DNA from: Dehalogenimonas formicexedens
GTDB lineage: Bacteria > Chloroflexota > Dehalococcoidia > Dehalococcoidales > Dehalococcoidaceae
Assembly (NCBI RefSeq): GCF_001953175.1
Contig: NZ_CP018258.1
Location: 1,268,210 to 1,332,209 of the forward strand
Direction: 5' to 3'
Length of the DNA: 64,000 bases
Part shown: piece after piece, positions 1 through 64,000 of the stretch
Layout: each line of letters starts with the position of its first letter
Numbering within the stretch: position 1 is the stretch's first letter
Translations under genes and position numbers: made by a program
The notes under the pieces: generated by a model
What the model saw: only the letters and a program-made list of their open reading frames with translations
Database searches by the model: none
What the model was told of the DNA's origin: nothing

Positions 1-270
1 GATCATGAAACCGAAAAAACTCTTGGCTGCCGCCAATTTCCTGACGACGGTGGTGACAGCGTACTTTCTCTCCTTGAGGTCAAGGAGGTATGAAAGCATG
101 TCTTGCCGGTTGAAATTATCCCACAGGTGCTGGGCGCCGCGGTTGGAGAGGCAATTGCCGGCAAAGTCTGCAAGCTGGCACAGGTCATTATGGTAGGCTT
201 CCTTGGTGTTCCCCGAAAAGCCTTTTTCGACCATCAGGTAGTTCAGAAAATTCTCGATGTCAGTTTTCAA
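1..270 (-). CDS. Tyrosine recombinase XerC/XerD-like, N-terminal part
   Basis: The minus strand reads open for 90 codons from a TTG start at 270 to the window edge, preceded by a GAGG ribosome-binding site. The translation begins MKTDIENFLNYLMVEKGFSG and continues with NTKEAYHNDLCQLADF and a later VVRKLAAAKSFFGFM. This is the SAM-like core-binding domain at the N-terminus of XerC/XerD recombinases, which resolve chromosome dimers at dif. The catalytic R-H-R-Y domain lies outside the window, so XerC, XerD or another integrase cannot be told apart. Confidence 0.75.
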   Translation of the reverse strand, partial: MKTDIENFLNYLMVEKGFSGNTKEAYHNDLCQLADFAGNCLSNRGAQHLWDNFNRQDMLSYLLDLKERKYAVTTVVRKLAAAKSFFGFMI

Positions 271-364
271 CCCGGCACCTCGCAACCGCGATTATTGTTA
301 TGTATTCTAACATAACTAAAGAAATGGTCAAAGGGCTTGCGCGTTAATTCAAACAGGTCTTTTT

Positions 365-392
365 AAATAAAAAACCGTCTTTCGACGGTTTT
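365..392 (-). terminator. Intrinsic terminator after purF
   Basis: A perfect stem (AAAACCGTC at 371-379 pairing with GACGGTTTT at 384-392, loop of four) is followed on the minus strand by a T-rich run. It lies about 75 bp downstream of the purF stop. The rest of 271-467 is A+T-rich and holds nothing else I can identify. Confidence 0.7.
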
Positions 393-467
393 CGGTTGTT
401 TCGAAATTCTAAATTTGGATTTAGTATTTTTTCGTATTTCGATATTCGAATTTCGAATTTGACTCGC

Positions 468-1949
468 TTAGAGACTCACGGCCGGAATTTCCTCCGAATC
501 CAGCACCCTGATGACATCTTCCCGTTTTTCCGACCCGCCCTCGAGGACAAACTTGTCCATTTCGAGCTGCACCGGCACCGGGTATTCGCCGGTAAAGCAC
601 GCCAGGCAGAATTTGTTCTTGGGCGCGCCCACGGCGCGGATCAGGCCGTCGACAGAAAGATAACCAAGGGAGTCAGCGCCGATATAATCCTTGATCTGCG
701 GTACGCTCATCCGGGCGGCGATGAGTTCCCTGCGGGTCGCCATGTCTACGCCGAAGAAGCAGGGGTGCTGGATCGGCGGGGCGCAGACCCTCATATGGAC
801 CTCTTTGGCGCCGGCCTTTTTGAGAAGCTTGATGACCTGCGGCGTCGTCGTGCCGCGGACGATGGAATCGTCAACCAGGACCACCCTCTTTCCCGAGAGG
901 ATGGACTGCAACGGGTTGAACTTCAATTTTACGCCCAGATCGCGGATGCGCTGTGTGGGTTCGATGAACGTCCTGCCCATGTAGCGGTTCTTGATCAGGC
1001 CTTCAGCCGGCGGAATACCGCTTGCAAGGGCGTAACCAGCGCCGGCGGCGGTGGCTGAATCCGGGACGCCGACGACGATGTCGGCATCGACCGGGTGTTC
1101 TTTAGCCAGTTCGGCGCCCATCGCCTGCCGTGCCGAATACAGCAGGCGGTCGTTCATGATGCTGTCCGGGCGCGCGAAATAGATGTACTCGAAAATGCAC
1201 AGGGCGCGCCTGCCTGATTCTTCTTTGTAACTTTCAATGCCGTTGGGATCGATGCGGATGATCTCGCCCGGTTCGATCTCGCGGACCAATTCGGCGCCGA
1301 TATGTCCCAGGGCGCAGGTCTCGGAGGCGATGACCGAGCCGCCGTTGCCGATGCTGCCCAGGCACAGAGGGCGCACTCCCAGGGGATCGCGGAAGGCGTA
1401 GAGCGTTTCCTTGGTTAGCATGGTTATCGAATAGGCGCCCTGCAGCCGCCCCATGGCGTAGCGGATGCGCTCTATCATGTCGATATAGGGCGCCGAGATG
1501 ATGAGATTGGCGATAACCTCGGAATCGGTACTGGATTTGAAGATATAGCCAAGTTCGTCGAGTTCGCGCCTGAGTTCGGCGGCGTTGGTGATGTTGCCGT
1601 TGTGGGCGAGGGCGATCTGGAATTCGCCTTCACCGGCGATGATCGGCTGGGCGTTGCAGGAAACGCTCGACCCTGATGTCGAATACCGGTTATGGCCGAT
1701 AGCCATATGACCGGTTAACTGGTTTAAGACCGGTTCGGAGAAGACCTGCGATACCAGGCCCATGCGGGCGTAATTGCGGATGGTGTAGCCGTCGGCGGTG
1801 GCGATGCCGGAAGATTCCTGGCCGCGGTGTTGCAGTGCGAAGAGGGCGAAGAACGAAATTCGGGAGACTTCTTCACCGGGGGCGTATATACCGAAAACGC
1901 CGCATTCTTCTCGCGGCGACTCTGTCAGTGGGGTTATCAGCCCTGTCAC
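468..1949 (-). CDS. purF: Amidophosphoribosyltransferase (PurF)
   Basis: Catalyses the first committed step of purine synthesis: PRPP plus glutamine to phosphoribosylamine. At 493 aa it is full length. A 15-residue propeptide precedes the catalytic Cys16 of the N-terminal nucleophile glutaminase domain (EECGVFGIYAPG). The C-terminal phosphoribosyltransferase domain has the PRPP loop VVLVDDSIVRGTT. Cysteines in ALCIFEYIYFARPDS and NKFCLACFTG match the 4Fe-4S ligands of the Bacillus-type enzyme, so an O2-sensitive cluster form is likely. The GTG start sits 7 nt from a consensus promoter, so the message is probably leaderless. Confidence 0.96.
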   Translation of the reverse strand: MTGLITPLTESPREECGVFGIYAPGEEVSRISFFALFALQHRGQESSGIATADGYTIRNYARMGLVSQVFSEPVLNQLTGHMAIGHNRYSTSGSSVSCNAQPIIAGEGEFQIALAHNGNITNAAELRRELDELGYIFKSSTDSEVIANLIISAPYIDMIERIRYAMGRLQGAYSITMLTKETLYAFRDPLGVRPLCLGSIGNGGSVIASETCALGHIGAELVREIEPGEIIRIDPNGIESYKEESGRRALCIFEYIYFARPDSIMNDRLLYSARQAMGAELAKEHPVDADIVVGVPDSATAAGAGYALASGIPPAEGLIKNRYMGRTFIEPTQRIRDLGVKLKFNPLQSILSGKRVVLVDDSIVRGTTTPQVIKLLKKAGAKEVHMRVCAPPIQHPCFFGVDMATRRELIAARMSVPQIKDYIGADSLGYLSVDGLIRAVGAPKNKFCLACFTGEYPVPVQLEMDKFVLEGGSEKREDVIRVLDSEEIPAVSL

Positions 1950-1956
1950 TTGACTA

Positions 1957-1985
1957 ATTATACTCGGCAGGGGCTATCCGGTCAA
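1957..1985 (-). promoter_or_regulatory. purF promoter, leaderless arrangement
   Basis: On the minus strand TTGACC (1985-1980), a 17-bp spacer and TATAAT (1962-1957) form a near-consensus housekeeping promoter. Only 7 nt separate the -10 from the GTG start codon at 1949, placing the expected transcription start on or next to the start codon. Confidence 0.75.
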
Positions 1986-2136
1986 TCTGAACCGCCCGGT
2001 AATGTCTTCTGAGCGAAGCGAAGAAACTCGGTGCCGTCCCGGTGTCGTTTGGAGTTTTCCCGATCCGGGCAGCAATCGGATAGTGCGTATTGGCTCTCTT
2101 GGGACGCTGACTGCCATCAAGCGATGATAGAAAATT

Positions 2137-2190
2137 GTTAGCAGGCCGTCGTCTTCCTGATTAATGGTGGAAGAGTCAGAGCCTGCTAAC
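2137..2190 (-). terminator. Probable terminator after rdhAB
   Basis: GTTAGCAGGC (2137-2146) and GCCTGCTAAC (2181-2190) are perfect inverted arms, with an inner CTTCC/GGAAG pair. On the minus strand the hairpin is followed by AATTTTCT. It stands 24 bp after the rdhB stop and upstream of the purF promoter. The long loop makes it a weaker call than a compact terminator. Confidence 0.55.
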
Positions 2191-2213
2191 GCGGAAACAT
2201 TGCCGACCAGAAA

Positions 2214-2498
2214 CTAGGAGGCAGGTTCGCGGTGCCTCGAAACCAGACGCCAGGCGATAATTAACAAGATGATTCCCGGAAGGCTGACACCCAGAAGGAA
2301 CCACCAGACAACATTTGTCGGTTCACCTGGCTTTCCAAGAGCGCTTTCGATCAATAAAACACTGAAGACCAAGAGGAGTGCGCCTATGACACCGATCAAC
2401 CATTCGTACCACGTTAATTTAAGATTGCTCCGAAGTTTGGCGATCAAAGCCACAACGGCGGCTCCAACAATGAATCCAATGAGAGCGATCATCAACAT
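2214..2498 (-). CDS. rdhB: Reductive dehalogenase membrane anchor RdhB
   Basis: RdhB proteins are small three-helix membrane proteins thought to tether the exported RdhA to the outer face of the cytoplasmic membrane. This one is 94 aa with hydrophobic segments at about 3-21, 33-52 and 65-85 and an EP pair (GKPGEP) before the third helix, as is common in the family. The start is the ATG at 2498, preceded by a strong GGAGG (TGGAGGTAAAGTT); the longer open frame upstream overlaps rdhA and is not used. It follows rdhA by 31 bp in the same transcript. Confidence 0.88.
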   Translation of the reverse strand: MLMIALIGFIVGAAVVALIAKLRSNLKLTWYEWLIGVIGALLLVFSVLLIESALGKPGEPTNVVWWFLLGVSLPGIILLIIAWRLVSRHREPAS

Positions 2499-2529
2499 AA
2501 CTTTACCTCCATTTATCCTTTTAGATATT

Positions 2530-3939
2530 TCACTGGTGCGATCCGAAGTGCGTAAGAAACCCGAGTTCAGGTCCGATAGTGTTCCACCATTCGTCGACAT
2601 ATCTGTCATTTTGGTGAGCTTTATCGCCTGCCTGGTTCGCCTTGTATCCAACAATTCGATCCATATTAGTGAAAAAGCCGTCGAATATGGTGGTTTGAGT
2701 TACCACCGCTTGGATCACCGGATGAATCATCGAATCATTGAAGTTGCGGAAAACACAACCCGAGAGACATATGCCGCAGTACCCCGGAGCCATCGAAGAC
2801 TTGAATGGATTACAAGTTGCGTAATTCAGGTAGTAGTGTTTCAGACCGCCGATATTTGTCATCAGGTCAGCGACATCCCAGGAAGGTTCGGTTTCCAGAC
2901 TCATCGAACCCGTCGGACAGTTCTCTGCGCATTTCTTACAAGTCCTGCAGAATCTGAAAATGCCACTGTCAACAGGCGGAGTATATGCTAACGGCAGATC
3001 CGTCACGGCAGCGTCGCAGATGCGAGGCATAGCGCCGTGGCTGGGCACAATAACATTTGCCCCCATGCGTGACATTTCGGTAACGCCGGACAAGGTAGAC
3101 ATAGCCCCTGAGCCCACCGAAGGGTTGGCCTGGCTGTAGCCCAAATTCTGGATAAACTGCCGGACGCGGGCAGAGGTGTTTGTGGCAAAGAAATAGCCGT
3201 AAGGATTGTTTGTGCTTCCAGGACCGGTGCCCAAAGCATGTTGAGGATGTTGGATAATCCAATTGAACACGTTCGTCGAACCCTTGGGGATGGTAACCTG
3301 AGTTGTGGTTGCCTTATAGGCAGCGCCAGCCTCGAATACCGTTGTGCGGCGTAAGCCATCCCTGCGGGCCGCTATGACCTTCAGAGTCTTTTGGTTCAAC
3401 TCTACAGAACCAGACCAATATGAACCGAAAAATCGGCTGGCCACGCGCATCATGTGAAGGTTTTCCTCAGGGCTGCCCTGCCATTTGGCCACACCTAGGG
3501 ATTCAGGGGAGATACCCGCAAAGTTTGTTTTAAGGCCGTTGTTACAACAAGTACAAGCATTTTCTAAGGCCTGATCTCTCAAGGCCATTCCCTGCATGCC
3601 TTGTTGCGCCCATTTTTTGTTTAGTTCGTCACTATCATTGCTGCCATACAACTGCTTGATCAAATCATTAGTTTTGGCAGTCTGCTCCGTGCCCCACTCC
3701 TGATCTTTAACCGGCGGTGTGGGGTACATATCCCAATCAACATCGATGGTGGGGTTTTCGTAATCTCTTTCTTTTACCCACCACGGATTCTTCCACTCAC
3801 TCTGGGGTTTAGATGAAAGTACTTCATCTAAATCATGGAATGAAGGGGCAATTACTGCGGCCGCGCCCAACCCAGAACCGGCTAAGCCGAGACTCTTCAT
3901 AAAATCCCTTCGAGAAAGTGTCGCATGAAAGTTTCTCAT
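2530..3939 (-). CDS. rdhA: Reductive dehalogenase catalytic subunit RdhA (copy 1)
   Basis: Corrinoid iron-sulfur enzyme that removes halogen from organohalides as terminal electron acceptor, outside the cytoplasmic membrane. The 469-aa protein begins with a Tat signal (SRRDFMK, residues 9-15, then a Gly/Ala-rich hydrophobic stretch). Near the C-terminus are the two cluster motifs: FCRTCKKCAENCP, a ferredoxin-type CX2CX2CX3CP, and a CX11CX2CX3C (GYCGICLSGCVF). Length and order fit the family. It is the only rdhA here with an adjacent rdhB. Substrate cannot be read from sequence. Confidence 0.95.
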   Translation of the reverse strand: MRNFHATLSRRDFMKSLGLAGSGLGAAAVIAPSFHDLDEVLSSKPQSEWKNPWWVKERDYENPTIDVDWDMYPTPPVKDQEWGTEQTAKTNDLIKQLYGSNDSDELNKKWAQQGMQGMALRDQALENACTCCNNGLKTNFAGISPESLGVAKWQGSPEENLHMMRVASRFFGSYWSGSVELNQKTLKVIAARRDGLRRTTVFEAGAAYKATTTQVTIPKGSTNVFNWIIQHPQHALGTGPGSTNNPYGYFFATNTSARVRQFIQNLGYSQANPSVGSGAMSTLSGVTEMSRMGANVIVPSHGAMPRICDAAVTDLPLAYTPPVDSGIFRFCRTCKKCAENCPTGSMSLETEPSWDVADLMTNIGGLKHYYLNYATCNPFKSSMAPGYCGICLSGCVFRNFNDSMIHPVIQAVVTQTTIFDGFFTNMDRIVGYKANQAGDKAHQNDRYVDEWWNTIGPELGFLTHFGSHQ

Positions 3940-4066
3940 TAATTTCTCCTTTCGATCTCTTGTCAGGTTGGGTTTTTGGTCTTTGGGATGTCACGTCATT
4001 TTTCCCCCAGGGTAGAATACCTATGACGACATTCTACATTGTTATTTTTCACTACCCTTTTATAAC

Positions 4067-4128
4067 ATTATAATAACTGCCGCACATCGTACTTTGGTAT
4101 TAGTACCTTATTGGACTTTATGCGTATT
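4067..4128 (-). promoter_or_regulatory. rdhAB promoter with two palindromic sites
   Basis: On the minus strand a TATAAT (4072-4067) has only a poor -35 (AAAGTA, 4095-4090, spacer 17). A palindrome with core GGTATTAGTACC (site 4092-4111) overlaps that -35. A second half-conserved site (4109-4128) ends in TTTATGCGTATT, 12 bp identical to the site upstream of the 29-kb rdhA. A weak -35 under a palindrome suggests activator dependence. The first transcript base would lie about 120 bp before the rdhA start. Confidence 0.5.
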
Positions 4129-4348
4129 TTGCCGCTCAGGCGTAATCATGTTTCCGGCTCCCGGGTGGAATTGAAGAATCCCAGCCTTGCGTCAGGCGCT
4201 TATGATGAAGCCCAAGCTCGCCAGCGATCTTTCTCTCGAACCATGAGGCAAGTTCGGCGTGGCGCTTTCAAATACCTTAGCCATCGAATAAGGGGTTGAG
4301 GGGAGAACGTTTAGTAACAGTGATAAACTACGATAAACCGCCGCTCAT

Positions 4349-4377
4349 TTGCGATAAACCGGTACGTTCTCTATAAT
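4349..4377 (+). promoter_or_regulatory. Promoter of the DUF177-rpmF-fab operon
   Basis: TTGCGA (4349-4354), 17 bp, TATAAT (4372-4377). GATAAAC occurs three times (4322, 4332, 4352), the last overlapping the -35, and could be an operator. No gene is convincing in 4111-4348 between here and the divergent rdhAB promoter. Confidence 0.65.
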
Positions 4378-4400
4378 ACAACCCTTGTGGAGAAAGCGGC

Positions 4401-4823
4401 GTGCTGAGTTTTAATGTAGCTCAATTAGAGAAGGGGCTGATCGGCTCCACACGTGAATACCAGATTGACGACCCACTTACGGTGGACGGGCAGAATATCA
4501 ACGTCAAGGGTTCGGTTAAGTTCACCCGGACCAATCGTTCCATCCTGGTTAGCACCGATCTGAAAACCGCCCTGCCGCTTGAGTGCTGCAGATGCCTTAA
4601 CCAATACGAATGTCCGCTTGAGGTTCGGTTCGAGGAAGAGTTCTTCCCCACACTCGACGTCACCAGCGGGTTGCCTCTGGATGTCGAAGACGCCGAAGAA
4701 AATTTCACCATCGATGAGCATCACGTGCTGGACCTTACCGAAGCCATCCGCCAGTACGTCATTTTAGCCCAACCGATGAAGCCTCTGTGCCGGATTGATT
4801 GCCCCGGTATCCAAACAAAATAG
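4401..4823 (+). CDS. DUF177/YceD family protein (23S rRNA accumulation)
   Basis: DUF177 (YceD) proteins typically sit directly upstream of rpmF and affect 23S rRNA accumulation or 50S assembly. This 140-aa protein has the family pattern: a beta-rich N-terminus, ECCRCL at about 60, an acidic middle (VEDAEENFTIDEHHVLDLTEAIRQ) and PMKPLCRIDCPG at the end. Family members usually continue with a final CPxCG-type tail, but here the protein stops 7 residues after the last DC. The GTG start has GGAGA upstream. Confidence 0.8.
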   Translation: MLSFNVAQLEKGLIGSTREYQIDDPLTVDGQNINVKGSVKFTRTNRSILVSTDLKTALPLECCRCLNQYECPLEVRFEEEFFPTLDVTSGLPLDVEDAEENFTIDEHHVLDLTEAIRQYVILAQPMKPLCRIDCPGIQTK

Positions 4824-4854
4824 TAAAATAGATAGTAGATAACGGAGAACCAAA

Positions 4855-5262
4855 ATGCCTTTACCCAAACGGAAGACTACCAAATCACGCCAGGGTGATC
4901 GCCGCAGCCACCTTCACCTGGTAGCCCAGGAACTGATTGAGTGCCCGCAGTGCCACCAGCCGAAACTGCCGCACGTCGCCTGCCCTTCCTGCGGCACCTA
5001 CGACGGGCGCGTTGTATTGGATGTTGAGACCAAGGTAAAAAAGAAGGCTGAGAAGGCTGCCCAGGCTGAAAAAGCCGCCAAGGGCGAAGCCGCTGAAGCT
5101 GAGGTCAAAGCCGCCAAACCCGAGAAGACCAAGAAGGAAAAAGCGGCCAAGGCTGAAAAGCCTGAAAAAGAGAAAAAAGCCAAAGCTGAGAAACCAGCTA
5201 AAGCCGCGGAAGCCGCTGAAAAACCGGCGAAGGTAAAAAAGGAAAAGAAGAAAGAGGCCTAA
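4855..5262 (+). CDS. rpmF: Ribosomal protein bL32 with long Lys/Ala/Glu-rich tail
   Basis: Residues 1-58 are a normal bL32: MPLPKRKTTKSRQGDRRSH, then a four-cysteine zinc site at Cys30, Cys33, Cys43 and Cys46. The usual protein ends near residue 60. Here about 75 more residues follow, almost only Lys, Ala and Glu in a repeating AEKPAKAEK-like pattern, predicted to be a highly charged helix or disordered tail. Gene order DUF177-rpmF-fabD is conserved in many bacteria. The tail could bind rRNA or another factor; its role is unknown. Confidence 0.93.
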   Translation: MPLPKRKTTKSRQGDRRSHLHLVAQELIECPQCHQPKLPHVACPSCGTYDGRVVLDVETKVKKKAEKAAQAEKAAKGEAAEAEVKAAKPEKTKKEKAAKAEKPEKEKKAKAEKPAKAAEAAEKPAKVKKEKKKEA

Positions 5263-5304
5263 CGGTCTCGATGTTCCGTACCTGCTACCAACAAGGGGGC
5301 ATAA

Positions 5305-6237
5305 GTGGATAAACCCAGGTTGGCTTTCGTCTTCCCCGGCCAGGGCGCCCAGGCGCCGGGCATGGGACAGGACGTCTACGAGGAATACGACGCGGCTAAA
5401 GCCGTGTTCAAAGCCGCCGACGAACGGCTCGGCTTTGCCATCTCCGAACTTTGTTTCGAAGGCCCCGAAGACAAACTCAAAGAGACAGCTATTGCCCAGC
5501 CGGCTATCGTCACCACTAGTCTGGCCTATCTCGCTGCCCTCCGGGAGATGGAAGTTCTGCCCGAGCCGGAATTCGTCGCCGGCCACTCTCTGGGTGAATA
5601 CACCGCCCTTGCCGCCGCCGGTGTCCTGGACGTCGCCGATACGGTGCAATTAGCCGCTCTTAGAGGCAGGATGATGCACCTTGCCGCGATCGAGTCCCCC
5701 GGCACGATGTCTGCGGTGCTAGGAATCGACGAACTTTCGCTGAAGCAGGTAGTCGCTGAGACCGGGGTTTATGTCGCCAACTACAACTGCCCGGGACAGG
5801 TAGTTATCTCGGGTGAAAAAGACAAGATGACCGCCGCGGGCGAGGCACTCATGGCCAAAGGCGCCAAAGTTGTTCCACTTGCCGTATCCGGCGCTTTTCA
5901 CACGCCGCTCATGGCCCCAGCCGCCGACGGCCTGGCTAAGGTCATCGAACGGTTGGCATTCAAAGACGCCGCCATCCCGATTATCGCCAACACCACCGGG
6001 GAGCCTTTGACCGCCGCCGACGACATCAAGGCCGAGCTATTGAAACAACTGACCACCAGTGTCTACTGGCAGAAATCTGTCGAGTATATGATTGCCGCTG
6101 GAATCAATACCTTCGTTGAAATTGGCCCGGGGAAAGTTTTATCCGGACTCATCCGGCGGGTCAACCGTGACGTCAAAACTATAAACATCTCCGATACCCA
6201 GGCTATCAAGAACCTGCAGGCCACCACTTGGACCTGA
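5305..6237 (+). CDS. fabD: Malonyl-CoA:ACP transacylase FabD
   Basis: Loads malonyl units onto acyl carrier protein for fatty-acid elongation in the cytoplasm. The 310-aa protein has the PGQGAQ N-terminal motif, the nucleophile elbow GHSLGEYTA with Ser95, and the catalytic His199 in GAFHTPLM. The GTG start follows AAGGGGGC. Its stop overlaps the start of fabG by 10 nt, and acpP, the substrate carrier, is in the same operon. Confidence 0.96.
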   Translation: MDKPRLAFVFPGQGAQAPGMGQDVYEEYDAAKAVFKAADERLGFAISELCFEGPEDKLKETAIAQPAIVTTSLAYLAALREMEVLPEPEFVAGHSLGEYTALAAAGVLDVADTVQLAALRGRMMHLAAIESPGTMSAVLGIDELSLKQVVAETGVYVANYNCPGQVVISGEKDKMTAAGEALMAKGAKVVPLAVSGAFHTPLMAPAADGLAKVIERLAFKDAAIPIIANTTGEPLTAADDIKAELLKQLTTSVYWQKSVEYMIAAGINTFVEIGPGKVLSGLIRRVNRDVKTINISDTQAIKNLQATTWT

Positions 6238-6977
6238 AAAGGCTCGAGGGTAAGGTCGCCCTGATAACGGGCGCTGGCCGGGGCATCGGCGCTGCCATCG
6301 CCCGCCGTTTCGCCGCTGAGGGCGCCTCGGTAGTTCTGAACAGCCTGTCGGACAGCGCCGCCAGGATAGCGGAAGAGATTATAGCTTCAGGCGGTAAAGC
6401 TTCGTTCGTACATGGTGATGTTTCCAAAGCGGAAGATGTCGCCAGGGTGATAGAAGCGGCGACAACACATTTCGGCCGCCTGGATATTCTCGTAAACAAT
6501 GCCGGAATCACCCGTGACAACCTCCTTATGCGCATGACCGAGGAGGATTGGGACGCGGTGATCGATACCAATTTAAAAAGCGTTTACCTTTGCACCAAAG
6601 CAGCTATCCGCCCGATGCTCAGAAGCAAAAGCGGCGGCAGAATTATCAATCTGTCGAGCGTTATCGGGCTCTCGGGGAACGCGGGACAAGCCAATTACGC
6701 CGCGTCTAAAGCCGGTATTATAGGTTTGACCAAATCCATGGCTAAAGAGCTGGCTTCCCGGCAAATCACCGTCAACGCCATCGCCCCAGGCTTCATCGTC
6801 AGCGACATGACTTCCGGGATCAGCGAAGAGGCCAAAGAAGCTCTTGTTAAGCGGATTCCCCTGGGTTCGCTGGGAACCGTGGATGACGTTGCCGCCGTCG
6901 CCGCGTTCCTGGCTTCGGATGAGGCTAAATACATCACCGGCCAAACCATCACCGTCGACGGTGGCATGACTCTCTAG
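6228..6977 (+). CDS. fabG: 3-oxoacyl-ACP reductase FabG
   Basis: NADPH-dependent short-chain dehydrogenase reducing beta-ketoacyl-ACP in fatty-acid synthesis. The 249-aa protein shows the Rossmann motif TGAGRGIG (residues 15-22), NNAG (90-93) and the catalytic Ser144-Tyr157-Lys161 (NLSSVIG and YAASK). The TTG start overlaps the end of fabD, consistent with translational coupling. The terminal VDGGMTL is typical. Confidence 0.95.
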   Translation: MDLKRLEGKVALITGAGRGIGAAIARRFAAEGASVVLNSLSDSAARIAEEIIASGGKASFVHGDVSKAEDVARVIEAATTHFGRLDILVNNAGITRDNLLMRMTEEDWDAVIDTNLKSVYLCTKAAIRPMLRSKSGGRIINLSSVIGLSGNAGQANYAASKAGIIGLTKSMAKELASRQITVNAIAPGFIVSDMTSGISEEAKEALVKRIPLGSLGTVDDVAAVAAFLASDEAKYITGQTITVDGGMTL

Positions 6978-6980
6978 TCT

Positions 6981-7391
6981 ATGACCAAACGTCACGAAGC
7001 CCGCGCCCTCGCCCTGAAGGTCCTTTACGAAGCCGATGTCGCCCGACATGATCCCGCTGTCATTCTCGACCGCCAGCTTGTCTCGAGTGATCTTGAAGCT
7101 GAAAACCAGGTTTTCGCGCGCGGGCTGGTTGAGGGAGCCCAATCCAACAAAGCCGAGGCCGACGGCATCATCACCCGATTGGCTCCAGCTTATCCCGTAG
7201 CGCAGCTTTCCCCCATCGACAGGAACATCCTGCGGCTTGCAATCTACGAGCTTTTACACGATAATACTGTGCCTGTCAGGGTAGCCATAAACGAAGCCGT
7301 GGAACTGGCTAAGGACTTCGGCTCTGACAGTTCCGCCAAGTTTATTAACGGGGTGTTGAGTTCGGTGGCGACACTGGTTCAACGCCAATAA
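6981..7391 (+). CDS. nusB: Transcription antitermination factor NusB
   Basis: All-helical RNA-binding protein that works with NusE at boxA in rRNA antitermination. The 136-aa protein begins [18 protein letters not shown], the NusB N-terminal arginine-rich helix, and ends with the family pattern [29 protein letters not shown]. It starts 3 nt after fabG, so it is co-transcribed with the fatty-acid genes. Confidence 0.93.
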
Positions 7392-7405
7392 ATCAGGAGG
7401 TTTGT

Positions 7406-7666
7406 GTGGCCACAGTTTTTGAACGGGTTAAAAAGATCGCTGTTGAACAGCTCAGCGTTGAGGACAAGGACGTCACCCTTGAGTCCAAGTTCACCGACGA
7501 CCTGGGCGCTGATTCCCTCGATTTGGTCGAGCTCATCATGGCCCTCGAAGAGGAGTTCTCCACACCGGAAGCCAAGCTGGAGATCCCTGATGAGGAAGCA
7601 GAGAAGCTGTTGACCGTCAAGGACGTCGTCGAATACGCCAAGGCGAAAGGCATAAAGGACGCCTAG
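7406..7666 (+). CDS. acpP: Acyl carrier protein
   Basis: Small acidic carrier of growing fatty acyl chains. The 86-aa protein has the phosphopantetheine attachment motif [10 protein letters not shown] with Ser37. GTG start with a strong AGGAGG ribosome-binding site. Last gene of the DUF177-rpmF-fabD-fabG-nusB cluster. Confidence 0.95.
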
Positions 7667-7677
7667 GCCTTTTTTTT
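7641..7677 (+). terminator. Possible terminator at the acpP 3' end
   Basis: AGGCG (7641-7645) can pair with CGCCT (7660-7664), followed by AGGCC and eight T residues. The stem overlaps the last acpP codons. The stem is short, so the call rests mainly on the T-run. Confidence 0.4.
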
Positions 7678-7752
7678 AGCCTTTTTCGCTGGTCGGACGT
7701 TCATTCAAAGTTTAGGCGCATCGCAGAAATCCTGCGTGGTTATGGCTTGCCA

Positions 7753-8073
7753 TCACCTCTCAGGTGCCATTCCCCTGCCGCGAAAACCGCCCAATTTGCC
7801 GCGTCCGTTAAATGTGTATTGAAATCGGCTGTTTTTGGCGGATGACATACCGCTGGCATAAACAAAGATCTCGCCGCGCGATCCGTCCTCAAACTCCATG
7901 ATTAACTCACCCAGGGTTTTGAGTTCCTTATTGGTGGAAAAATCACCCCACCATTTTCCGGGAGTGAAGCGCGTGCCCCTGGTCAACATCATTTGGTAGC
8001 GGGCGTCTGCCACCGGCTTATCAATGTCCTTGGCGAAAAGTTTGGCGACGCCGCCCTTGTAGCTTACTGTCAT
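7753..8073 (-). CDS. Unknown small protein coupled to proB
   Basis: A 106-aa protein I cannot assign to a family. It is basic, rich in Gly, Lys and aromatic residues, has no signal or membrane segment, and ends in an Arg/Gly run (GRGKLGGFRGRGMAPER) that could contact nucleic acid. Its ATG directly abuts the proB stop codon (TGAATG), so translation is probably coupled to proB. Confidence 0.7.
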   Translation of the reverse strand: MTVSYKGGVAKLFAKDIDKPVADARYQMMLTRGTRFTPGKWWGDFSTNKELKTLGELIMEFEDGSRGEIFVYASGMSSAKNSRFQYTFNGRGKLGGFRGRGMAPER

Positions 8074-9192
8074 TCAGCAGACCGCTAAATTATTCCGGTG
8101 GATGATCTCGTCTCCGAAATCGTGGCCTAAGACAACGCCGATGGCTTCGGAATGAAGGCCTTTTATCCGGTCGACGTCTATAGCATCATAGTTGGTAATA
8201 CCGTAGCCGACCTGCGTTCCAGCTTCGTCCGTGAGGCGAACGATATCGCCGCGTTTGAACGCGCCTTCGACCGATTTAACCCCGGCCGGCAGCAGGCTGG
8301 AGCACCTGGCGACCGCCCTGGCCGCCCCGCCGTCGATGATGATCCTACCCCGGGAGGATAACCCCGAAACCAGCCAACGGTGCCGGGCATCGGGGCTGGC
8401 ATGCGGTAGGAAATGCGTCCCGATACTTTCTCCGGTGATTACCCTCTCGACGACACCAGGGGCATGCCCAGAGGCTATGATGACCCGGACCCCTGATGAG
8501 GTCGCCAGCCTGGCCGCCTCGATCTTGGTGATCATGCCGCCGGTACCTACATTGCTGCCGACACCTCCAGCCAACGCCTCGATTTCCTGTGTCACCTTTT
8601 CAACTACGGGTATCAGAGTGGCACTGGGTTCCGTGCGCGGGTTGGCAGTGTACAGCCCGTCGATGTCGGAGAGGATCAGAAGCAGGTCGGCGTCAACCAG
8701 GTTGGCCACCATCGCCGAGAGATTATCGTTGTCGCCGAACTTGGCTTCCTGGATCTCGTCAACCGCCACGACGTCGTTCTCGTTGACGATGGTGACCACT
8801 CCGAGCTCGATCAGGGCCAGAAGAGTGTTCCGGGCGTTCAGGTACCCCGACCGGTCATGCAGGTCGCTCTTGGTCAGCAAAGCCTGGGCAACGGTCAGGC
8901 CGTGTTCGGCGAAGAGGCTGTCATAAACGTTCATCAGCCGGTTCTGCCCGACGGAAGCCAGGACCTGCTTGAACGGCATATCCTTGTTCTTCTTGAACAG
9001 CCCGAGCTTCTCCTTCCCCGCGGCGATAGCGCCGGAAGTGACCACGGTGATCTCAACGCCGCGTTTAACAAGCGCGGCCATCTGGGCCACCAATCCGGAC
9101 ATCACCTCCCGGTCCAGCTTGCCCGCCCCGCCGGTCAGGAGGTTGGTACCCAGCTTGATGACAATTCGCTTGTAACAGAATTCGGAGTTCAT
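8074..9192 (-). CDS. proB: Glutamate 5-kinase ProB
   Basis: Phosphorylates glutamate in the first step of proline synthesis. The 372-aa protein has an amino-acid-kinase domain ([10 protein letters not shown] at the N-terminus, [24 protein letters not shown]) and a C-terminal PUA domain, the usual long form. proA is not in the window. The start follows a promoter with about 11 nt between the -10 and the ATG. Confidence 0.95.
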
Positions 9193-9203
9193 AAATTCCC
9201 CGA

Positions 9204-9232
9204 ATTATAGCAACGGCTCTAGTCTTGGACAA
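9204..9232 (-). promoter_or_regulatory. proB promoter
   Basis: Minus strand: TTGTCC (9232-9227), 17-bp spacer, TATAAT (9209-9204), then 11 nt to the proB ATG. Its -35 overlaps the -35 of the divergent mfd promoter. Confidence 0.7.
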
Positions 9233-9254
9233 GACAGCACCCCCGGTGTACAAT
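9225..9254 (+). promoter_or_regulatory. mfd promoter
   Basis: TTGGAC (9225-9230), 18-bp spacer, TACAAT (9249-9254). A leader hairpin follows, GGGCTAGA (9262-9269) pairing with TCTAGCCC (9277-9284), before GGAGAAAAG and the mfd ATG at 9305. The hairpin has no strong T-run, so attenuation is uncertain. Confidence 0.55.
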
Positions 9255-9304
9255 TCGAACAGGGCTAGAGGTTACATCTAGCCCTTGTTGCGTTTGGAGA
9301 AAAG

Positions 9305-12745
<3,441 letters not shown>

Positions 12746-13058
12746 CGCGTCGCGCGTCACGCGTCTCGCGTCCCGCGTCCCTGGTTTCGCGTTGCGGGTT
12801 GCGCCTTTCGCGTTTTGAGCCGAGGTCCTTCACTTTCCCCGCCTTCGCGGGGACGTAGGGCACCTCACCCCAACCCTCTCCGCCTGGCGGAGAGGGAGTA
12901 AAAAGGAAGCGTTCTTTGCCGGCGGAGCCGGTTCGTTATTTGAATTGTTGGGGAAAAACGTTTTTTCTAAAACGATACGTTCAAAATCAAATAAAACAAA
13001 TGGCAGAGCTGTGAAACGATTCCCCCGACGAGTCGGGGCAAGCCATCCCATTACGATG
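12746..13058. repeat. Intergenic repeat block after mfd
   Basis: No gene is evident here. 12750-12815 is a run of imperfect GCGT/CGCGT(C/T) repeats. 12863-12900 carries the CCTCACCCCAACCCTCTCC element with its inverted end GGAGAGGGAG, related to copies near 18782 and 25285. The remainder is A+T-rich. Confidence 0.55.
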
Positions 13059-13538
13059 CTAAACCAGGTGCCGCACGATCTCGGCGAATCGTTCCGGCGG
13101 GAAACGGATGTCCCGTTCGACCTGGGCCAATGCGAAGTCCAGCGCACCCGTGTCTCTGTAGTCCTTGATGCCGAATTTCCGCATCACCAGCTTGTAAAAG
13201 CGGGAAACCGCCGAAGCGTGAAGCGATTTATTCGAAGGATCCCGGTGGACAGCCTCGGCGATCTGCCAGACAGCGAGGAAAATCTCGCGGTCGGTGCGCC
13301 CAAGGTCTGTGTTCTCCTTGAGCCAGGCCATGTTGGCTTCGAAGTTCTTGCGGGAATAGAGCCCGTGCCGGACGGCATTACAGTTCCCCTTCTGCCCACC
13401 GCGGCGGCGGCGGGGCGGTGTTGGTTGCGAGGTGAGACCCTCACGGGAGTCCTTGCCGGACCCCCTCAGGGCGGCTTCTCCGGTTTCGGGTTGCGAGTGG
13501 GGCTGTTCTAATTGCTGTACACGTGTTCTAATATTCAT
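13059..13538 (-). CDS. Small protein with GGQKGNxNAVRHGLYSR motif
   Basis: A 159-aa protein of unknown function. The N-terminal third is Pro/Gln/Arg-rich and disordered. It then has GGQKGNCNAVRHGLYSR, a motif seen in short phage-terminase-small-subunit-like and uncharacterised bacterial proteins, followed by a helical domain (EIFLAVWQIAEAVHRDP, then ALDFALAQVERDIRFPPERF). I chose the ATG at 13538 because a TATACT lies 7 nt upstream; the frame stays open 13 codons further. It borders the A+T-rich island. Confidence 0.6.
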   Translation of the reverse strand: MNIRTRVQQLEQPHSQPETGEAALRGSGKDSREGLTSQPTPPRRRRGGQKGNCNAVRHGLYSRKNFEANMAWLKENTDLGRTDREIFLAVWQIAEAVHRDPSNKSLHASAVSRFYKLVMRKFGIKDYRDTGALDFALAQVERDIRFPPERFAEIVRHLV

Positions 13539-13545
13539 ACCGAAT

Positions 13546-13577
13546 AGTATAGCGCACGTGTTCCCTACGGGTGTCAA
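13546..13577 (-). promoter_or_regulatory. Promoter for the 13059-13538 gene, leaderless arrangement
   Basis: Minus strand: TTGACA (13577-13572), a long 20-bp spacer, TATACT (13551-13546), then 7 nt to the ATG. Confidence 0.4.
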
Positions 13578-13631
13578 GCGTCTCGTGTCGTTTTTGGCGG
13601 ATTATTTTGTTATGTTAAGCGCCACCTCACA

Positions 13632-14390
13632 TCAAGGAAGCCGAGTCAAGCTCCCATCATTCCAACGGATCTCTATTTCAGCGATCTTCGAGCCTCCGGG
13701 TACACCCGCTAGAACACCCGAATATCTCCGACCGACGATAACATCTTCTTCGTTTCCACTCTGAGGTTCAAAAAACTTAAGTCCCCAATCAGTTTGGAAA
13801 GCATTTACTGCATGGCCAATAGCGTGATTTGCGAAACGGATAACGACGTAGCCGCATTTTATTCCTCGTTGCGCTGCCTTATCGACCACGTCCTGGGCAA
13901 AATCGGCGCAGACATAGACGTTTTCTTGATATTCACGGCGCCAGGATCTTATGTCAGCGAGAAACATCTTCACACTCAGCAAAGAGGGATTGTTCAAACC
14001 TCCAGTGGCTGTCGATATTGTTTCTTTGTACTCGATAGTCGTGGATTCAAACCATAATGTTTTTTGCTTGGTTGACCTGGGATTCAGTTCACAACCAGGT
14101 TTAAAACATTCTTCGGCATTGTTCACCCAATTATGGAACAGAGATGTTTGCCCACATTTGGGACATATACTCAGCTCAGAAGAATGGTTTGAATCACTCT
14201 TGGGCATATTTGATGAACCAATCTGAGCTTGTTGTTGTTCGATTTTCCTTAGCTCTTTTGCCATGTCGAAAATATTTACGTACCCAGTTGAGACGGATGT
14301 GGCAGGATGAAAGTGAGAACAATTACGACATGCGCTCGTATTTGGTGTATTCCTAAAGACGCAACTACAACATTCTTTGTCAGAGTTCAT
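13632..14390 (-). CDS. Zinc-ribbon / transglutaminase-like protein (short paralogue)
   Basis: A 252-aa soluble protein. The N-terminus has cysteine pairs (CCSCVF, ACRNCSHF), then a zinc ribbon CPKCGQTSLFHNW followed by ECFKPGC. The C-terminal domain has the order Cys (YVCADFAQDV), His (IGHAVNAFQTD) and an acidic residue (LKFFEPQSG), the Cys-His-Asp/Glu arrangement of transglutaminase-like cysteine hydrolases. It is a clear paralogue of the next gene, 14 bp away. Substrate unknown; I infer a peptidase, amidase or crosslinking fold only from residue order. Confidence 0.65.
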   Translation of the reverse strand: MNSDKECCSCVFRNTPNTSACRNCSHFHPATSVSTGYVNIFDMAKELRKIEQQQAQIGSSNMPKSDSNHSSELSICPKCGQTSLFHNWVNNAEECFKPGCELNPRSTKQKTLWFESTTIEYKETISTATGGLNNPSLLSVKMFLADIRSWRREYQENVYVCADFAQDVVDKAAQRGIKCGYVVIRFANHAIGHAVNAFQTDWGLKFFEPQSGNEEDVIVGRRYSGVLAGVPGGSKIAEIEIRWNDGSLTRLP

Positions 14391-14404
14391 TTATTTCTCT
14401 GTTT

Positions 14405-15724
14405 TTACCATTTGATAATATCTATCTTAAGCACTGTTCCCATGCTCTCCCACTGGGAACTCCACCCTGATTCAGGGAACAGACTTTCTGGGATGTAACT
14501 TGAACCTACCCTAACGATTACAGATTTATCTGCGTTGGAAGGACCCCCGGAGGTTAATCCAGTGTCATCGATAAAAACTAGCCCGCGATCGGTGGTTTGG
14601 AAAGCATTGAGGGCGTGCCCTGCTCCGGACGGATAGCCAGGGCTCGGACCAAGATCTATACACACATATGCCGCTTTAATCCCGGCTGCCTCCGCATTGT
14701 TGTGCAGAGTCTCGGCAAAATCAGCACAAACATAGGATGCGAAGTCATAACTCCGGGCGTCCGTTGCGTCGGATTGCAGGAATAAAAGAAGCTGCGACCA
14801 ACTCGGATCCACAGCTTGGGGATTATTCCAAAGAGTTACTGAGTGGCCATCGGCACCGATAAGTCTACCGCCATCGATGGTGACGTATTCTTTCGTAAAT
14901 TTTGAACCGGGCGGTTGGGACGTACTGTCCGCGCCGCCGTTTGATGTGTCAAACGAAAAATTGAGTTTGCCAAGTGTCAGGTCCAATGTCTCTTGGAGAG
15001 AGTTATTAGAGTTGAAGAGGTTCTCGATACGGTTTTTGAGATCTTGTACCGACTCGATCTTTAAATATGACCAAGAAAAAGCGATCAGGATTATGGATAG
15101 AAGCACTGTCATAAAGGCACGCACAATGCTGAGGTATCGACGGACGGTCTCCCTTAAAGCCATAAAAACGGCGATTGTCCCGATAGCAGCTATTGCTAAC
15201 ATCGCCGGTTTTATCGGTTGAATATTGATGACGTTAGCGACTGCAGCGAGAACAATGGCAGTAAGACTCAATACAACTGCAATCAAGATCAGCCTGACCA
15301 AAAGCCAAAAAAATCCTTTAACAAAACGTTTGACCTTCCAAATTGGAAACGGGTTCTTAATTCTTGGAAACGCAGCTGATTTGACCGATTGTGGGGAGAT
15401 AGGAGTCGTTCCTTTGGGCTGGTTAAATGAAATGCAGCTTTTGTTAAGGCACTCCTGGGTGTTTGAAAACGGATTCTGCCACAAAGATTGTTGGCCGCAT
15501 TTTGGACATATTTTCAATTTTGATTTGGAATTTTTAGGTTCTGGATCAGATAGTCTCTGACCACCAGGGCCGTAGCTAGGGCTTGGAAATATCTTTTCAC
15601 ACTGCTGGCAGCGCCAAGTACCGGTTGTCTTTATGTAATAAACTGCTAACGATCCACAAAAAGGGCACAGTCCTCTGCCAGGTTCATTTCTACCCGCGAA
15701 ATACTCGTTTTCCCGTTTCGGCAC
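14405..15724 (-). CDS. Zinc-ribbon / membrane / transglutaminase-like protein (long paralogue)
   Basis: A 439-aa protein with the same ends as its neighbour. It has two N-terminal zinc ribbons (LCPFCGSL...WRCQQCEKIF and ICPKCGQQSLWQN...ECLNKSC), then three or four hydrophobic helices at about 130-230. A short coiled linker follows, then a C-terminal domain with YVCADFAETL, SGAGHALNAFQT and GLVFIDDTG (Cys-His-Asp). The helices could place the catalytic domain outside the membrane with ribbons inside. GTG start with AAAGG upstream. Codon use is A+T-richer than the core genes. Confidence 0.65.
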   Translation of the reverse strand: MPKRENEYFAGRNEPGRGLCPFCGSLAVYYIKTTGTWRCQQCEKIFPSPSYGPGGQRLSDPEPKNSKSKLKICPKCGQQSLWQNPFSNTQECLNKSCISFNQPKGTTPISPQSVKSAAFPRIKNPFPIWKVKRFVKGFFWLLVRLILIAVVLSLTAIVLAAVANVINIQPIKPAMLAIAAIGTIAVFMALRETVRRYLSIVRAFMTVLLSIILIAFSWSYLKIESVQDLKNRIENLFNSNNSLQETLDLTLGKLNFSFDTSNGGADSTSQPPGSKFTKEYVTIDGGRLIGADGHSVTLWNNPQAVDPSWSQLLLFLQSDATDARSYDFASYVCADFAETLHNNAEAAGIKAAYVCIDLGPSPGYPSGAGHALNAFQTTDRGLVFIDDTGLTSGGPSNADKSVIVRVGSSYIPESLFPESGWSSQWESMGTVLKIDIIKW

Positions 15725-15811
15725 GGTTATTACCTTTTAGATAATGTGGTAGAATCATACAATTCTTCGTAACCGATGTAAATAAAAAATAAATGTGGCG
15801 GTAATTATTAG

Positions 15812-16312
15812 ATGAGCGACGTCAAAAGACGCAGGCGGGGAACGGTAATTATTGAAACATCACGAGGAATTCTGCTGACGAAGACACAAAAGGATCAGCC
15901 GTTCATCCTCCCTGGAGGAGGAGCCAAAAGAGATGAAACACGGTTCATTGCCGCACTCAGAGAATTAAGTGAAGAAACACATCTATCACCATACTCGGCT
16001 CACATTATTTTCAATCACAAGGGCAAAATCAGGCCCACACGTTCAGGAAAGCACCTTTTCCAAGATCACCATACCGTCTGCCTTGTTAAGGCAACAGGTA
16101 ACCCCCGACCGGGTGGAGGCGACGCAAGATACCTAGGCTATTACACCGGACCGGGCAGCGTTTGGATTTCCATGACTACGGCTGAGATTATCGATAAATA
16201 CCTCGCTTGGAAACAGTTCAGCGCCGCTGAGAAACGAAAGACGATCCGAGAAGAGTTGGAAGAGAATCTCGAGGACGTTGATGAAACAGATGTTGATGAT
16301 AATGATGGCTAA
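15812..16312 (+). CDS. Nudix hydrolase
   Basis: A 166-aa protein with a near-complete Nudix box: G-GAKRD-E-TRFIAAL-REL-SEE-T (about residues 38-58), where REXXEE binds the metal and the diphosphate is cleaved. The usual final Gly is His (ETHL). The C-terminal 45 residues are charged and acidic (EELEENLEDVDETDVDDNDG), outside the fold. First gene of a three-gene operon with a 2H phosphoesterase (22-nt gap) and a DUF3644 gene, which suggests nucleotide or RNA-end chemistry. Confidence 0.85.
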   Translation: MSDVKRRRRGTVIIETSRGILLTKTQKDQPFILPGGGAKRDETRFIAALRELSEETHLSPYSAHIIFNHKGKIRPTRSGKHLFQDHHTVCLVKATGNPRPGGGDARYLGYYTGPGSVWISMTTAEIIDKYLAWKQFSAAEKRKTIREELEENLEDVDETDVDDNDG

Positions 16313-16334
16313 ATTCTTTGAGTCGAAACAGTAG

Positions 16335-17015
16335 ATGACTGGTTTCTATATTGGCATTAGGCTTCAAAAAGAGGCAAAGGAATTTGCCAAAGAAGCTGTC
16401 TATTCCGTCGCCAAGAAATTCCGTGTTAAAGGCATGACCCGTCGCAGGGTTGTTCCTCACGTGACTCTTTACGGTCCAGGTCAGACTAGGGATTTACGGC
16501 GAGTTCGGAAGGCGGTCGAAACCATCGGACGCGAGTTCACTTTAGTTCCTTTTCAATTCGATGGTTTTGGGCGTTTTAATAACAAAGATAAGGTAATATA
16601 CTTCAAAATCAGGGCATCTGATCAACTTGAAGACCTCCGGGAACAACTTGCGCGGAAATTGATTGATTTTTCCACCTGCCAAAGTTGGGACCAAGTATCG
16701 GATTATTCATTTCATTCTACAATTGCGTTCAAAGATATAAACTATCAATTTGATGAAATTTGGTCCCATCTGAGTAAAATCACCGTGCCTCAGTTTAACG
16801 AACATCTAACCCGAATCACCGTTTTGGCCCACGGGAAAATCTTCTGCGAATATGATCTTCTGCTCAAACGGATGCTGACACGCAGACAGGCTTTGAGCGG
16901 GCATTGGCGAAGATTGACTTTAAGAAAGCTGCGAAAACTCCAAGGGCAAGAACCTCAGCGCAGAATTTCGTTTCTTGACCGGTTGAAACGATTTTTTCGA
17001 CTCAGGAGGGAATAA
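16335..17015 (+). CDS. 2H phosphoesterase (LigT / 2'-5' RNA ligase-like)
   Basis: A 226-aa protein with two HxT motifs, PHVTLYGP (about 41) and FHSTIAF (about 132), the paired catalytic histidines of the 2H superfamily. Members open 2',3'-cyclic phosphates or join or cleave 2'-5' linkages on RNA. The last 50 residues are a very basic tail (RRQALSGHWRRLTLRKLRKL...), likely to bind RNA. Its stop codon is immediately followed by the ATG of the DUF3644 gene (TAAATG). Confidence 0.85.
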   Translation: MTGFYIGIRLQKEAKEFAKEAVYSVAKKFRVKGMTRRRVVPHVTLYGPGQTRDLRRVRKAVETIGREFTLVPFQFDGFGRFNNKDKVIYFKIRASDQLEDLREQLARKLIDFSTCQSWDQVSDYSFHSTIAFKDINYQFDEIWSHLSKITVPQFNEHLTRITVLAHGKIFCEYDLLLKRMLTRRQALSGHWRRLTLRKLRKLQGQEPQRRISFLDRLKRFFRLRRE

Positions 17016-18008
17016 ATGCCGCGCTTAAGAAGGGGACCGATTACCTGTGATTTGCTCGTCAAATCACGAGAGGCAGCCATGCAAGCAGTTCAAGCTTTCA
17101 ATAATCCCTTAGCAACTTTTAGAACGGAAGCGTTCATTGTCCTAATGGTGATATCTTGGACTTATTTAATGCATGCGTATTTCCGAAAAGCCGGTATTGA
17201 GTATAGATACTACGACCAAAAAACAATGCGCAAACGATTTCATCTGACCCAAGGCGGAACATACAGATACTGGGAGCTCGAACGCTGCCTTATCGAAGAA
17301 AAATGTCCTCTCGATCCAGCTATGAAGAGCAACTTGCGCTTCTTAATAGGATTACGGCACGAAATAGAGCACCATCAATCAGCGGGCGTTGATGAACAAT
17401 TTGCAGGGAGGTACCTCGCCTGTTGTCTAAACTATGAGCGGGTATTGGTGGAACAATTTGGTGACAAGTTTTCACTAGGGACCGCCTTGGGTTACGTTCT
17501 TCAGTTTAGGGACTTAACTGCTCCAATTTTAGCCACGGAGGCTAAAAACCCATTGCCTGCAGAAGTGGCAAGATATGTTCAACAATTTGAATCCGAATTG
17601 CCAGAGGATGAATTTCAATCTCCTTATTTTTCATATCGCCTATTATTTGTACGAAAACTAACCAGCAAACGAGGCCAAGCGGACAGAGCGATTGAATTTA
17701 TCTCTGCAGACTCCGATTTGGCTAAGACGATAGACAAAGACTATTGGGTTCTAAGGGAAGTAGAACGTCCGAAGCACCGTGCTTCTGAAATAGTAAAGAT
17801 GATGAAGGCTGAAGGATTCCCTTGGTTCACCATGGGCTCCCACACAGCTCTATGGCGCGAATTGGACGGAAAAAACCCTGGAAAAGGCTACGGCATTGGG
17901 ATTGCTGGCCAATGGCTCTGGTATGACAAATGGATTGACGCTGTCCGCGCAAGCTGTAAGGCAGATCTGCAGCGGCAAGAATTAATCGAATCTGTGATAA
18001 AAAACTAA
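17016..18008 (+). CDS. DUF3644 protein with HEPN-like RxxxxH motif
   Basis: A 330-aa protein. The N-terminus (SREAAMQAVQAFNNPLATFR, then TEAFIVLMVISWTYLMHAYF) matches the DUF3644 pattern. At about residue 112 is LIGLRHEIEHH, an R-x4-H motif at the end of a helix as in HEPN RNases. The C-terminal half (after about 190) is unassigned and includes FPWFTMGSHTALWRELDGK. Directly coupled to the 2H phosphoesterase. I infer an RNA-targeting effector with RNA-end processing partners; DUF3644 itself has no established activity that I know of. Confidence 0.7.
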   Translation: MPRLRRGPITCDLLVKSREAAMQAVQAFNNPLATFRTEAFIVLMVISWTYLMHAYFRKAGIEYRYYDQKTMRKRFHLTQGGTYRYWELERCLIEEKCPLDPAMKSNLRFLIGLRHEIEHHQSAGVDEQFAGRYLACCLNYERVLVEQFGDKFSLGTALGYVLQFRDLTAPILATEAKNPLPAEVARYVQQFESELPEDEFQSPYFSYRLLFVRKLTSKRGQADRAIEFISADSDLAKTIDKDYWVLREVERPKHRASEIVKMMKAEGFPWFTMGSHTALWRELDGKNPGKGYGIGIAGQWLWYDKWIDAVRASCKADLQRQELIESVIKN

Positions 18009-18082
18009 TAAGACTCCCAAATGTAATGACACGTTCACTTCCTGTTCAAAACTCTTCGGATCAAACTCGAGTTTCCGGTGGA

Positions 18083-18640
18083 TCAGTTTCCATCGCCAGA
18101 TGGCAAAGTTTGCATGAGGGCAAAGAAATGCCCAGGCTCACCGGTACGAAAGTAGTCATACCAAGATTCCAGGGTGTTTGATTGAAAAACACCCAAATGC
18201 TCAATGATTTATTTCGCCCACAACAAAGCCCCGGTGGAACCTGCAGTAATAAGGTTGTTATCCGCTACGGACGGCTTGTCCATATAAAAACTTTGGCCTT
18301 TATAACCCGGAGCAACCATTTCAAGAAATCCCGGTCCATTACTGGTATGCGGAAGCTTATCCAACAGCCCAAAGTTGGCAAGCGCAGCAGTCGCCCCACA
18401 GATGGCACACACCGTAGCGCCTGAAGAGAGAAATTGGCTGGCTTTCCCGATAATCGCGCCATGCTTCGGGTCGTTCCAGGTACTTGCGCCCGGCAATAGC
18501 AGCGCGTTTGTTTCACTCACGACGATATCATCGATCAAGCAATCGGGCACTATGGTCATCCCGCCCATTGTTTTGATCGGGTCTTTAGAATAACTAACCG
18601 TTTTGAGCGATACAGGTGGGGCGCCCTTTTCTGTCAGCCG
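18083..18640 (-). pseudogene. DJ-1/PfpI family glutamine amidotransferase-like, disrupted
   Basis: The minus-strand frame encodes most of a DJ-1/PfpI protein: VSLKTVSYSKDPIKTMGGM, LLLPGASTW, the nucleophile elbow CAICGATAAL and KLPHTSNGPGFLEM. After GALLWAK the frame hits a TAA at 18211-18209. The same frame then resumes family sequence to a TGA at 18083 (IIEHLGVFQSNTLESWYDYF, then RTGEPGHFFALM). The 5' end is missing: no start or N-terminal strand is found, and repeat-like DNA (18641-18670) begins at that point. A single GAA-to-TAA change would explain the stop. Confidence 0.75.
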
Positions 18641-19228
18641 TCAGCCCCTCAGCCATCAGCGGTCAGCTCAACGTTGGCGGGCGACGCATTCGCGATCGCC
18701 CCGACAACACGGGGTTGGAAATGAGGGGGCACGATGTATCGTGCCCCTACGACCCGATGTTAAGGGCGGCATTGTACCGACCCTCACCCTACCCTCTCCC
18801 GCCGTCAGCGGGCGAGGAGATTTTGATTCAGTGCTTGGGGAGGACGATTGCCCGGATTGCCGTCAGGCAATCCTCGCAAAGACATGTGGGGTTGGGCGAA
18901 GGGGTAAGCGGGGATTGTTTCGTCCTCTTTGAACGGCTTGCAACGACGAGGCGGGCACGGCATGCCGTGCCCCTACGGGGTGGCGGGCGTCCCGACGTCA
19001 GCGGGAGATGAGATTTGTAATGAAGAAGAAAGGCGAGCGACCGCTAGCCTGAACTAGAGTCATCCTGCATTGTTCAGTCAAAAAAGCACTGTAAACCTGT
19101 CGGGAAATGGTTTGAATTATTGTAAAAAAGGTTTATTATAAAGTATCAGAAATTACCCAAACAGGGAGAACCGGTAACTGAACACTTAGATTCATTGTTC
19201 GCTACTTCATCGGTGCAGGAGGTGCGCG
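18641..19228. repeat. Repeat-rich intergenic block upstream of the histidine kinase
   Basis: No gene found. It contains GTCAGCC-type tandem pieces (18633-18667), GGCGACGCATTCGCGATCG (18679 on; a near copy lies at 25238), a GGGGCACGAT/ATCGTGCCCC palindrome (18726-18747) and the CCTCACCCTACCCTCTCCC element (18782-18820). A GACGATTGCC element follows (18836-18890), then a perfect 20-bp palindrome (18953-18972). The last 200 bp are A+T-rich and presumably hold the kinase promoter; TTATAAAGT near 19137 is a candidate -10. Confidence 0.6.
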
Positions 19229-22200
19229 ATGGTTTCGTCACACGAAAATCTGCGTGAAGTTGAATTCCTGGAGCACATCGTCAACAGTACCGCTGCCTGC
19301 GTCGCAGTTGTCGAAGGCCGAGAGCTTCGCTACACCTTAGTCAACTCTAAGTTTCAAGAATTCCATCCTCAACCCCTGACGGGACGAAGATACAGAGATG
19401 CCTTCCCTGAAGCCGCCGCCGCAGGCGCGGAAGCCAAAATGCTTGCCGTTCTCGAAACCGGAGAACCATGGGACGTTGTTAATTATCCAGCCAAAGTTCC
19501 TTTGAAACCAGATGCCGTCTGGGAGGGGAGAGTCGTCCGTCTGACCGTGACCGAGGGAAGGGAGCCATCTCTCCTTGCAGTGTTCTGGGATGTCACTGAA
19601 CGCGCAAAGGCTGAAGAGGAAAGCCTCGCCAAAACCCGGTTAAATCAGATTTTATTGGACGCTTTCCCATGCGTAGCGCTGTTGCTCAGGCCGGAATCTC
19701 ACGTGATCGTCGCGATGAACAAGAAAGCCGCTCTGGAAGGATGCGTCATCGGCCAGACCTGCTATGGAAGTTGGGCAAAGCGAAGTACCCCTTGTCCATG
19801 GTGCCTGGCCCCGGTGGTCTGGAAAACCGGAAAGCCCCAATCTTCCGAACCAAGCGACGGCGGCATAACCTGGGATGCACATTGGATACGCATTAGTGAA
19901 GACCTTTATATGCATTTCGCGTTCGACATCACCGATCGCAGAAAAGTGGAAAAAGCGCTGATCGAGAGCGAGACTAAATATCGCGAGCTCTTCGAAAACG
20001 CGCAGATAGGTATGTTTATTTCAAGGCTTGACGGCTCCGAAATGCTCGATGCAAACGAGAGATACCTTGAGATGTTAGGTCTGTCTCGCGCCGAATTCAT
20101 CGGGAAACCCTCCCGGGATTTCTGGGCTAATCCTCTCCAGAGAGAGAAAATGGTCAACATTCTTAAGTCCGAGGGCAGGGTAACAAACTTCGAATGCCAA
20201 CTGATCACCAAGCATAATGGGGTACGTGATTTCCTTACATCGCTAACACTTAACCCGGATAACAAGACGCTCCATGGATCGATTATCGATATTACAGAGC
20301 GCAAGAAGGCCGAAGATGACTTAAACGAAAGCGAACACTTCACCCGGACGCTGTTGAATACCACCCCGGAACTGATCTATGTCCACGACATTAGGACGAA
20401 CAGCAATGTGTATGCCAACCGTTCGGTAATGGATTTCCTGGGCTACACTTCCGGAGAGGTGCAAGCCATGGGATCATCGCTCTTCAATAACATTCTGCAC
20501 CCTGACGATGCGAACCTGGTGGCCGTCCATCATTCCAGATGCGCTCATGCCAGTGATGACGATATCCTGGAATTGACTTACCGGATGAAGAACAGAGACG
20601 GGAAATGGCGTTACCTTCGATCCCGAGATGTGCCCTTCAGGCGAGATACCGTGGGAAATGTCACCCAGATCCTCGGCGTTACAGAAGACATCACCGAACA
20701 GCTGATGAAATCCCGGATGGTCGAGGAGAGCGAAGCCAAGTTCCGGGCGGTATTCGAAAATGCCCACGAAGGTATAGTGCTTATCGACTACGAAAGCGGG
20801 ACGATTGTCGATTGTAATCCGGAGTATGAGCGACAGACTGGAAGAGACCAGGCGACCCTGAAGAAGATGAAGATATGGGAAATTCGCCCGCCTGACCAGA
20901 AAGAACAAAACAAAGTTATCTTCGAAAGAATCAAGAAGACAGGTGGAGGACGATCTAGCGAAACCGGCTACCAAAGGCCTGATGGGACTATCATTCCGAT
21001 AGAATTTACGTCGTCAATCGTAGAGATGAGCGGCCGGAAGTATTTTCTCGGCGTCACGAGGGATATTTCCGAAAAGAAAAAGGCTGAGATCGAGCAACAA
21101 CGGTTTCGCGATAAAGCCGAGATGGCTGCCCGCCTGGCGGCTGTGGGCGAAATGGCCTCAGGCATAGCCCATGAGATAAATAATCCGCTAACCGGAGTTG
21201 TCGGTTTCTCCGAACTGCTCGTTGAGAGGGATGACCTGCCCGATGAGGTAAGGGAAGACCTCAAGATCATCCGAGACGGAGGCCGGCGGGTCAAAGAGAT
21301 CGTCGGACGGATGCTTACTTTCGCCAGGCAGCAAAAACCGTTAAGGGTGGCCAGTTCCATCACCGAACTTATCGACAACACCCTTGAAATCAGGTCCTAC
21401 GTACTTAAGACGGCAAATATTGAAGTGATCAAGGACTACTCTCCAAACCTGCCGTGGCTTATAGTGGATCCGGGGCAACTACAGCAGGTATTTCTCAACA
21501 TCATAGTCAATGCCGAATATGCCATGAAGCAAGCCCACAATAGAGGCAAACTTACCATCAAAGCGGAGAACTGTGGCGAAATAGTCCGCTTCTCCTTTAC
21601 CGATGATGGGCCGGGGATGAGCCGGGAAACGCTAAGCAAACTTTTCCAGCCTTTCTTTACCACCAAAGCGCCGGGTGAGGGTACCGGGCTAGGTTTGGCG
21701 CTCTCTTACGGCATAATCAAGGAGCATGACGGCACAATTAAGGCCGAGAGCTCCGAGGGGTGTGGTTCCACCTTCGTTATCGATCTGCCGATCGGTTTTT
21801 CGGTGCTCCCTGTCCAGGAAGGAGACTCAACAAACCCCGTGGCGTCTATTCGTTTTGCGAGTAGCAACTCTCGTGTGTTAGTTATCGACGATGAAGACAC
21901 TGTGCGCTCTGTAACCAAAGCGATATTGGAGAGGAATGGTTACGATACTGCGACGGAACCCGACCCGCTCGTAGCGCTGGAACGTTTGAAAACTGAACAT
22001 TTCGACGCAGTCCTATGCGACATCAGAATCCCCGATCTTTCCGGGATGGAGTTGTATGAAAGGCTGATCCGGGAAAACCCCGAGCTGGCCAAAAAGGTAA
22101 TATTTATCACAGGCGACGTTTCCGACGCAGCAACCAGGGAATACCTGGAATCTCACGATATACCGTTTATCACCAAGCCCTTCGATCAGGATTCATTGCT

Positions 22201-22237
22201 CAATAAAATATGGGATATCACCTCAAAGGGTGGTTGA
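19229..22237 (+). CDS. Hybrid multi-PAS sensor histidine kinase with C-terminal receiver
   Basis: A 1002-aa soluble sensor. About five PAS-type domains occupy residues 10-625, several ending in DITERKKAE-type linkers. The second contains a cysteine group (TCYGSWAKRSTPCPWC, about 177-192) that could bind metal or sense redox state. The HisKA H-box is AHEINNPLTG with His648; the HATPase has DDGPGMS and GEGTGLGL. A receiver follows with the phospho-acceptor Asp931 (LCDIRIPD). No transmembrane segment and no response regulator next to it. RBS GGAGG before the ATG. Multi-PAS kinases are common regulators near rdh genes, but no rdh gene is adjacent. Confidence 0.9.
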   Translation: MVSSHENLREVEFLEHIVNSTAACVAVVEGRELRYTLVNSKFQEFHPQPLTGRRYRDAFPEAAAAGAEAKMLAVLETGEPWDVVNYPAKVPLKPDAVWEGRVVRLTVTEGREPSLLAVFWDVTERAKAEEESLAKTRLNQILLDAFPCVALLLRPESHVIVAMNKKAALEGCVIGQTCYGSWAKRSTPCPWCLAPVVWKTGKPQSSEPSDGGITWDAHWIRISEDLYMHFAFDITDRRKVEKALIESETKYRELFENAQIGMFISRLDGSEMLDANERYLEMLGLSRAEFIGKPSRDFWANPLQREKMVNILKSEGRVTNFECQLITKHNGVRDFLTSLTLNPDNKTLHGSIIDITERKKAEDDLNESEHFTRTLLNTTPELIYVHDIRTNSNVYANRSVMDFLGYTSGEVQAMGSSLFNNILHPDDANLVAVHHSRCAHASDDDILELTYRMKNRDGKWRYLRSRDVPFRRDTVGNVTQILGVTEDITEQLMKSRMVEESEAKFRAVFENAHEGIVLIDYESGTIVDCNPEYERQTGRDQATLKKMKIWEIRPPDQKEQNKVIFERIKKTGGGRSSETGYQRPDGTIIPIEFTSSIVEMSGRKYFLGVTRDISEKKKAEIEQQRFRDKAEMAARLAAVGEMASGIAHEINNPLTGVVGFSELLVERDDLPDEVREDLKIIRDGGRRVKEIVGRMLTFARQQKPLRVASSITELIDNTLEIRSYVLKTANIEVIKDYSPNLPWLIVDPGQLQQVFLNIIVNAEYAMKQAHNRGKLTIKAENCGEIVRFSFTDDGPGMSRETLSKLFQPFFTTKAPGEGTGLGLALSYGIIKEHDGTIKAESSEGCGSTFVIDLPIGFSVLPVQEGDSTNPVASIRFASSNSRVLVIDDEDTVRSVTKAILERNGYDTATEPDPLVALERLKTEHFDAVLCDIRIPDLSGMELYERLIRENPELAKKVIFITGDVSDAATREYLESHDIPFITKPFDQDSLLNKIWDITSKGG

Positions 22238-22393
22238 TACTGGATGTGTTTACACGCGACCGCAGGTATTCTTTATATTTTCGATTAATGCGCCCTGCCG
22301 TAAAAGCCCGCGACCACAATCGCCTCCTCGTTACCGTCGGCGAGCGCCCGGGAATTGGCTGTCGTAAGCGGGCGAGGAGAAAGCGGTGTTCGC
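22238..22393. repeat. Short repeat remnants between kinase and lipoprotein genes
   Basis: Convergent intergenic region with fragments such as GTCGTAAGCGGGCGAGGAG (22363-22381), resembling the inner part of the CCTCACCCT-type element at 18782 and 25285. No gene or clear terminator seen. Confidence 0.35.
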
Positions 22394-22957
22394 CTAGTGG
22401 ACGTTGTGGGCAGCGTTGGCAATCGCCTGGGATGTGGCCTGGTAGAGGTTTCCCATGGCTATAGCCGGGGCATCGCCGAGAAGTGTGGACGTGGTAGCGG
22501 CTGTCTGCGTGGGAATGGCGTCGATGAAAAGTTCGGCGGCATCGAACCTGGGAGCGGGAGTTCCGGAGACCACTTCCGCCGAGAAACTCAATTTGATGCC
22601 GTCCCATTGCGGCGAAGCCAACGAGAATTCAACGGTGTTGTTTCCGATGGTGAGCAGGGCCTTCGGAGAATTGGTCCGGTAGCCTTCGGAGTCAGAGTTC
22701 CAAGCGTCGATGAATTGGGCGACGGCAAGATGGCCCTCGATCCGATCAGGGGCCTGGGCGACAAAAAAGAGGCGGGGCGAAGCCATTTCCAGGGACAAAA
22801 CGCCGTTCTCAAAAGCGCCGTGCGATACCGTCTGGAACAGGAAGAAGGATGGAGCCTGGGCGGCATCTTCTTTGGTTTTGCCGCAGCCGGCCAGGACGGA
22901 GACGATCAGAGCCACGGACGCAACCAGGCTAAATGCTTTTGTCAGACGGTTCATCAC
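22394..22957 (-). CDS. Putative lipoprotein, unknown function
   Basis: A 187-aa protein with a lipoprotein signal: MNRLTKAF, a hydrophobic stretch, then lipobox VLAGC with Cys at about 25, so it should be anchored to the outside of the cytoplasmic membrane. The mature part is beta-rich (FENGVLSLEM, NNTVEFSLASPQWDGIKLSF). No family recognised. Monocistronic in appearance. Confidence 0.75.
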   Translation of the reverse strand: MMNRLTKAFSLVASVALIVSVLAGCGKTKEDAAQAPSFFLFQTVSHGAFENGVLSLEMASPRLFFVAQAPDRIEGHLAVAQFIDAWNSDSEGYRTNSPKALLTIGNNTVEFSLASPQWDGIKLSFSAEVVSGTPAPRFDAAELFIDAIPTQTAATTSTLLGDAPAIAMGNLYQATSQAIANAAHNVH

Positions 22958-23024
22958 GGTTCGGCCTCAAACGGTTTTGGCGGGTATTGTAACATATCGG
23001 GCAGTGTACAAGCCCTCACCACCG

Positions 23025-23099
23025 GCCCTACATTTGGATCGGTGGACTATTCGGGGACGATTGCCACGCCTCCGATTGCATCGCGGACTCGCAAAGACA
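23025..23099. repeat. Dispersed GACGATTGCC/CGCAAAGACA element, copy 2
   Basis: CCCTACATTTGGATCGG, then ACTATTCGGGGACGATTGCC and finally TCGCGGACTCGCAAAGAC. Closely matches 25080-25152 over its whole length and the cores at 18836-18890 and 25330-25378. Confidence 0.7.
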
Positions 23100-23122
23100 G
23101 TTTTGGGTTTAATCGGGTAATA

Positions 23123-23410
23123 CTACCCGCCCCGTTTTATCCGATCAATTTCTTTTTGTATCGCCGATTTTTCGGACTGAAAGGTGGTACGGAAAACATA
23201 GACATCCAGGAAGTTCCAGACGACAAAGACGCCCCAGATGCCGAGCGGCCACAGGAACCACTTGTAGCCCTGGCCGGACAACGCCCAAATGACGATAAGC
23301 ACCGCGTTAATCGCCACGTACGATCCAAGGTGGCCGAGGAACTCTCTCTTTTTCTTGACCCTTCGCTTGGCTTCTTCCAGGATTTCCTGTTCCGTCATTC
23401 CGGTATCCAT
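23123..23410 (-). CDS. 2TM-domain small membrane protein
   Basis: A 95-aa protein with a charged N-terminal helix (EEAKRRVKKKREFLGHLGSY), two hydrophobic segments (VAINAVLIVIWALSG and FLWPLGIWGVFVVWNFLDVYVF) and a charged tail (EKSAIQKEIDRIKR). This matches the 2TM-domain family, sometimes fused to histidine kinases or HTH proteins but here standing alone. AGAGGG upstream of the ATG. Function unknown. Confidence 0.75.
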   Translation of the reverse strand: MDTGMTEQEILEEAKRRVKKKREFLGHLGSYVAINAVLIVIWALSGQGYKWFLWPLGIWGVFVVWNFLDVYVFRTTFQSEKSAIQKEIDRIKRGG

Positions 23411-23744
23411 GTTTTCGCCCTCTCTTCGGACTATTTAACCGCAGTCGCGATCAACACACAAACGAGACCGTTCTTCTTCAGCTTCGGCCATCCGTTCATG
23501 CTGTGTGTATCCGGCGGTGATGCTGAAATCGTCGAAAAGGCTGTAATCGGAAATAATCGGATAATCCATCGTGCTCATGTCAGTGCAATTTTCCCGGTCT
23601 GAATTGTTCTCTGTTGTTTCCCGGGACTTCTCCATGTGACAAGTTTATCCGAAAGGCAGAGAAGGTCAACCAGCCTTTAGCATAGACTTTCACCTGTACT
23701 TTCGGGGAGTTTTGACACCGAGGCGAGGGAGGTTGCAGGGGGTG

Positions 23745-24887
23745 CTAGAACGGTTCTTCTGCCCCTTTGTAACCCTCGTCCTGATACTCTTCCCGCTCTT
23801 CCGCCAGCGCATGACCGACATGAGTAGGCCGGGTGGGCTCGGGGATCGTCTTGGGCAGGAAGTTCTTGAGCACGCCGAGGGACTTATCGGTTTTGGCAAT
23901 CGAGGCGGCGCTGTCGGTCTCGATGCCACACATGGCGCGGATGGCATCGATGTTTTCAGGTATGGTGATGGCCTCGTTGTGAACCTGGAAGACAAGGTAA
24001 AGCTCCCGCTCGTCCGCCGCCAGGGCATCCTCCCAGACCGCCACTTCCCACATATCATTGCGCGGCCGCCCGAGGTCCCGCATCAGCTCGATGACGGAGT
24101 TCAGCGCCACCAGCCCGTCCGAAGACCGGACGAAGGAGATCCTCGGCTCCTCCCAGAGAGCCTGCCGCAGTTCGGCGAGGCTGACCGGCCGATTGGTCTC
24201 CACCATGGAATAGTGGATGTGGGACAGGTTGTAGGGACCGGCGCCGGCCATGGTAGTGATGTCGAGGCCGGGGATGACGGTGCAGGCATCGGGGCCCTGG
24301 TGGGAGGGGACCTTGGTCTCGGGGATGACGGTATTGATCATGCCGTCGCGGTGGCTTTCCCAGGGGTCGGTGCCGCGGCGAAGCAGGACCGCCCGGCTGC
24401 GCTTGATCCAGCCGCGCTTATTGAGGGCGTTGTTGACCCGGCATAGGGCGGTGGTGTTGCAGGAGACGACGCGGACGAAGTCCTTGTTGACGGCCTGATC
24501 ATAGTTGACCTGGGCGACAAACGACAGGCCGGTCAGTTCATGCTTCTCGGCGCCCTGGAAAATGGCCTTGACGCGGTGTTTTTCATAGAGAGGCTTGTTC
24601 TCGGCACCGATGCCCTTGGGGGCGCAATCGACGATGATGTCGCTCTGCTTGATCAGGTCTTCCAGGGAACCGGCGGTGGGGATGTGGGCTTCGGTCATCA
24701 TCTGGCGGCGGTCGGGCCGGACGCTGAAGATGGGGTAGCCCCTTTCGGCGGCGATGCGGACGCGGTAGTCGGCGTTGACGGCGGTGACGCCGCTTATTTC
24801 CATGTCGTCCTGGAGCGAGACGGCATCGGCGACGCGCTTGCCGATGACGCCGTAACCGTTGATGCCGACGCGGACCTTACCGTTCAT
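23745..24887 (-). CDS. Type II (archaeal-type) glyceraldehyde-3-phosphate dehydrogenase
   Basis: A 380-aa phosphorylating GAPDH of the archaeal class, acting in gluconeogenesis or glycolysis with NAD(P). Evidence: NAD-binding start VRVGINGYGVIGKRVADAV, KGIGAENKPLYE, AIFQGAEKHE, the catalytic Cys in VVSCNTTALCRVNNAL and the following RGTDPWESHRDGMINTVIP. It is unlike the usual bacterial GapA. The second ATG (24887) is chosen because AGGAGGG lies 5 nt before it; the first ATG is only 2 nt from it. The C-terminal tail is acidic and poorly conserved. Confidence 0.9.
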   Translation of the reverse strand: MNGKVRVGINGYGVIGKRVADAVSLQDDMEISGVTAVNADYRVRIAAERGYPIFSVRPDRRQMMTEAHIPTAGSLEDLIKQSDIIVDCAPKGIGAENKPLYEKHRVKAIFQGAEKHELTGLSFVAQVNYDQAVNKDFVRVVSCNTTALCRVNNALNKRGWIKRSRAVLLRRGTDPWESHRDGMINTVIPETKVPSHQGPDACTVIPGLDITTMAGAGPYNLSHIHYSMVETNRPVSLAELRQALWEEPRISFVRSSDGLVALNSVIELMRDLGRPRNDMWEVAVWEDALAADERELYLVFQVHNEAITIPENIDAIRAMCGIETDSAASIAKTDKSLGVLKNFLPKTIPEPTRPTHVGHALAEEREEYQDEGYKGAEEPF

Positions 24888-25385
24888 CATGCCCTCCTGA
24901 AATTCGAGTGCGTGGTAAAACACAGTCTAGCATAAGAGGATTCGGGAAAGTAAGGCGGGTGAGGAATAATCCGATAATACCAATTTCAAATTATCCAATT
25001 TCCAATGCCATGCCGATCCGGTCTGGGTATAGTGGAATCAGATGTCTTCTTGGGCAAGGCGGGCGGGTTAAAAACCCGACCCTACGTTTGGATCGGGGTA
25101 CTATTCGGGGAAGATTGCAACAGCCCGATTTCATCGCGGGCTCGTAAAGACATGGATGGAGGGGTCGGGCGGGGAGGATGGAATAACGATAGATTCCGGC
25201 TTCCGCCGGAATGACAACATGAAAGGGCAACCGCGAGGGCGACGCGTTCGCGATCGCCCCTACAAGAACGTTGGCATCGTGCTGCCCTCACCCTAGCCCT
25301 CTCCCGCCGTCAACGGGCGAGGGGATAACCGATGGGACGATTGCCACGGAGCCGATTTCGTCGCAGGTTCGTTAAACCCCTTGGA
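24888..25385. repeat. Repeat cluster between GAPDH and ABM-like genes
   Basis: No gene found in about 500 bp. Elements in order: GGGCGGGTTAAAAACCCGACC hairpin leading into a GATTGCA-type element (25080-25152); the inverted element ATTCCGGCTTCCGCCGGAAT (25192-25211); GGCGACGCGTTCGCGATCG (25238 on); the CCTCACCCTAGCCCTCTCCC element (25285-25324); and a GACGATTGCCACG element (25330-25378). Dense stacking of different repeat types suggests a tolerated insertion zone. Confidence 0.65.
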
Positions 25386-25682
25386 CTAAGACAAAGCCTG
25401 AACGGCGACCTCGTACATATCAACCTCGGGGTTCGCCGCATCGATATTTCTCGCTGCCGCCGACCTAAGCTTGTTCGCCTCTTCTGAACTCGATTGCATA
25501 TCTTTTTCAGTAGCCCACATGGTAATACCAAGGTGTCGACCGGTCTTGCGATTAACCAGCAGCAGCCCGCCTTTGAAGCCGGGGAGTTTCCGAGCCTGGG
25601 GAAGCATGCCGTCGCGGAAATCCTTGACCCCCTGTTCGATTTTATCAGAAGCGCTTTTCATGACCGTGACTCTTGCAAACAT
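25386..25682 (-). CDS. Antibiotic-biosynthesis-monooxygenase (ABM)-like protein
   Basis: A 98-aa protein of dimeric alpha/beta-barrel type: MFARVTVMKSASDKIEQGVK at the N-terminus, LPGFKGGLLLVNRKTGRHLGITMW in the middle and VDMYEVAVQ at the end. Such domains act as small oxygenases, haem-degrading proteins or stress sensors. The ATG at 25682 has a strong GGAGAGGAGG; the longer frame upstream lacks one. A 20-bp palindrome (25802-25821) lies 120 bp upstream. Confidence 0.75.
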   Translation of the reverse strand: MFARVTVMKSASDKIEQGVKDFRDGMLPQARKLPGFKGGLLLVNRKTGRHLGITMWATEKDMQSSSEEANKLRSAAARNIDAANPEVDMYEVAVQALS

Positions 25683-25801
25683 AGATTCCTCCTCTCCTGA
25701 TTTTGAGTATTTCATTTGAAGCATCAACAGATTCAGATAATCGGGCAAATCCGTATAATGGATATCCAAACAATTATTTGCTCCCGCGGGGGGGTCAAGG
25801 C

Positions 25802-25821
25802 AATACGTAGAAATACCTATT
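25802..25821. promoter_or_regulatory. 20-bp palindromic site C
   Basis: AATACGTAGAAATACCTATT, half-sites AATACGTA and (reversed) AATAGGTA around a 4-bp centre. It differs at 2 of 20 positions from the reverse complement of the site at 54171-54190. It lies 20 bp upstream of the SPFH -35 and also upstream of the ABM-like gene, so its target is ambiguous. Confidence 0.55.
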
Positions 25822-25841
25822 TCAGGGCATTTCCGGAACTA

Positions 25842-25886
25842 TTGACAAGCACCTGATATGATATTATTATGATATCATTTTGATAT
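25842..25886 (+). promoter_or_regulatory. SPFH-Arc operon promoter with iterated TGATAT operator
   Basis: TTGACA (25842-25847), 17 bp, TATTAT (25865-25870). TGATAT occurs at 25854, 25859, 25870 and 25881; the last three are exactly 11 bp apart, one helical turn. Ribbon-helix-helix proteins often bind short repeats at such spacing, and the operon's second gene encodes one. Confidence 0.65.
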
Positions 25887-25902
25887 TATGAAAGGATCGG
25901 AA

Positions 25903-26778
25903 ATGGAAAAAACCGTCAAAGCCTTGCCCGGGTACCCCATGCTGATCACGGCGATCGTCATCCTCGGGCTATCTATCTGGCTGATGGTAGCCTACACCGC
26001 TAATCCGAACGTTGCGGAGATTATCCTGTTCGTCCTGGGTTACCTGGTATCGGTTTTAATCTTCGCCGGGCTGTTCGTAGTCAACCCGAACGAAGCCAAG
26101 GTGCTGATCCTCTTCGGCAAATATACCGGGACGGTGCGCCAGAATGGCTTCTTCTGGGCCAACCCGTTCCTGACCAAGAAAAAGATCAGCCTCAGAGCCC
26201 GGAACCTTTCAGGACAGAAGCTCAAGGTAAACGACAAAGTCGGCAACCCCATCGAGATCGCCGCGGTTATCGTGTGGCAGGTCAAAGACACCTTCAAGGC
26301 CAGCTTCGACGTCGATAACTACGAGGATTACGTCATTATCCAGTCCGAAGCCGCCGTGCGCCACCTGGCGCAGCAGTACCCGTATGACTCGTTCGAAAAC
26401 GAAGAGCAGGAAGAGGGCCTGACCCTGCGTTCCGGCGCCGACCAAGTCAACAGGCTCCTAGAAGCCGAACTCCAGGAGCGCCTCAGCCGCGCCGGTGTGG
26501 CCATCATCGAGGCCCGGATCAGCCACCTGGCCTACGCCCCTGAGATCGCCGAGGCCATGCTCAGGCGGCAGCAGGCGACAGCAGTGGTGGCCGCCCGGAG
26601 CCGCATCGTCCAGGGCGCCGTCAGCATGGTCGAGATGGCCCTCAGCCAACTGTCCGAGCGCCACCTGGTCGAACTCGATGAGGAACGGCGGGCGGCCATG
26701 GTCAGCAACCTGCTGGTGGTCCTGTGCTCCGAGTCTGCCGCTTCGCCGGTGATCAATGCGGGAACGCTGTATCAATGA
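25903..26778 (+). CDS. SPFH/Band-7 membrane protein
   Basis: A 291-aa protein with two N-terminal hydrophobic helices (about 12-30 and 40-61) and an SPFH domain (VVNPNEAKVLILFGKYTGTVRQNGFFWANPF, then IEIAAVIVWQVKDTFKASFDV). A helical C-terminal part follows (LEAELQERLSRAGVAIIEARISHLAYAPEIAEAMLRRQQA). SPFH proteins form membrane scaffolds. The ATG at 25903 is preceded by AAAGGATCGG; the ATG 15 nt earlier has no site. The stop overlaps the next start (ATGA), so the pair is coupled. Confidence 0.88.
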   Translation: MEKTVKALPGYPMLITAIVILGLSIWLMVAYTANPNVAEIILFVLGYLVSVLIFAGLFVVNPNEAKVLILFGKYTGTVRQNGFFWANPFLTKKKISLRARNLSGQKLKVNDKVGNPIEIAAVIVWQVKDTFKASFDVDNYEDYVIIQSEAAVRHLAQQYPYDSFENEEQEEGLTLRSGADQVNRLLEAELQERLSRAGVAIIEARISHLAYAPEIAEAMLRRQQATAVVAARSRIVQGAVSMVEMALSQLSERHLVELDEERRAAMVSNLLVVLCSESAASPVINAGTLYQ

Positions 26779-26972
26779 TCATGGCGCCGGATGATGAGAT
26801 GGCTAAACCCAGGCGCAAGAGCTTTCTGCTACGCATCGACGAGCGCTTGCTGACCGAGCTTAACCGCTGGGCGGACCAGGAGTTCAGGAGCCTGAACGGG
26901 CAGATCGAGATGATCCTGCAGCGGGCGGTTAATGATCGGAGAAAACGCCCTGACGAGTTGGGCCCGCGATAG
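26775..26972 (+). CDS. Arc/CopG-like ribbon-helix-helix DNA-binding protein
   Basis: A 65-aa protein: KPRRKSFLLRIDERLLTELNRWADQEFRSLNGQIEMILQ fits one beta-strand (SFLLRI) and two helices of an Arc-type ribbon-helix-helix fold that binds DNA as a dimer. It overlaps the SPFH gene by 4 nt, a pairing seen in many bacteria. The iterated TGATAT boxes over the operon promoter are its likely autoregulatory operator (inference). Confidence 0.82.
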   Translation: MIMAPDDEMAKPRRKSFLLRIDERLLTELNRWADQEFRSLNGQIEMILQRAVNDRRKRPDELGPR

Positions 26973-27087
26973 CGTAAGATACAACTAAGCGGATATAGAC
27001 GTTAAAAACCTGACGAGGAAATTCGGCGAAATCCCAGCGGTCGAAGACGATTCTTTCCTATCAACGAGGCTCCGCGGGCCTTAGAGT

Positions 27088-27777
27088 CTATCTGTGTCCC
27101 TGATTTTTGACGACCATCACGGAAGTCAGGCGATAATCGGTGTCTTTTACCTCGGCAAGGGTAGTCGGGTGAATCTGTTCATCTTCCATGGTCATATATT
27201 CACATACGAGCACCGGAGTTTCGGGGGCAAGCCCGTGTTCTAGCAGGTAAGCCGCCGTCTCTCGCGGTACCTGGGTTTCATTGGTCAGAGCCAGCAGGTG
27301 CCGACCGATCCTAAAACTGTCTACCAAAAATTTCAGCTTTCTTTGTTTCTCAGCTTCACGGCCATCATGAAACGAAACCAATACTGACTCATCCAGGCAG
27401 ATGCGCGCTGCCGCGGCCGCGAACTGAGCCGCCCCAGCGGATGGAATAATCCGGATATCAAAACCATCGAATACTTCGAGGACCTGCGCCAGGCTGGAAG
27501 ACACGCACGGATCCCCGACCCTCAGGACAGCGACCGTTTCTCCGGTGGTTCGCGCCTGTTCAGCGGCATCTTTTTCTTTCTGGAGATAGTTCCTGGTTTC
27601 CTGGAAAAACAAGGTTTTCCCTTTTACGAGGTCTTTCACCGGCTTAAGCGACCAGTCCCAAGCCAGGATGAGATGTGATTCCTTTATGGCTTCCTCCGCC
27701 GCATGGGTCAGCCACTTTGGCGAACCACCAGGTCCTATTCCAACGATATAACAGATTGGCATTCGATGTTGAACCAT
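27088..27777 (-). CDS. cbiE: Precorrin-6Y / cobalt-precorrin C5-methyltransferase-like (CbiE)
   Basis: A 229-aa SAM-dependent tetrapyrrole methyltransferase: N-terminal YIVGIGPGG, LRVGDPCVSSSL, IIPSAGAAQFAAA and HLLALTNETQVPRETAAYLLEHG, in the order of CbiE (C5-methylation during cobalamin synthesis). The decarboxylating CbiT partner is not adjacent, so it may act in corrinoid salvage or be a lone remnant. It lies next to an rdhA, whose cofactor is a corrinoid. A GGGGGGAAAG sequence precedes the ATG. Confidence 0.75.
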   Translation of the reverse strand: MVQHRMPICYIVGIGPGGSPKWLTHAAEEAIKESHLILAWDWSLKPVKDLVKGKTLFFQETRNYLQKEKDAAEQARTTGETVAVLRVGDPCVSSSLAQVLEVFDGFDIRIIPSAGAAQFAAAAARICLDESVLVSFHDGREAEKQRKLKFLVDSFRIGRHLLALTNETQVPRETAAYLLEHGLAPETPVLVCEYMTMEDEQIHPTTLAEVKDTDYRLTSVMVVKNQGHR

Positions 27778-27842
27778 TCTTTCCCCCCAAAAATAGCCTG
27801 TTAATGATAACAGGTTCGACTGAGAGACACCTCAAAATTTAA

Positions 27843-27876
27843 CAAGACAGAGGCAGCGATCGCTGCCTCTGTCTTG
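27843..27876 (-). terminator. 34-bp perfect palindrome / terminator after orphan rdhA
   Basis: A perfect palindrome with 17-bp arms beginning CAAGACAGAGGCAGCG and no loop bases, 18 bp past the rdhA stop. On the minus strand it is followed by TTAAATTTT, consistent with termination of the rdhA message. Confidence 0.7.
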
Positions 27877-27894
27877 ACTTTAACCAGATCACTA

Positions 27895-29283
27895 TCAGTA
27901 ATTATAACCGACGGTGCCATCAACGCCATAGATCGGCGGGCAGGCATCCCAGAAGCTGGCCGGATCTTTGAGGCCGTAACCCATGGCATCGTCCATTTGA
28001 CGGAAGAATCCGTTGAAGACAGAAGTTGTGGAGACGACGCCTTTTATGACGTTGTGAATACCGGCCTTTTCGTATTTGGTGAAGGTGCAAACCGAAAGGC
28101 AGGTGCCGGCGTTGCAGGAATCGGGGAGAGACTGGTAAGCCCGGCATTTGCGGGAATCTTCAAACCATGCCTTGTGTCCCGGATTGTTCCAGGGACCGCT
28201 GACGTCCCAGGTCGGTTCAGTCTCCGTGGAATGCGCGCCTTCAATACAAGCCTCAGCACATTTTTTGCAGGTCTTGCAGAACTGGAGGAAACCCGCGTTG
28301 ATTGGCTGGTCATCCGGCAGGGGAATATCGGACACGTAGCGGAAAATACCGACTGTCGGTCCCCACTCCGGGGTGATCATCCGGTTCATGCGCCCCATTT
28401 CCCCGAGACCGGACATGACGCCAAAGGCAGGAGCGATACCGGTACCGTTACCGCCTTCAGAAAGCGCGTAATATCCAAGCGAGGTCATGAAACCCTGGAA
28501 TTGTTCCTGGATCAACTGGGCGCGTGGGTAGCGGATCTGCACCTGTAACGGATAAGGATTGCGCTTCCACAGTTCCTGGCTTTCCTGGTTCACAATGGTT
28601 ATCACGGACTTGCATTTGTTGGGATAGACCTGTTCCTTGCCCGCGGTATATGAGGGTACATCTACATCCGCAAAGGTGTACTTCTCCCTATTATTTGGGC
28701 CGTATTCATACATCAATTTCATAGTCGTATTGGTTTCAAGCTGCGTGTAACCGATGCTTAAAGTTCCGTTAAACCTCAAGAATGTACGAATCACAGCGGC
28801 ATTTTCTTCGGCGGTCCCTACCCATTTAGGCACGCCGAGTTTCTCCGGAGTTGAAGCGGTTTTCCAGGTCTCAAAACCATTTGAGGTCAAACCGCGGCTG
28901 GCGTTGCCGCTGAAGGCGTAATCCCTGGCGGTGTAACCGGGATCCTTGGCGGCTTTGTGAGCCAAGGTAGCCTCAGCTTTGGCAGCGGCGCGTCGATCTT
29001 GTTCCGCTTTATCAATATAGGTGGCCAGGTATTCGGTGCCCTTGCCGCGCATGGTGTTGCCTTCGGAAAACTTTTTCATGTTCTGCCAGTCAATTTCGGT
29101 TGTGGGGGTTTCAACGGTCTTGCACCACCATGGCCTTTTTGTGCCAGTGCCCGCGGAAGCCATCTCATCGAGATCATGGAAGGTTGGAGCCACGAGAGAC
29201 GCGGCGCCAACGCCGGCACCCGCCATACCGATTGCCTTCATGAAATCCCGGCGGCTGAGTGTGGAATGAAAATTACTGCCCAT
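27895..29283 (-). CDS. rdhA: Reductive dehalogenase catalytic subunit RdhA (copy 2, no rdhB)
   Basis: 462 aa. Tat signal SRRDFMK at residues 10-16 followed by a Gly/Ala-rich helix. First cluster motif FCKTCKKCAEACI (CX2CX2CX3C, Ile instead of the usual Pro). The second is unusual: CX9CX4CX3C (DSCNAGTCLSVCTF), where CX2CX3C is the norm. No rdhB is adjacent and the protein lacks a membrane helix of its own, so anchoring is unexplained. The terminal segment GVDGTVGYNY is complete. A palindromic operator and a good promoter lie about 50-100 bp upstream. Confidence 0.93.
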   Translation of the reverse strand: MGSNFHSTLSRRDFMKAIGMAGAGVGAASLVAPTFHDLDEMASAGTGTKRPWWCKTVETPTTEIDWQNMKKFSEGNTMRGKGTEYLATYIDKAEQDRRAAAKAEATLAHKAAKDPGYTARDYAFSGNASRGLTSNGFETWKTASTPEKLGVPKWVGTAEENAAVIRTFLRFNGTLSIGYTQLETNTTMKLMYEYGPNNREKYTFADVDVPSYTAGKEQVYPNKCKSVITIVNQESQELWKRNPYPLQVQIRYPRAQLIQEQFQGFMTSLGYYALSEGGNGTGIAPAFGVMSGLGEMGRMNRMITPEWGPTVGIFRYVSDIPLPDDQPINAGFLQFCKTCKKCAEACIEGAHSTETEPTWDVSGPWNNPGHKAWFEDSRKCRAYQSLPDSCNAGTCLSVCTFTKYEKAGIHNVIKGVVSTTSVFNGFFRQMDDAMGYGLKDPASFWDACPPIYGVDGTVGYNY

Positions 29284-29334
29284 TGAGACCCCTTTCAGTA
29301 TTTATTACCTTATGGTTATTATTTAACCTATCAC

Positions 29335-29381
29335 ATGATAAACCATGGATGGTTTGATGTAAATAAGCATTTATGCGTATT
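29335..29381 (-). promoter_or_regulatory. Orphan rdhA promoter with palindromic site D
   Basis: Minus strand: TTTACA (29363-29358), 17-bp spacer, TATCAT (29340-29335). The 20-bp palindrome AATAAGCATTTATGCGTATT (29362-29381) overlaps the -35 by 2 bp. A smaller inverted repeat AAACCATGGATGGTTT lies in the spacer. The leader would be about 45 nt with AAAGGGG as ribosome-binding site. Confidence 0.7.
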
Positions 29382-29467
29382 TTTCGTTAACGTGTGGTTA
29401 ATATGGTGAGGTCATGAATCGTATCTACCGGAACTTTCTATAACCTCATTACCCACTCGGGTAAATT

Positions 29468-29499
29468 GAAGGGGGCGGGTCTTGCGACCCGCCCCCTTC
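29468..29499 (-). terminator. Terminator after the MMPL transporter
   Basis: GAAGGGGGCGGGT (29468-29480) pairs with ACCCGCCCCCTTC (29487-29499) around a 6-nt loop. Very stable G+C hairpin, 25 bp after the transporter stop, with AATTTACC beyond on the minus strand. Confidence 0.65.
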
Positions 29500-29523
29500 G
29501 AACAATAAAAGAGGAGGAGAAAT

Positions 29524-31836
29524 CTAGTACCCGCGGTTGATGATCTCGGACTCGTCCACGGTGACCGGGACCGGGGCGGGGACCAGGCCGCGGGGCAGGC
29601 GGGGAGCGGGAGCGGTTTTGATGGCTTCAGGCGCTTCATCAGTCTCACCGAGGGAGACATTGGGCAGCCAGTTGAGCCACTTGGGCAGATACCAGTTGGT
29701 TTTGCCCAGCATGGTCATGGTGGCAGGTACCAGGACGCAGCGGACCAGGGTGGCGTCTACCAGGATGGCGACGGCGAGACCGAAGCCCATCTGCTGGAAC
29801 ATTGTCATATCGCCCAGGGCGAACCCACCGAAGACGGCAACCATGATCAAAGCGGCGCCGGTGATGAGCTTGCCGGTTGAGCTGAGACCGAAGGCCACGG
29901 CTTCAGAGGTGTTGCCGGTCTTCAGGTAGTGCTCACGGACGCGGCTCAACAGGAACACCTGGTAGTCCATGGACAGACCGAAGAGCAAGGAGAAGAGCAT
30001 CAGGGGCAGCCAGGTCTCGATAACATCCACCTGAATGAAGCCGAAGAGCGAGGCGCCGACACCCTTCTGGAAGACCAGGACGAGCAGGCCGTAGGCGGCG
30101 CCGACGGAGAGCAGGTTCATCAGGATGGCGGTGAGCGGGATGACCACGGAGCGGAAGGCGACCATCAGGATGATGAAAGCCAGGGCCAGCACGAAGGCGA
30201 AGATGACGGGGGTATAGGAATCTGTGGTGGCGTTGAAGTCCAGGGTGCTGGCGGTGCCGCCAGTAACCAGAGCCTGGGCCTGGGTGTCACCGAAGGCAGC
30301 CGGGATGTAGTCATTACGCAAGGCCCTGACGGCATCCATGGATTTCAAGGAAGCCGGGTCACCGGACAGGTTGGCGTAGATGATGGCCAGGTTCTTATCG
30401 GCATAGGAGACGACGTTGGCCGAGCTGAAGCTGTCGTCGCTGCCGATCGAAGCCAGCAGTTTGGCGATGGCGGCCTGGGTGGCGGAGGAATCGATGTCGC
30501 CGTCGACCACGATCCGGGCGGGATCATCCATGCCGACATGGAAGTCAGCCTGGAGAACCATGAAACCTTCCTTGGCGCGGAGATCATCGGGCAGGCCGGA
30601 GATGCCGGAGAAGCCGGACTGTTTGTCGAAGTAGGGGGTCAGGGCGGCGATCAGGATACCGGCGACGATGACCATGCTGACGAGGGGTTTGTGGGTGACG
30701 ACCTTGACCAGGCCAGCCCAGAAACCGGTGACCCTGTGCTCGACGGCTTCATTTTTCTCGGCGCGGGCGGTGAAGGGCATGCGGATCTTGTTGACCCGGT
30801 CACCGAGGAGGCTGATGATTGCGGGCAGGATGGTCATCGAGGCGAGGACAGCGCTGACAACAACCATGATCGAACCCAGGCCCATGCTCTTGAAGATGGA
30901 CAGGGGGAAGATCAGGAGGCCGACCAGGGCTAGGACGACGGTCATGCCGGAGAAAAAGATGGCCTTGTTGGCGGTGCGCGAAGTCACGGCGATGGCCTCA
31001 ACCTTAGACAGGCCCTTCTTGCGCTCCTCGCGGTAGCGGGAGACGATGAAGAGCGAGTAGTCGATACCCACTGCCAGACCCATCATGGTGACCATGTTGG
31101 TGACGAAGAATGACAGACCCATCAGGTGGCTGGTAAGGCCAATGAGACCCAGGGCGGCGACAATGGCGACGACACCCAGGGCGATGGGCAGAAGGGCAGC
31201 GACCAGGGCGCCGAAGACGACGGCCAGGACGACCAGAGCGACCATGATACCGATGCTTTCACCCTTGCTCATGGTGTTCTCGGCGAGGGCCATGGTGTCG
31301 GCATTGAAAGAAGCGGTTCCGGTGTAATAGACCTTGAACTGGCTGTTGCCCGCAGCCATTGTGTCGCCGATGGCATAGACCTGGTCGATGTAATTCTCAG
31401 CTTTATCGACCATAACCAGCGGTATCATTGTTGAATGGCGATCGGCCGAAACCAGAGATGCGTCGTAGGTCATGTAGTAGTGAACGCCGCCCAGGACGAT
31501 CTTATCTCCCAGACCCATGATGTCGGCATACAGCTTCTCGATGGCGGCCTGGTATTCCGGGGCGTCGACGGTGAGCGCGTCTGATTTCAAAATGATGATT
31601 TCATCTTCAGTTGGCGGGGTACTCTCATCGGTTGGATTGGACAGCCTGTCGGTAATCAGGGTGTCGGCCTGCCGGGACTCGGGATTATTAGTGACATCAA
31701 CTTTGGTTACAAGATCATTCCCGGTGACCAAGAAACCGACCGCCGCGATGAGACCAACGACCCACATGCCGATGGTGAGCCACGGCCGGCGAGCCGAGCC
31801 TCTAGCCAGACTTGAGATACCATTGACCAGATTCAT
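29524..31836 (-). CDS. MMPL/RND-family transporter
   Basis: A 770-aa membrane exporter with the RND two-fold layout. It has one N-terminal helix, an external domain (about 35-190), five helices (MSKGESIGIMVALVVLAVVF onward), a cytoplasmic loop with REERKKGLSKVEAI, a second external domain (about 400-540) and five more helices. The motif GIDYSLFIVSRYREE and its second-half counterpart GLSMDYQVFLLSRVRE are MMPL signatures. Substrate unknown; relatives export lipids or drugs. Monocistronic, ending in a strong hairpin. Confidence 0.88.
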   Translation of the reverse strand: MNLVNGISSLARGSARRPWLTIGMWVVGLIAAVGFLVTGNDLVTKVDVTNNPESRQADTLITDRLSNPTDESTPPTEDEIIILKSDALTVDAPEYQAAIEKLYADIMGLGDKIVLGGVHYYMTYDASLVSADRHSTMIPLVMVDKAENYIDQVYAIGDTMAAGNSQFKVYYTGTASFNADTMALAENTMSKGESIGIMVALVVLAVVFGALVAALLPIALGVVAIVAALGLIGLTSHLMGLSFFVTNMVTMMGLAVGIDYSLFIVSRYREERKKGLSKVEAIAVTSRTANKAIFFSGMTVVLALVGLLIFPLSIFKSMGLGSIMVVVSAVLASMTILPAIISLLGDRVNKIRMPFTARAEKNEAVEHRVTGFWAGLVKVVTHKPLVSMVIVAGILIAALTPYFDKQSGFSGISGLPDDLRAKEGFMVLQADFHVGMDDPARIVVDGDIDSSATQAAIAKLLASIGSDDSFSSANVVSYADKNLAIIYANLSGDPASLKSMDAVRALRNDYIPAAFGDTQAQALVTGGTASTLDFNATTDSYTPVIFAFVLALAFIILMVAFRSVVIPLTAILMNLLSVGAAYGLLVLVFQKGVGASLFGFIQVDVIETWLPLMLFSLLFGLSMDYQVFLLSRVREHYLKTGNTSEAVAFGLSSTGKLITGAALIMVAVFGGFALGDMTMFQQMGFGLAVAILVDATLVRCVLVPATMTMLGKTNWYLPKWLNWLPNVSLGETDEAPEAIKTAPAPRLPRGLVPAPVPVTVDESEIINRGY

Positions 31837-31998
31837 TGCTTTCCTCCCTTTAATTGTTCGCCTATATCTTAAAATGGCAACAGTTCACCCATAACTGCCT
31901 TATGAACGGATTTTCACTGGCGGGGGTGGGGGTTTTTAAACTAGCCGAATGGGCAGGCCGTTGAAAAAGTTACCGAGCGCAAGGCTTTTGTACCGGAT

Positions 31999-32142
31999 TC
32001 AACGTAGGGACTGCCCCAAGAATACCGGCCAGATAATGATCCCGATGACGCCTTTCCAGAATGAAAGGTCTGCAAAGCCGATGGTAAACAGCCAGCCGAT
32101 GAACCAGATGGCACCACCGCAGGCTCCTCCACGTTTGTCCAT
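31999..32142 (-). CDS. Small membrane protein (47 aa)
   Basis: Below the usual length cut-off. ATG at 32142 with GAGGAG 8 nt upstream. Basic Gly/Cys N-terminus (MDKRGGACGG) followed by two short hydrophobic segments (AIWFIGWLFTIGFADL and GVIGIIIWPVFLG). Last gene of the DUF2089-led operon. Function unknown. Confidence 0.65.
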   Translation of the reverse strand: MDKRGGACGGAIWFIGWLFTIGFADLSFWKGVIGIIIWPVFLGQSLR

Positions 32143-32198
32143 GTTTTTCTCCTCACAATTTTGAAAAATTTAAATTTCGACCCAGCCTGCGGCTAATG

Positions 32199-32648
32199 TC
32201 ATTCAGCGAAGACCCGAACTTTGCCTTCACCACCGTCGATATCCACTTCGAGCTCAGAAAGAGCTTCGATCAGATCATCGATATCCTCGTCCTTGATATT
32301 TTTGATGTTAAGATTGATGCCGCGGCAGCGGAGCTCCTCCTCCACCTTGTCCCCGGCTTCGCGGGGGATGAGGGAGGTAAACTTCATGCCCGCCCTGATG
32401 AGGCTGACCGGTACACGAACATTCACCCGTTCGGGACCTTCACCATGATGCCCTTGCGGATTATCCACCATCACGCGGAGGTACTTTACCTTGCAGCCTA
32501 CCCGGTTCAAGATCTGTTCCACGGGTTTTTCATCTGAAAAGGACGAACTACCCCCGCGGTCGATGGCCGAAAGGAGCCTGGTGGCTTCGTCGACGGTGAT
32601 CTTCTTGGCGTCGAGCATTTCGAGTATCTTTTTACGGTTATCAGACAT
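32199..32648 (-). CDS. SHOCT/YvlB-like regulatory-domain protein
   Basis: 149 aa. The first 30 residues (RKKILEMLDAKKITVDEATRLLSAID) are the short helical module found at the start of YvlB/SHOCT-like envelope-stress proteins. The rest is a beta-rich segment (YLRVMVDNPQG, VNVRVPVSLIRAGMKF) and an acidic C-terminus. The same EITAEEAVRRLS-type helix ends the DUF2089 protein of this operon, so the two may share a partner. Soluble. Confidence 0.7.
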   Translation of the reverse strand: MSDNRKKILEMLDAKKITVDEATRLLSAIDRGGSSSFSDEKPVEQILNRVGCKVKYLRVMVDNPQGHHGEGPERVNVRVPVSLIRAGMKFTSLIPREAGDKVEEELRCRGINLNIKNIKDEDIDDLIEALSELEVDIDGGEGKVRVFAE

Positions 32649-32659
32649 ATTTCTTCTCC

Positions 32660-32944
32660 TTAAACAAAATCAAGCAACAGGGCTTTTTGTCCGGTTTGGA
32701 TGTCCATTTTCAAGCCGCGCATGGCGAAAAGCACCCGCCAGATATAGGGACCAGCCATAATCAGAGGGCGCGCCCTGCCTGCCGGCACCAGGAAAATGGC
32801 GGCGATGAGTATAAAAGGAAGGGCAATAAGCATGAGAGCCAGCAAAATTGGATATATCAGAAACCACGGAAGCCAGAGCCCAACGAACTTTTCACGCGAG
32901 GGAATCCTCAGGTGTAACAAAAGGGGCGGCCAATTCATTTTCAC
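32660..32944 (-). CDS. Small membrane protein (94 aa)
   Basis: One long hydrophobic region, probably two helices (FVGLWLPWFLIYPILLALML and IALPFILIAAIFLVPAG), then PLIMAGPYIWRVLFAMRGLKMDIQTGQKALLLDFV. No family named with confidence. It sits 11 bp before the YvlB/SHOCT-like gene; such pairs occur in lia/yvl-type envelope-stress operons. Confidence 0.65.
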   Translation of the reverse strand: MKMNWPPLLLHLRIPSREKFVGLWLPWFLIYPILLALMLIALPFILIAAIFLVPAGRARPLIMAGPYIWRVLFAMRGLKMDIQTGQKALLLDFV

Positions 32945-32951
32945 CCTCCTT

Positions 32952-33071
32952 CTAGGCGAACAACCCTTCGAGCCATTGCCAGATCTCCGAGATATGGGTC
33001 AGAACAAACACCACAAGAATCAATGAAACTACGAAAAGCAGGAATCCGAAGCAACCGCAGCCACCTCTCAT
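32952..33071 (-). CDS. Very small membrane protein (39 aa)
   Basis: Short gene whose ATG overlaps the DUF2089 stop by 4 nt (ATGA), a strong sign of coupled translation. MRGGCGCFGFLLFVVSLILV continues as a single transmembrane helix and ends HISEIWQWLEGLFA, an amphipathic tail. Confidence 0.65.
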   Translation of the reverse strand: MRGGCGCFGFLLFVVSLILVVFVLTHISEIWQWLEGLFA

Positions 33072-33439
33072 GAGAGTCTCCTGACCGCCTCTTCAGCAGT
33101 GATTTCACCTCGTTCCAGCATGCCTAAAACATCTTCTTTTTCCGGTTCCGTTTGCACCGCCGGCTCGAATTCCACCATCTTAAGCTTGCCAGCCAGTTTG
33201 TCCAGCCGGTTCTTCACCGTAGGGTAGCTGATGCCGAACATGCGCTCCATATCCTTGATCGAGCCATGGGCGCTGATAAAAGCCATGACAAAAACCTGGT
33301 CATCCGATTCAAGTTGCGCCAGAGGGGGCAGGGCGAACTCACCCTCGATGGCAATCCCGGAATCCGCGAGTTTTACCCTCTCGACGACAATCGAACCCCC
33401 ACCGGTAAGCCTGGTAAGTTCGGTCCAATCTCTAATCAT
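33068..33439 (-). CDS. DUF2089-family regulator
   Basis: 123 aa. The middle contains a helix-turn-helix (ISAHGSIKDMERMFGISYPTVKNRLDKL) typical of DUF2089 proteins, followed by EKEDVLGMLERGEITAEEAVRRLS, a short helical module like the one at the start of the YvlB/SHOCT-like protein. The ATG at 33439 has GGAG 6 nt before it; an in-frame GTG 12 nt upstream is the alternative. First gene of a five-gene operon, so probably its own regulator. Confidence 0.78.
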   Translation of the reverse strand: MIRDWTELTRLTGGGSIVVERVKLADSGIAIEGEFALPPLAQLESDDQVFVMAFISAHGSIKDMERMFGISYPTVKNRLDKLAGKLKMVEFEPAVQTEPEKEDVLGMLERGEITAEEAVRRLS

Positions 33440-33480
33440 TTTCAACTCCACTTGGCGGCGACTTTAACTTTTATGACCTT

Positions 33481-33508
33481 ATTATAGCCTGCTTTTTGAT
33501 ATTGTCAA
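33481..33508 (-). promoter_or_regulatory. Promoter of the DUF2089 operon
   Basis: Minus strand: perfect TTGACA (33508-33503), 16-bp spacer, perfect TATAAT (33486-33481). About 40 bp lie between the -10 and the DUF2089 start. Confidence 0.75.
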
Positions 33509-33839
33509 TAGTCTTTTCAATAATTTTTATTTCTTTGGTCGTTGATATTGATTTTATTGATTTATAAGCTTTTGCCGAGCACACGCCTTTATGAATACAA
33601 GCCTACACGGAAACCTCATCAAGACATGATTATTGCGGGCGGGTCCAAGACCCGCCCCTACGCCTCGTTTCTTGGGGGGAGGATGGATGGAGCGGGCGAG
33701 CGGCCGCTCGCCCCTGCAAAAAACAAGTCCGCTCATGGTTCATTTCGCCAGGCTCAGCCCAGCAAAGGCTCCCCGACTTCATCGAGGGGCGAGCACCACG
33801 AACGGACTTAGAAGCGCAGGATAATACTAATGAACGGCG
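33509..33839. repeat. Repeat-bearing intergenic region
   Basis: The first 100 bp are A+T-rich. Then a GGGCGGGTC-CAA-GACCCGCCC hairpin followed by CCTACG (33637-33663) and a perfect 20-bp palindrome GGGCGAGCGGCCGCTCGCCC (33694-33713). Both match the GGGC...GCCCCTAC element type seen at 18726, 18953 and 47087. No gene seen. Confidence 0.6.
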
Positions 33840-34346
33840 CTAGACAAACCGGGTGATATGTTGCTTAAGGAAGGCGGCAATCTCAGCCTTATCATAGGGC
33901 CATGCGTATACCGTTTCGATCCTGGGGTGATCTTCCTGGAAGATTCTTATGGCGGCTGGGATCTCGGCTTCGGCGTGTTCGCCGCCACGGGTCATCATGG
34001 GAGTGGCAACAATGATTTTTTCAGGGCTTTCATCGGCGGCGATTTCAAGCGCGGTGGCTACATCCGGAGCGCAGAATTCGTTGTAGCCGACAACCACCTT
34101 GAAGCCGGTGGCCAGTGAAAGTTCGGAGGCCAAAGCCTCGGATGCCGCATAAAAGGGGTCATTGGCGGCGGTACGGGGCCAATTCTTGATTTTCTCTTCC
34201 AGTTCGGCATACCTAGGATTGACCACGGCGCCGTGACCCCCTTCCCGCTTCATCTTGCCATAGATAACGAAAAACTCGGAAAGTTCCTGGCGGGGAAAAT
34301 CGGTGGGGGGAGCGCCATGCATCACGAGAACGATTATTGTTTTCAT
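33840..34346 (-). CDS. CbiX-like sirohydrochlorin chelatase family protein
   Basis: A 168-aa protein of the class II chelatase type: VLVMHGAPPTDFPRQEL with a histidine at residue 10, ELEEKIKNWPRTA, KVVVGYNEFCAPDVATAL, and a second histidine in RGGEHAEAEIPAA, the pair that positions metal insertion into sirohydrochlorin. Cobalt insertion for corrinoids or iron for sirohaem are both possible. ATG at 34346 has GGGAG upstream; the longer frame lacks a site. It diverges from the MerR/radical SAM operon. Confidence 0.7.
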   Translation of the reverse strand: MKTIIVLVMHGAPPTDFPRQELSEFFVIYGKMKREGGHGAVVNPRYAELEEKIKNWPRTAANDPFYAASEALASELSLATGFKVVVGYNEFCAPDVATALEIAADESPEKIIVATPMMTRGGEHAEAEIPAAIRIFQEDHPRIETVYAWPYDKAEIAAFLKQHITRFV

Positions 34347-34410
34347 AACTCCCATATTAGCATAAAAACACCCGGTCTCAACCCAAATATAAGTGTCTTT
34401 GGCAATCATA

Positions 34411-34458
34411 ATTGCGTAAGACTACTTATTTCAGTTCGGTCTTAAATTAGTTTATAAT
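34411..34458 (+). promoter_or_regulatory. MerR/radical SAM/TRAP operon promoter with palindromic site F
   Basis: TATAAT (34453-34458) with TTCAGT (34430-34435) 17 bp upstream. The palindrome ATTGCGTAAGACTACTTATT (34411-34430), with core GTA-4-TAC, ends on the -35. An ATG directly after the -10 (34459) precedes the expected transcription start and cannot serve as start codon. Confidence 0.6.
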
Positions 34459-34491
34459 ATGTTTTATGAGATTTTTACAGATTTTTTTGGC

Positions 34492-35133
34492 GTGAACGAA
34501 GACCTGCTTACGATCAGCGAGGCCGCCGACGCTCTTGGGGTCAGTGAGCCGGCTCTGCGTACCTGGACCGACGAGGGACAGATCAAAGCCTTCGTAACGC
34601 CCGGGGGACACCGGCGGTATCTCAAGTCCGAACTCAAGAAATTCATCGGACTGAATCAAAAACGGTTGGGAATCAAAAGCCTGACCGAAAAGCTGGAAAG
34701 CACCGCTGCCCTTCACCGGGAAATCGGAGCCACCATGGCCGCCACAGACCCCTGGCGTGAGCACCTCGATGAAACCACCCAACTGAGGTTCGGGGACCTC
34801 GGCAGGCGGCTACTCGGATTATTGACCCAATGCGTCACCAAACCCTCCAGGCCGGAGGAAACCATAGATGCCGCGAGAGAAATCGGCCGAAGCTATGGCG
34901 AATTGACCAAGCATCTCGAAATACCGGTGGGGGCTTCGGTCCGCGCTTTCATCCAACACAGGCAGCCGATGCTCACCGCTACTTTCGACATGATGAAGCG
35001 GGGCGAAGTAACCGAACGCCAGATAGCCGAGGCAATCCCACTGGTCGACCGGGCTATGGATGAAGCCCTGATCTCTCTGGTCGAGGCTCATGAAAGAACG
35101 ACTCTTATCACAGGCGAGGAAACTCACGATTGA
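34492..35133 (+). CDS. MerR/excisionase-type HTH regulator with helical sensor domain
   Basis: 213 aa. Residues 6-55 are a MerR-type winged HTH (LLTISEAADALGVSEPALRTW, TPGGHRRYLKSELKKFI). The rest is all-helical (RFGDLGRRLLGLLTQCVTKP, LEIPVGASVRAFIQHRQPML, AIPLVDRAMDEALISLVEAH), like helical sensor domains of other regulators; no cobalamin-binding motif is seen. The GTG at 34492 is used because the upstream ATG precedes the transcription start. It overlaps the radical SAM gene by 4 nt. Confidence 0.72.
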   Translation: MNEDLLTISEAADALGVSEPALRTWTDEGQIKAFVTPGGHRRYLKSELKKFIGLNQKRLGIKSLTEKLESTAALHREIGATMAATDPWREHLDETTQLRFGDLGRRLLGLLTQCVTKPSRPEETIDAAREIGRSYGELTKHLEIPVGASVRAFIQHRQPMLTATFDMMKRGEVTERQIAEAIPLVDRAMDEALISLVEAHERTTLITGEETHD

Positions 35134-36233
35134 ACAACGAACTTGCACCCGCTCCTCAACTTGTTGCCTGGGAAATCACTCGAAGCTGTAACCTTTCCTG
35201 CGCCCACTGCCGGGCCTCGGCGCAAAGCGGCGGTTACGAAGGCGAACTCTCGACCGAAGAGTGTTTCAAACTGGTCGATCAAATTGCCGAAGTGGGGAAA
35301 CCGATCCTGATCCTGACCGGCGGCGAACCTCTTCTTCGCGGAGACGTCTTCGACATCGGCAAATACGCCATCGGTAAAGGGCTGCGAGTGGTGATGGGGA
35401 CCAACGGCACCATGGTCACTGAAGAGATCGCTTCCAGAATGAAAACTGTGCCGCTTTCCCGTATCAGCATCAGCCTCGATTATCCAACCCCCGAGCTCCA
35501 GGATGAATTCCGCGGCGCCAAAGGAGCCTTCGAGTCCGCCCTGGCCGGGATAAGGAATGCCCAGAAGGCGGGTATTGAAGTCCAGATCAATATGACGGTG
35601 ACCCGGAAAAACGCCGAATATCTGCCTGCACTCGTCGGCCTGGCGCTCGAACTCGGAGTCGCCGCCTTCCACCCGTTCATGCTGGTGCCCACGGGCCGGG
35701 GCAAAGGTCTGGCTCAAGAGGAACTGTCGCCCGACGATTATGAATCCACGCTCAAATGGATCTACCAGAAACAAAAAGAACTAGGGGACAAGTTGAATTT
35801 CAAGCCGACCGACGCCCCCCATTATTACCGGATAGTCCAGCAGTGCGGCGGCACGGTCAGTTTCGGGCACGGACATCGCCCGAGCCAAGGACAACAAACG
35901 GGCCATCAGGGCATGAACGCTCACACCAGAGGCTGCCTGGCTGGTACCGGTTTCTGTTTTATCTCTCATACCGGCAAGGTCCAGGGCTGCGGGTACCTGG
36001 ACATCGAAGCCGGTGATATTCGCGAGAATACCTTCTCAGAAGTGTGGAACGAATCTCCCCTGTTCCGCGAAATCCGCGATCTATCGAAACTCAAAGGCAA
36101 GTGCGGTCGTTGCGAGTTTAAAACAGTCTGCGGCGGCTGTCGGGCGAGAGCTTACGAAACCAGCGGCGATTACCTTGCGGCGGAACCTTATTGCGCGTAT
36201 CGACCTTCAGGTATTGCTGCAGGTACAAACTGA
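35130..36233 (+). CDS. Radical SAM/SPASM enzyme, AhbC/AhbD/NirJ-like
   Basis: 367 aa. Radical SAM cluster motif CNLSCAHC (Cys20, Cys24, Cys27) after LVAWEITRS, then TGGEPLLRGD. A C-terminal SPASM-type cysteine region holds extra clusters (GCGYLDIEAGDI, CGRCEFKTVCGGCRARAY). This profile is that of the haem-synthesis enzymes AhbC/AhbD and NirJ, which decarboxylate or trim tetrapyrrole side chains. Related peptide-modifying enzymes share it, so the tetrapyrrole role is inference. TTG start overlapping the regulator stop. Confidence 0.78.
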   Translation: MNNELAPAPQLVAWEITRSCNLSCAHCRASAQSGGYEGELSTEECFKLVDQIAEVGKPILILTGGEPLLRGDVFDIGKYAIGKGLRVVMGTNGTMVTEEIASRMKTVPLSRISISLDYPTPELQDEFRGAKGAFESALAGIRNAQKAGIEVQINMTVTRKNAEYLPALVGLALELGVAAFHPFMLVPTGRGKGLAQEELSPDDYESTLKWIYQKQKELGDKLNFKPTDAPHYYRIVQQCGGTVSFGHGHRPSQGQQTGHQGMNAHTRGCLAGTGFCFISHTGKVQGCGYLDIEAGDIRENTFSEVWNESPLFREIRDLSKLKGKCGRCEFKTVCGGCRARAYETSGDYLAAEPYCAYRPSGIAAGTN

Positions 36234-36289
36234 CTAATTGGCGGAGATATCAAACCCAACAATGGCGACAGTAGCCAATCGAGGATCAA

Positions 36290-36326
36290 AAATCCCCCTT
36301 AATCCCCCTTTTCCAAAGGGGGAAAA
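36290..36326. repeat. AATCCCCCTT dispersed repeat
   Basis: AAATCCCCCTTAATCCCCCTT followed by TTCCAAAGGGGGAAA; the CCCCCTTT and AAAGGGGG arms are inverted. This is a widespread intergenic repeat type. It lies just upstream of the TRAP permease, where the frame happens to be open. Confidence 0.6.
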
Positions 36327-36363
36327 ACAAAACGCTGGCGGAGGACTTTCTCGATACAACTAT

Positions 36364-38367
36364 ATGCCCAGGACAGTAAAAGCCGTCTTCCTGGCCATGC
36401 CGGTTATTGCCTCTATTCTTTTCGTCATCCACTGGTTTTCGATACCAATTTTCGGCCACGTCCTGGCCGGTACTGTCTATTCATACCTGCTCTACGCCAT
36501 CCTTGGCCTGAACATCTTTCTTGGACTGGGCGCCACCAAAAAACAGAACCGGCAAGCCCCGCCGTGGTACGACTATGTGCTGGCGGTAACACTGGCAGGC
36601 ATCGTCGTCTTATTCATGTTCAACATCAACGACATCACCTACCACAACTGGGACTCGCCGCCGAATAATTGGGTTTTCGCCTCGGCGGTAACGATCAGCT
36701 TGCTTGCCATCGAAGCCGGCCGGCGGGTTGGGGGATGGGGATTGGCAGCCCTACTTGTGTTCTCCATGGTGTATCCGCTGTTTTCATCGAGTCATTTCCT
36801 GGCCAGCCACTTCGGCGGCGTGTTTTTTGGAGCGTCTTTTCCCTTCAAAGAAATCGTCAGCTCGTTCGCCTTCGGGGCGGACGGGATGCTCGGTATCCCC
36901 GCCCGGATGCTGGGGGAACTCATCCTTGGCTTCTTTCTGTTTGCCGGGCTGATCATGGGAATGGGCGGCGGAAATTTCTTCATGAACCTGGCGACGTCTC
37001 TCATGGGCAAGGTGCGAGGCGGCCAGGCCAAGGTGGCGGTCCTTGCCAGCGGCTTTTTTGGCAGCATAACGGGCAGCGCCATGGCCAACATCGCCGGCAC
37101 CGGCTCATTCACCATACCGGCGATGAAGAAATCCGGCTTCGCGGCGGAAGACGCCGCGGCTATCGAGGCTTGCGCCTCATCCGGCAGCGACTCCATGCCG
37201 CCGGTGCTGGGGGGACTTGCATTCTTCATGGTGGCCATCTTCGGTGTCGATTACGCCAATGTCGTCGTGGCCGCTTTCCTGCCGTCCGTCCTGTTCTATC
37301 TTGGCTTGCTGGTACAGGTCGACGGTTACGCCGCCCGGCACAACCTGCATGGATTATCGGGCGACGCCATCCCTAAATGGTGGAGGGTTTTACGGGACGG
37401 CTGGGTGTACGTGGCGGGTTTAGGCGTTTTGGCCTTCGGGCTGGTATACATGCGCTGGGGGGCGATAACGCCGGTGTACGCAACGGTTGTAGTAATCGCG
37501 CTTCAGATGATCCAATGGGCCCTCCGGCGAGTTGTACCGACCAAAACTGCCCGACCGTCAATTAAAATCAGCGCCGGCAACGCCTGGAAAAGGGCTGAAA
37601 CCGGGCTGGTCCAAACAGCCGGCCTGATCAATTACGTGGTGGCTATCTTCATTGGGATGGGTCTCCTACTGGTGGGTCTTCTAAAAACCGGGGTGGCAGC
37701 GGGGCTGGCAGCATGGATAATCAGCCTGGGCGGAGACAATTTGTATCTCATATTATTTATCTGTCTCGCGTTCTGTATTGCCATGGGCACTTTCGGCCTG
37801 GAACGCACGGCATACATTTTTCTGGCGATCATCGCGGTCCCGGCGATAGTGACGCTCAGCAAAACGGCGCCGGAATTCCAGGCGGCAGGGGGCATCTCCA
37901 TCATCGGCATCAACCTGTTCATAATTTCTTACTCAAACCTGGGCGGCATCACTCCGCCCGTCGCGATCAACGCCTTTGTTGCGGCCAATATCGCCGGAGC
38001 CAATCCTATGAAGACTGCCTGGATAGCCTGCCGCATGGGCGCGGTCCTGGCATTTATTCCGTTCTTCTATGTGCTGCAGCCCTCGCTGCTGATCATTTAC
38101 ACGCCCTGGTGGCAGACGCTGATCCATTTCGTACAGGCTTTCACCGGGGTCTGGCTGCTGTCATCGGGACTGGCGGGATATCTGGTTAAGGTCGGCCAAC
38201 TCAACCGGATTTCAAGATTCTTGCTGATTCTCGGCGGATTCTCCCTGGCTTTCCCGCAACCGGCGGTATTCGGCGCCGGCCTGATCATCAGCCTGGTCAC
38301 GATCGCCGTTACAATTCTGCAAAAGCCTACCGGCTCGGTAGAAATGCCTGAAGTCATTGGTCCCTAA
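36364..38367 (+). CDS. TRAP transporter fused permease (TAXI type)
   Basis: About 667 aa with some 16-18 hydrophobic segments, the fused small and large permease (DctQ-DctM) of TAXI-type TRAP transporters, which use ion gradients to import substrates. Signature stretches: GFFGSITGSAMANIAGTGSFTIPAMKKSGF and ACASSGSDSMPPVLGGLAFFM, and near the C-terminus NLGGITPPVAINAFVAANIAG. The frame extends to a TTG at 36238, but that part encodes the AATCCCCCTT repeat, so I start at the ATG at 36364; the true start is uncertain. Confidence 0.85.
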   Translation: MPRTVKAVFLAMPVIASILFVIHWFSIPIFGHVLAGTVYSYLLYAILGLNIFLGLGATKKQNRQAPPWYDYVLAVTLAGIVVLFMFNINDITYHNWDSPPNNWVFASAVTISLLAIEAGRRVGGWGLAALLVFSMVYPLFSSSHFLASHFGGVFFGASFPFKEIVSSFAFGADGMLGIPARMLGELILGFFLFAGLIMGMGGGNFFMNLATSLMGKVRGGQAKVAVLASGFFGSITGSAMANIAGTGSFTIPAMKKSGFAAEDAAAIEACASSGSDSMPPVLGGLAFFMVAIFGVDYANVVVAAFLPSVLFYLGLLVQVDGYAARHNLHGLSGDAIPKWWRVLRDGWVYVAGLGVLAFGLVYMRWGAITPVYATVVVIALQMIQWALRRVVPTKTARPSIKISAGNAWKRAETGLVQTAGLINYVVAIFIGMGLLLVGLLKTGVAAGLAAWIISLGGDNLYLILFICLAFCIAMGTFGLERTAYIFLAIIAVPAIVTLSKTAPEFQAAGGISIIGINLFIISYSNLGGITPPVAINAFVAANIAGANPMKTAWIACRMGAVLAFIPFFYVLQPSLLIIYTPWWQTLIHFVQAFTGVWLLSSGLAGYLVKVGQLNRISRFLLILGGFSLAFPQPAVFGAGLIISLVTIAVTILQKPTGSVEMPEVIGP

Positions 38368-38391
38368 TAAATCTGGCGGAGGATGAGAGAG

Positions 38392-39993
38392 ATGAAACCA
38401 ATCTGGCGTAAACTGGCTGCTGTTGCCGCGGTTGTCGTAGCGGCGGTGATGTTGTGGGGTTGCGGCGGGAACGCGATTTACAATTCGACATCACCAGCCG
38501 GGACCGCCTTTAAGTGGCCGGACGCACTGCTCTTCGCCGCCACGGGAGATTCCGGGCAGGCAAAAATGGTCTCGTGGGCTTCAGCCATGCAAAACGGGCT
38601 GAACGGGCCGTTGATCCGGGTGGTTACCGAAGCCGCCTGGACCAATACCTACAAAGATATGAAAGCGGGCAAGATGGTCCTTTCTCAGTGCGATAAAGTC
38701 ACGCTGGCTGACGACATCGAGGCTAAAAACGAGTATGCCATGCCTGACGGCGGTCCGTGGATGGCGAGCATGGTCTGGATCGACTCGCTAGCTTCCACCG
38801 GATTTTTGGTCCGGGGCAATTCCAGCATGTACAAGCCGGAGGACATCAAGCCTGGTACAAGGATCGCCATCTGGAACAACCAGTCAGCCACAATGTCGCC
38901 GTTCCTGTCTCTGCTTGCCTGGGCTGGTGTTTCGGAAAAAGATATCGTCTGGGTTAACACCGGCGATTACAACGCCTGCCCCAGGGCGGTGGTCGAGGGA
39001 CGGGCGGATATCGCCATGGCAGCTCCCGTTACCCCTGCGGTCATGGAAGCCTCGGCGGCCCCATCAGGCATCCGATACCTTTCGATGAAGCCCGCCGAGA
39101 ACCCCAAGGGCGCGGCAGCGTTCCTGGCGATCAGCCCGATGTATGATTTCGCCCCGATCACCGCCGGGCCGGCGAGCACCATAGGAACGTGGGCGATTTC
39201 GAGCTACAAGTATCTCGCCGCCGATGTAAACACCGATGCGGAAATGGTCTATCGGCTGGTCAAATGGCTCGATGAAAATTACTCTTCCTACAAGGATGCC
39301 TACGCTTCGAATACCAACATGACCTTTCAGGATGTCATCTCCGCCCTCCAGACCACCTTCATGCCAGTTCATCCGGGCCTGGTCAAATACCTCAAAGAAA
39401 AAGGCGTCTGGAACGCGGATTATGAAAAACGCAACCAGACGAACATCGCCCTATTCCAGAAATGGGTCACTGGCTACCAGGACGCGATGAAGCAGGCGAC
39501 GGCTAAAGGAATCGACATCAAAGCCAACAATCAAGACTGGATCCAGTTCTGGGAGAACTACAAGAAGACCAACGCCATCCCGCTTTTGCGGATGCACGTG
39601 AGCCTCACGCAGGATGCAGCGATCACTCTGCCGGGCGGTTATGTCCCTCCAACCACTACGCCTCCACCACCAACGACGACAACCGTACCCCCGGTTACGA
39701 CTGCCGCCGCCGTGCCGATACAGGTGGTCAGTATCTCCGATGCCCATCCGGGCGACGACGTTACCGTGACCATCAAAACCACACCAGGCGCTGAAGTCAC
39801 CATTCTGTTCACCATGCCCAACGGCACGAACAGTACCCTTCCAGCGGATAACAAGAAGACCGCCGGCGCTGACGGGCTGATCACCTGGACGTGGAACATC
39901 AACTCCCATGTGCCCGCGGGCGAGGCGACTTATACTTTCACCGCCGTTTTGAATGGCCGGACATCGACGCTGTCGCTGAAAAAGACAATCTAG
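38392..39993 (+). CDS. TAXI-family TRAP solute-binding lipoprotein with C-terminal Ig-like domain
   Basis: 533 aa. Lipoprotein signal ending LWGC (Cys about residue 24). TAXI-type binding domain to about residue 420: GDSGQAKMVSWASAMQ, IAIWNNQSATMSPFLSLLAWAG, GRADIAMAAPVTPAVMEAS. Then a Pro/Thr linker (PPTTTPPPPTTTTVPPVTT) and a beta-rich Ig-like domain of about 90 residues (ISDAHPGDDVTVTIKTTPGAEVTILFT). The added domain is unusual for the family. The second ATG, 9 nt after GGAGG, is chosen. The substrate for the permease encoded upstream is unknown. Confidence 0.83.
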   Translation: MKPIWRKLAAVAAVVVAAVMLWGCGGNAIYNSTSPAGTAFKWPDALLFAATGDSGQAKMVSWASAMQNGLNGPLIRVVTEAAWTNTYKDMKAGKMVLSQCDKVTLADDIEAKNEYAMPDGGPWMASMVWIDSLASTGFLVRGNSSMYKPEDIKPGTRIAIWNNQSATMSPFLSLLAWAGVSEKDIVWVNTGDYNACPRAVVEGRADIAMAAPVTPAVMEASAAPSGIRYLSMKPAENPKGAAAFLAISPMYDFAPITAGPASTIGTWAISSYKYLAADVNTDAEMVYRLVKWLDENYSSYKDAYASNTNMTFQDVISALQTTFMPVHPGLVKYLKEKGVWNADYEKRNQTNIALFQKWVTGYQDAMKQATAKGIDIKANNQDWIQFWENYKKTNAIPLLRMHVSLTQDAAITLPGGYVPPTTTPPPPTTTTVPPVTTAAAVPIQVVSISDAHPGDDVTVTIKTTPGAEVTILFTMPNGTNSTLPADNKKTAGADGLITWTWNINSHVPAGEATYTFTAVLNGRTSTLSLKKTI

Positions 39994-40005
39994 CAACAAA
40001 ATAAA

Positions 40006-40032
40006 GGGGGCATCGCTTTCGCCGATGCCCCC
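40006..40032. terminator. Bidirectional terminator
   Basis: GGGGGCATCG (40006-40015) pairs with CGATGCCCCC (40023-40032), loop of seven, between the convergent TAXI-binding-protein and sugar-dehydrogenase genes. T-runs are weak on both sides. Confidence 0.6.
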
Positions 40033-40037
40033 ATCGA

Positions 40038-41306
40038 CTACACCACGATCTTAAAGACCTTGCCGGTTTCGCCGCTGGGACCGGCGTTATCGGCCGCCAG
40101 GACGTAGACTTCCCCGTCTGCGTCCTGTCCAAACGACCTCAGCAATGTATTCATTCTTCCTTCGCGGCCGTTCTTTACCACCGCTTCCTCGAAGGTCCAC
40201 ATCTCTGCGGACTTCCCGAGGCGACGCGCGACAAATATCTTGCCGGTGGGATTATCAGAATTGTCGCTGTAATCACCAAAAATGTAGGCGCCATCCAGAT
40301 CGGGAAACGCTGTGCCACGGTACACATAGCCTCCGATTACTGAAGAACCTATACCTCCTGCCGAGGCATTCTGGTATTCGATTATCGGGCGGATAAGGGG
40401 TTCATTCCTGGAATTCACCCGTGGTGGCGGCAAGGTTTGCAGAGTTCGGGGATCGTCAGGGTCAAAACCATGGGCGCCTTCCATCAAATTCCAGCCGTAA
40501 TTTCCACCCCTGACTACGATGTCGACCTCTTCCCATTGGTGCTGCCCGGCGTCACCGGCAAAAAGTTCGTGGTCTCCCCCCATATCGAATGCGATGTGGA
40601 ACGGGTTGCGCAACCCCCAGGCAAAGATCTCGGGCTTTCCATCACCACCAGAGAAAGGATTGTCCTCGGGTATCCCGTAAGGACTCCCTTCGTCGACATC
40701 GATCCTAAGGATCTTCCCCAGCAGTACATCCGTATTCTGGGCGTTACCCCCCGGGAGATGCCCCCGGCCTACGTCATTGGCGCCGCCGCCATCTCCCAAT
40801 GGGATGTACAAAAACCCGTCCGGTCCGAATGCGATCTGACCTCCGTTGTGGTTAAATTCGGGTTCGTCTACCTTTAGAATGATCTTTTCTGATTCCACAT
40901 CCGCCCGATCAGGATCAGTAGAGGAGACTTTGAACTCGGAGATATGACTGGTATGATCCCAGTCTGAAGGCGCGCCGGACCGCAGGGACGCAGAATAATA
41001 GACGAAAAAGCGACCATTGTCTTTGAATCTCGGGTGAAAGGCGAGACCCAGCAAGCCGCGCTCATCGTAACTCGAGTTTAGCTTTATCATTCTCTGCGTT
41101 AAATCAAGGAACTCCCTCTTTTCCCCTTGCGATTTCAGAACGGAGATGATCCCAGTTTGATCGGCAACGAACAATCTGCCACTCCCGTCAGGGGCTTCGA
41201 CCAGCGCTATAGGAGAAACGAAGCCGGAGGCTATAAGTTCAAGAGAAATTTCGGGCGATTCAGTGTTTGTAATCTTCGAAGCCATCAGTTGACCCGCCTT
41301 CCACAT
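40038..41306 (-). CDS. PQQ-type sugar dehydrogenase (GSDH/HHIP-like beta-propeller)
   Basis: 422 aa. Beta-propeller of the soluble glucose/aldose sugar dehydrogenase family: ERGLLGLAFHPRF, FNHNGGQIAFGPDGFLYIPLGDGG, GKILRID, FAWGLRNPFHIAFD, AGDAGQHQWEEVD, GGNYGWNLMEG and VIGGYVYRG. Homologues use PQQ in the periplasm, but no signal peptide is visible here. PQQ synthesis is not encoded nearby, so activity is open. An ATG seven codons downstream is an alternative start. A palindromic site lies about 40 bp upstream. Confidence 0.83.
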   Translation of the reverse strand: MWKAGQLMASKITNTESPEISLELIASGFVSPIALVEAPDGSGRLFVADQTGIISVLKSQGEKREFLDLTQRMIKLNSSYDERGLLGLAFHPRFKDNGRFFVYYSASLRSGAPSDWDHTSHISEFKVSSTDPDRADVESEKIILKVDEPEFNHNGGQIAFGPDGFLYIPLGDGGGANDVGRGHLPGGNAQNTDVLLGKILRIDVDEGSPYGIPEDNPFSGGDGKPEIFAWGLRNPFHIAFDMGGDHELFAGDAGQHQWEEVDIVVRGGNYGWNLMEGAHGFDPDDPRTLQTLPPPRVNSRNEPLIRPIIEYQNASAGGIGSSVIGGYVYRGTAFPDLDGAYIFGDYSDNSDNPTGKIFVARRLGKSAEMWTFEEAVVKNGREGRMNTLLRSFGQDADGEVYVLAADNAGPSGETGKVFKIVV

Positions 41307-41343
41307 AATTCACTGAATTCAACCTATACCGGTTTTTGGCGTT

Positions 41344-41367
41344 ATTCAATCCGTATGACTACCTAAT
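41344..41367 (-). promoter_or_regulatory. Palindromic site G with TTGAAT -35
   Basis: AATCCGTATGACTACCTAAT (41348-41367) keeps the GTA-4-TAC core. On the minus strand TTGAAT (41349-41344) overlaps its end by 2 bp, as at other sites. The -10 is unclear: TATAGG at 15 bp or TAGGTT at 17 bp. It would serve the sugar-dehydrogenase-like gene. Confidence 0.45.
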
Positions 41368-41392
41368 TTCACCATTCCCGTAACCGAGGGAT

Positions 41393-41421
41393 TTCCCAAA
41401 CTCTCATTCCAAAGCTATAAT
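41393..41421 (+). promoter_or_regulatory. ABC-F gene promoter
   Basis: TTCCCA (41393-41398), 17 bp, TATAAT (41416-41421), then 11 nt to the ATG at 41433. The leader would be at most about 5 nt. Confidence 0.55.
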
Positions 41422-41432
41422 TGTTCGTTTCA

Positions 41433-43424
41433 ATGCTCACCCTGAACAACATTTCGAAGTCTTTCGGCGCGCGGAGCCTCTTCAGCGGAGTGACTTTTCA
41501 CATCGGCGCGCGCGACAGGACGGCTCTCCTGGGGCCTAACGGGGCGGGGAAGACGACTCTGTTCTCGATTATCGCTGATGAACAGACATCAGACGAAGGA
41601 TCTGTCACCAGGCCCAAGGATCTGACTGTCGGCTATTTGAGGCAGGAGGTCGACAACAAGTCTGCCAGGCCTCTCCTGCAAGACGTGATCGCTTCCGCCG
41701 GACATATCGCAACTCTGGAACACCGGATCAGGCTGCTCCAGGAAGAGATCGCCCAAACCGTAACGAACGAGGAACAGGCGCCGCTGCTCAGGGAATTAGG
41801 AGAGCTGCAACACCGTTTTGAGACCAGCGGCGGCTATGACACAGATCACGACGCAAGAGTAATCCTGACCGGGCTTGGTTTCAAGGAAAGCGACTTCACC
41901 AGGCCGGTATCGGTCTTTTCCGGCGGATGGTTGATGCGGGCGGAGCTTGGCAAGATACTTTTGCAAAACCCCGACCTGCTGCTCCTCGACGAGCCTACCA
42001 ACCACCTGGATCTCGAAACGCAATTATGGTTTGAGAACTACCTGACCCAATACCAAGGCGCCGTACTGCTGACGTCTCACGACCGCGCTTTTCTGAACCG
42101 CGTCGTAGGCAGGGTGGTGTCTCTGGAGAACGGCAGGGCAAAGGTGTACACCGGGAACCACGACGATTTTGTCGTGGCGAGGCAAAAGGAGATAGAGGGG
42201 ATCGAGGCGGCAGCCGGCAGGCAGGCGGTCAAGATCGAAAAGGAAACGCGGTTCATCGAACGTTTCAGATACAAGAGCTCCAAAGCCCGGCAGGTGCAGT
42301 CCCGAATCAAGGCTCTCGACAAGCTGCAGCGGGTCGAGGTGCCGCGGCTGGTAAAGAAGATCAAGTTTTCATTTCCCGAGCCGCCTCGTTCCGGCGAAGA
42401 GGTCATCAGTCTGCGCAAAGTCAGCAAGGCCTACGGGGAAAAGACAGTTTACGCGGACCTGAGCCTGTCCCTGCGCCGCGGCGACCGGGCAGCGCTGATA
42501 GGACCCAACGGCGCCGGGAAAAGCACCCTGCTTAAAATACTGGCGGACGTCCTGCCCTTTGAACGGGGCGAGCGACGGTTAGGCTATAACGTCACCTCTG
42601 CCTACTACGCGCAGCACCAGCTCGACCTCTTGAACAGCGCTAACACCGTCCTGGAAGAACTGCAACGCGTCGCCCCGAAGGAAACAGAGCAGCGGCTGAG
42701 AGCGATTTTAGGCGGCTTTCTTTTTGCCGGAGACGACATCCAGAAAAAGGTAAGCGTGCTTTCCGGCGGCGAGAAAGCCCGGCTGGCGCTCTCAAAGATG
42801 CTGACGCAACCCGCCAACCTCCTCCTCTTGGACGAACCGACCAATCACCTTGATATAGCTTCCCGCGAAGTCCTGGCCGACGCCCTCGAAAGCTATCAAG
42901 GCACACTGTGTTTCATCACACACGACCGCACCCTGATAAGCCAGACGGCCAATAAGATAATCGACGTCCGGGACGGCCATGCCACCGTCTTCGACGGCAG
43001 TTATGAAGAATATCTGTATCACCAGGAATCATCAGAGGCGCAATCAACCGCCTCGGATACAAGACAGCTCTTAAAGCCGGTTGCAGCACCTGAACCGGCC
43101 ATGGATCCACGGAGGCGAAGGTCGGCGGCGGGTGAAATCAGGAACGAGTTCAACCGCAGACTAACGCCCATCAAAAACAGGATTGCCCAGATTGAGGAAG
43201 AACTGCAGCGGGAAGAAGCAGAGCTGTCAGGCATCGAAACCGAATTTGCCAATCCCGGAGCCTACACCGACTCACAGTCAATAGTAGGGCGGATCGACCG
43301 CCATAAAGCCCTCAAGGACAGCATCAAGCGAAGGAGCGAAGAATGGGAAAAACTGATGCTGGAAGAGGAAGAACTGCGGATTGGGCTGCAAAACGCGCTG
43401 GCGCTTCTGGAGGGAGCTTTATAA
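41433..43424 (+). CDS. ABC-F family ATPase
   Basis: 663 aa with two ATP-binding cassettes and no membrane domain. Walker A GPNGAGKTT and GPNGAGKST; signatures SVFSGGWLMRAELGKILL and SVLSGGEKARLALSKML; Walker B LLLLDEPTNHLDLET and LLLLDEPTNHLDIAS; a linker of basic helices between them and a C-terminal coiled coil. ABC-F proteins act on the ribosome in translation rescue or antibiotic resistance. The ATG at 41433 is used because the upstream TTG overlaps the -10. Confidence 0.93.
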   Translation: MLTLNNISKSFGARSLFSGVTFHIGARDRTALLGPNGAGKTTLFSIIADEQTSDEGSVTRPKDLTVGYLRQEVDNKSARPLLQDVIASAGHIATLEHRIRLLQEEIAQTVTNEEQAPLLRELGELQHRFETSGGYDTDHDARVILTGLGFKESDFTRPVSVFSGGWLMRAELGKILLQNPDLLLLDEPTNHLDLETQLWFENYLTQYQGAVLLTSHDRAFLNRVVGRVVSLENGRAKVYTGNHDDFVVARQKEIEGIEAAAGRQAVKIEKETRFIERFRYKSSKARQVQSRIKALDKLQRVEVPRLVKKIKFSFPEPPRSGEEVISLRKVSKAYGEKTVYADLSLSLRRGDRAALIGPNGAGKSTLLKILADVLPFERGERRLGYNVTSAYYAQHQLDLLNSANTVLEELQRVAPKETEQRLRAILGGFLFAGDDIQKKVSVLSGGEKARLALSKMLTQPANLLLLDEPTNHLDIASREVLADALESYQGTLCFITHDRTLISQTANKIIDVRDGHATVFDGSYEEYLYHQESSEAQSTASDTRQLLKPVAAPEPAMDPRRRRSAAGEIRNEFNRRLTPIKNRIAQIEEELQREEAELSGIETEFANPGAYTDSQSIVGRIDRHKALKDSIKRRSEEWEKLMLEEEELRIGLQNALALLEGAL

Positions 43425-43461
43425 AGCCTTCGGGATATCACATTCGTGATAAAATGAAAAC

Positions 43462-44343
43462 ATGAAGATAAGCCTTTTTGATTCGGTCGATCCGGTCCCG
43501 GAACTCAAGAATCCGCATGTTTTCGTTACCATCCCGCCCTGGCTCAACGCCGGGGAATCAGCGAGATTGGCCGTAGAATACCTGGAAAAGCTGGCAGACG
43601 CCCAACCCCTGGCTCAGATCTCGGTTCCCGGGGAATTTTTCGATTTTACCCGCTACCGACCGACGGTCTCGATGGTGAACGGCGAATCCAAGATCGAAAT
43701 TCCCAATGCCATCGCCCGGTTCGGCAGCATTTCTGCTTCGGATTTCATCTTCCTGCGGGCGCCCGAACCTCACATGCGCTCCGAACAATATATCGAATCT
43801 ATCCTTGAGCTCCTCAAGCACTTCAACGTGAAAAGGTATTGTCTCCTGGGCTCCATGTACGAGATGCTGCCCTACACCCGCCCCCCCTTCGTCACCAGTT
43901 CGGCGAGTAATCAATTGCTTCAAAACAGTATCGAAGTTACCGGGGCTGTCCCGGGCAACTACGAAGGACCGACGTCGATCATGAGCCTCCTGGCACAGGA
44001 AGCCAGGAGAACAGGCATCGAGACGCTGAGCCTGGTTGTCCATCTGCCGATATACCTCCCGGTCCCGGCGGATCACCGGGGTGAGGTGCGCCTCCTGGAG
44101 ATCTGCGAATCCCTCTACGGCATCGAGGTCCCAGGCGCCGATCTGGCACAGGCCAAAGAGGAGAACGAGCAAGTTACCGCCATGGCGGAGGCCTTCCTCA
44201 AGGAGCATCCTCAACTCAGATTCATGCTGACCCAACTGGAAGACAATTATGACGCCAGGGTCAAGAACCGGGAGCAGGTCAGACTGTCGCCGGAGATCGA
44301 AAGGTTTCTCCAGGACATGAGCCGCGGGTTCGAAGCCGGTTAA
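43462..44343 (+). CDS. PAC2-family protein
   Basis: 293 aa, soluble, matching the PAC2 (proteasome-assembly-chaperone-like) fold: PHVFVTIPPWLNAGESARLAVEYL at the start, DFIFLRAPEPHMRSEQYIESIL, YCLLGSMYEMLPYTRPP and GNYEGPTSIMSLLAQEA. Related bacterial proteins are of unknown role; some are annotated as ATP-grasp-like ligases or carboxylate-amine ligases. A TAAAAT lies 6 nt before the ATG, which may make it leaderless. Followed by the M20 peptidase in the same orientation. Confidence 0.75.
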   Translation: MKISLFDSVDPVPELKNPHVFVTIPPWLNAGESARLAVEYLEKLADAQPLAQISVPGEFFDFTRYRPTVSMVNGESKIEIPNAIARFGSISASDFIFLRAPEPHMRSEQYIESILELLKHFNVKRYCLLGSMYEMLPYTRPPFVTSSASNQLLQNSIEVTGAVPGNYEGPTSIMSLLAQEARRTGIETLSLVVHLPIYLPVPADHRGEVRLLEICESLYGIEVPGADLAQAKEENEQVTAMAEAFLKEHPQLRFMLTQLEDNYDARVKNREQVRLSPEIERFLQDMSRGFEAG

Positions 44344-44390
44344 ATCTTTTCACAGAGCTAAAGATTCGAAGATTCAATAGGAAACAGCAG

Positions 44391-45545
44391 ATGGATTATG
44401 TAAAGACACTTTCAGACCTCGTTGCCATAGATACGACCGTTCCGCCTGGCAATAATTACCGATTGGCGCTGGAATACCTTGTCCCCCATTTTGAGGGCGC
44501 CGGATTCCAGTCAGAGCTGGTGGAGATCCCCACTGAATTCTGCGAGGGCCGAACGGGCAGGTTCGCGCTGATCAGTCACAGGAAATCCCAAGCCAAGCCG
44601 CGCCTGATTTTTTACGGACATATCGATGTCGTGCCTGCCCAGGGTTGGCCGGCGTTCGAGCCCCGCGTCGAGAACGGCAAGATGTTCGGCCGAGGCAGCG
44701 CCGACATGAAGGGCGGTATCGTCGGGCTGCTCATCGGTCTCAATAAGATGGCAGACCGGGAATATAAATACGATGTCTCAATCATGATCACCACCGATGA
44801 GGAACTCAGCCAGTCCGGACAGATCCGTTTTCTCAAACGGTTTTTGGAACCGGTCGCGGGCTCCATCGTCTGGTCGCTCGACTCAAACACCGGGGGCGTC
44901 GCCATCGCCGGGCTTGGCGCTCTGCAGGTGGATATCAAGATCAACGGTAAATCGGTGCACTCCGGGCTTTCTCACCTGGGCACAAATGCCGTGGAACAGG
45001 CAGTACCGGTCATGAACGCCCTTCTTGAACTCAAATCCAAAATCACTGCCAAAAGATCCGCGGTTCCGGCCCATCCCGACACCGGTCTCAAATTCATGGA
45101 GCCCCGCCTCAATATAAACATGATCCACGGCGGTCTTAAATCAAATATCGTACCCGATGAATGCACCATCACCGTCGACCGGCGCCTTATTCCCGAAGAA
45201 ACCCTGGAAGAAGCGGACAATGAAATCCGAGATCTGTTGGGCAAGTTTAAAGACATACGATGGGAAATTTCGTACGGTTTACGGGTGCCAACAGTGCCTC
45301 CAGCCAATGGACCCGCGGTCGAACGCCTGGAAAAACTGATCAAGGAAGTGACAGGGACGTCCGGACGATTTGGGGAAATGGGTTCCGGGGACATGGGCAT
45401 CATAGTCCATGAAGAATGGCAGGGGCAGGATTTCGGGTTGGGGGTTATCCGTACCGAGAGCAACATCCATGGCAAGGATGAATTCGTCTACCTGAAGGAT
45501 ATTGAGGACCTGGGAGAAATCATCTCACGCTATCTCTCCGAATGA
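44391..45545 (+). CDS. M20 family metallopeptidase (ArgE/DapE-like)
   Basis: 384 aa. Zinc-ligand motifs in order: YGHIDVVP, GRGSADMKGG, TTDEE (catalytic acid), a dimerisation domain (GKSVHSGLSHLGTNAVEQAVPVMNALL) and a final histidine in SNIHGKDEFVY. Removes acyl or amino groups from amino-acid derivatives or dipeptides; the exact substrate cannot be told. AGGAAACAGCAG precedes the ATG. Confidence 0.9.
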   Translation: MDYVKTLSDLVAIDTTVPPGNNYRLALEYLVPHFEGAGFQSELVEIPTEFCEGRTGRFALISHRKSQAKPRLIFYGHIDVVPAQGWPAFEPRVENGKMFGRGSADMKGGIVGLLIGLNKMADREYKYDVSIMITTDEELSQSGQIRFLKRFLEPVAGSIVWSLDSNTGGVAIAGLGALQVDIKINGKSVHSGLSHLGTNAVEQAVPVMNALLELKSKITAKRSAVPAHPDTGLKFMEPRLNINMIHGGLKSNIVPDECTITVDRRLIPEETLEEADNEIRDLLGKFKDIRWEISYGLRVPTVPPANGPAVERLEKLIKEVTGTSGRFGEMGSGDMGIIVHEEWQGQDFGLGVIRTESNIHGKDEFVYLKDIEDLGEIISRYLSE

Positions 45546-45579
45546 TAAAGAGGAAGAAGCGATTTTCCCGTTCTAACGT

Positions 45580-47064
45580 TCAAGGAGAGCACTTCGGCTT
45601 CAGAGACGCGGCTTCAACCGTCGACGGCTTGCTGTTAAACACACCGGCATACTGCTCTTTTCTGATCTTCTGAAGTTTATTCATATGCAGGTGGTATTTC
45701 AGGAGTTCCTTCATCTCCCGGTAGAGCCTGGCCGGGTTGGTGAAGGCCAGCAGGAAGTAAGCCGGGTTATGGCGGACGGTAAACATGAAGCGGACTTTTG
45801 CGTAGGTGTGGTTGAAATGGGCGACGTATTCGTCGATCATCTCCTGGGGTACCTGGGAAAGGTTGATCTTGTGGCCATGGGAAACGATGAATTCCGGCCA
45901 CTCCTCCAGGGTCTGCGGGGCCTTGATCAGGTTATGGTCGACGCAGTAGTTGTAGAGTACGCTTCCCGGGATGGGGATAAAACGTGAGAGGAGATAGGCA
46001 GGATTATCCAGCCGGTCAAGCAACGCCCTGGTCGATTTCATATCCTCAGTGGTTTCAGTCGGGAAGCCGTAGATCAAATAAATCACGATCCTGATCTTGT
46101 GCTTGGTGAGAAGCCAGAAGGTTTTCTCCATTTGCTCAAGGGAAATGCCCTTCTGGATGAAGTCAAGCATCCTCTGGGAGCCGGTCTCGGGTCCCAGTCC
46201 CATAGCGACGCAGCCCGCTTTTTTCATCAGGATGATATCGGCTTCGGAAAGGTCGGCCCGGCTCTCGCAGGCCCACTTCACCTTGTTCTTGCGCTCGATA
46301 AGGATCTTGCACACCTGGCGGAGCCTCTTCCTGTTAAAGGCGAAGTTGTCCTCGTTGAACCTTACAAATTTGGCTTTGTAGAGCTTCTGCACCCTCTCCA
46401 GTTGCTCGACGACCCTCTCCGCCGAAAGCTCGGAGGCGTAGCCGCGGTCGAAAGCGGAGTGGTAGCAGTAGGCGCACTTGTAGGCGCAGCCTCTTGAGGT
46501 TGAAAGCCCTATTTCCGAGTATCTCTCCATTTTCACCAGGTGCCAGGCTGGATCCGGAAGCTCGTCTAGGTTCTTGATAAATGGACGCCTCTCATTGATG
46601 ACCGGCCTGCCGTCCACCTTGTAGCCCAGGCCTCTTATCTCAGACAGAGAAGGTGTCCCCGTCTCAAGATGAGTCACCAGATCAAGCATGGCATACTCCC
46701 CGGCACCCATGACGACAAAGTCCACGTACGGCTCAATGACGCACTGGGCAGGGAGGACGGTGGGCTGCAGGTTCCCCCAGACGATTTTCACATCAGGCAG
46801 CAGTTCTTTGAACTGTTTGGACTGTAAGATCGAGCCTTCAAGATAAGGACCGGCGATGACCGAGAAGCCGATTAAAGCGGGCTTCCACTCGACAAAATCC
46901 TCAGGCTTCCTCTCATCCACAAAACCATCGTAGATCTGCACCTCATGTCCCGCCCGCTCCAAAGTGGCAGCAATATAAAAAAGGCCGTTGGCCATGGTGC
47001 ACCTGGCTTTATTGTAATAAGCCTGGTAAGTCGGCGAGGCGGCGTTGACCAGTAGGACTTTCAT
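45580..47064 (-). CDS. B12-binding radical SAM protein (paralogue 1)
   Basis: 494 aa. N-terminal cobalamin-binding domain (MKVLLVNAASPTYQAYYNKA, ANGLFYIAATLERAGHEVQI, YVDFVVMGAGEYAML) and a radical SAM domain with CxxxCxxC in STSRGCAYKCAYC, plus GLGPETGSQRMLDFIQKGIS and YLIYGFPTET. Such enzymes methylate unreactive carbon or phosphorus, or rearrange rings. ATG at 47064 with GGAGCAGGA upstream; the longer frame has no site. Last gene of the rdhA3 operon. Confidence 0.9.
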   Translation of the reverse strand: MKVLLVNAASPTYQAYYNKARCTMANGLFYIAATLERAGHEVQIYDGFVDERKPEDFVEWKPALIGFSVIAGPYLEGSILQSKQFKELLPDVKIVWGNLQPTVLPAQCVIEPYVDFVVMGAGEYAMLDLVTHLETGTPSLSEIRGLGYKVDGRPVINERRPFIKNLDELPDPAWHLVKMERYSEIGLSTSRGCAYKCAYCYHSAFDRGYASELSAERVVEQLERVQKLYKAKFVRFNEDNFAFNRKRLRQVCKILIERKNKVKWACESRADLSEADIILMKKAGCVAMGLGPETGSQRMLDFIQKGISLEQMEKTFWLLTKHKIRIVIYLIYGFPTETTEDMKSTRALLDRLDNPAYLLSRFIPIPGSVLYNYCVDHNLIKAPQTLEEWPEFIVSHGHKINLSQVPQEMIDEYVAHFNHTYAKVRFMFTVRHNPAYFLLAFTNPARLYREMKELLKYHLHMNKLQKIRKEQYAGVFNSKPSTVEAASLKPKCSP

Positions 47065-47086
47065 GAATTTTATCCTGCTCCAATTT

Positions 47087-47105
47087 GGGCACGGCATGCC
47101 GTACC
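47087..47105. repeat. GGGCACGGCATGCCGTACC palindromic element inside the operon
   Basis: Nearly identical to the 20-bp palindrome at 18953-18972 (GGGCACGGCATGCCGTGCCC) and also followed by (C/G)CTAC. It fills the gap between two radical SAM genes and would fold in the message. Confidence 0.6.
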
Positions 47106-47106
47106 G

Positions 47107-48585
47107 CTACAGGGACCTCCTTGAAGTGGCCGCGGCGGTGACAAGCGACCGGTCTTTGGATTCACCATCAAGTTTCTTCTTGACCACTTTGTAAAAGCCA
47201 TTGACCTGGGTGTGGTATTTGATTAGTTCCCACAGTTCTCGGGTAAACTTCTTCGGGTCGGTAAAGGCGGTTAAGAAGTAAGAAGGATTGTGCTTTAAGG
47301 TGAAACGGATACGCTGCACCGCATAAGTCGCCCTCCAGTGAGCGGCGACTTCGCTCATCATCGCCTCAGGAACTTCACTGATGTTAATCTCGTTGGAGAA
47401 TCTCATAAGATAGTCCGGCCAGCCTTCGAGCTTCTCCGGCAGTTCCACCAGGCCATGCTTCACGCAGTAGTCAAAAAGTACGCTTCCGGGAAAAGGGACA
47501 AAGCGGTTGTACATGTAATAGGGATCGTCCAAGTGTTTCAGCATATTCTGAGTCGCTTTGAAATCCGCCCCCGTCTCGGTGGGGAAGCCGTACATGATAT
47601 AGACCGAAGTGCGGATCCCGGCTCTGACCATACCCCAGAAGGTCTTTTCCATTTCAAGTACGGTAATGTCCTTCTGAATGAAATCAAGCATCCTCTGGGA
47701 GCCGGTCTCAAGACCGAGGCCCACAGCGACACAGCCCGCTTTCTTCATCAGGGCGATATCAGCGTCGCTAAGGTCAGCCCTTGAATCGCAGCTCCAGGTG
47801 ATTTTCACCTTGCGCTCGATCAAAAGTCTGCAGAGCTCGCGAAGTCTCTTTCTATTGAAGGTGAAATTATCTTCATTGAAGCGGATGTATTTGGCGCCGT
47901 ACCTCTCTTTGAGGTGTTTCACCTGGGAGATGATCCTCTCGGCACCCAGGAAGCCGACGTAACCCTTGTTGTAGGTCTTGTTGTAGCAGAAGGCGCAGTG
48001 ATGGGCGCAGCCCCGAGAAGTGTTCAGGCCTATGACCGAATACTTCTTGACGTCAACCAGGTGCCACGCCGGATCGGGCATGGACTCAAGGTCCTTGATG
48101 AACTCGCGGCGCTCATTGACGACGACATTCCCATCGCGCCTGAAGGCCAGCCCCTTTATCGAGTCGAGCGAGGAGGTACCAATTCTCAAATGATCAAGTA
48201 GTTCCAATAGGGTGAACTCACCGGCGCCGATAACGACGAAATCGATAGAACCTTCAGCGAGGGTCTGCTCTGGCATTATGGACGGATGAACGTTGCCCCA
48301 GGCGATTTTAGCGTCAGGCAGCAGTGATTTGAATTCCCTGGACTGGGCCACCGAACCCTCAAGGTTGGGGCCGGTGATGACCGAGAAACCGATGAGGTCG
48401 GGATTAAAGGAAACGAAATCTTTTGGTTCTCTCCCGTCCACAAAGCCATCATAGATCTGAACTTCGTGGCCGGCATTCTCCAATGCTGAGGCGATATAGA
48501 GAAGCCCGTTAGGCAGGTTAGTGTAAGCCTGCGAGTAGTACTGCTTGTAGGCCGGGGTAGCCGAGGTGACTAGCAGAACTTTCAC
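47107..48585 (-). CDS. B12-binding radical SAM protein (paralogue 2)
   Basis: 492 aa, same architecture as its neighbours: cobalamin domain (NLPNGLLYIASALENAGHEV, IDFVVIGAGEFTLLELL), radical SAM motif RGCAHHCAFC, GLGLETGSQRMLDFIQKDIT and YIMYGFPTETG. The GTG start overlaps the stop of paralogue 3 (GTGA), so the two are translationally coupled. Divergence at the C-terminus (after about 440) suggests different substrates or partners. Confidence 0.9.
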   Translation of the reverse strand: MKVLLVTSATPAYKQYYSQAYTNLPNGLLYIASALENAGHEVQIYDGFVDGREPKDFVSFNPDLIGFSVITGPNLEGSVAQSREFKSLLPDAKIAWGNVHPSIMPEQTLAEGSIDFVVIGAGEFTLLELLDHLRIGTSSLDSIKGLAFRRDGNVVVNERREFIKDLESMPDPAWHLVDVKKYSVIGLNTSRGCAHHCAFCYNKTYNKGYVGFLGAERIISQVKHLKERYGAKYIRFNEDNFTFNRKRLRELCRLLIERKVKITWSCDSRADLSDADIALMKKAGCVAVGLGLETGSQRMLDFIQKDITVLEMEKTFWGMVRAGIRTSVYIMYGFPTETGADFKATQNMLKHLDDPYYMYNRFVPFPGSVLFDYCVKHGLVELPEKLEGWPDYLMRFSNEINISEVPEAMMSEVAAHWRATYAVQRIRFTLKHNPSYFLTAFTDPKKFTRELWELIKYHTQVNGFYKVVKKKLDGESKDRSLVTAAATSRRSL

Positions 48586-50054
48586 GAAATGGTGACCTCC
48601 TTGGCTAAACGAGAGCTTTGATTAGGACTCAAGTTCCTTTGGTGCATTACCGATTCATTGAAACGATTCAATTGAAAATATCTGCGGAGTAACCCGGCTA
48701 ATTCACGGGAGAACTTGACCGGGTTAGCCACCATCCGCCAGAACTCCACTGGATAGTGTTTCATGGTGAATATGAAACGGTCCTTGGCGTAGTTATGGCG
48801 CCACCTGGCGGCAGTTTCGGCGATCATATTGTCGGGGACCTGACTGAGGTTGATTCGATGTCCGTGAGCAGTGAGGAAATCCGGCCAATCTCCTAGTTTC
48901 TCAGGAAAAACAACCAGTTTGTGCGAAACACAATAGTCTGATAGTGCACTTCCCGGGAACGGGACAAACCTACTAAATAGATGGGGCGGGTTATCCATAC
49001 GCTTTAATAATTCCTGCGTAGCCTGAAAATCGGCCACAGTTTCAGTCGGGAAGCCATACATGATGTAAACAAGGGTGTGGATTCTATGTTTCACCAATAA
49101 GGCGACAGTTCGCTCCATGTCCGCCAGGGTGATGCCTTTGTGCAAGAAATCCAACATTCGCTGTGAACCGGTTTCCAAGCCAAACCTGATGGTGACGCAA
49201 CCTGCTTTCGCCATGAGGGCAATATCGGCTTCCGAGAGATCCGCCCGAGAATCGCAACTCCATTTGACCTTGATTTTGCGTTCAATCATCAAGCGGCAGA
49301 ATTCACGCAACCTTTTACGATTAAAAGTGAAATTATCTTCGTTGAAAAAGCTGACGAACCTGGCGCCATATTGGGAGTGGACATATTCAATCTGTAAAAT
49401 CACCCGCTCTGCTGAGAACTCAGCGGTGTAACCCTTTGAAAGCGAGGAATGGTAACAGTAAGCACACTGGAAAGCGCACCCACGGCTGGTGGTCAGGCCA
49501 ATCTCGGTGTACTTTTTCATGTCCACTAGATGCCAAGCTGGATCAGGCAGATCATCGAGATTTTTGATAAAAGGTCGGCGTTCGTTCAATACCGCATTGC
49601 CATCCAGCTTATAGCCAAGACCCTTGATATCCGAAAGCTCAATAGAGCCTGTTTCGAAACTGGCAGCCAATTCAACCATGGTAAACTCGCCGGCACCGAT
49701 CACAACAAAGTCGACGTAGGGTTCAGCGAGCACCTGCTCGGGGATAGCGCTCGGGGTAACATTTCCCCACACGATTGCGCAATCCGGCAGAAGTTCTTTA
49801 AACCTAGCTGACTGTGCCATCGCGGCTTCCATGTACGGACCACCGATGACCGAAAATCCGATGATCCTTGGCTGCCAGTCAACGAAATCTTCCGGTCGAC
49901 GACCGTCGATGAAACCATCGCAAACGCGCACCTCGTGGCCAGCTTTCTCTAGAACTGAGGCAATATACAAAATACCATTGGGCAACGTTGTATATGCTTT
50001 TTTGTAAGGCTCGTTGTCGGGCTGTGGCTTGGCGTTTATGAGTAATATTTTCAT
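48582..50054 (-). CDS. B12-binding radical SAM protein (paralogue 3)
   Basis: 490 aa: cobalamin-binding part (MKILLINAKPQPDNEPYKKA, LPNGILYIASVLEKAGHEV, YVDFVVIGAGEFTMVELA), radical SAM motif RGCAFQCAYC, then RFGLETGSQRMLDFLHKGIT and YIMYGFPTETV. The ATG at 50054 is chosen by alignment with the paralogues; the open frame runs 83 codons upstream into the hairpin and rdhA. First of three tandem copies directly after rdhA3. Confidence 0.88.
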   Translation of the reverse strand: MKILLINAKPQPDNEPYKKAYTTLPNGILYIASVLEKAGHEVRVCDGFIDGRRPEDFVDWQPRIIGFSVIGGPYMEAAMAQSARFKELLPDCAIVWGNVTPSAIPEQVLAEPYVDFVVIGAGEFTMVELAASFETGSIELSDIKGLGYKLDGNAVLNERRPFIKNLDDLPDPAWHLVDMKKYTEIGLTTSRGCAFQCAYCYHSSLSKGYTAEFSAERVILQIEYVHSQYGARFVSFFNEDNFTFNRKRLREFCRLMIERKIKVKWSCDSRADLSEADIALMAKAGCVTIRFGLETGSQRMLDFLHKGITLADMERTVALLVKHRIHTLVYIMYGFPTETVADFQATQELLKRMDNPPHLFSRFVPFPGSALSDYCVSHKLVVFPEKLGDWPDFLTAHGHRINLSQVPDNMIAETAARWRHNYAKDRFIFTMKHYPVEFWRMVANPVKFSRELAGLLRRYFQLNRFNESVMHQRNLSPNQSSRLAKEVTIS

Positions 50055-50087
50055 CGTGACTGGTGATCCTAATTTTATTCCTAGGTA

Positions 50088-50119
50088 GGCTCCTCGACAG
50101 GTTGTCCTGTCGAGGAGCC
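50088..50119 (-). other. Stable hairpin between rdhA3 and the B12 radical SAM genes
   Basis: GGCTCCTCGACAGG (50088-50101) and CCTGTCGAGGAGCC (50106-50119): 14-bp perfect stem, 4-nt loop. There is no T-run after it on the minus strand, so it is more likely an mRNA stabiliser, processing site or partial terminator that sets rdhA above the downstream genes. Confidence 0.65.
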
Positions 50120-50130
50120 CCTCAAAAGGA

Positions 50131-51699
50131 CTATAGGAAAGGAGGACCTTCCCACTTGTTGTAACCACCGTCGTAGGCGCAGACGGTAGAGTCATGGCCC
50201 AGAACGGGTAATTGCAACTCGAAGAAGTTATTGACCTGGTCCACGTCGGTCCGCGGCCAGCAACCATAGCCGAAGAGATCGCCAAGCTTGTAAGCCTGGC
50301 CATTCAAGGCGCTAAAGTTAGAGATTACCGCCCTGATGACCTGATGGACCATAGCGCCGCGGTTGGTGGTGAAGGTGCATTCACCCCAGCACACGAGACA
50401 GCGGCCGGTCTCGGCGTTAAACTGACGGCAAAGCGGACTATCAGACAGGAAGCATTTAGTGCCATCAACCGCCCAGCGCGCTGTCTTGCCGGCATAATCG
50501 GGAACAGAAGCAGGATCACGGGCGCCGGCGTTAGCTGCATCGCGGTCATATGACGGCTCTTTGTTCTGAGAGATGGTCTGCGGCGGGCAATGATCGGCGC
50601 ATTTGTGGCAGGCGTGACAGAAGCGCCACAGGCCAGCGTCGATTGGCTTGCTGGGTTCGAGAGGCAGATCGGTGGCGATGGTGTAAAGCCGTCCGGGGGC
50701 ACCTTTTTCCGGGGTCAAAGTGTACAATTGCTGGCGTGAAGCCTCACCGAGACCAGAAAGGATGGCGGCGCCACCCTCAGATCCGAGATAGGTTGAATCA
50801 TTGCCAATGATGCCTATCTGGAAATAACCGAGATAGCGCAGGAAGCTGTAGGTGGAGGCATGGCAGTTAGCTGTGTTGTTGAAAGTGTTGGCATTGGCCA
50901 GGCTTCCAATAGGAGTCGGAGCCATGCGCCACAGTTCGTTGGCGCCTCCCATAGTAAGACTGATTTCAGAAAGCTGGATCTGGTCGGGAATCACGAGCTT
51001 GGTAGTGGTGGAATACGGCGCCGGTACATTTTCGAAGACGATCGGTCGGGCAGCGGTATCTGGCGGAGGCCATGCATCAATGTACTGATCGCCGTTTGCT
51101 TTATCTGAATTCTTGAAAATCACGTGGTCTTTTTCGTTCTGGGTCATCTCAAACGGGAAAACCAGTTCCGCACCGAAAACGCGCATGGCCATCCGAAGCA
51201 TTGCGGTCGCTTCTTCAGGAGTACCGGTCCATTTAACATCACCACGTTCTGAAGGGCTCTTTGATGGCGTTGGGACTGTGGCTTCCGACCAAGTAGGGTT
51301 GGCCGAAGGGGCAACCCTTTTATAGGCGTTTTGCAATGCCTGGAAACGAGTATCCCAGCCGGGTTTGCCGGCAGCAATCTGAGCCTTTTCATAGGCGGCT
51401 CCGGTGGTAGAAGTAGCCAATACGCGTTCTTTGCCCAGGTAGTAGGCGCGCATGTAGGAGGATTGTCCCTGCAGGGTGGAATCATGCCGGGTCATCATTG
51501 TGTAGTCGATGTCGATAGTCGGTTTATCGACTTCCTTGACCCACCATGGTCGCTTGGCCTGGGCGACTCCCGATGAAATGAGTTCGTCGAGATCGTGGAA
51601 AACAGGCCGGACAAGGGATGCGACGCCGACACCGGCGCCGCCCAAGCCGAGGGCTTTCATGAACTGCCGCCGGCTTACCGTGCTGTGAAACATTGACAT
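50131..51699 (-). CDS. rdhA: Reductive dehalogenase catalytic subunit RdhA (copy 3, in radical SAM operon)
   Basis: 522 aa, the longest of the three. Tat signal SRRQFMK at residues 9-15. First cluster motif FCHACHKCADHCPP (CX2CX2CX3CP); second CX9CX2CX3C ending GRCLVCWGECTF. Extra sequence in the middle (about 110-160) relative to the others. No rdhB gene adjoins it; instead it stands between an upstream radical SAM gene (97-bp gap) and three B12-binding radical SAM genes, all in one direction. Confidence 0.94.
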   Translation of the reverse strand: MSMFHSTVSRRQFMKALGLGGAGVGVASLVRPVFHDLDELISSGVAQAKRPWWVKEVDKPTIDIDYTMMTRHDSTLQGQSSYMRAYYLGKERVLATSTTGAAYEKAQIAAGKPGWDTRFQALQNAYKRVAPSANPTWSEATVPTPSKSPSERGDVKWTGTPEEATAMLRMAMRVFGAELVFPFEMTQNEKDHVIFKNSDKANGDQYIDAWPPPDTAARPIVFENVPAPYSTTTKLVIPDQIQLSEISLTMGGANELWRMAPTPIGSLANANTFNNTANCHASTYSFLRYLGYFQIGIIGNDSTYLGSEGGAAILSGLGEASRQQLYTLTPEKGAPGRLYTIATDLPLEPSKPIDAGLWRFCHACHKCADHCPPQTISQNKEPSYDRDAANAGARDPASVPDYAGKTARWAVDGTKCFLSDSPLCRQFNAETGRCLVCWGECTFTTNRGAMVHQVIRAVISNFSALNGQAYKLGDLFGYGCWPRTDVDQVNNFFELQLPVLGHDSTVCAYDGGYNKWEGPPFL

Positions 51700-51796
51700 T
51701 GTGTTCGTCTCCTTTCGGTTTTGATATCCGTGTTAACGCCATCCGGTCTTTCCCGGAAGCCAAAAACCATTGCAATCCTCCCAGTTATTCTCAGAG

Positions 51797-52609
51797 CTAA
51801 ACCAGGACTGGCATCCTTACGAGATCGACGCTCGGCTGTTCGGCGAAATCCAATTCGGCTTCAGTTGGGAAAACGCTTCTGACACTGAACTCCCTCGGTT
51901 CTTCCCGTAGAAAGTGAACATTCTTGAGATACTTGCCAGCAGCCAAAGCCGCTTTCTCGACGTTTTCGACCGTGGCTCGGGGCCAGGGATTATCAGCTAC
52001 CTTTGAATAAGCATCGAGGTGATACAACATACCCGGATCAACTGAGGCTATAAACCGGGCTAGATTGGCGACCTCATCGGCGTCGACGTACCCGGGGATA
52101 ACGACGGTTTCAGCTAGCATCGGGACTCCCGAATCATAGATTCTCTTAAAATTGCGAAGGATGACACGATTGGATTGGCCGGTATACTCCAGGTGGAGAT
52201 TTTCATCGAAAGCCTTCAAACTGAAGGCAACTTTGTCGATATGAGCAAGGTCCGGCATATTGAGGCCGTTGGTAAGAAGAATATTGGAAGTAGAAAGTTT
52301 TTGATGCAGTGTCCTAGCAATCAAAGGCATGGTTGGATCAAGAGAGGCTTCCTGGCCTTCGAAGAGGACCGACGTGGCTCCGAGGCCGACCAGGGCATCA
52401 ATAACCCCGTCAAAATCGAGGTACCGGTTTGGCATCGAAGCTTCTCCATTTGGTTCAGCCAGATACAGATGCATGTTCCGATCCAGCATGGAATCGAATG
52501 GAATTTTCCGGAGGATGCAACCCCGGCAGGTCAGGTTACAATCGCGAAAATGGAGATACGCCTGCTTGATGGAATCGGCAAAGGCGATATTGTAAACCCT
52601 AGTCTGCAT
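51797..52609 (-). CDS. Radical SAM protein upstream of rdhA3
   Basis: 270 aa. Radical SAM motif CNLTCRGC (Cys24, Cys28, Cys31), then ATSVLFEGQEASLDPTMPLI and ILLTNGLN, KVAFSLKAFDENLHLEYTG and LAETVVIPGYVDADEVANLARFIASVDPG. This resembles activating-enzyme/AmmeMemoRadiSam-type proteins with a short barrel and no SPASM or B12 domain. Target unknown. GTGAGGAG before the ATG. First gene of the operon, after a leader of about 165 nt. Confidence 0.85.
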   Translation of the reverse strand: MQTRVYNIAFADSIKQAYLHFRDCNLTCRGCILRKIPFDSMLDRNMHLYLAEPNGEASMPNRYLDFDGVIDALVGLGATSVLFEGQEASLDPTMPLIARTLHQKLSTSNILLTNGLNMPDLAHIDKVAFSLKAFDENLHLEYTGQSNRVILRNFKRIYDSGVPMLAETVVIPGYVDADEVANLARFIASVDPGMLYHLDAYSKVADNPWPRATVENVEKAALAAGKYLKNVHFLREEPREFSVRSVFPTEAELDFAEQPSVDLVRMPVLV

Positions 52610-52703
52610 CTTCTCCTCACGTTTTTATAAATTCGCCAGGCTTCGCGGATGAAACTCAACCATGTGGGCACAGTCCCTGGGGAGAATTTCACAATGCTTT
52701 AAG

Positions 52704-52726
52704 CCGGACCCGCGTTCACAGTCCGG
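52704..52726 (-). other. Hairpin in the long 5' leader of the radical SAM-rdhA3 operon
   Basis: CCGGAC (52704-52709) and GTCCGG (52721-52726) close an 11-nt loop. The leader from the inferred start near 52777 to the ATG at 52609 is about 165 nt and G+C-structured, long enough for an RNA regulator, but no known riboswitch consensus was recognised. Confidence 0.4.
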
Positions 52727-52783
52727 ACACCCTTTCCTTCTGTCCTCTCGCTAGTACGGTGCTACTCAGCGTCCAGCAATCTG

Positions 52784-52830
52784 ATTTTAATTCTTATCAA
52801 AGGGATGAAAAATACGTACTGTTACTTATT
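52784..52830 (-). promoter_or_regulatory. Radical SAM-rdhA3 operon promoter with palindromic site B
   Basis: Minus strand: TTTTTC (52812-52807), 17-bp spacer, TAAAAT (52789-52784). The palindrome AATACGTACTGTTACTTATT (52811-52830) overlaps the poor -35 by 2 bp, the same geometry as sites A and D. The rest of 52831-53040 has no gene that I can support. Confidence 0.65.
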
Positions 52831-53040
52831 TTTTACACGAACGGTACTGATTCTCTCTCATTCAGCCTTTAAGGCATGCACACCACTCAAAATTTACCGC
52901 CCGGATGTGGTTTAAGGTAGATCAATTCCGATACACAAGCTGGAGGACGGTGCCTGGCTGTGCATGATTCACCGTAGGTTTGTTCTTTGTGGAACGTCAG
53001 ATATACAATAACCAAGTCCGTATTCACCGGAGGGAATTGG

Positions 53041-53295
53041 TTGGCAAAACTGGCACTCGATCTTCATGATATTTACAATCGCGGAGCTGCGATCGAATCG
53101 GAATTAAACCGTGTAATTTCCCAGGCTGTGGCCAATAAGATATCGGTAGTGGAGATTATCCCCGGAAAAGGGTCCGGTCAATTGAAGAAACACGTTCTCA
53201 GGTTCCTGGCGCAACCCGAGATAAAAAAGCTCTACCACCGGCTTGAGAAAGACGATAAAAATTTCGGGCGGATTTTCGTGCATTTCCGTTTTTGA
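53041..53295 (+). CDS. Small Smr-domain protein
   Basis: 84 aa: LALDLHDIYNRGAAIESELNRVI, then VVEIIPGKGSGQLKKHVLRFL and FGRIFVHFRF, the Smr fold found at the C-terminus of MutS2 and as free small proteins, acting as endonucleases or nucleic-acid binders. The GKGSGxL loop is present; the classical HGxG His is Pro. TTG at 53041 follows GGAGGG; an in-frame ATG-initiated extension to 52987 would read through that site. Confidence 0.72.
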   Translation: MAKLALDLHDIYNRGAAIESELNRVISQAVANKISVVEIIPGKGSGQLKKHVLRFLAQPEIKKLYHRLEKDDKNFGRIFVHFRF

Positions 53296-53406
53296 GGTTT
53301 CGTCAGCGATTAGGTCCAAAAAATCCGCTGGCATCCTTCTTGTTGGAAAACCCAAAGCAATATATCATTGAATGTGTCAGCCGTTCAGCGCAATAAGGAA
53401 GAAACG

Positions 53407-53655
53407 ATGTCAGAAGAAATCATAATGTACGGCACTACCTGGTGCCCCGATTGCTACCGGGCTAAGAGTTTCCTAAAAAGCAGGGGAATTTCTTTCAAGT
53501 GGATCGACATCGCCGTTGATCCTGCCGCCACGACCGAAGTGGAACGGATTAACAAGGGCAACCGCAGCGTACCCACGATTGTCTTTCCGGACGGTTCCAT
53601 CCTCGTTGAACCATCCAATTCGGAACTGGAAAAGAAGCTACAGTCCGGAACCTGA
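53407..53655 (+). CDS. Glutaredoxin-like protein
   Basis: 82 aa thioredoxin-fold protein: EEIIMYGTTWCPDCYRAKSF with CPDC active site at residues 13-16, FKWIDIAVDPAAT, and the cis-proline motif SVPTIVFPDGSILVEPS. Probably a mycoredoxin/NrdH-type disulfide reductase. ATG with AAGGAAG upstream. Confidence 0.85.
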   Translation: MSEEIIMYGTTWCPDCYRAKSFLKSRGISFKWIDIAVDPAATTEVERINKGNRSVPTIVFPDGSILVEPSNSELEKKLQSGT

Positions 53656-53900
53656 TCGAGCTAAGTATTCAGATCTCTTTTTATCAGTACCATCGTCCCA
53701 AAGACTTAGTACCTTTACAACCTTCTTCTACAGGCTGATTTTATTAAGGTTACGGGACTTTCAAAACAACAATACGCATGTGGCGGTCCTTAATCAGGTA
53801 GGTTTCCCAATTTCGCAAAGCCGGTCCAATTGGTACGATTCTGGTATATCGAAAAAAACAGAATCGGGTAAAGCCGGTGAGGCGGGAGAGGAGAAACAAA

Positions 53901-54101
53901 ATGCCTGTAATGATTGGACTGGTGGGTGGTCTGATGAACGGACTGGGTATAGATCTCATGTCAAAGGGCAACATCGCATTGGGCGTTGCCTGGTTTTTCA
54001 TGGGGTTCGCCGTGGCGTGGATGCTCTACATGCGGGTGCGGGATGACCAGAAAGCCGCGGTCAAAGTCGCGGTCAAACATGACGACGTTGACCGCGGGTG
54101 A
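53901..54101 (+). CDS. Small membrane protein (66 aa)
   Basis: Two hydrophobic segments (VMIGLVGGLMNGLGIDLM and IALGVAWFFMGFAVAWMLYM) then a charged tail rich in Lys, Val and Asp. GAGAGGAG upstream of the ATG. It is not RdhB: only two helices and no EP motif. 53656-53900 before it shows no gene. Confidence 0.6.
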   Translation: MPVMIGLVGGLMNGLGIDLMSKGNIALGVAWFFMGFAVAWMLYMRVRDDQKAAVKVAVKHDDVDRG

Positions 54102-54170
54102 TTCGGCAGCATTCAGTGGATATCAATACCACGAAAAACGAATCCGATATACCGTAATAAGCAGATATTA

Positions 54171-54217
54171 AATAGGTATTTGTACTTATTCCAAAAATGG
54201 TAGATTCCTGCCATAAT
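54171..54217 (+). promoter_or_regulatory. DUF502 gene promoter with palindromic site A
   Basis: TTCCAA (54189-54194), 17-bp spacer, CATAAT (54212-54217). The palindrome AATAGGTATTTGTACTTATT (54171-54190) overlaps the -35 by 2 bp. Confidence 0.65.
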
Positions 54218-54237
54218 TTACTGAAGGCACGAGATAT

Positions 54238-55005
54238 ATGGCAGAAACAAAGCGTCACCGGTTAACAGCTACACTCCGGAAAGATTTTGTCGCCGGACTA
54301 TTATTCCTGGTGCCTTTCCTTGCGGCGATTGTCATCCTGTTATGGGTCTTCAACACGATAGACGGATTCCTTCAGCCCGTGATCAGGCTTATTTTTGGCC
54401 ATGAAATAGTAGGCCTGGGGGTGGTGAGCACAATCGTCCTGATTTTCGTCACAGGTCTGGTCCTCCAGAATTACCTCGGCCGCTTCGTACTCAGAAATAT
54501 CGATAAAGCTCTGGAACATGTACCGATCTTCTCCCAAATATACACCGGAGCCAAACAGGTTATGACTTCCATCGGGGGCGCCAAAAACGCGGCTTTCAAG
54601 GAAGCCGTGTTGGTTGATTTTCCTCAAAAAGGAGTAAAATCGCTGGCTTTCATTACTAACGAGTTGGAAGACAACGACGGCCAGAAGATTTACGTGGTGT
54701 ACGTCCCGGGTTCGCCAAATCCCACGTCGGGATTCCTACAGCTTCTCCGCGAAAACCAAATTGTCAGACCTGAACTTGCTGTCGATTGCGCCATGCGAAT
54801 GATCGTATCGTGCGGCATGGTCACCCCTGACAAGTGTAATACCTTCGGACTCAACGATGGCTACCGGGCTATTGTTACCTCACCTGAACCGCTTGGTGGA
54901 GATTCAATCCCGCCGGGCGCGGTGCCTATCAAACTTTCGGAGGTTGAAACCCTTAAGGTCAGTTCATGCAAGCTTGAAGAACAGGAAAAATTGAAACACG
55001 GTTAA
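54238..55005 (+). CDS. DUF502 membrane protein
   Basis: 255 aa. Starts with a basic segment (KRHRLTATLRKDFVAG), two transmembrane helices (about 20-42 and 60-80), and a soluble domain: YLGRFVLRNIDKALEHVPIFSQIYTGAKQV, VYVPGSPNPTSGFLQLL, MRMIVSCGMV. These are DUF502 signatures. Role unknown in bacteria; a plant relative (COV1) affects trafficking. Confidence 0.88.
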   Translation: MAETKRHRLTATLRKDFVAGLLFLVPFLAAIVILLWVFNTIDGFLQPVIRLIFGHEIVGLGVVSTIVLIFVTGLVLQNYLGRFVLRNIDKALEHVPIFSQIYTGAKQVMTSIGGAKNAAFKEAVLVDFPQKGVKSLAFITNELEDNDGQKIYVVYVPGSPNPTSGFLQLLRENQIVRPELAVDCAMRMIVSCGMVTPDKCNTFGLNDGYRAIVTSPEPLGGDSIPPGAVPIKLSEVETLKVSSCKLEEQEKLKHG

Positions 55006-55047
55006 AACGATCCGATATTATAAACCGGGGGTTGGCGGGAGGATGAA

Positions 55048-55260
55048 ATGAAACTAAAGCAAAATCTCGGACCGGTTGACGGCTTGATCAGAGCTCTCCT
55101 GGGTGTAGGACTATTTCTGTTAGCCAATTTGACTGTAGAGGGTATTAGGGATGGAGTACTCGAGGTCGCGGCCGTAATTCTGATATTTACGGCGGTTCTT
55201 GGGTATTGTCCCATATACGCTTTGCTCGGATTCACCACCCGCAAACCGGAGCGTGATTAA
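55048..55260 (+). CDS. DUF2892 (YgaP-type) small membrane protein
   Basis: 70 aa: MKLKQNLGPVDGLIRALLGV, then a helix pair and the family end YCPIYALLGFTTRKP. DUF2892 domains occur in rhodanese YgaP and as single proteins. GGGAGGATGAA upstream of the ATG; 42 bp after the DUF502 gene. Confidence 0.85.
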   Translation: MKLKQNLGPVDGLIRALLGVGLFLLANLTVEGIRDGVLEVAAVILIFTAVLGYCPIYALLGFTTRKPERD

Positions 55261-55385
55261 AACGATCCGGTTTTTGATCACTTCTTAGTTGAATAACATC
55301 CATGTATCAGTCTTTTTTCAGCCGTTGGTAAGATGTGCCATTTTCCCGTATGATTAAGTGGAAAAAGTGTCCAAAAAGGATAGGT

Positions 55386-55961
55386 ATGAAATTACTGGGA
55401 ACATTTGTACTTCTTCTGATCCTGATGTTATTTCCCGCCACAACCGGCTGCACTTCGAAAATCACCTACGCGACAATCGAAACGAATATGGGTTCATTCA
55501 AGATCGAACTTTTCACCAAGGATGCCCCCAAAACGTGCGAGAATTTCATTTCCCTGACCAACAAGGGGTTTTACGATCAGACAGCCGGAAACAAGGTCAT
55601 TTTCCATCGTATCATTCAAAATTTCATGGTCCGTACCGGTGATCCCACCGGTACGGGCGCCGGGGGACCGGGCTATACCTTCGCCGATGAACTGCCGCCC
55701 AAACGCCCTTACGACCCCGGCATCGTCGCCATGGCCAATTCCGGTCCCAACACTAACGGCAGCCAGTTTTTCATCTGCACCGGTTCGACGGCAAGGAGCC
55801 TCGATTCCACACCCAACTATACCCAGTTCGGACGAGTAGTGTCGGGCATGGACGTGGTTCAGAAGATCGCCGCTGTCCCTGTAGTGAACAACGGAGCTGG
55901 CGAGGTTTCCAAACCTGTCGACCCACCGTATATAATCAAGATCACAATCGAAAAAGAATAG
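55386..55961 (+). CDS. Cyclophilin-type peptidyl-prolyl isomerase, lipoprotein
   Basis: 191 aa. Lipoprotein signal (MKLLGTFVLLLILMLFPATTGC) places it outside the membrane. Cyclophilin core: SFKIELFTKDAPKTCENF, FHRIIQNFMVRTGDPTGTG, ADELPP, SGPNTNGSQFFICTG and TQFGRVVSGMDVVQKI. Probably helps fold exported proteins. Directly followed by a cytosolic paralogue. Confidence 0.92.
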   Translation: MKLLGTFVLLLILMLFPATTGCTSKITYATIETNMGSFKIELFTKDAPKTCENFISLTNKGFYDQTAGNKVIFHRIIQNFMVRTGDPTGTGAGGPGYTFADELPPKRPYDPGIVAMANSGPNTNGSQFFICTGSTARSLDSTPNYTQFGRVVSGMDVVQKIAAVPVVNNGAGEVSKPVDPPYIIKITIEKE

Positions 55962-55991
55962 CTCACCGACAATATCGAGAAAGGAAAATTG

Positions 55992-56537
55992 ATGTCCGAC
56001 TCCACCAAACACTGGAATACGCCACCCGCAATGGAGATCGACCCGGCGAAAAAATACACCGCCACAGTGACCACCAACGTGGGGTCTTTCAAAATTGAGT
56101 TGCTTGCCAAGGAAAGTCCCAGGACGGTCAATAATTTTGTCTTTTTATCGCGCCAGGGATTTTACGCCGGAGTCGTTTTTCACCGGATAATCAAGCCGTT
56201 CATGGTCCAAACAGGCGACCCCACCGGCAGCGGCGCCGGAGGTCCAGGTTATAGATTTGCCGATGAACTCCCGGTCAAGCATTCATATGATCCCGGAATC
56301 GTGGCCATGGCTAACGCCGGACCGAATACCAACGGCAGCCAGTTCTTCATCTGTACCGGACCTCAATCAAAAGGACTCGACGGATGCCCGAACTACACTC
56401 AATTCGGCCGGATCGCCGAAGGCATGGATATCGTGCAGAAAATCGCCGGCGTTCCGGTCAGACGTTCACCTCATGGCGAGATGTCCAGCCCGGTCGATCC
56501 TCCTGTGATCAACACCATCGAAATTTCAGAAACCTAG
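55992..56537 (+). CDS. Cyclophilin-type peptidyl-prolyl isomerase, cytosolic
   Basis: 181 aa, no signal peptide. Core motifs FHRIIKPFMVQTGDPTGSG, AGPNTNGSQFFICTGPQ and TQFGRIAEGMDIVQKIAGVPV. About 60% similar by eye to the preceding lipoprotein, so a tandem duplication with split location. AAAGGAAAATTG precedes the ATG at 55992; TTG at 55989 is possible. Confidence 0.9.
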   Translation: MSDSTKHWNTPPAMEIDPAKKYTATVTTNVGSFKIELLAKESPRTVNNFVFLSRQGFYAGVVFHRIIKPFMVQTGDPTGSGAGGPGYRFADELPVKHSYDPGIVAMANAGPNTNGSQFFICTGPQSKGLDGCPNYTQFGRIAEGMDIVQKIAGVPVRRSPHGEMSSPVDPPVINTIEISET

Positions 56538-56539
56538 AA

Positions 56540-56716
56540 TTGTTTAGAATAAACAGGGCTGGAGCAGACCATTCCCATCCAGAGATATCTGGCGCCCTAT
56601 CTACTTCAGGAACGGTCTGCACCTGTCCCAAGGTGAAATGTGAACGCCACGGCGATTGTGTGCCCTGCCGCGAACACCATGAGAGGCGCGGGAAGCCACC
56701 GCGCTGTGAGCGTTAG
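56540..56716 (+). CDS. Small cysteine-rich protein
   Basis: The C-terminal part encodes CTCPKVKCERHGDCVPCREHHERRGKPP ending RCER: a CP-x3-C-ERHG-x-C-x2-C pattern seen in short Cys/His-rich bacterial proteins, probably metal-binding. The start is unclear: TTG at 56540 (58 aa) has no ribosome-binding site, and GTG at 56633 would remove the first CPK. It overlaps the neighbouring gene boundaries by only a few bases. Confidence 0.5.
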   Translation: MFRINRAGADHSHPEISGALSTSGTVCTCPKVKCERHGDCVPCREHHERRGKPPRCER

Positions 56717-56719
56717 TTG

Positions 56720-57112
56720 ATGGACGGGAAAACCATCGTCCAGTTGGCTGTATTCGAAGCGCCTTCGAAACTCGTGTACAGGGCACTGGTTGATTCCAAA
56801 CAACACTCGGATTTTACCGGAGATGCGGCTTCAATCGACGCACGGGTCGGAGGAAAGTTCCAGGCATATGGCGAATACATAAACGGCACTTTCCTGGAAA
56901 TCGTTCCCGGTAGAAAAATTGTCCAGGAGTGGCGCGCCTCCGATTGGCCCTCCGGTATTTTTTCCAGGGTGACGATCGACCTTCAAGAAAAGAATGGTTT
57001 GACCACGTTGCGCCTGACCCAGGAGGGTGTGCCTGAGGCATTCGCCGAAGAAATCTCTCAAGGTTGGCACGATTTCTACTGGGACCGCCTGCGCGAATAC
57101 CTGGAAAAGTAA
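56720..57112 (+). CDS. SRPBCC/AHSA1-family protein
   Basis: 130 aa with a START-like fold of the Aha1 group: QLAVFEAPSKLVYRALVDSKQHSDFTG, GGKFQAYGEYINGTFLEIVPGRKIVQEWR, and a C-terminal helix QGWHDFYWDRLREYLEK. Such proteins bind hydrophobic ligands or chaperones; exact function unknown. ATG at 56720 directly after the preceding stop. Confidence 0.82.
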   Translation: MDGKTIVQLAVFEAPSKLVYRALVDSKQHSDFTGDAASIDARVGGKFQAYGEYINGTFLEIVPGRKIVQEWRASDWPSGIFSRVTIDLQEKNGLTTLRLTQEGVPEAFAEEISQGWHDFYWDRLREYLEK

Positions 57113-57164
57113 CAGCCGGGAAATTTTCGCCGCCCGGCATTTCGATCTTAAACCAAATTCGAAC

Positions 57165-57193
57165 TTTCCAGAATCGCCTGCCTGACATATAAT
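57165..57193 (+). promoter_or_regulatory. moxR-like operon promoter, leaderless arrangement
   Basis: TTTCCA (57165-57170), 17-bp spacer, TATAAT (57188-57193), then 7 nt to the ATG at 57201. Confidence 0.65.
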
Positions 57194-57200
57194 GAATGTC

Positions 57201-58190
57201 ATGGTTATGGAAAGTTCGTCCGTTACCAGTCGCCTCGACCGATCTTTCTCCTGGGCTCATCGTTCAGCCTCCGGAATCGTCGATAACGTTAGCAGAGTTA
57301 TCGTCGGCAAGACTGAAGCTATCAAACTGGCTGTAGTCGCCATGATGAGCGGCGGGCACCTGTTGATCGAGGACGCGCCGGGAGTCGGTAAAACGATGCT
57401 GGCGCGAGCTTTAGCAAGGTCGCTTGAATGTTCTTTCAAGCGCATCCAATTCACCCCCGATATGTTGCCCGGAGACATTACCGGAACAACCGTATACAAT
57501 CAGAAATCGGGGGATTTCGAGTTCAGACCCGGTCCGGTCATGGCTCAGGTTGTACTGGCCGACGAGATCAACCGGGCGACGCCGAAGGTCCAGTCAGCTC
57601 TGCTCGAATGCATGGAAGAACGCCAGATTTCCGTCGACGGGGTTACCCATCCCATGCCGGCGCCATTCCACGTGCTGGCAACTCAAAATCCGATCGAGTA
57701 CGAGGGCACATTTCCTCTGCCTGAAACGCAACTCGACCGGTTTACGCTCCGCCTGTCGCTCGGTTTTCCGGACGCAAGCGGCGAACTCACGATTCTAGAA
57801 AACCAGCGCCATCACCATCCTATCGAAAACCTCGGACCGGTCATCCACGCCGAGGAATTGCTCACTCTACAATCGACGGTTAAGAACGTGTTCGTTGATC
57901 GGCTGGTCAGTGAATACATCGTGGCCATCGCCGGGGCCACGAGAAAGCATGCCGCACTCTATCTGGGTGTTTCGCCCCGAGGTTCATTGGCCTTATACCG
58001 CACCGCCCAGGCCCATGCGCTTCTGGAAGGGCGAGATTTTGTACTGCCCGATGACGTCAAGGCTTTGGCGGTGCCGGTTCTAGCTCACCGCCTGGTACTC
58101 GATCCGTCGAGCGCGCATAAAACAGGTAGCCGCGACATTATCGGCGACCTGATCGCAACACTACCGGTGCCGGGAGCTTCCGGCAGGTAA
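57201..58190 (+). CDS. MoxR-family AAA+ ATPase
   Basis: 329 aa. Walker [10 protein letters not shown], Walker [21 protein letters not shown], sensor region [23 protein letters not shown], and the family end [14 protein letters not shown]. MoxR ATPases act as chaperones for VWA/DUF58 partners. Starts ahead of 57201 would lie upstream of the expected transcription start. First gene of a MoxR-DUF58-transglutaminase operon, a widely conserved trio. Confidence 0.93.
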
Positions 58191-58217
58191 CAACATCTCG
58201 TTTGGGGGGAACGGCGG

Positions 58218-59444
58218 ATGGGAAACCGGTGGGGTCTGATTACAGTCACCGTCCTGCTGGCCGGGACGGTGGTCCTGACAGGTTCGGTCCTGGTCCTAAG
58301 GATTTTTTACGCCTGGGGGCTTTCCCTTGCCCTGGGCATTTTCTGGGTTGCATTCACTTCGAGGGGGATTTCCCTCAGCACAACTCCACTTCCGGACCGC
58401 GCCCAGGTGGGTACCTGCCTGCGTCAACAAGTCACAATTTCGGCCAAGGGATTCCTCCCGAAACCCGGCCTAAAGTTACAGGCTGCCGGTGACCTGCCCG
58501 GAGAACATCTCTCGACAGCGGTAGACTTGCCAGGGGGCAGGACTTTCCTGTGGCAGGCGGATTATAGCCTGGAGCGCCGCGGGCGGTATCATCTGGGCTC
58601 ATTCAGGCTGCAATCAATCGACCCGTTAGGTCTGTTCCGACGTGAAATCGCAATTGGATCGGCCTCTGAAATACTCATCCACCCCCTGACCGTGCCGTTG
58701 CCGCCGTTTTCATTGCCCGGTTTGAACGGCAGCGGCCTATCCAAGCGGATGCCTGAATCACTATCGGCGTCTGCCTCCAACATCCGAGAATATACTTCCG
58801 GAGACAGCATGCGTCATATCCATTGGCGGAGTACGGCCCACACCGGTCGATACATGGTCAAGGTGTTCGATGCCGACCGGTCCCGCCACCGCCCCGAAAA
58901 CTTTTGGGTGATCCTTGACATGGGAAACGGTCACTCAGGCCGGGGCAACGATTCTACCACCGAGTACGCCGTTACGATGGCGGCGTCGCTGGCCAGGGAA
59001 TATATCTCGCACGGGTATAATTTCGGTATGCTGAGCCTCGGCGTTGAACCTGTCGTGTTTCCTTTGGGTAGCGGTCAGGATCATTTGACGGAGGTTCTCG
59101 ATTTCCTGGCAACCCTAAATTCGGGCGACTCATTTTCCTTCAACGAACGGTTGGCAAGACACCAGGGGCTGTTCGGGTCAAATTCAACGGTGATCATAAT
59201 TACCGCTTCGCCGGCAAGTTCGCTGACGGAAAGTTACCATCAGTTGAGTTCCCGCGGCTGTGCCGTGGCATATTTTCTGATCGACGGCGCCGATTTCGGC
59301 GGTTCCAGTCCAGCCGCAGCCGGCAGGAGTCTGACCCTGCTGGGAGCCCCGGTGTATCTGCTCCGGCGGGCAGAAACGTTCAAACAATCCCTGGATAAAG
59401 CAGCCAACGCTATACTGTGGCTTGATGGTGTCAGCCGTTCATGA
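58218..59444 (+). CDS. DUF58 domain protein
   Basis: 408 aa. Two N-terminal hydrophobic helices (about 8-50), then a soluble part with the DUF58 signature IREYTSGDSMRHIHWRSTAHTGRYMVKVFD (about 195-225) and a VWA-like end (FWVILDMGNGH; NSTVIIITASP). Partner of the MoxR ATPase encoded upstream. Its stop overlaps the transglutaminase ATG by 4 nt (ATGA). Confidence 0.9.
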   Translation: MGNRWGLITVTVLLAGTVVLTGSVLVLRIFYAWGLSLALGIFWVAFTSRGISLSTTPLPDRAQVGTCLRQQVTISAKGFLPKPGLKLQAAGDLPGEHLSTAVDLPGGRTFLWQADYSLERRGRYHLGSFRLQSIDPLGLFRREIAIGSASEILIHPLTVPLPPFSLPGLNGSGLSKRMPESLSASASNIREYTSGDSMRHIHWRSTAHTGRYMVKVFDADRSRHRPENFWVILDMGNGHSGRGNDSTTEYAVTMAASLAREYISHGYNFGMLSLGVEPVVFPLGSGQDHLTEVLDFLATLNSGDSFSFNERLARHQGLFGSNSTVIIITASPASSLTESYHQLSSRGCAVAYFLIDGADFGGSSPAAAGRSLTLLGAPVYLLRRAETFKQSLDKAANAILWLDGVSRS

Positions 59445-61621
59445 AAACCAGCTTCCGTCACGATGAGTATATCCGGGGGAGGTCTTCCTTGGGGGCCGCC
59501 CTGGCAAGCGCGATATTAACCGCCTGCGCACTGGGCGTGTCGGTTTGGTCGTTGCAGTCTGCGGACTGGTTTAACCCGAATCCCCCGTTCGCAGCGATCC
59601 TATTGTTCAGCATAGTCTTGAGTACCATACTCGCCTTAACGAGCATAAGGCAGCGGCTGGCGATTCCCGTTCTAGTTCTGGCTGGGGTACCGCTTTCCAT
59701 CTGGCAATCTATCAACTCCATGCCTAAAATTCCTGGAGCCGATACCTGGGCACGGTGGCTTGCCGCCCTGTCAGAACCGGCCAGGGATCCCGCAGCGTTT
59801 GTCGTGGTGCTGGTCATGGTGACCTGGCTGATCGGTTCCGCCGGAGCCTGGTACGCGGTGCGGCGGAGGAACGGCTGGGTAGCCTTTGGCCTGGGATCCG
59901 TTTTGGCCGTCCTGAACCTGGTGAATCTGCCGCGGAATTTTTCCTATGTCTTGCCGCTGTTTATTGTTCTGGGGCTGGCTCTGATCGTTCAAGCAAACTG
60001 GGCAAAATCCATCCGGAATAAGAGCGCCGGAAGCTTACGGCTCCGATTGATCCCTGGCGCGCTAGTGTGTGTTCTCGTTACCCTGGGAGCTTTTGCTCTG
60101 CCCCAATCTCCGGCCGAAAAACTGAGTTTGAACCTAGACGGCGGCGCCATATATTCCGCGATCAAGAATAACGGTTTCAATATTTTTGAGGCCGTGCCTT
60201 CCAAAGTAAAAACTATTTTGAGTTCCAATCAAGACACGGTAGATTTCGGCGTGGCGCCGGACCTGGGCGACACGGTCAGATTCATCATTACACCGGCGAT
60301 GCCCGGGTATTTCGCGACCCGCTACTACGATGTGTATTCCGCCGGCGGTTGGAGCAACAGCCAGGTTACTGATACGAGTGTACCGGCAAACCAGTCTATC
60401 GGAGAAGCCGTTCCGCCGCTGAAAGCCACCACCATCAATTACCGGGTCGAGAACGAGGTAAAAACCGATATTGTGCTCATCAATGGCCGCCCTCAAGCCC
60501 TCGACATTTCGATTATCGCAAAGGGTCTGCCAACTACGGGCGGTTTAGATGTGTCTTCATTATCGGCAGCCAGGGTCCTTTCTGCCTATGCTTCCTACTC
60601 CGTTATTGCCCATCTTCCCGTCGCCACGGTCGCCGACCTTCTCAAGGCCAATGCCCCTTACCCGGAATGGGTCTCGGAAAGATATCTCCAACTGCCGGCT
60701 AATCTGCCGCGATCGTTGAAATCACTTGCCCTGCAATTGACTCAAGGAATCCCTTTTTCGACAACAGGTGCTTTGACCTACAACAAGGTCGTCGCTATCG
60801 AAAATTACCTTTTGAACTTCAAATATGACATCGACGGCGCGATAGTCAACGGTAACGCCGACGGAGTGGCTGCTTTCCTATCTGACCGCCAAGGCAACTG
60901 CGTCAACTTCGCCTCAGCCCTGGTAGTGATGTTGAGAGCCGCCGGCGTGCCCGCCAGGTTTGTCCAGGGCTACCTCGGCTCCGAGGTCGCCGCCGATGGG
61001 AAAAGCCTTTCTATCTACGGCCGCGATGCCCATGCCTGGGCTGAGGTGTATTTCCCGGACTACGGCTGGGTGATCGCTGAGGCTACTCCCGGAAAACCTA
61101 CGGACAACTTCACCGAGTTTTCGACCCAAATCCCGAACGGGACCATTCCTCTGGCAAGTGACGCTCCGATCGCGGGAGAAGACCCTGAACCAGCCCTGAG
61201 TCCCCCGGCGGGAACCGCGCCGGACGGCCGGAGCGGCAATTTCCAGATAATCTGGGTGCTGTGGAGTCTGCTCGCCGGATTAATAGTGACCGCAGGCGGT
61301 GGAACCGCATACCTAATTCGGGCTTCAAATCCCCAGGCCATGTATGCCCGGCTCAGGTGGTTGGGCAGGCTTTATGGTGAAAAGGGGCGACCTGCCGATA
61401 CGCCGCTGGAATACTCTAACCGGCTCGGCTTCAGGCTGACCGACAAGGCAACGGAAATATCGGTAATAGCGGATGCCTTTTCCCGTTACCGCTACGGGAC
61501 GAATCGCTGTGCCGACATCGCCAGCAGAAATGAACTGATAGACACCTGGAAAAAACTGAGCGCCGCCTTGATCCGCAACCGATTGTCTTTCTCGCGCAAC
61601 AGACGCCGCGATACCGCTTGA
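59441..61621 (+). CDS. Membrane transglutaminase-like protein (TgpA type)
   Basis: 726 aa. Six or so N-terminal helices (to about residue 220), a large extracytoplasmic domain with the transglutaminase triad: Cys in DRQGNCVNFASALVVMLRAAGVPARFVQGY, His in GRDAHAWAEVYF, Asp in PDYGWVIAEATPG. Then a linker, one helix (IIWVLWSLLAGLIVTAGGG) and a C-terminal DUF4129-like part (GEKGRPADTPLEYSNRL). Relatives act on the cell surface. Confidence 0.92.
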   Translation: MKTSFRHDEYIRGRSSLGAALASAILTACALGVSVWSLQSADWFNPNPPFAAILLFSIVLSTILALTSIRQRLAIPVLVLAGVPLSIWQSINSMPKIPGADTWARWLAALSEPARDPAAFVVVLVMVTWLIGSAGAWYAVRRRNGWVAFGLGSVLAVLNLVNLPRNFSYVLPLFIVLGLALIVQANWAKSIRNKSAGSLRLRLIPGALVCVLVTLGAFALPQSPAEKLSLNLDGGAIYSAIKNNGFNIFEAVPSKVKTILSSNQDTVDFGVAPDLGDTVRFIITPAMPGYFATRYYDVYSAGGWSNSQVTDTSVPANQSIGEAVPPLKATTINYRVENEVKTDIVLINGRPQALDISIIAKGLPTTGGLDVSSLSAARVLSAYASYSVIAHLPVATVADLLKANAPYPEWVSERYLQLPANLPRSLKSLALQLTQGIPFSTTGALTYNKVVAIENYLLNFKYDIDGAIVNGNADGVAAFLSDRQGNCVNFASALVVMLRAAGVPARFVQGYLGSEVAADGKSLSIYGRDAHAWAEVYFPDYGWVIAEATPGKPTDNFTEFSTQIPNGTIPLASDAPIAGEDPEPALSPPAGTAPDGRSGNFQIIWVLWSLLAGLIVTAGGGTAYLIRASNPQAMYARLRWLGRLYGEKGRPADTPLEYSNRLGFRLTDKATEISVIADAFSRYRYGTNRCADIASRNELIDTWKKLSAALIRNRLSFSRNRRRDTA

Positions 61622-61625
61622 AGGA

Positions 61626-62288
61626 CTATTTTGCGGGTCGGGCCGGAGGCTCCAACGGCGTATCCACCAGGTGTGGCAAGTGAGAACCGGCAAATACAAT
61701 CCAGGCCAGATTTACCCCCGCAAGCAACCTTTCACTGATGCCGATGAACCTGATCGGGTTCAATGGCAGAAGCTGAAGAGCGATCAGCCCGCCGATGGCA
61801 GCCATTACATACGAGAAATGCAGGATGGTTGCCGAATCCGGATTGCCGCCTATGGCCCTGGAAAGCAGATAACAGTTGACCGGAAACAAAGCGGCCATGG
61901 CGATCACCGTGGTCACGTGAACCCCGCCTCCCAGCGATTCTATGCCCAACCCGGGATCAGTTTTGAACAAGGTGATTACGCCGAACCCGATCGACATCGC
62001 GGCGAAAATAAAACCGGAAATTCTCACCCAGTGATTGATCCTGGCAGATCTGGAGGACAGGATGAATCCCGCGAACAGAGCCTGGGTGAGGCCGGCAGCG
62101 GCCATGCCGATCTGTTCCAGCCACCCGAAGGGATAGAATACCAGGTCGCTGATGGATTCTTTCAGCGGATTATACCCCGGATTCAGGCTGACCCCGATAG
62201 CGTCGCAAATGACTACGGTGGCGGCTGCCAAACCGCAGATAACCGGAAGAGATGACGAAATGGTGTCGTGCAACCACTGTCGAGTCAC
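61626..62288 (-). CDS. DUF998 membrane protein
   Basis: 220 aa with six hydrophobic helices. SLNPGYNPLKESISDLVFYPFGWLEQ and GGGVHVTTVIAMAALFPVNCYLL match DUF998. Role unknown. GTG at 62288 is used because a TATAAT lies 7 nt upstream, making the message leaderless; the frame extends further, but over the promoter. Convergent with the transglutaminase gene, with only 4 bp between stops. Confidence 0.75.
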   Translation of the reverse strand: MTRQWLHDTISSSLPVICGLAAATVVICDAIGVSLNPGYNPLKESISDLVFYPFGWLEQIGMAAAGLTQALFAGFILSSRSARINHWVRISGFIFAAMSIGFGVITLFKTDPGLGIESLGGGVHVTTVIAMAALFPVNCYLLSRAIGGNPDSATILHFSYVMAAIGGLIALQLLPLNPIRFIGISERLLAGVNLAWIVFAGSHLPHLVDTPLEPPARPAK

Positions 62289-62295
62289 AATACTA

Positions 62296-62324
62296 ATTAT
62301 ACGTGACTCTTGAGGCAATATTGA
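62296..62324 (-). promoter_or_regulatory. DUF998 gene promoter, leaderless arrangement
   Basis: Minus strand: TATAAT (62301-62296) with a weak TCAATA (62324-62319) 17 bp upstream, then 7 nt to the GTG start. Confidence 0.5.
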
Positions 62325-62352
62325 AAATTGCGGTGTGACCCGAAGTTAATCC

Positions 62353-63093
62353 CTAGTGAATGTGGAGGACCTTGGAGAGGAAGGCACGGGACCGCTCTTC
62401 CTTGGGATTGGTGAAAAAATCATGCGGTGACGCCATCTCAACTATGCGGCCTTCGTCCATAAATATCATGCGGTCGGCGGCTGCCCGGGCGAAGCCCATC
62501 TCATGAGAAACAACCACCATGGTCATGCCCTCAGCGGCAAGCCCGGTCATGACGTCCAGAACTTCCTTGATCATCTCGGGATCGAGCGCCGATGTCGGTT
62601 CATCGAACAGCATGATCTTGGGATTCATGGCCAGGGCCCGGGCAATGGCGACCCGCTGCTGCTGGCCGCCGGAAAGCTGACCGGGGAACGCCTTCTCTTT
62701 TTCCGGGATACCCACTTTTTGAAGTAATTCCCGGGCGATTTTAACAGCCTCTTCTTTGCAGCGTTTGCGGACCTGGCACTGGGCCAGAACCAGATTGTCC
62801 AGCACCGAAAGATGCGAAAAAAGGTTGAATTGCTGGAAAACCATGCCGACTTCCTGGCGTACCGCGTTTATATTTTCGGTACTATCGAGAGGAATTCCGT
62901 CCACGGAGATACTGCCCGAGTTGTATTCCTCAAGCCGGTTTATACAACGCAAAAGAGTCGATTTGCCGGATCCTGAAGGCCCGATGATCACAACCACTTC
63001 ACCTTTTTCGACGGTCAGGCTCACCCCGCGCAGGGCGTGAACGCGGCCAAAGCGCTTATGAACATTTTCTATTTCGATAATCGGTTCGGGCAT
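62353..63093 (-). CDS. Polar amino-acid ABC transporter, ATP-binding protein (GlnQ/HisP-like)
   Basis: 246 aa. Walker [11 protein letters not shown]-loop [16 protein letters not shown], signature [15 protein letters not shown], Walker [17 protein letters not shown]-loop VVSHEMGFA. The [12 protein letters not shown] pattern is typical of the polar amino-acid class. It follows the permease by 2 bp. Confidence 0.93.
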
Positions 63094-63095
63094 TC

Positions 63096-63926
63096 TTATC
63101 TTTCGTAGCGAGTCTTACGTTCGATAAACGAAACGATTCGCGCGGCAAACAGCGTCATGATCAGATAAAGAAGCGCTACCATTGTCCAGGTCTCAATGGG
63201 ACTGAAGTTGGTGGCCATGATCTCTCTTCCGCGGCGGGTCAGATCGGCAACGGCAACTACTGATACCAGCGAAGAATCTTTGAGCAAAGCGATGAACTCA
63301 TTGCCCATCGGCGGAAGAATAACCCTGAACGCCTGCGGCAAGACGACAAAACGCATCGCCTGGAAATGGCTCATGCCCAGACTCCTGGCAGCTTCCATTT
63401 GCCCTTTGGGAATACTCTGGATGCCTGCCCGGACAATCTCGCTCATATAGGCGCCGTAACAAACGGTGATGCCGATGATGGCGGTGACGATCGGATTGGC
63501 CTGGTAGTTGGCCAAAGCAGCAATGTGAACCCAGCCGCCGATTTTCTGCACGACAACCGGGGATACAAAATACCAGCCGATAAGCTGAACCAGAAGAGGG
63601 ATGCCTCGGATGATCTCGACGTAGAGTGTGGCGATGCCGAAAATTATTTTATTCTTAGCCAGCCTGCTTAAGCCACCCAACAAACCGAGCGCCACCATCA
63701 AAATGTAAGAAACGATGGTCACCAAAGCGGTGATAGCGATTCCGTCGGAGACGAAAGTAACGATATTTTTGAAGGGGTCAGGTTTGACTACGACAAGCAG
63801 GATGATCAATCCAGCCACGCCGGCGACAAGCCACCACCACGGATCCTGCCGGATATTGACCTCGCCGCCGGTGACGAATTTGAGCTCTTCTTTTGGAGCT
63901 ACAACTGGTTCTGTTTCTTGCTTCAT
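63096..63926 (-). CDS. Polar amino-acid ABC transporter, permease (GlnP/HisM-like)
   Basis: 276 aa. A soluble N-terminus of about 25 residues, then about six helices and the HisM signature [49 protein letters not shown], where EAARSLG contacts the ATPase. Ends in a charged ERKTRYER. Substrate not determined. Confidence 0.92.
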
Positions 63927-63932
63927 GATGGT

Positions 63933-63965
63933 AAAAAAGAGAGGGTGCTTTTCAGCACCCTCTCT
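63933..63965 (-). terminator. Terminator between binding-protein and permease genes
   Basis: AGAGAGGGTGC (63938-63948) pairs with GCACCCTCTCT (63955-63965), loop of six; on the minus strand a run of six T follows. It lies after the upstream gene and just before the permease, so partial read-through would give more binding protein than permease. Confidence 0.8.
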
Positions 63966-63976
63966 GATTCAGTTCC

Positions 63977-64000
63977 TTATCCTGCAAGCCATTTGGTGAC
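63977..64000 (-). CDS. C-terminal end of a probable amino-acid-binding protein
   Basis: Only eight codons are in the window: VTKWLAG then TAA. The call is by position, upstream of the permease and ATPase genes in the same direction, and by the KW-type end common in periplasmic amino-acid-binding proteins. Confidence 0.4.
   Translation of the reverse strand, partial: VTKWLAG

Follow-up and report, generated by a model that had tools for sequence, protein, structure and literature searches.

Radical SAM genes clustered with a reductive dehalogenase gene of Dehalogenimonas formicexedens may serve corrinoid tailoring

Gene block around an orphan rdhA

The window, a stretch of 64,000 nucleotides from the dechlorinating bacterium Dehalogenimonas formicexedens, contains a block of five genes which, as a sequence-only reading of the locus had proposed, follow each other in one direction, all on the minus strand. 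The first gene (51797..52609; 270 aa), here denoted srS, encodes a short radical SAM protein with a CxxxCxxC motif and a PFL-activase-like fold, in which Pfam Radical_SAM is found alone, without a B12-binding domain. It is followed by rdhA (50131..51699; 522 aa) and by three genes for B12-binding radical SAM proteins (hereinafter B12-rSAM): paralogue 1 (48582..50054; 490 aa), paralogue 2 (47107..48585; 492 aa; GTG start) and paralogue 3 (45580..~47064; ~494 aa). The three B12-rSAM proteins, which had been predicted to be about 490 aa long, indeed match both Pfam Radical_SAM and the B12-binding domain, consist of an N-terminal B12-binding domain and a CxxxCxxC radical SAM core, as is characteristic of class B, and are 55-56% identical to one another. 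For paralogue 1, the start was placed at 50054; the 573-aa reading of this ORF, which runs into rdhA, is an artefact.

The claim that the B12-rSAM genes overlap or start close to the preceding gene holds for the last two junctions, with a 4-bp overlap between paralogues 1 and 2 and about 40 bp between paralogues 2 and 3, and a perfect 14-bp hairpin (50088..50119, minus strand; z -6.3) lies between rdhA and paralogue 1. Because this hairpin separates rdhA from the B12-rSAM genes, a single transcript cannot be taken for granted; most of the rdhA genes that lack rdhB in this genome have similar hairpins 3' of them. The palindromic site B reported ahead of the block is a real 26-bp feature (52808..52833, minus strand; AAAAATACGTACTGTTACTTATTTTT) for which zero occurrences are expected in shuffled sequences; it overlaps a weak -35-like hexamer and is a possible operator.

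The RdhA protein scores 230.6 bits against TIGR02486 (cut-off 160.35) and 133 bits against PF13486, the Pfam Dehalogenase profile (cut-off 24.3), has a Tat signal that matches the TAT model above its NCBIfam cut-off, and retains all eight invariant 4Fe-4S cluster cysteines (C361/364/367/371 and C424/434/437/441). The equivalent of Arg305 is also retained, and the position of Tyr246 of PceA is occupied by Phe273. Since CfrA and DcrA, both working enzymes, also differ from each other at this residue (PMC11921367), Phe273 does not exclude dehalogenation. For this reason, and because the clade includes Tyr-less members with no radical SAM gene nearby, we did not adopt the view that loss of the tyrosine disqualifies the protein as a dehalogenase. 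The description of rdhA as an orphan was confirmed: there is no match to the RdhB profile in the block and thus no rdhAB operon, which is ordinary in this genus because Dehalogenimonas genomes encode 3-6 rdhB against a much larger set of rdhA (PMC13390414). The RdhA of the window belongs to an uncharacterised clade common to Dehalogenimonas and Dehalococcoides, for which the linkage described below provides gene markers.

Relatives in corrinoid salvage operons and a leader RNA

In three distant Chloroflexota, at loci L087, L088 and L180 (the latter from the phylum-wide locus set), srS is located between btuF and btuC in the arrangement btuF-srS-btuC-btuD, and at L087 and L088 the respective operons directly follow a cobalamin riboswitch. 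Within the genus, srS lies ahead of btuFCD-cbiZ-cbiB at five loci (L052, L057, L064, L077 and L182), and at two loci from Dehalogenimonas and Dehalococcoides (L049 and L081), it alternates with genes for CbiZ, a CbiE-like methyltransferase and DUF71 proteins upstream of nrdJ-cobA-cbiB. A role in B12 salvage has been predicted for the DUF71-B12 proteins (PMC3541065). A termite-gut Chloroflexi MAG encodes DUF71, srS and B12-rSAM consecutively and has at least nine rdhA at other sites. Pairs of B12-rSAM genes are followed by cbiZ at L035, L054, L062, L069 and L079, and single ones at L073 and L076; one scan of genome contigs yielded a single near relative of the B12-rSAM family. A search of three Dehalococcoides genomes at E<=1e-90 returned no member of the family, which counts against a role in tailoring, given that RdhA in these genomes depends on corrinoid too.

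This location of the relatives in vitamin B12 uptake and salvage operons suggests that the four radical SAM genes of the block act on the B12-type cofactor, by preparing or adjusting it, and not on the dehalogenase or its substrate. The conserved place in btu and cbi operons is a property of the families and not of the window copies themselves. Tailoring of the corrinoid was among the roles listed in the sequence-only reading, and the fact that both families are found in rdhA-free operons for B12 uptake and salvage appears to favor it. We estimate at roughly 50% the probability that srS and B12-rSAM proteins alike serve to tailor or salvage the corrinoid used by RdhA and by class II ribonucleotide reductase.

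A less likely alternative is that these genes form a corrinoid-responsive regulon of B12-dependent enzymes. The B12-rSAM proteins, partnered by srS, would then be mere cobamide consumers whose products (for instance, a membrane lipid or small metabolite) are unrelated. RdhA, NrdJ and the B12-rSAM proteins are all corrinoid users, so that the clustering with rdhA and nrdJ would result from the need for the same cofactor, and the shared neighborhood could reflect merely common corrinoid demand or control. The nearest curated families of the B12-rSAM proteins of the window, namely BchE, HpnJ, PhpK and lipid B12-rSAM, all with scores far below cut-off, are compatible with such unrelated products. 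This alternative, however, does not explain why btuF and btuC flank srS, which lacks a B12-binding domain, in distant genomes, or why B12-rSAM pairs stand directly upstream of cbiZ. A further point against tailoring is that one genome carries five nrdJ-type genes, so an alternative link to deoxynucleotide synthesis is possible.

The regulon is also consistent with a single conserved, structured leader RNA of ~128 nt, not represented in Rfam, that precedes nrdJ, srS, rdhA and B12-rSAM genes in Dehalogenimonas. This RNA has an outer stem supported by covariation and a second, inner stem, possibly together with a pseudoknot; the window copy (52623..52745, minus strand) is badly diverged, with a weak score of 13 bits, and is assigned by positional homology to L125. 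In a different lineage of Dehalococcoidales, a relative of the leader lies upstream of genes for molybdoenzymes and molybdate transport. The leader RNA matched neither RF00174 nor RF01055, even with the E-value limit relaxed to 1, 5 or 10; the controls were detected, RF01055 in E. coli moaA and RF00174 at L029, L033, L087 and L088. A cobalamin riboswitch in the window leader was rejected, with no Rfam match at gathering threshold or at E<=10, and so was the idea that the leader is the Moco riboswitch of E. coli, the leader model having no match to the moaA leader. Should this RNA sense corrinoid or another cofactor, it would represent a new regulatory class. The broadest version of the tailoring hypothesis, under which an unrecognised radical SAM pathway of Dehalococcoidales modifies the corrinoid of RdhA and class II ribonucleotide reductase and is governed in Dehalogenimonas by a new riboswitch-like class of leader RNA, is tentative and, taken as a whole, unlikely.

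Linkage to rdhA

The genome of D. formicexedens contains 11 srS and 10 B12-rSAM genes, and rdhA is found within 5 kb at 6 of the 10 loci with srS or B12-rSAM, compared with 1.1 expected (p=0.00015). The association that had been noticed at a single locus is thus recurrent and exceeds chance, and the block itself proved to be conserved: srS-rdhA-B12-B12 is retained in the sister genome at 80-94% identity, with paralogue 1 absent from the syntenic block, and the order srS-rdhA-B12 is retained at L125 and L126. Linkage with rdhA extends to L050, L051, L061, L065, L072, L078, L084 and L181 in addition to L126, in other genera as well. Under a historical scenario, one of the rdhA genes, which are mobile in this genus, would have landed by chance between srS and an existing B12-rSAM set to which it has no functional tie. 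The arrangement srS-B12-B12-B12 without an intact rdhA inside (L053, L058 and L183) and the poorly conserved gene order in Dehalogenimonas (PMC13390414) are in line with this scenario, but the recurrence of the linkage and the order kept in the sister genome make it improbable.

Elsewhere in the genus, srS is followed by three B12-rSAM genes with no rdhA, and the rdhA-free triples at L053 and L058 indicate that the radical SAM set can do without an rdhA nearby. Orthology of these whole triples with that of the window was rejected, the middle gene being the only clear ortholog. Since there are, in addition, two rather than three B12-rSAM genes in the sister genome, the earlier suggestion that the triplication reflects sequential or substrate-specific steps does not translate into a fixed pathway.

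When 11 genomes were scanned with the RdhA profile and further loci were included, a set in which some selection bias is left, 16 of 44 Tyr-less RdhAs lay near radical SAM genes versus 8 of 72 Tyr-bearing ones (p=0.002; the entries are related to one another, and neighborhoods of radical SAM genes were preferentially sampled). An earlier comparison had been biased because the loci were chosen around radical SAM genes, and the broader repeat weakened the association. A maturase role, in which the radical SAM enzymes would alter RdhA itself or its active site, e.g., by radical methylation or a crosslink, is very improbable in spite of this excess and of the operon-like srS-rdhA-B12-rSAM order in two species, considering that rdhA-free B12 operons harbor both families, that two genomes (G035 and G138) have srS and no convincing rdhA, and that many rdhA of the Tyr-less clade have no radical SAM neighbor. 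The rdhA-free B12 operons and the srS genes of the genomes without convincing rdhA likewise leave unsupported two other roles once considered, tailoring of a lipid or quinone partner and action on the dehalogenation product.

Proposed pathway and known systems

Organohalide-respiring Dehalococcoidia rely on scavenged corrinoid, the kind of cobamide that a given RdhA is able to use determines whether it works, and loading of RdhA with cobamide precedes Tat export. From the genes observed, their sequence and fold classes, their conservation and their genomic linkage, we infer the substrate, reaction and co-regulation of srS and B12-rSAM along the following lines. Corrinoid would be imported by BtuFCD, a known system, and processed by proteins with known or predicted roles, namely CbiZ, which would cut the nucleotide loop or the aminopropanol amide, and CbiB, CobA and DUF71-B12 proteins, which would rebuild the cofactor. 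As a canonical radical SAM enzyme, srS would generate the 5'-deoxyadenosyl radical, presumably directed at the corrinoid or its precursor, and the B12-rSAM proteins, themselves cobamide-binding, may add a radical methylation or oxidation to the same molecule. The resulting cobamide would then enter the Tat-exported RdhA prior to export, and the srS and B12-rSAM copies located beside rdhA or the gene for class II ribonucleotide reductase would provide the enzyme in question with a cobamide that suits it. If the radical SAM enzymes indeed adjust the cofactor, cobamide metabolism would include a new step overlooked in bioremediating bacteria, which might explain why RdhA is hard to produce in other hosts and could serve as a lever in cultures for bioremediation.

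Among the known systems, the RdhA of the window is most readily compared with the Phe-type RdhAs of three Dehalococcoides genomes, which are 55-56% identical to it and, going by gene order, are probably DET1545, but carry rdhB and have no radical SAM neighbor; the substrate of DET1545-like RdhAs in Dehalococcoides is unknown (PMC5874627). For srS, the closest known enzymes are PFL activase and the NifB/MoaA-type radical SAM enzymes; its model fits the PFL-activase fold best (3c8f; TM 0.68, 18% identity). A function as an activase of a glycyl radical enzyme was nevertheless rejected: PF01228 is absent from the D. formicexedens genome, and the best activase model reaches 42.6 bits on srS against a cut-off of 430. 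The B12-rSAM proteins find their best fold matches in the class B enzymes OxsB, AprD4, MgmA and TsrM, although their identity with the solved structures is 14-20%. Their best curated match is BchE (TIGR02026), but scores of 139-161 bits, far under the 481-bit cut-off, led us to reject the assignment as Mg-protoporphyrin ester cyclase.

The cobamide salvage set that comprises BtuFCD, CbiZ, CbiB, CobA and DUF71-B12 (PMC3541065 for DUF71) shares operons with srS and B12-rSAM, twice behind cobalamin riboswitches, whereas the papers found describe no radical SAM component of this set, and none was found that ties either of the two radical SAM families to the salvage of corrinoid. The assignment of the window paralogues as BzaD (TIGR04385) was rejected because they reach 99-106 bits where the cut-off is 450, and a genuine BzaD is encoded elsewhere in the same genome (408807-410135; 623 bits). 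BzaD, which takes part in the anaerobic synthesis of the lower ligand, nonetheless has the same combination of B12-binding and radical SAM domains and acts on a part of the cobamide.

Organization and conservation of the rdhA-radical SAM block

The embedding of an rdhA among radical SAM genes, noticed in the sequence-only reading, was confirmed: five genes run in one direction on the minus strand, with their order and families as claimed, namely a short radical SAM gene (srS; 51797-52609, Radical_SAM domain only), rdhA (50131-51699, Dehalogenase domain and Tat signal) and three B12-binding radical SAM paralogues (B12-rSAM; 48582-50054, 47107-48585 and 45580 to about 47064, all with B12-binding and Radical_SAM domains) that share 55-56% pairwise identity. 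The complete 2,092,789-bp genome to which the window belongs carries 10 B12-rSAM and 11 srS family genes, which form 10 loci; rdhA lies within 5 kb of 6 of these, compared with 1.1 expected under random placement in this genome (p = 0.00015). In a set of 197 Dehalococcoidia genomes, members of the B12-rSAM family were detected only in the 7 Dehalogenimonas, and srS in these, 3 Dehalococcoides and the genomes G113, G035 and G138; a 400-genome draw from the phylum added srS in G517, G516 and the sister Dehalogenimonas genome G197. A termite-gut Chloroflexi MAG with at least 9 rdhA encodes DUF71, srS and B12-rSAM consecutively.

Synteny holds in part. The G197 genome retains srS-rdhA-B12-B12, whose genes are 82, 80, 90 and 94% identical to their window counterparts, with the first window B12-rSAM paralogue missing, and at a further locus (L126) has the order srS-rdhA-B12; srS-B12-B12-B12 blocks with no intact rdhA inside were found in G083, G189 and G197 (L053, L058, L183), the middle B12-rSAM of L053 and L058 being the ortholog of the second window B12-rSAM gene. 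The srS, rdhA and B12-rSAM modules are therefore reshuffled between loci, rdhA is a frequent but non-obligatory member of these blocks, and the triplet does not represent a fixed three-step pathway. In another Dehalogenimonas (L065:3337-19998), two rdhAB pairs lead directly into six srS genes, in an array that also includes DUF71, a CbiE-like methyltransferase, NrdJ, CbiB, CbiZ and BtuF.

Corrinoid context of the radical SAM families

The common denominator of the srS and B12-rSAM neighborhoods is the corrinoid. In three genomes far from Dehalogenimonas (L087, L088, L180), srS is located between btuF and btuC, with a cobalamin riboswitch directly upstream in two of them (L087, L088); these two genomes, G035 and G138, contain no rdhA above the cut-off. 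Within Dehalogenimonas, srS occurs upstream of btuFCD-cbiZ-cbiB; B12-rSAM pairs precede cbiZ; in Dehalogenimonas and Dehalococcoides, three srS are interleaved with DUF71, a CbiE-like methyltransferase and CbiZ, followed by nrdJ-cobA-cbiB. DUF71 proteins of this kind have a predicted role in B12 salvage, and five were noted in Dehalococcoides CBDB1 (PMC3541065). Expansion of rdhA, cobamide salvage genes and RNR has been reported for NSZ-14 in a paper in which the word "radical" does not occur (PMC13390414).

Of the substrates originally proposed for the radical SAM proteins, the corrinoid is thus the best supported by this btu/cbi context; modification of the RdhA protein, of a quinone or lipid partner, or of the dehalogenation product is unsupported. 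Given the strong genomic context, we put at roughly one half the probability that these proteins tailor or salvage a corrinoid for RdhA and NrdJ. A search of open-licence papers yielded none linking either family to this role, and no characterised member of either family was found.

The window genome also encodes five class II ribonucleotide reductase-like proteins of about 590 aa (L031:14996-16771, L025:11469-13250, L038:11652-13427, L040:6136-7899, L036:137-1930), several of whose genes directly adjoin srS. A corrinoid-uptake segment is duplicated (L033:9108-9851 and L034:8432-9175, about 29 kb between copies), each copy having an identical srS, then btuFCD, and each lying near a cobalamin riboswitch.

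Leader RNA, hairpins and promoter palindromes

Comparison of leaders revealed an element of about 128 nt upstream of srS in L125 and L053, and nhmmer detected it upstream of srS, nrdJ, rdhA and B12-rSAM genes. A scan of the 197 Dehalococcoidia genomes at their full length, unrestricted to these genes, gave 22 matches at E<=2e-16, in Dehalogenimonas only; the genes downstream of 21 examined leaders are nrdJ (11), srS (6), rdhA (3, in one case with a short gene intervening) and B12-rSAM (1). Copies lie on the minus strand at L125:8795-8924, L031:16803-16933, L036:1957-2085 and L040:10315-10442. The structure comprises an outer stem, an inner stem, a hairpin and a possible pseudoknot, with 98.3% of cells paired; two-sided changes affect 8 pairs compared with 2.5 in shuffles, a signal lost when partners were slid, and none falls in the possible pseudoknot helix. 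Rfam 15 did not recognise the leader even at permissive thresholds, whereas the Moco and cobalamin controls were recognised. The window copy (52623-52745), in the orthologous position, is strongly diverged (13 bits, not significant genome-wide); read by eye, its arms GTGAAATTC/GAGTTTCAT still pair, the family counterpart being GTGAAACCCC/GGGGTTCAC.

Weaker relatives of the leader (27-45 bits; L148:1501-1627, plus strand; L158:1501-1622, minus; L164:1501-1620, plus) occur in G113, another Dehalococcoidales genome, where they precede molybdoenzyme genes of the xanthine-dehydrogenase type and have mocA/modBC-like genes as neighbors. These molybdenum-type neighbors conflict with a purely corrinoid role and are unexplained by any corrinoid hypothesis.

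A perfect 14-bp hairpin (50088-50119; folded stretch -35.8 kcal/mol, z -6.3) directly follows the rdhA stop codon, before the first B12-rSAM gene. L125 and L126, the syntenic loci, have comparable stems at the equivalent position, and most other rdhA without rdhB in the genome have perfect 11-18 bp stems directly 3' of the stop codon. These stems look like rdhA 3' ends; given that a U-run is mostly absent after them, they are as likely to serve processing or stabilisation as termination, and the five genes may not all share one transcript. The palindrome noted in the block promoter is real and resembles, with mismatches, AAATACGCAT-NN-ATGCGTATTT palindromes (window 29360-29385, L026:8893, L038:2086, L038:7720) located roughly 60-130 bp upstream of four other rdhA genes, for which this motif is a candidate common operator.

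The window RdhA and comparison with known enzymes

The window RdhA carries Phe where PceA has its catalytic Tyr246 (the spacing to the LGY motif is free of gaps) and retains the Arg305 equivalent. It groups in a clade of RdhAs lacking this Tyr; after G197, its nearest relatives are Phe-type RdhAs from all three Dehalococcoides genomes (55-56% identity). Gene order suggests that the relative in G098, which we take to be Dehalococcoides strain 195, is DET1545. This dehalogenase is widely conserved and expressed, with substrate unknown (PMC5874627). Tyr246 and Arg305 have been termed essential and highly conserved, yet the aligned residue varies in two chloroalkane reductases, CfrA and DcrA (PMC11921367, PMC5500849), so the window RdhA may still dehalogenate. 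RdhAs near the radical SAM genes include 16/44 Tyr-less compared with 8/72 Tyr-bearing proteins (Fisher p = 0.002; in the window genome by itself, 3/6 compared with 1/18, p = 0.035), an excess to be taken as a lead only, given related rows and partly biased sampling.

The srS model (pLDDT 83) adopts a PFL-activase-like radical SAM fold, with PFL activase 3c8f as best structural match (TM 0.68); an activase role is nevertheless unlikely because the genome has no glycyl radical enzyme. BzaD was excluded as the identity of the B12-rSAM genes: the true BzaD (623 bits) is encoded elsewhere, in a bza-type lower-ligand operon behind a cobalamin riboswitch (L029:4190-10991) together with CobT, a second B12-rSAM and a ThiC/BzaB-like protein. 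By sequence, the curated family nearest to B12-rSAM is BchE, yet far below the cut-off; the structural matches of the B12-rSAM model are OxsB, AprD4, MgmA and TsrM.
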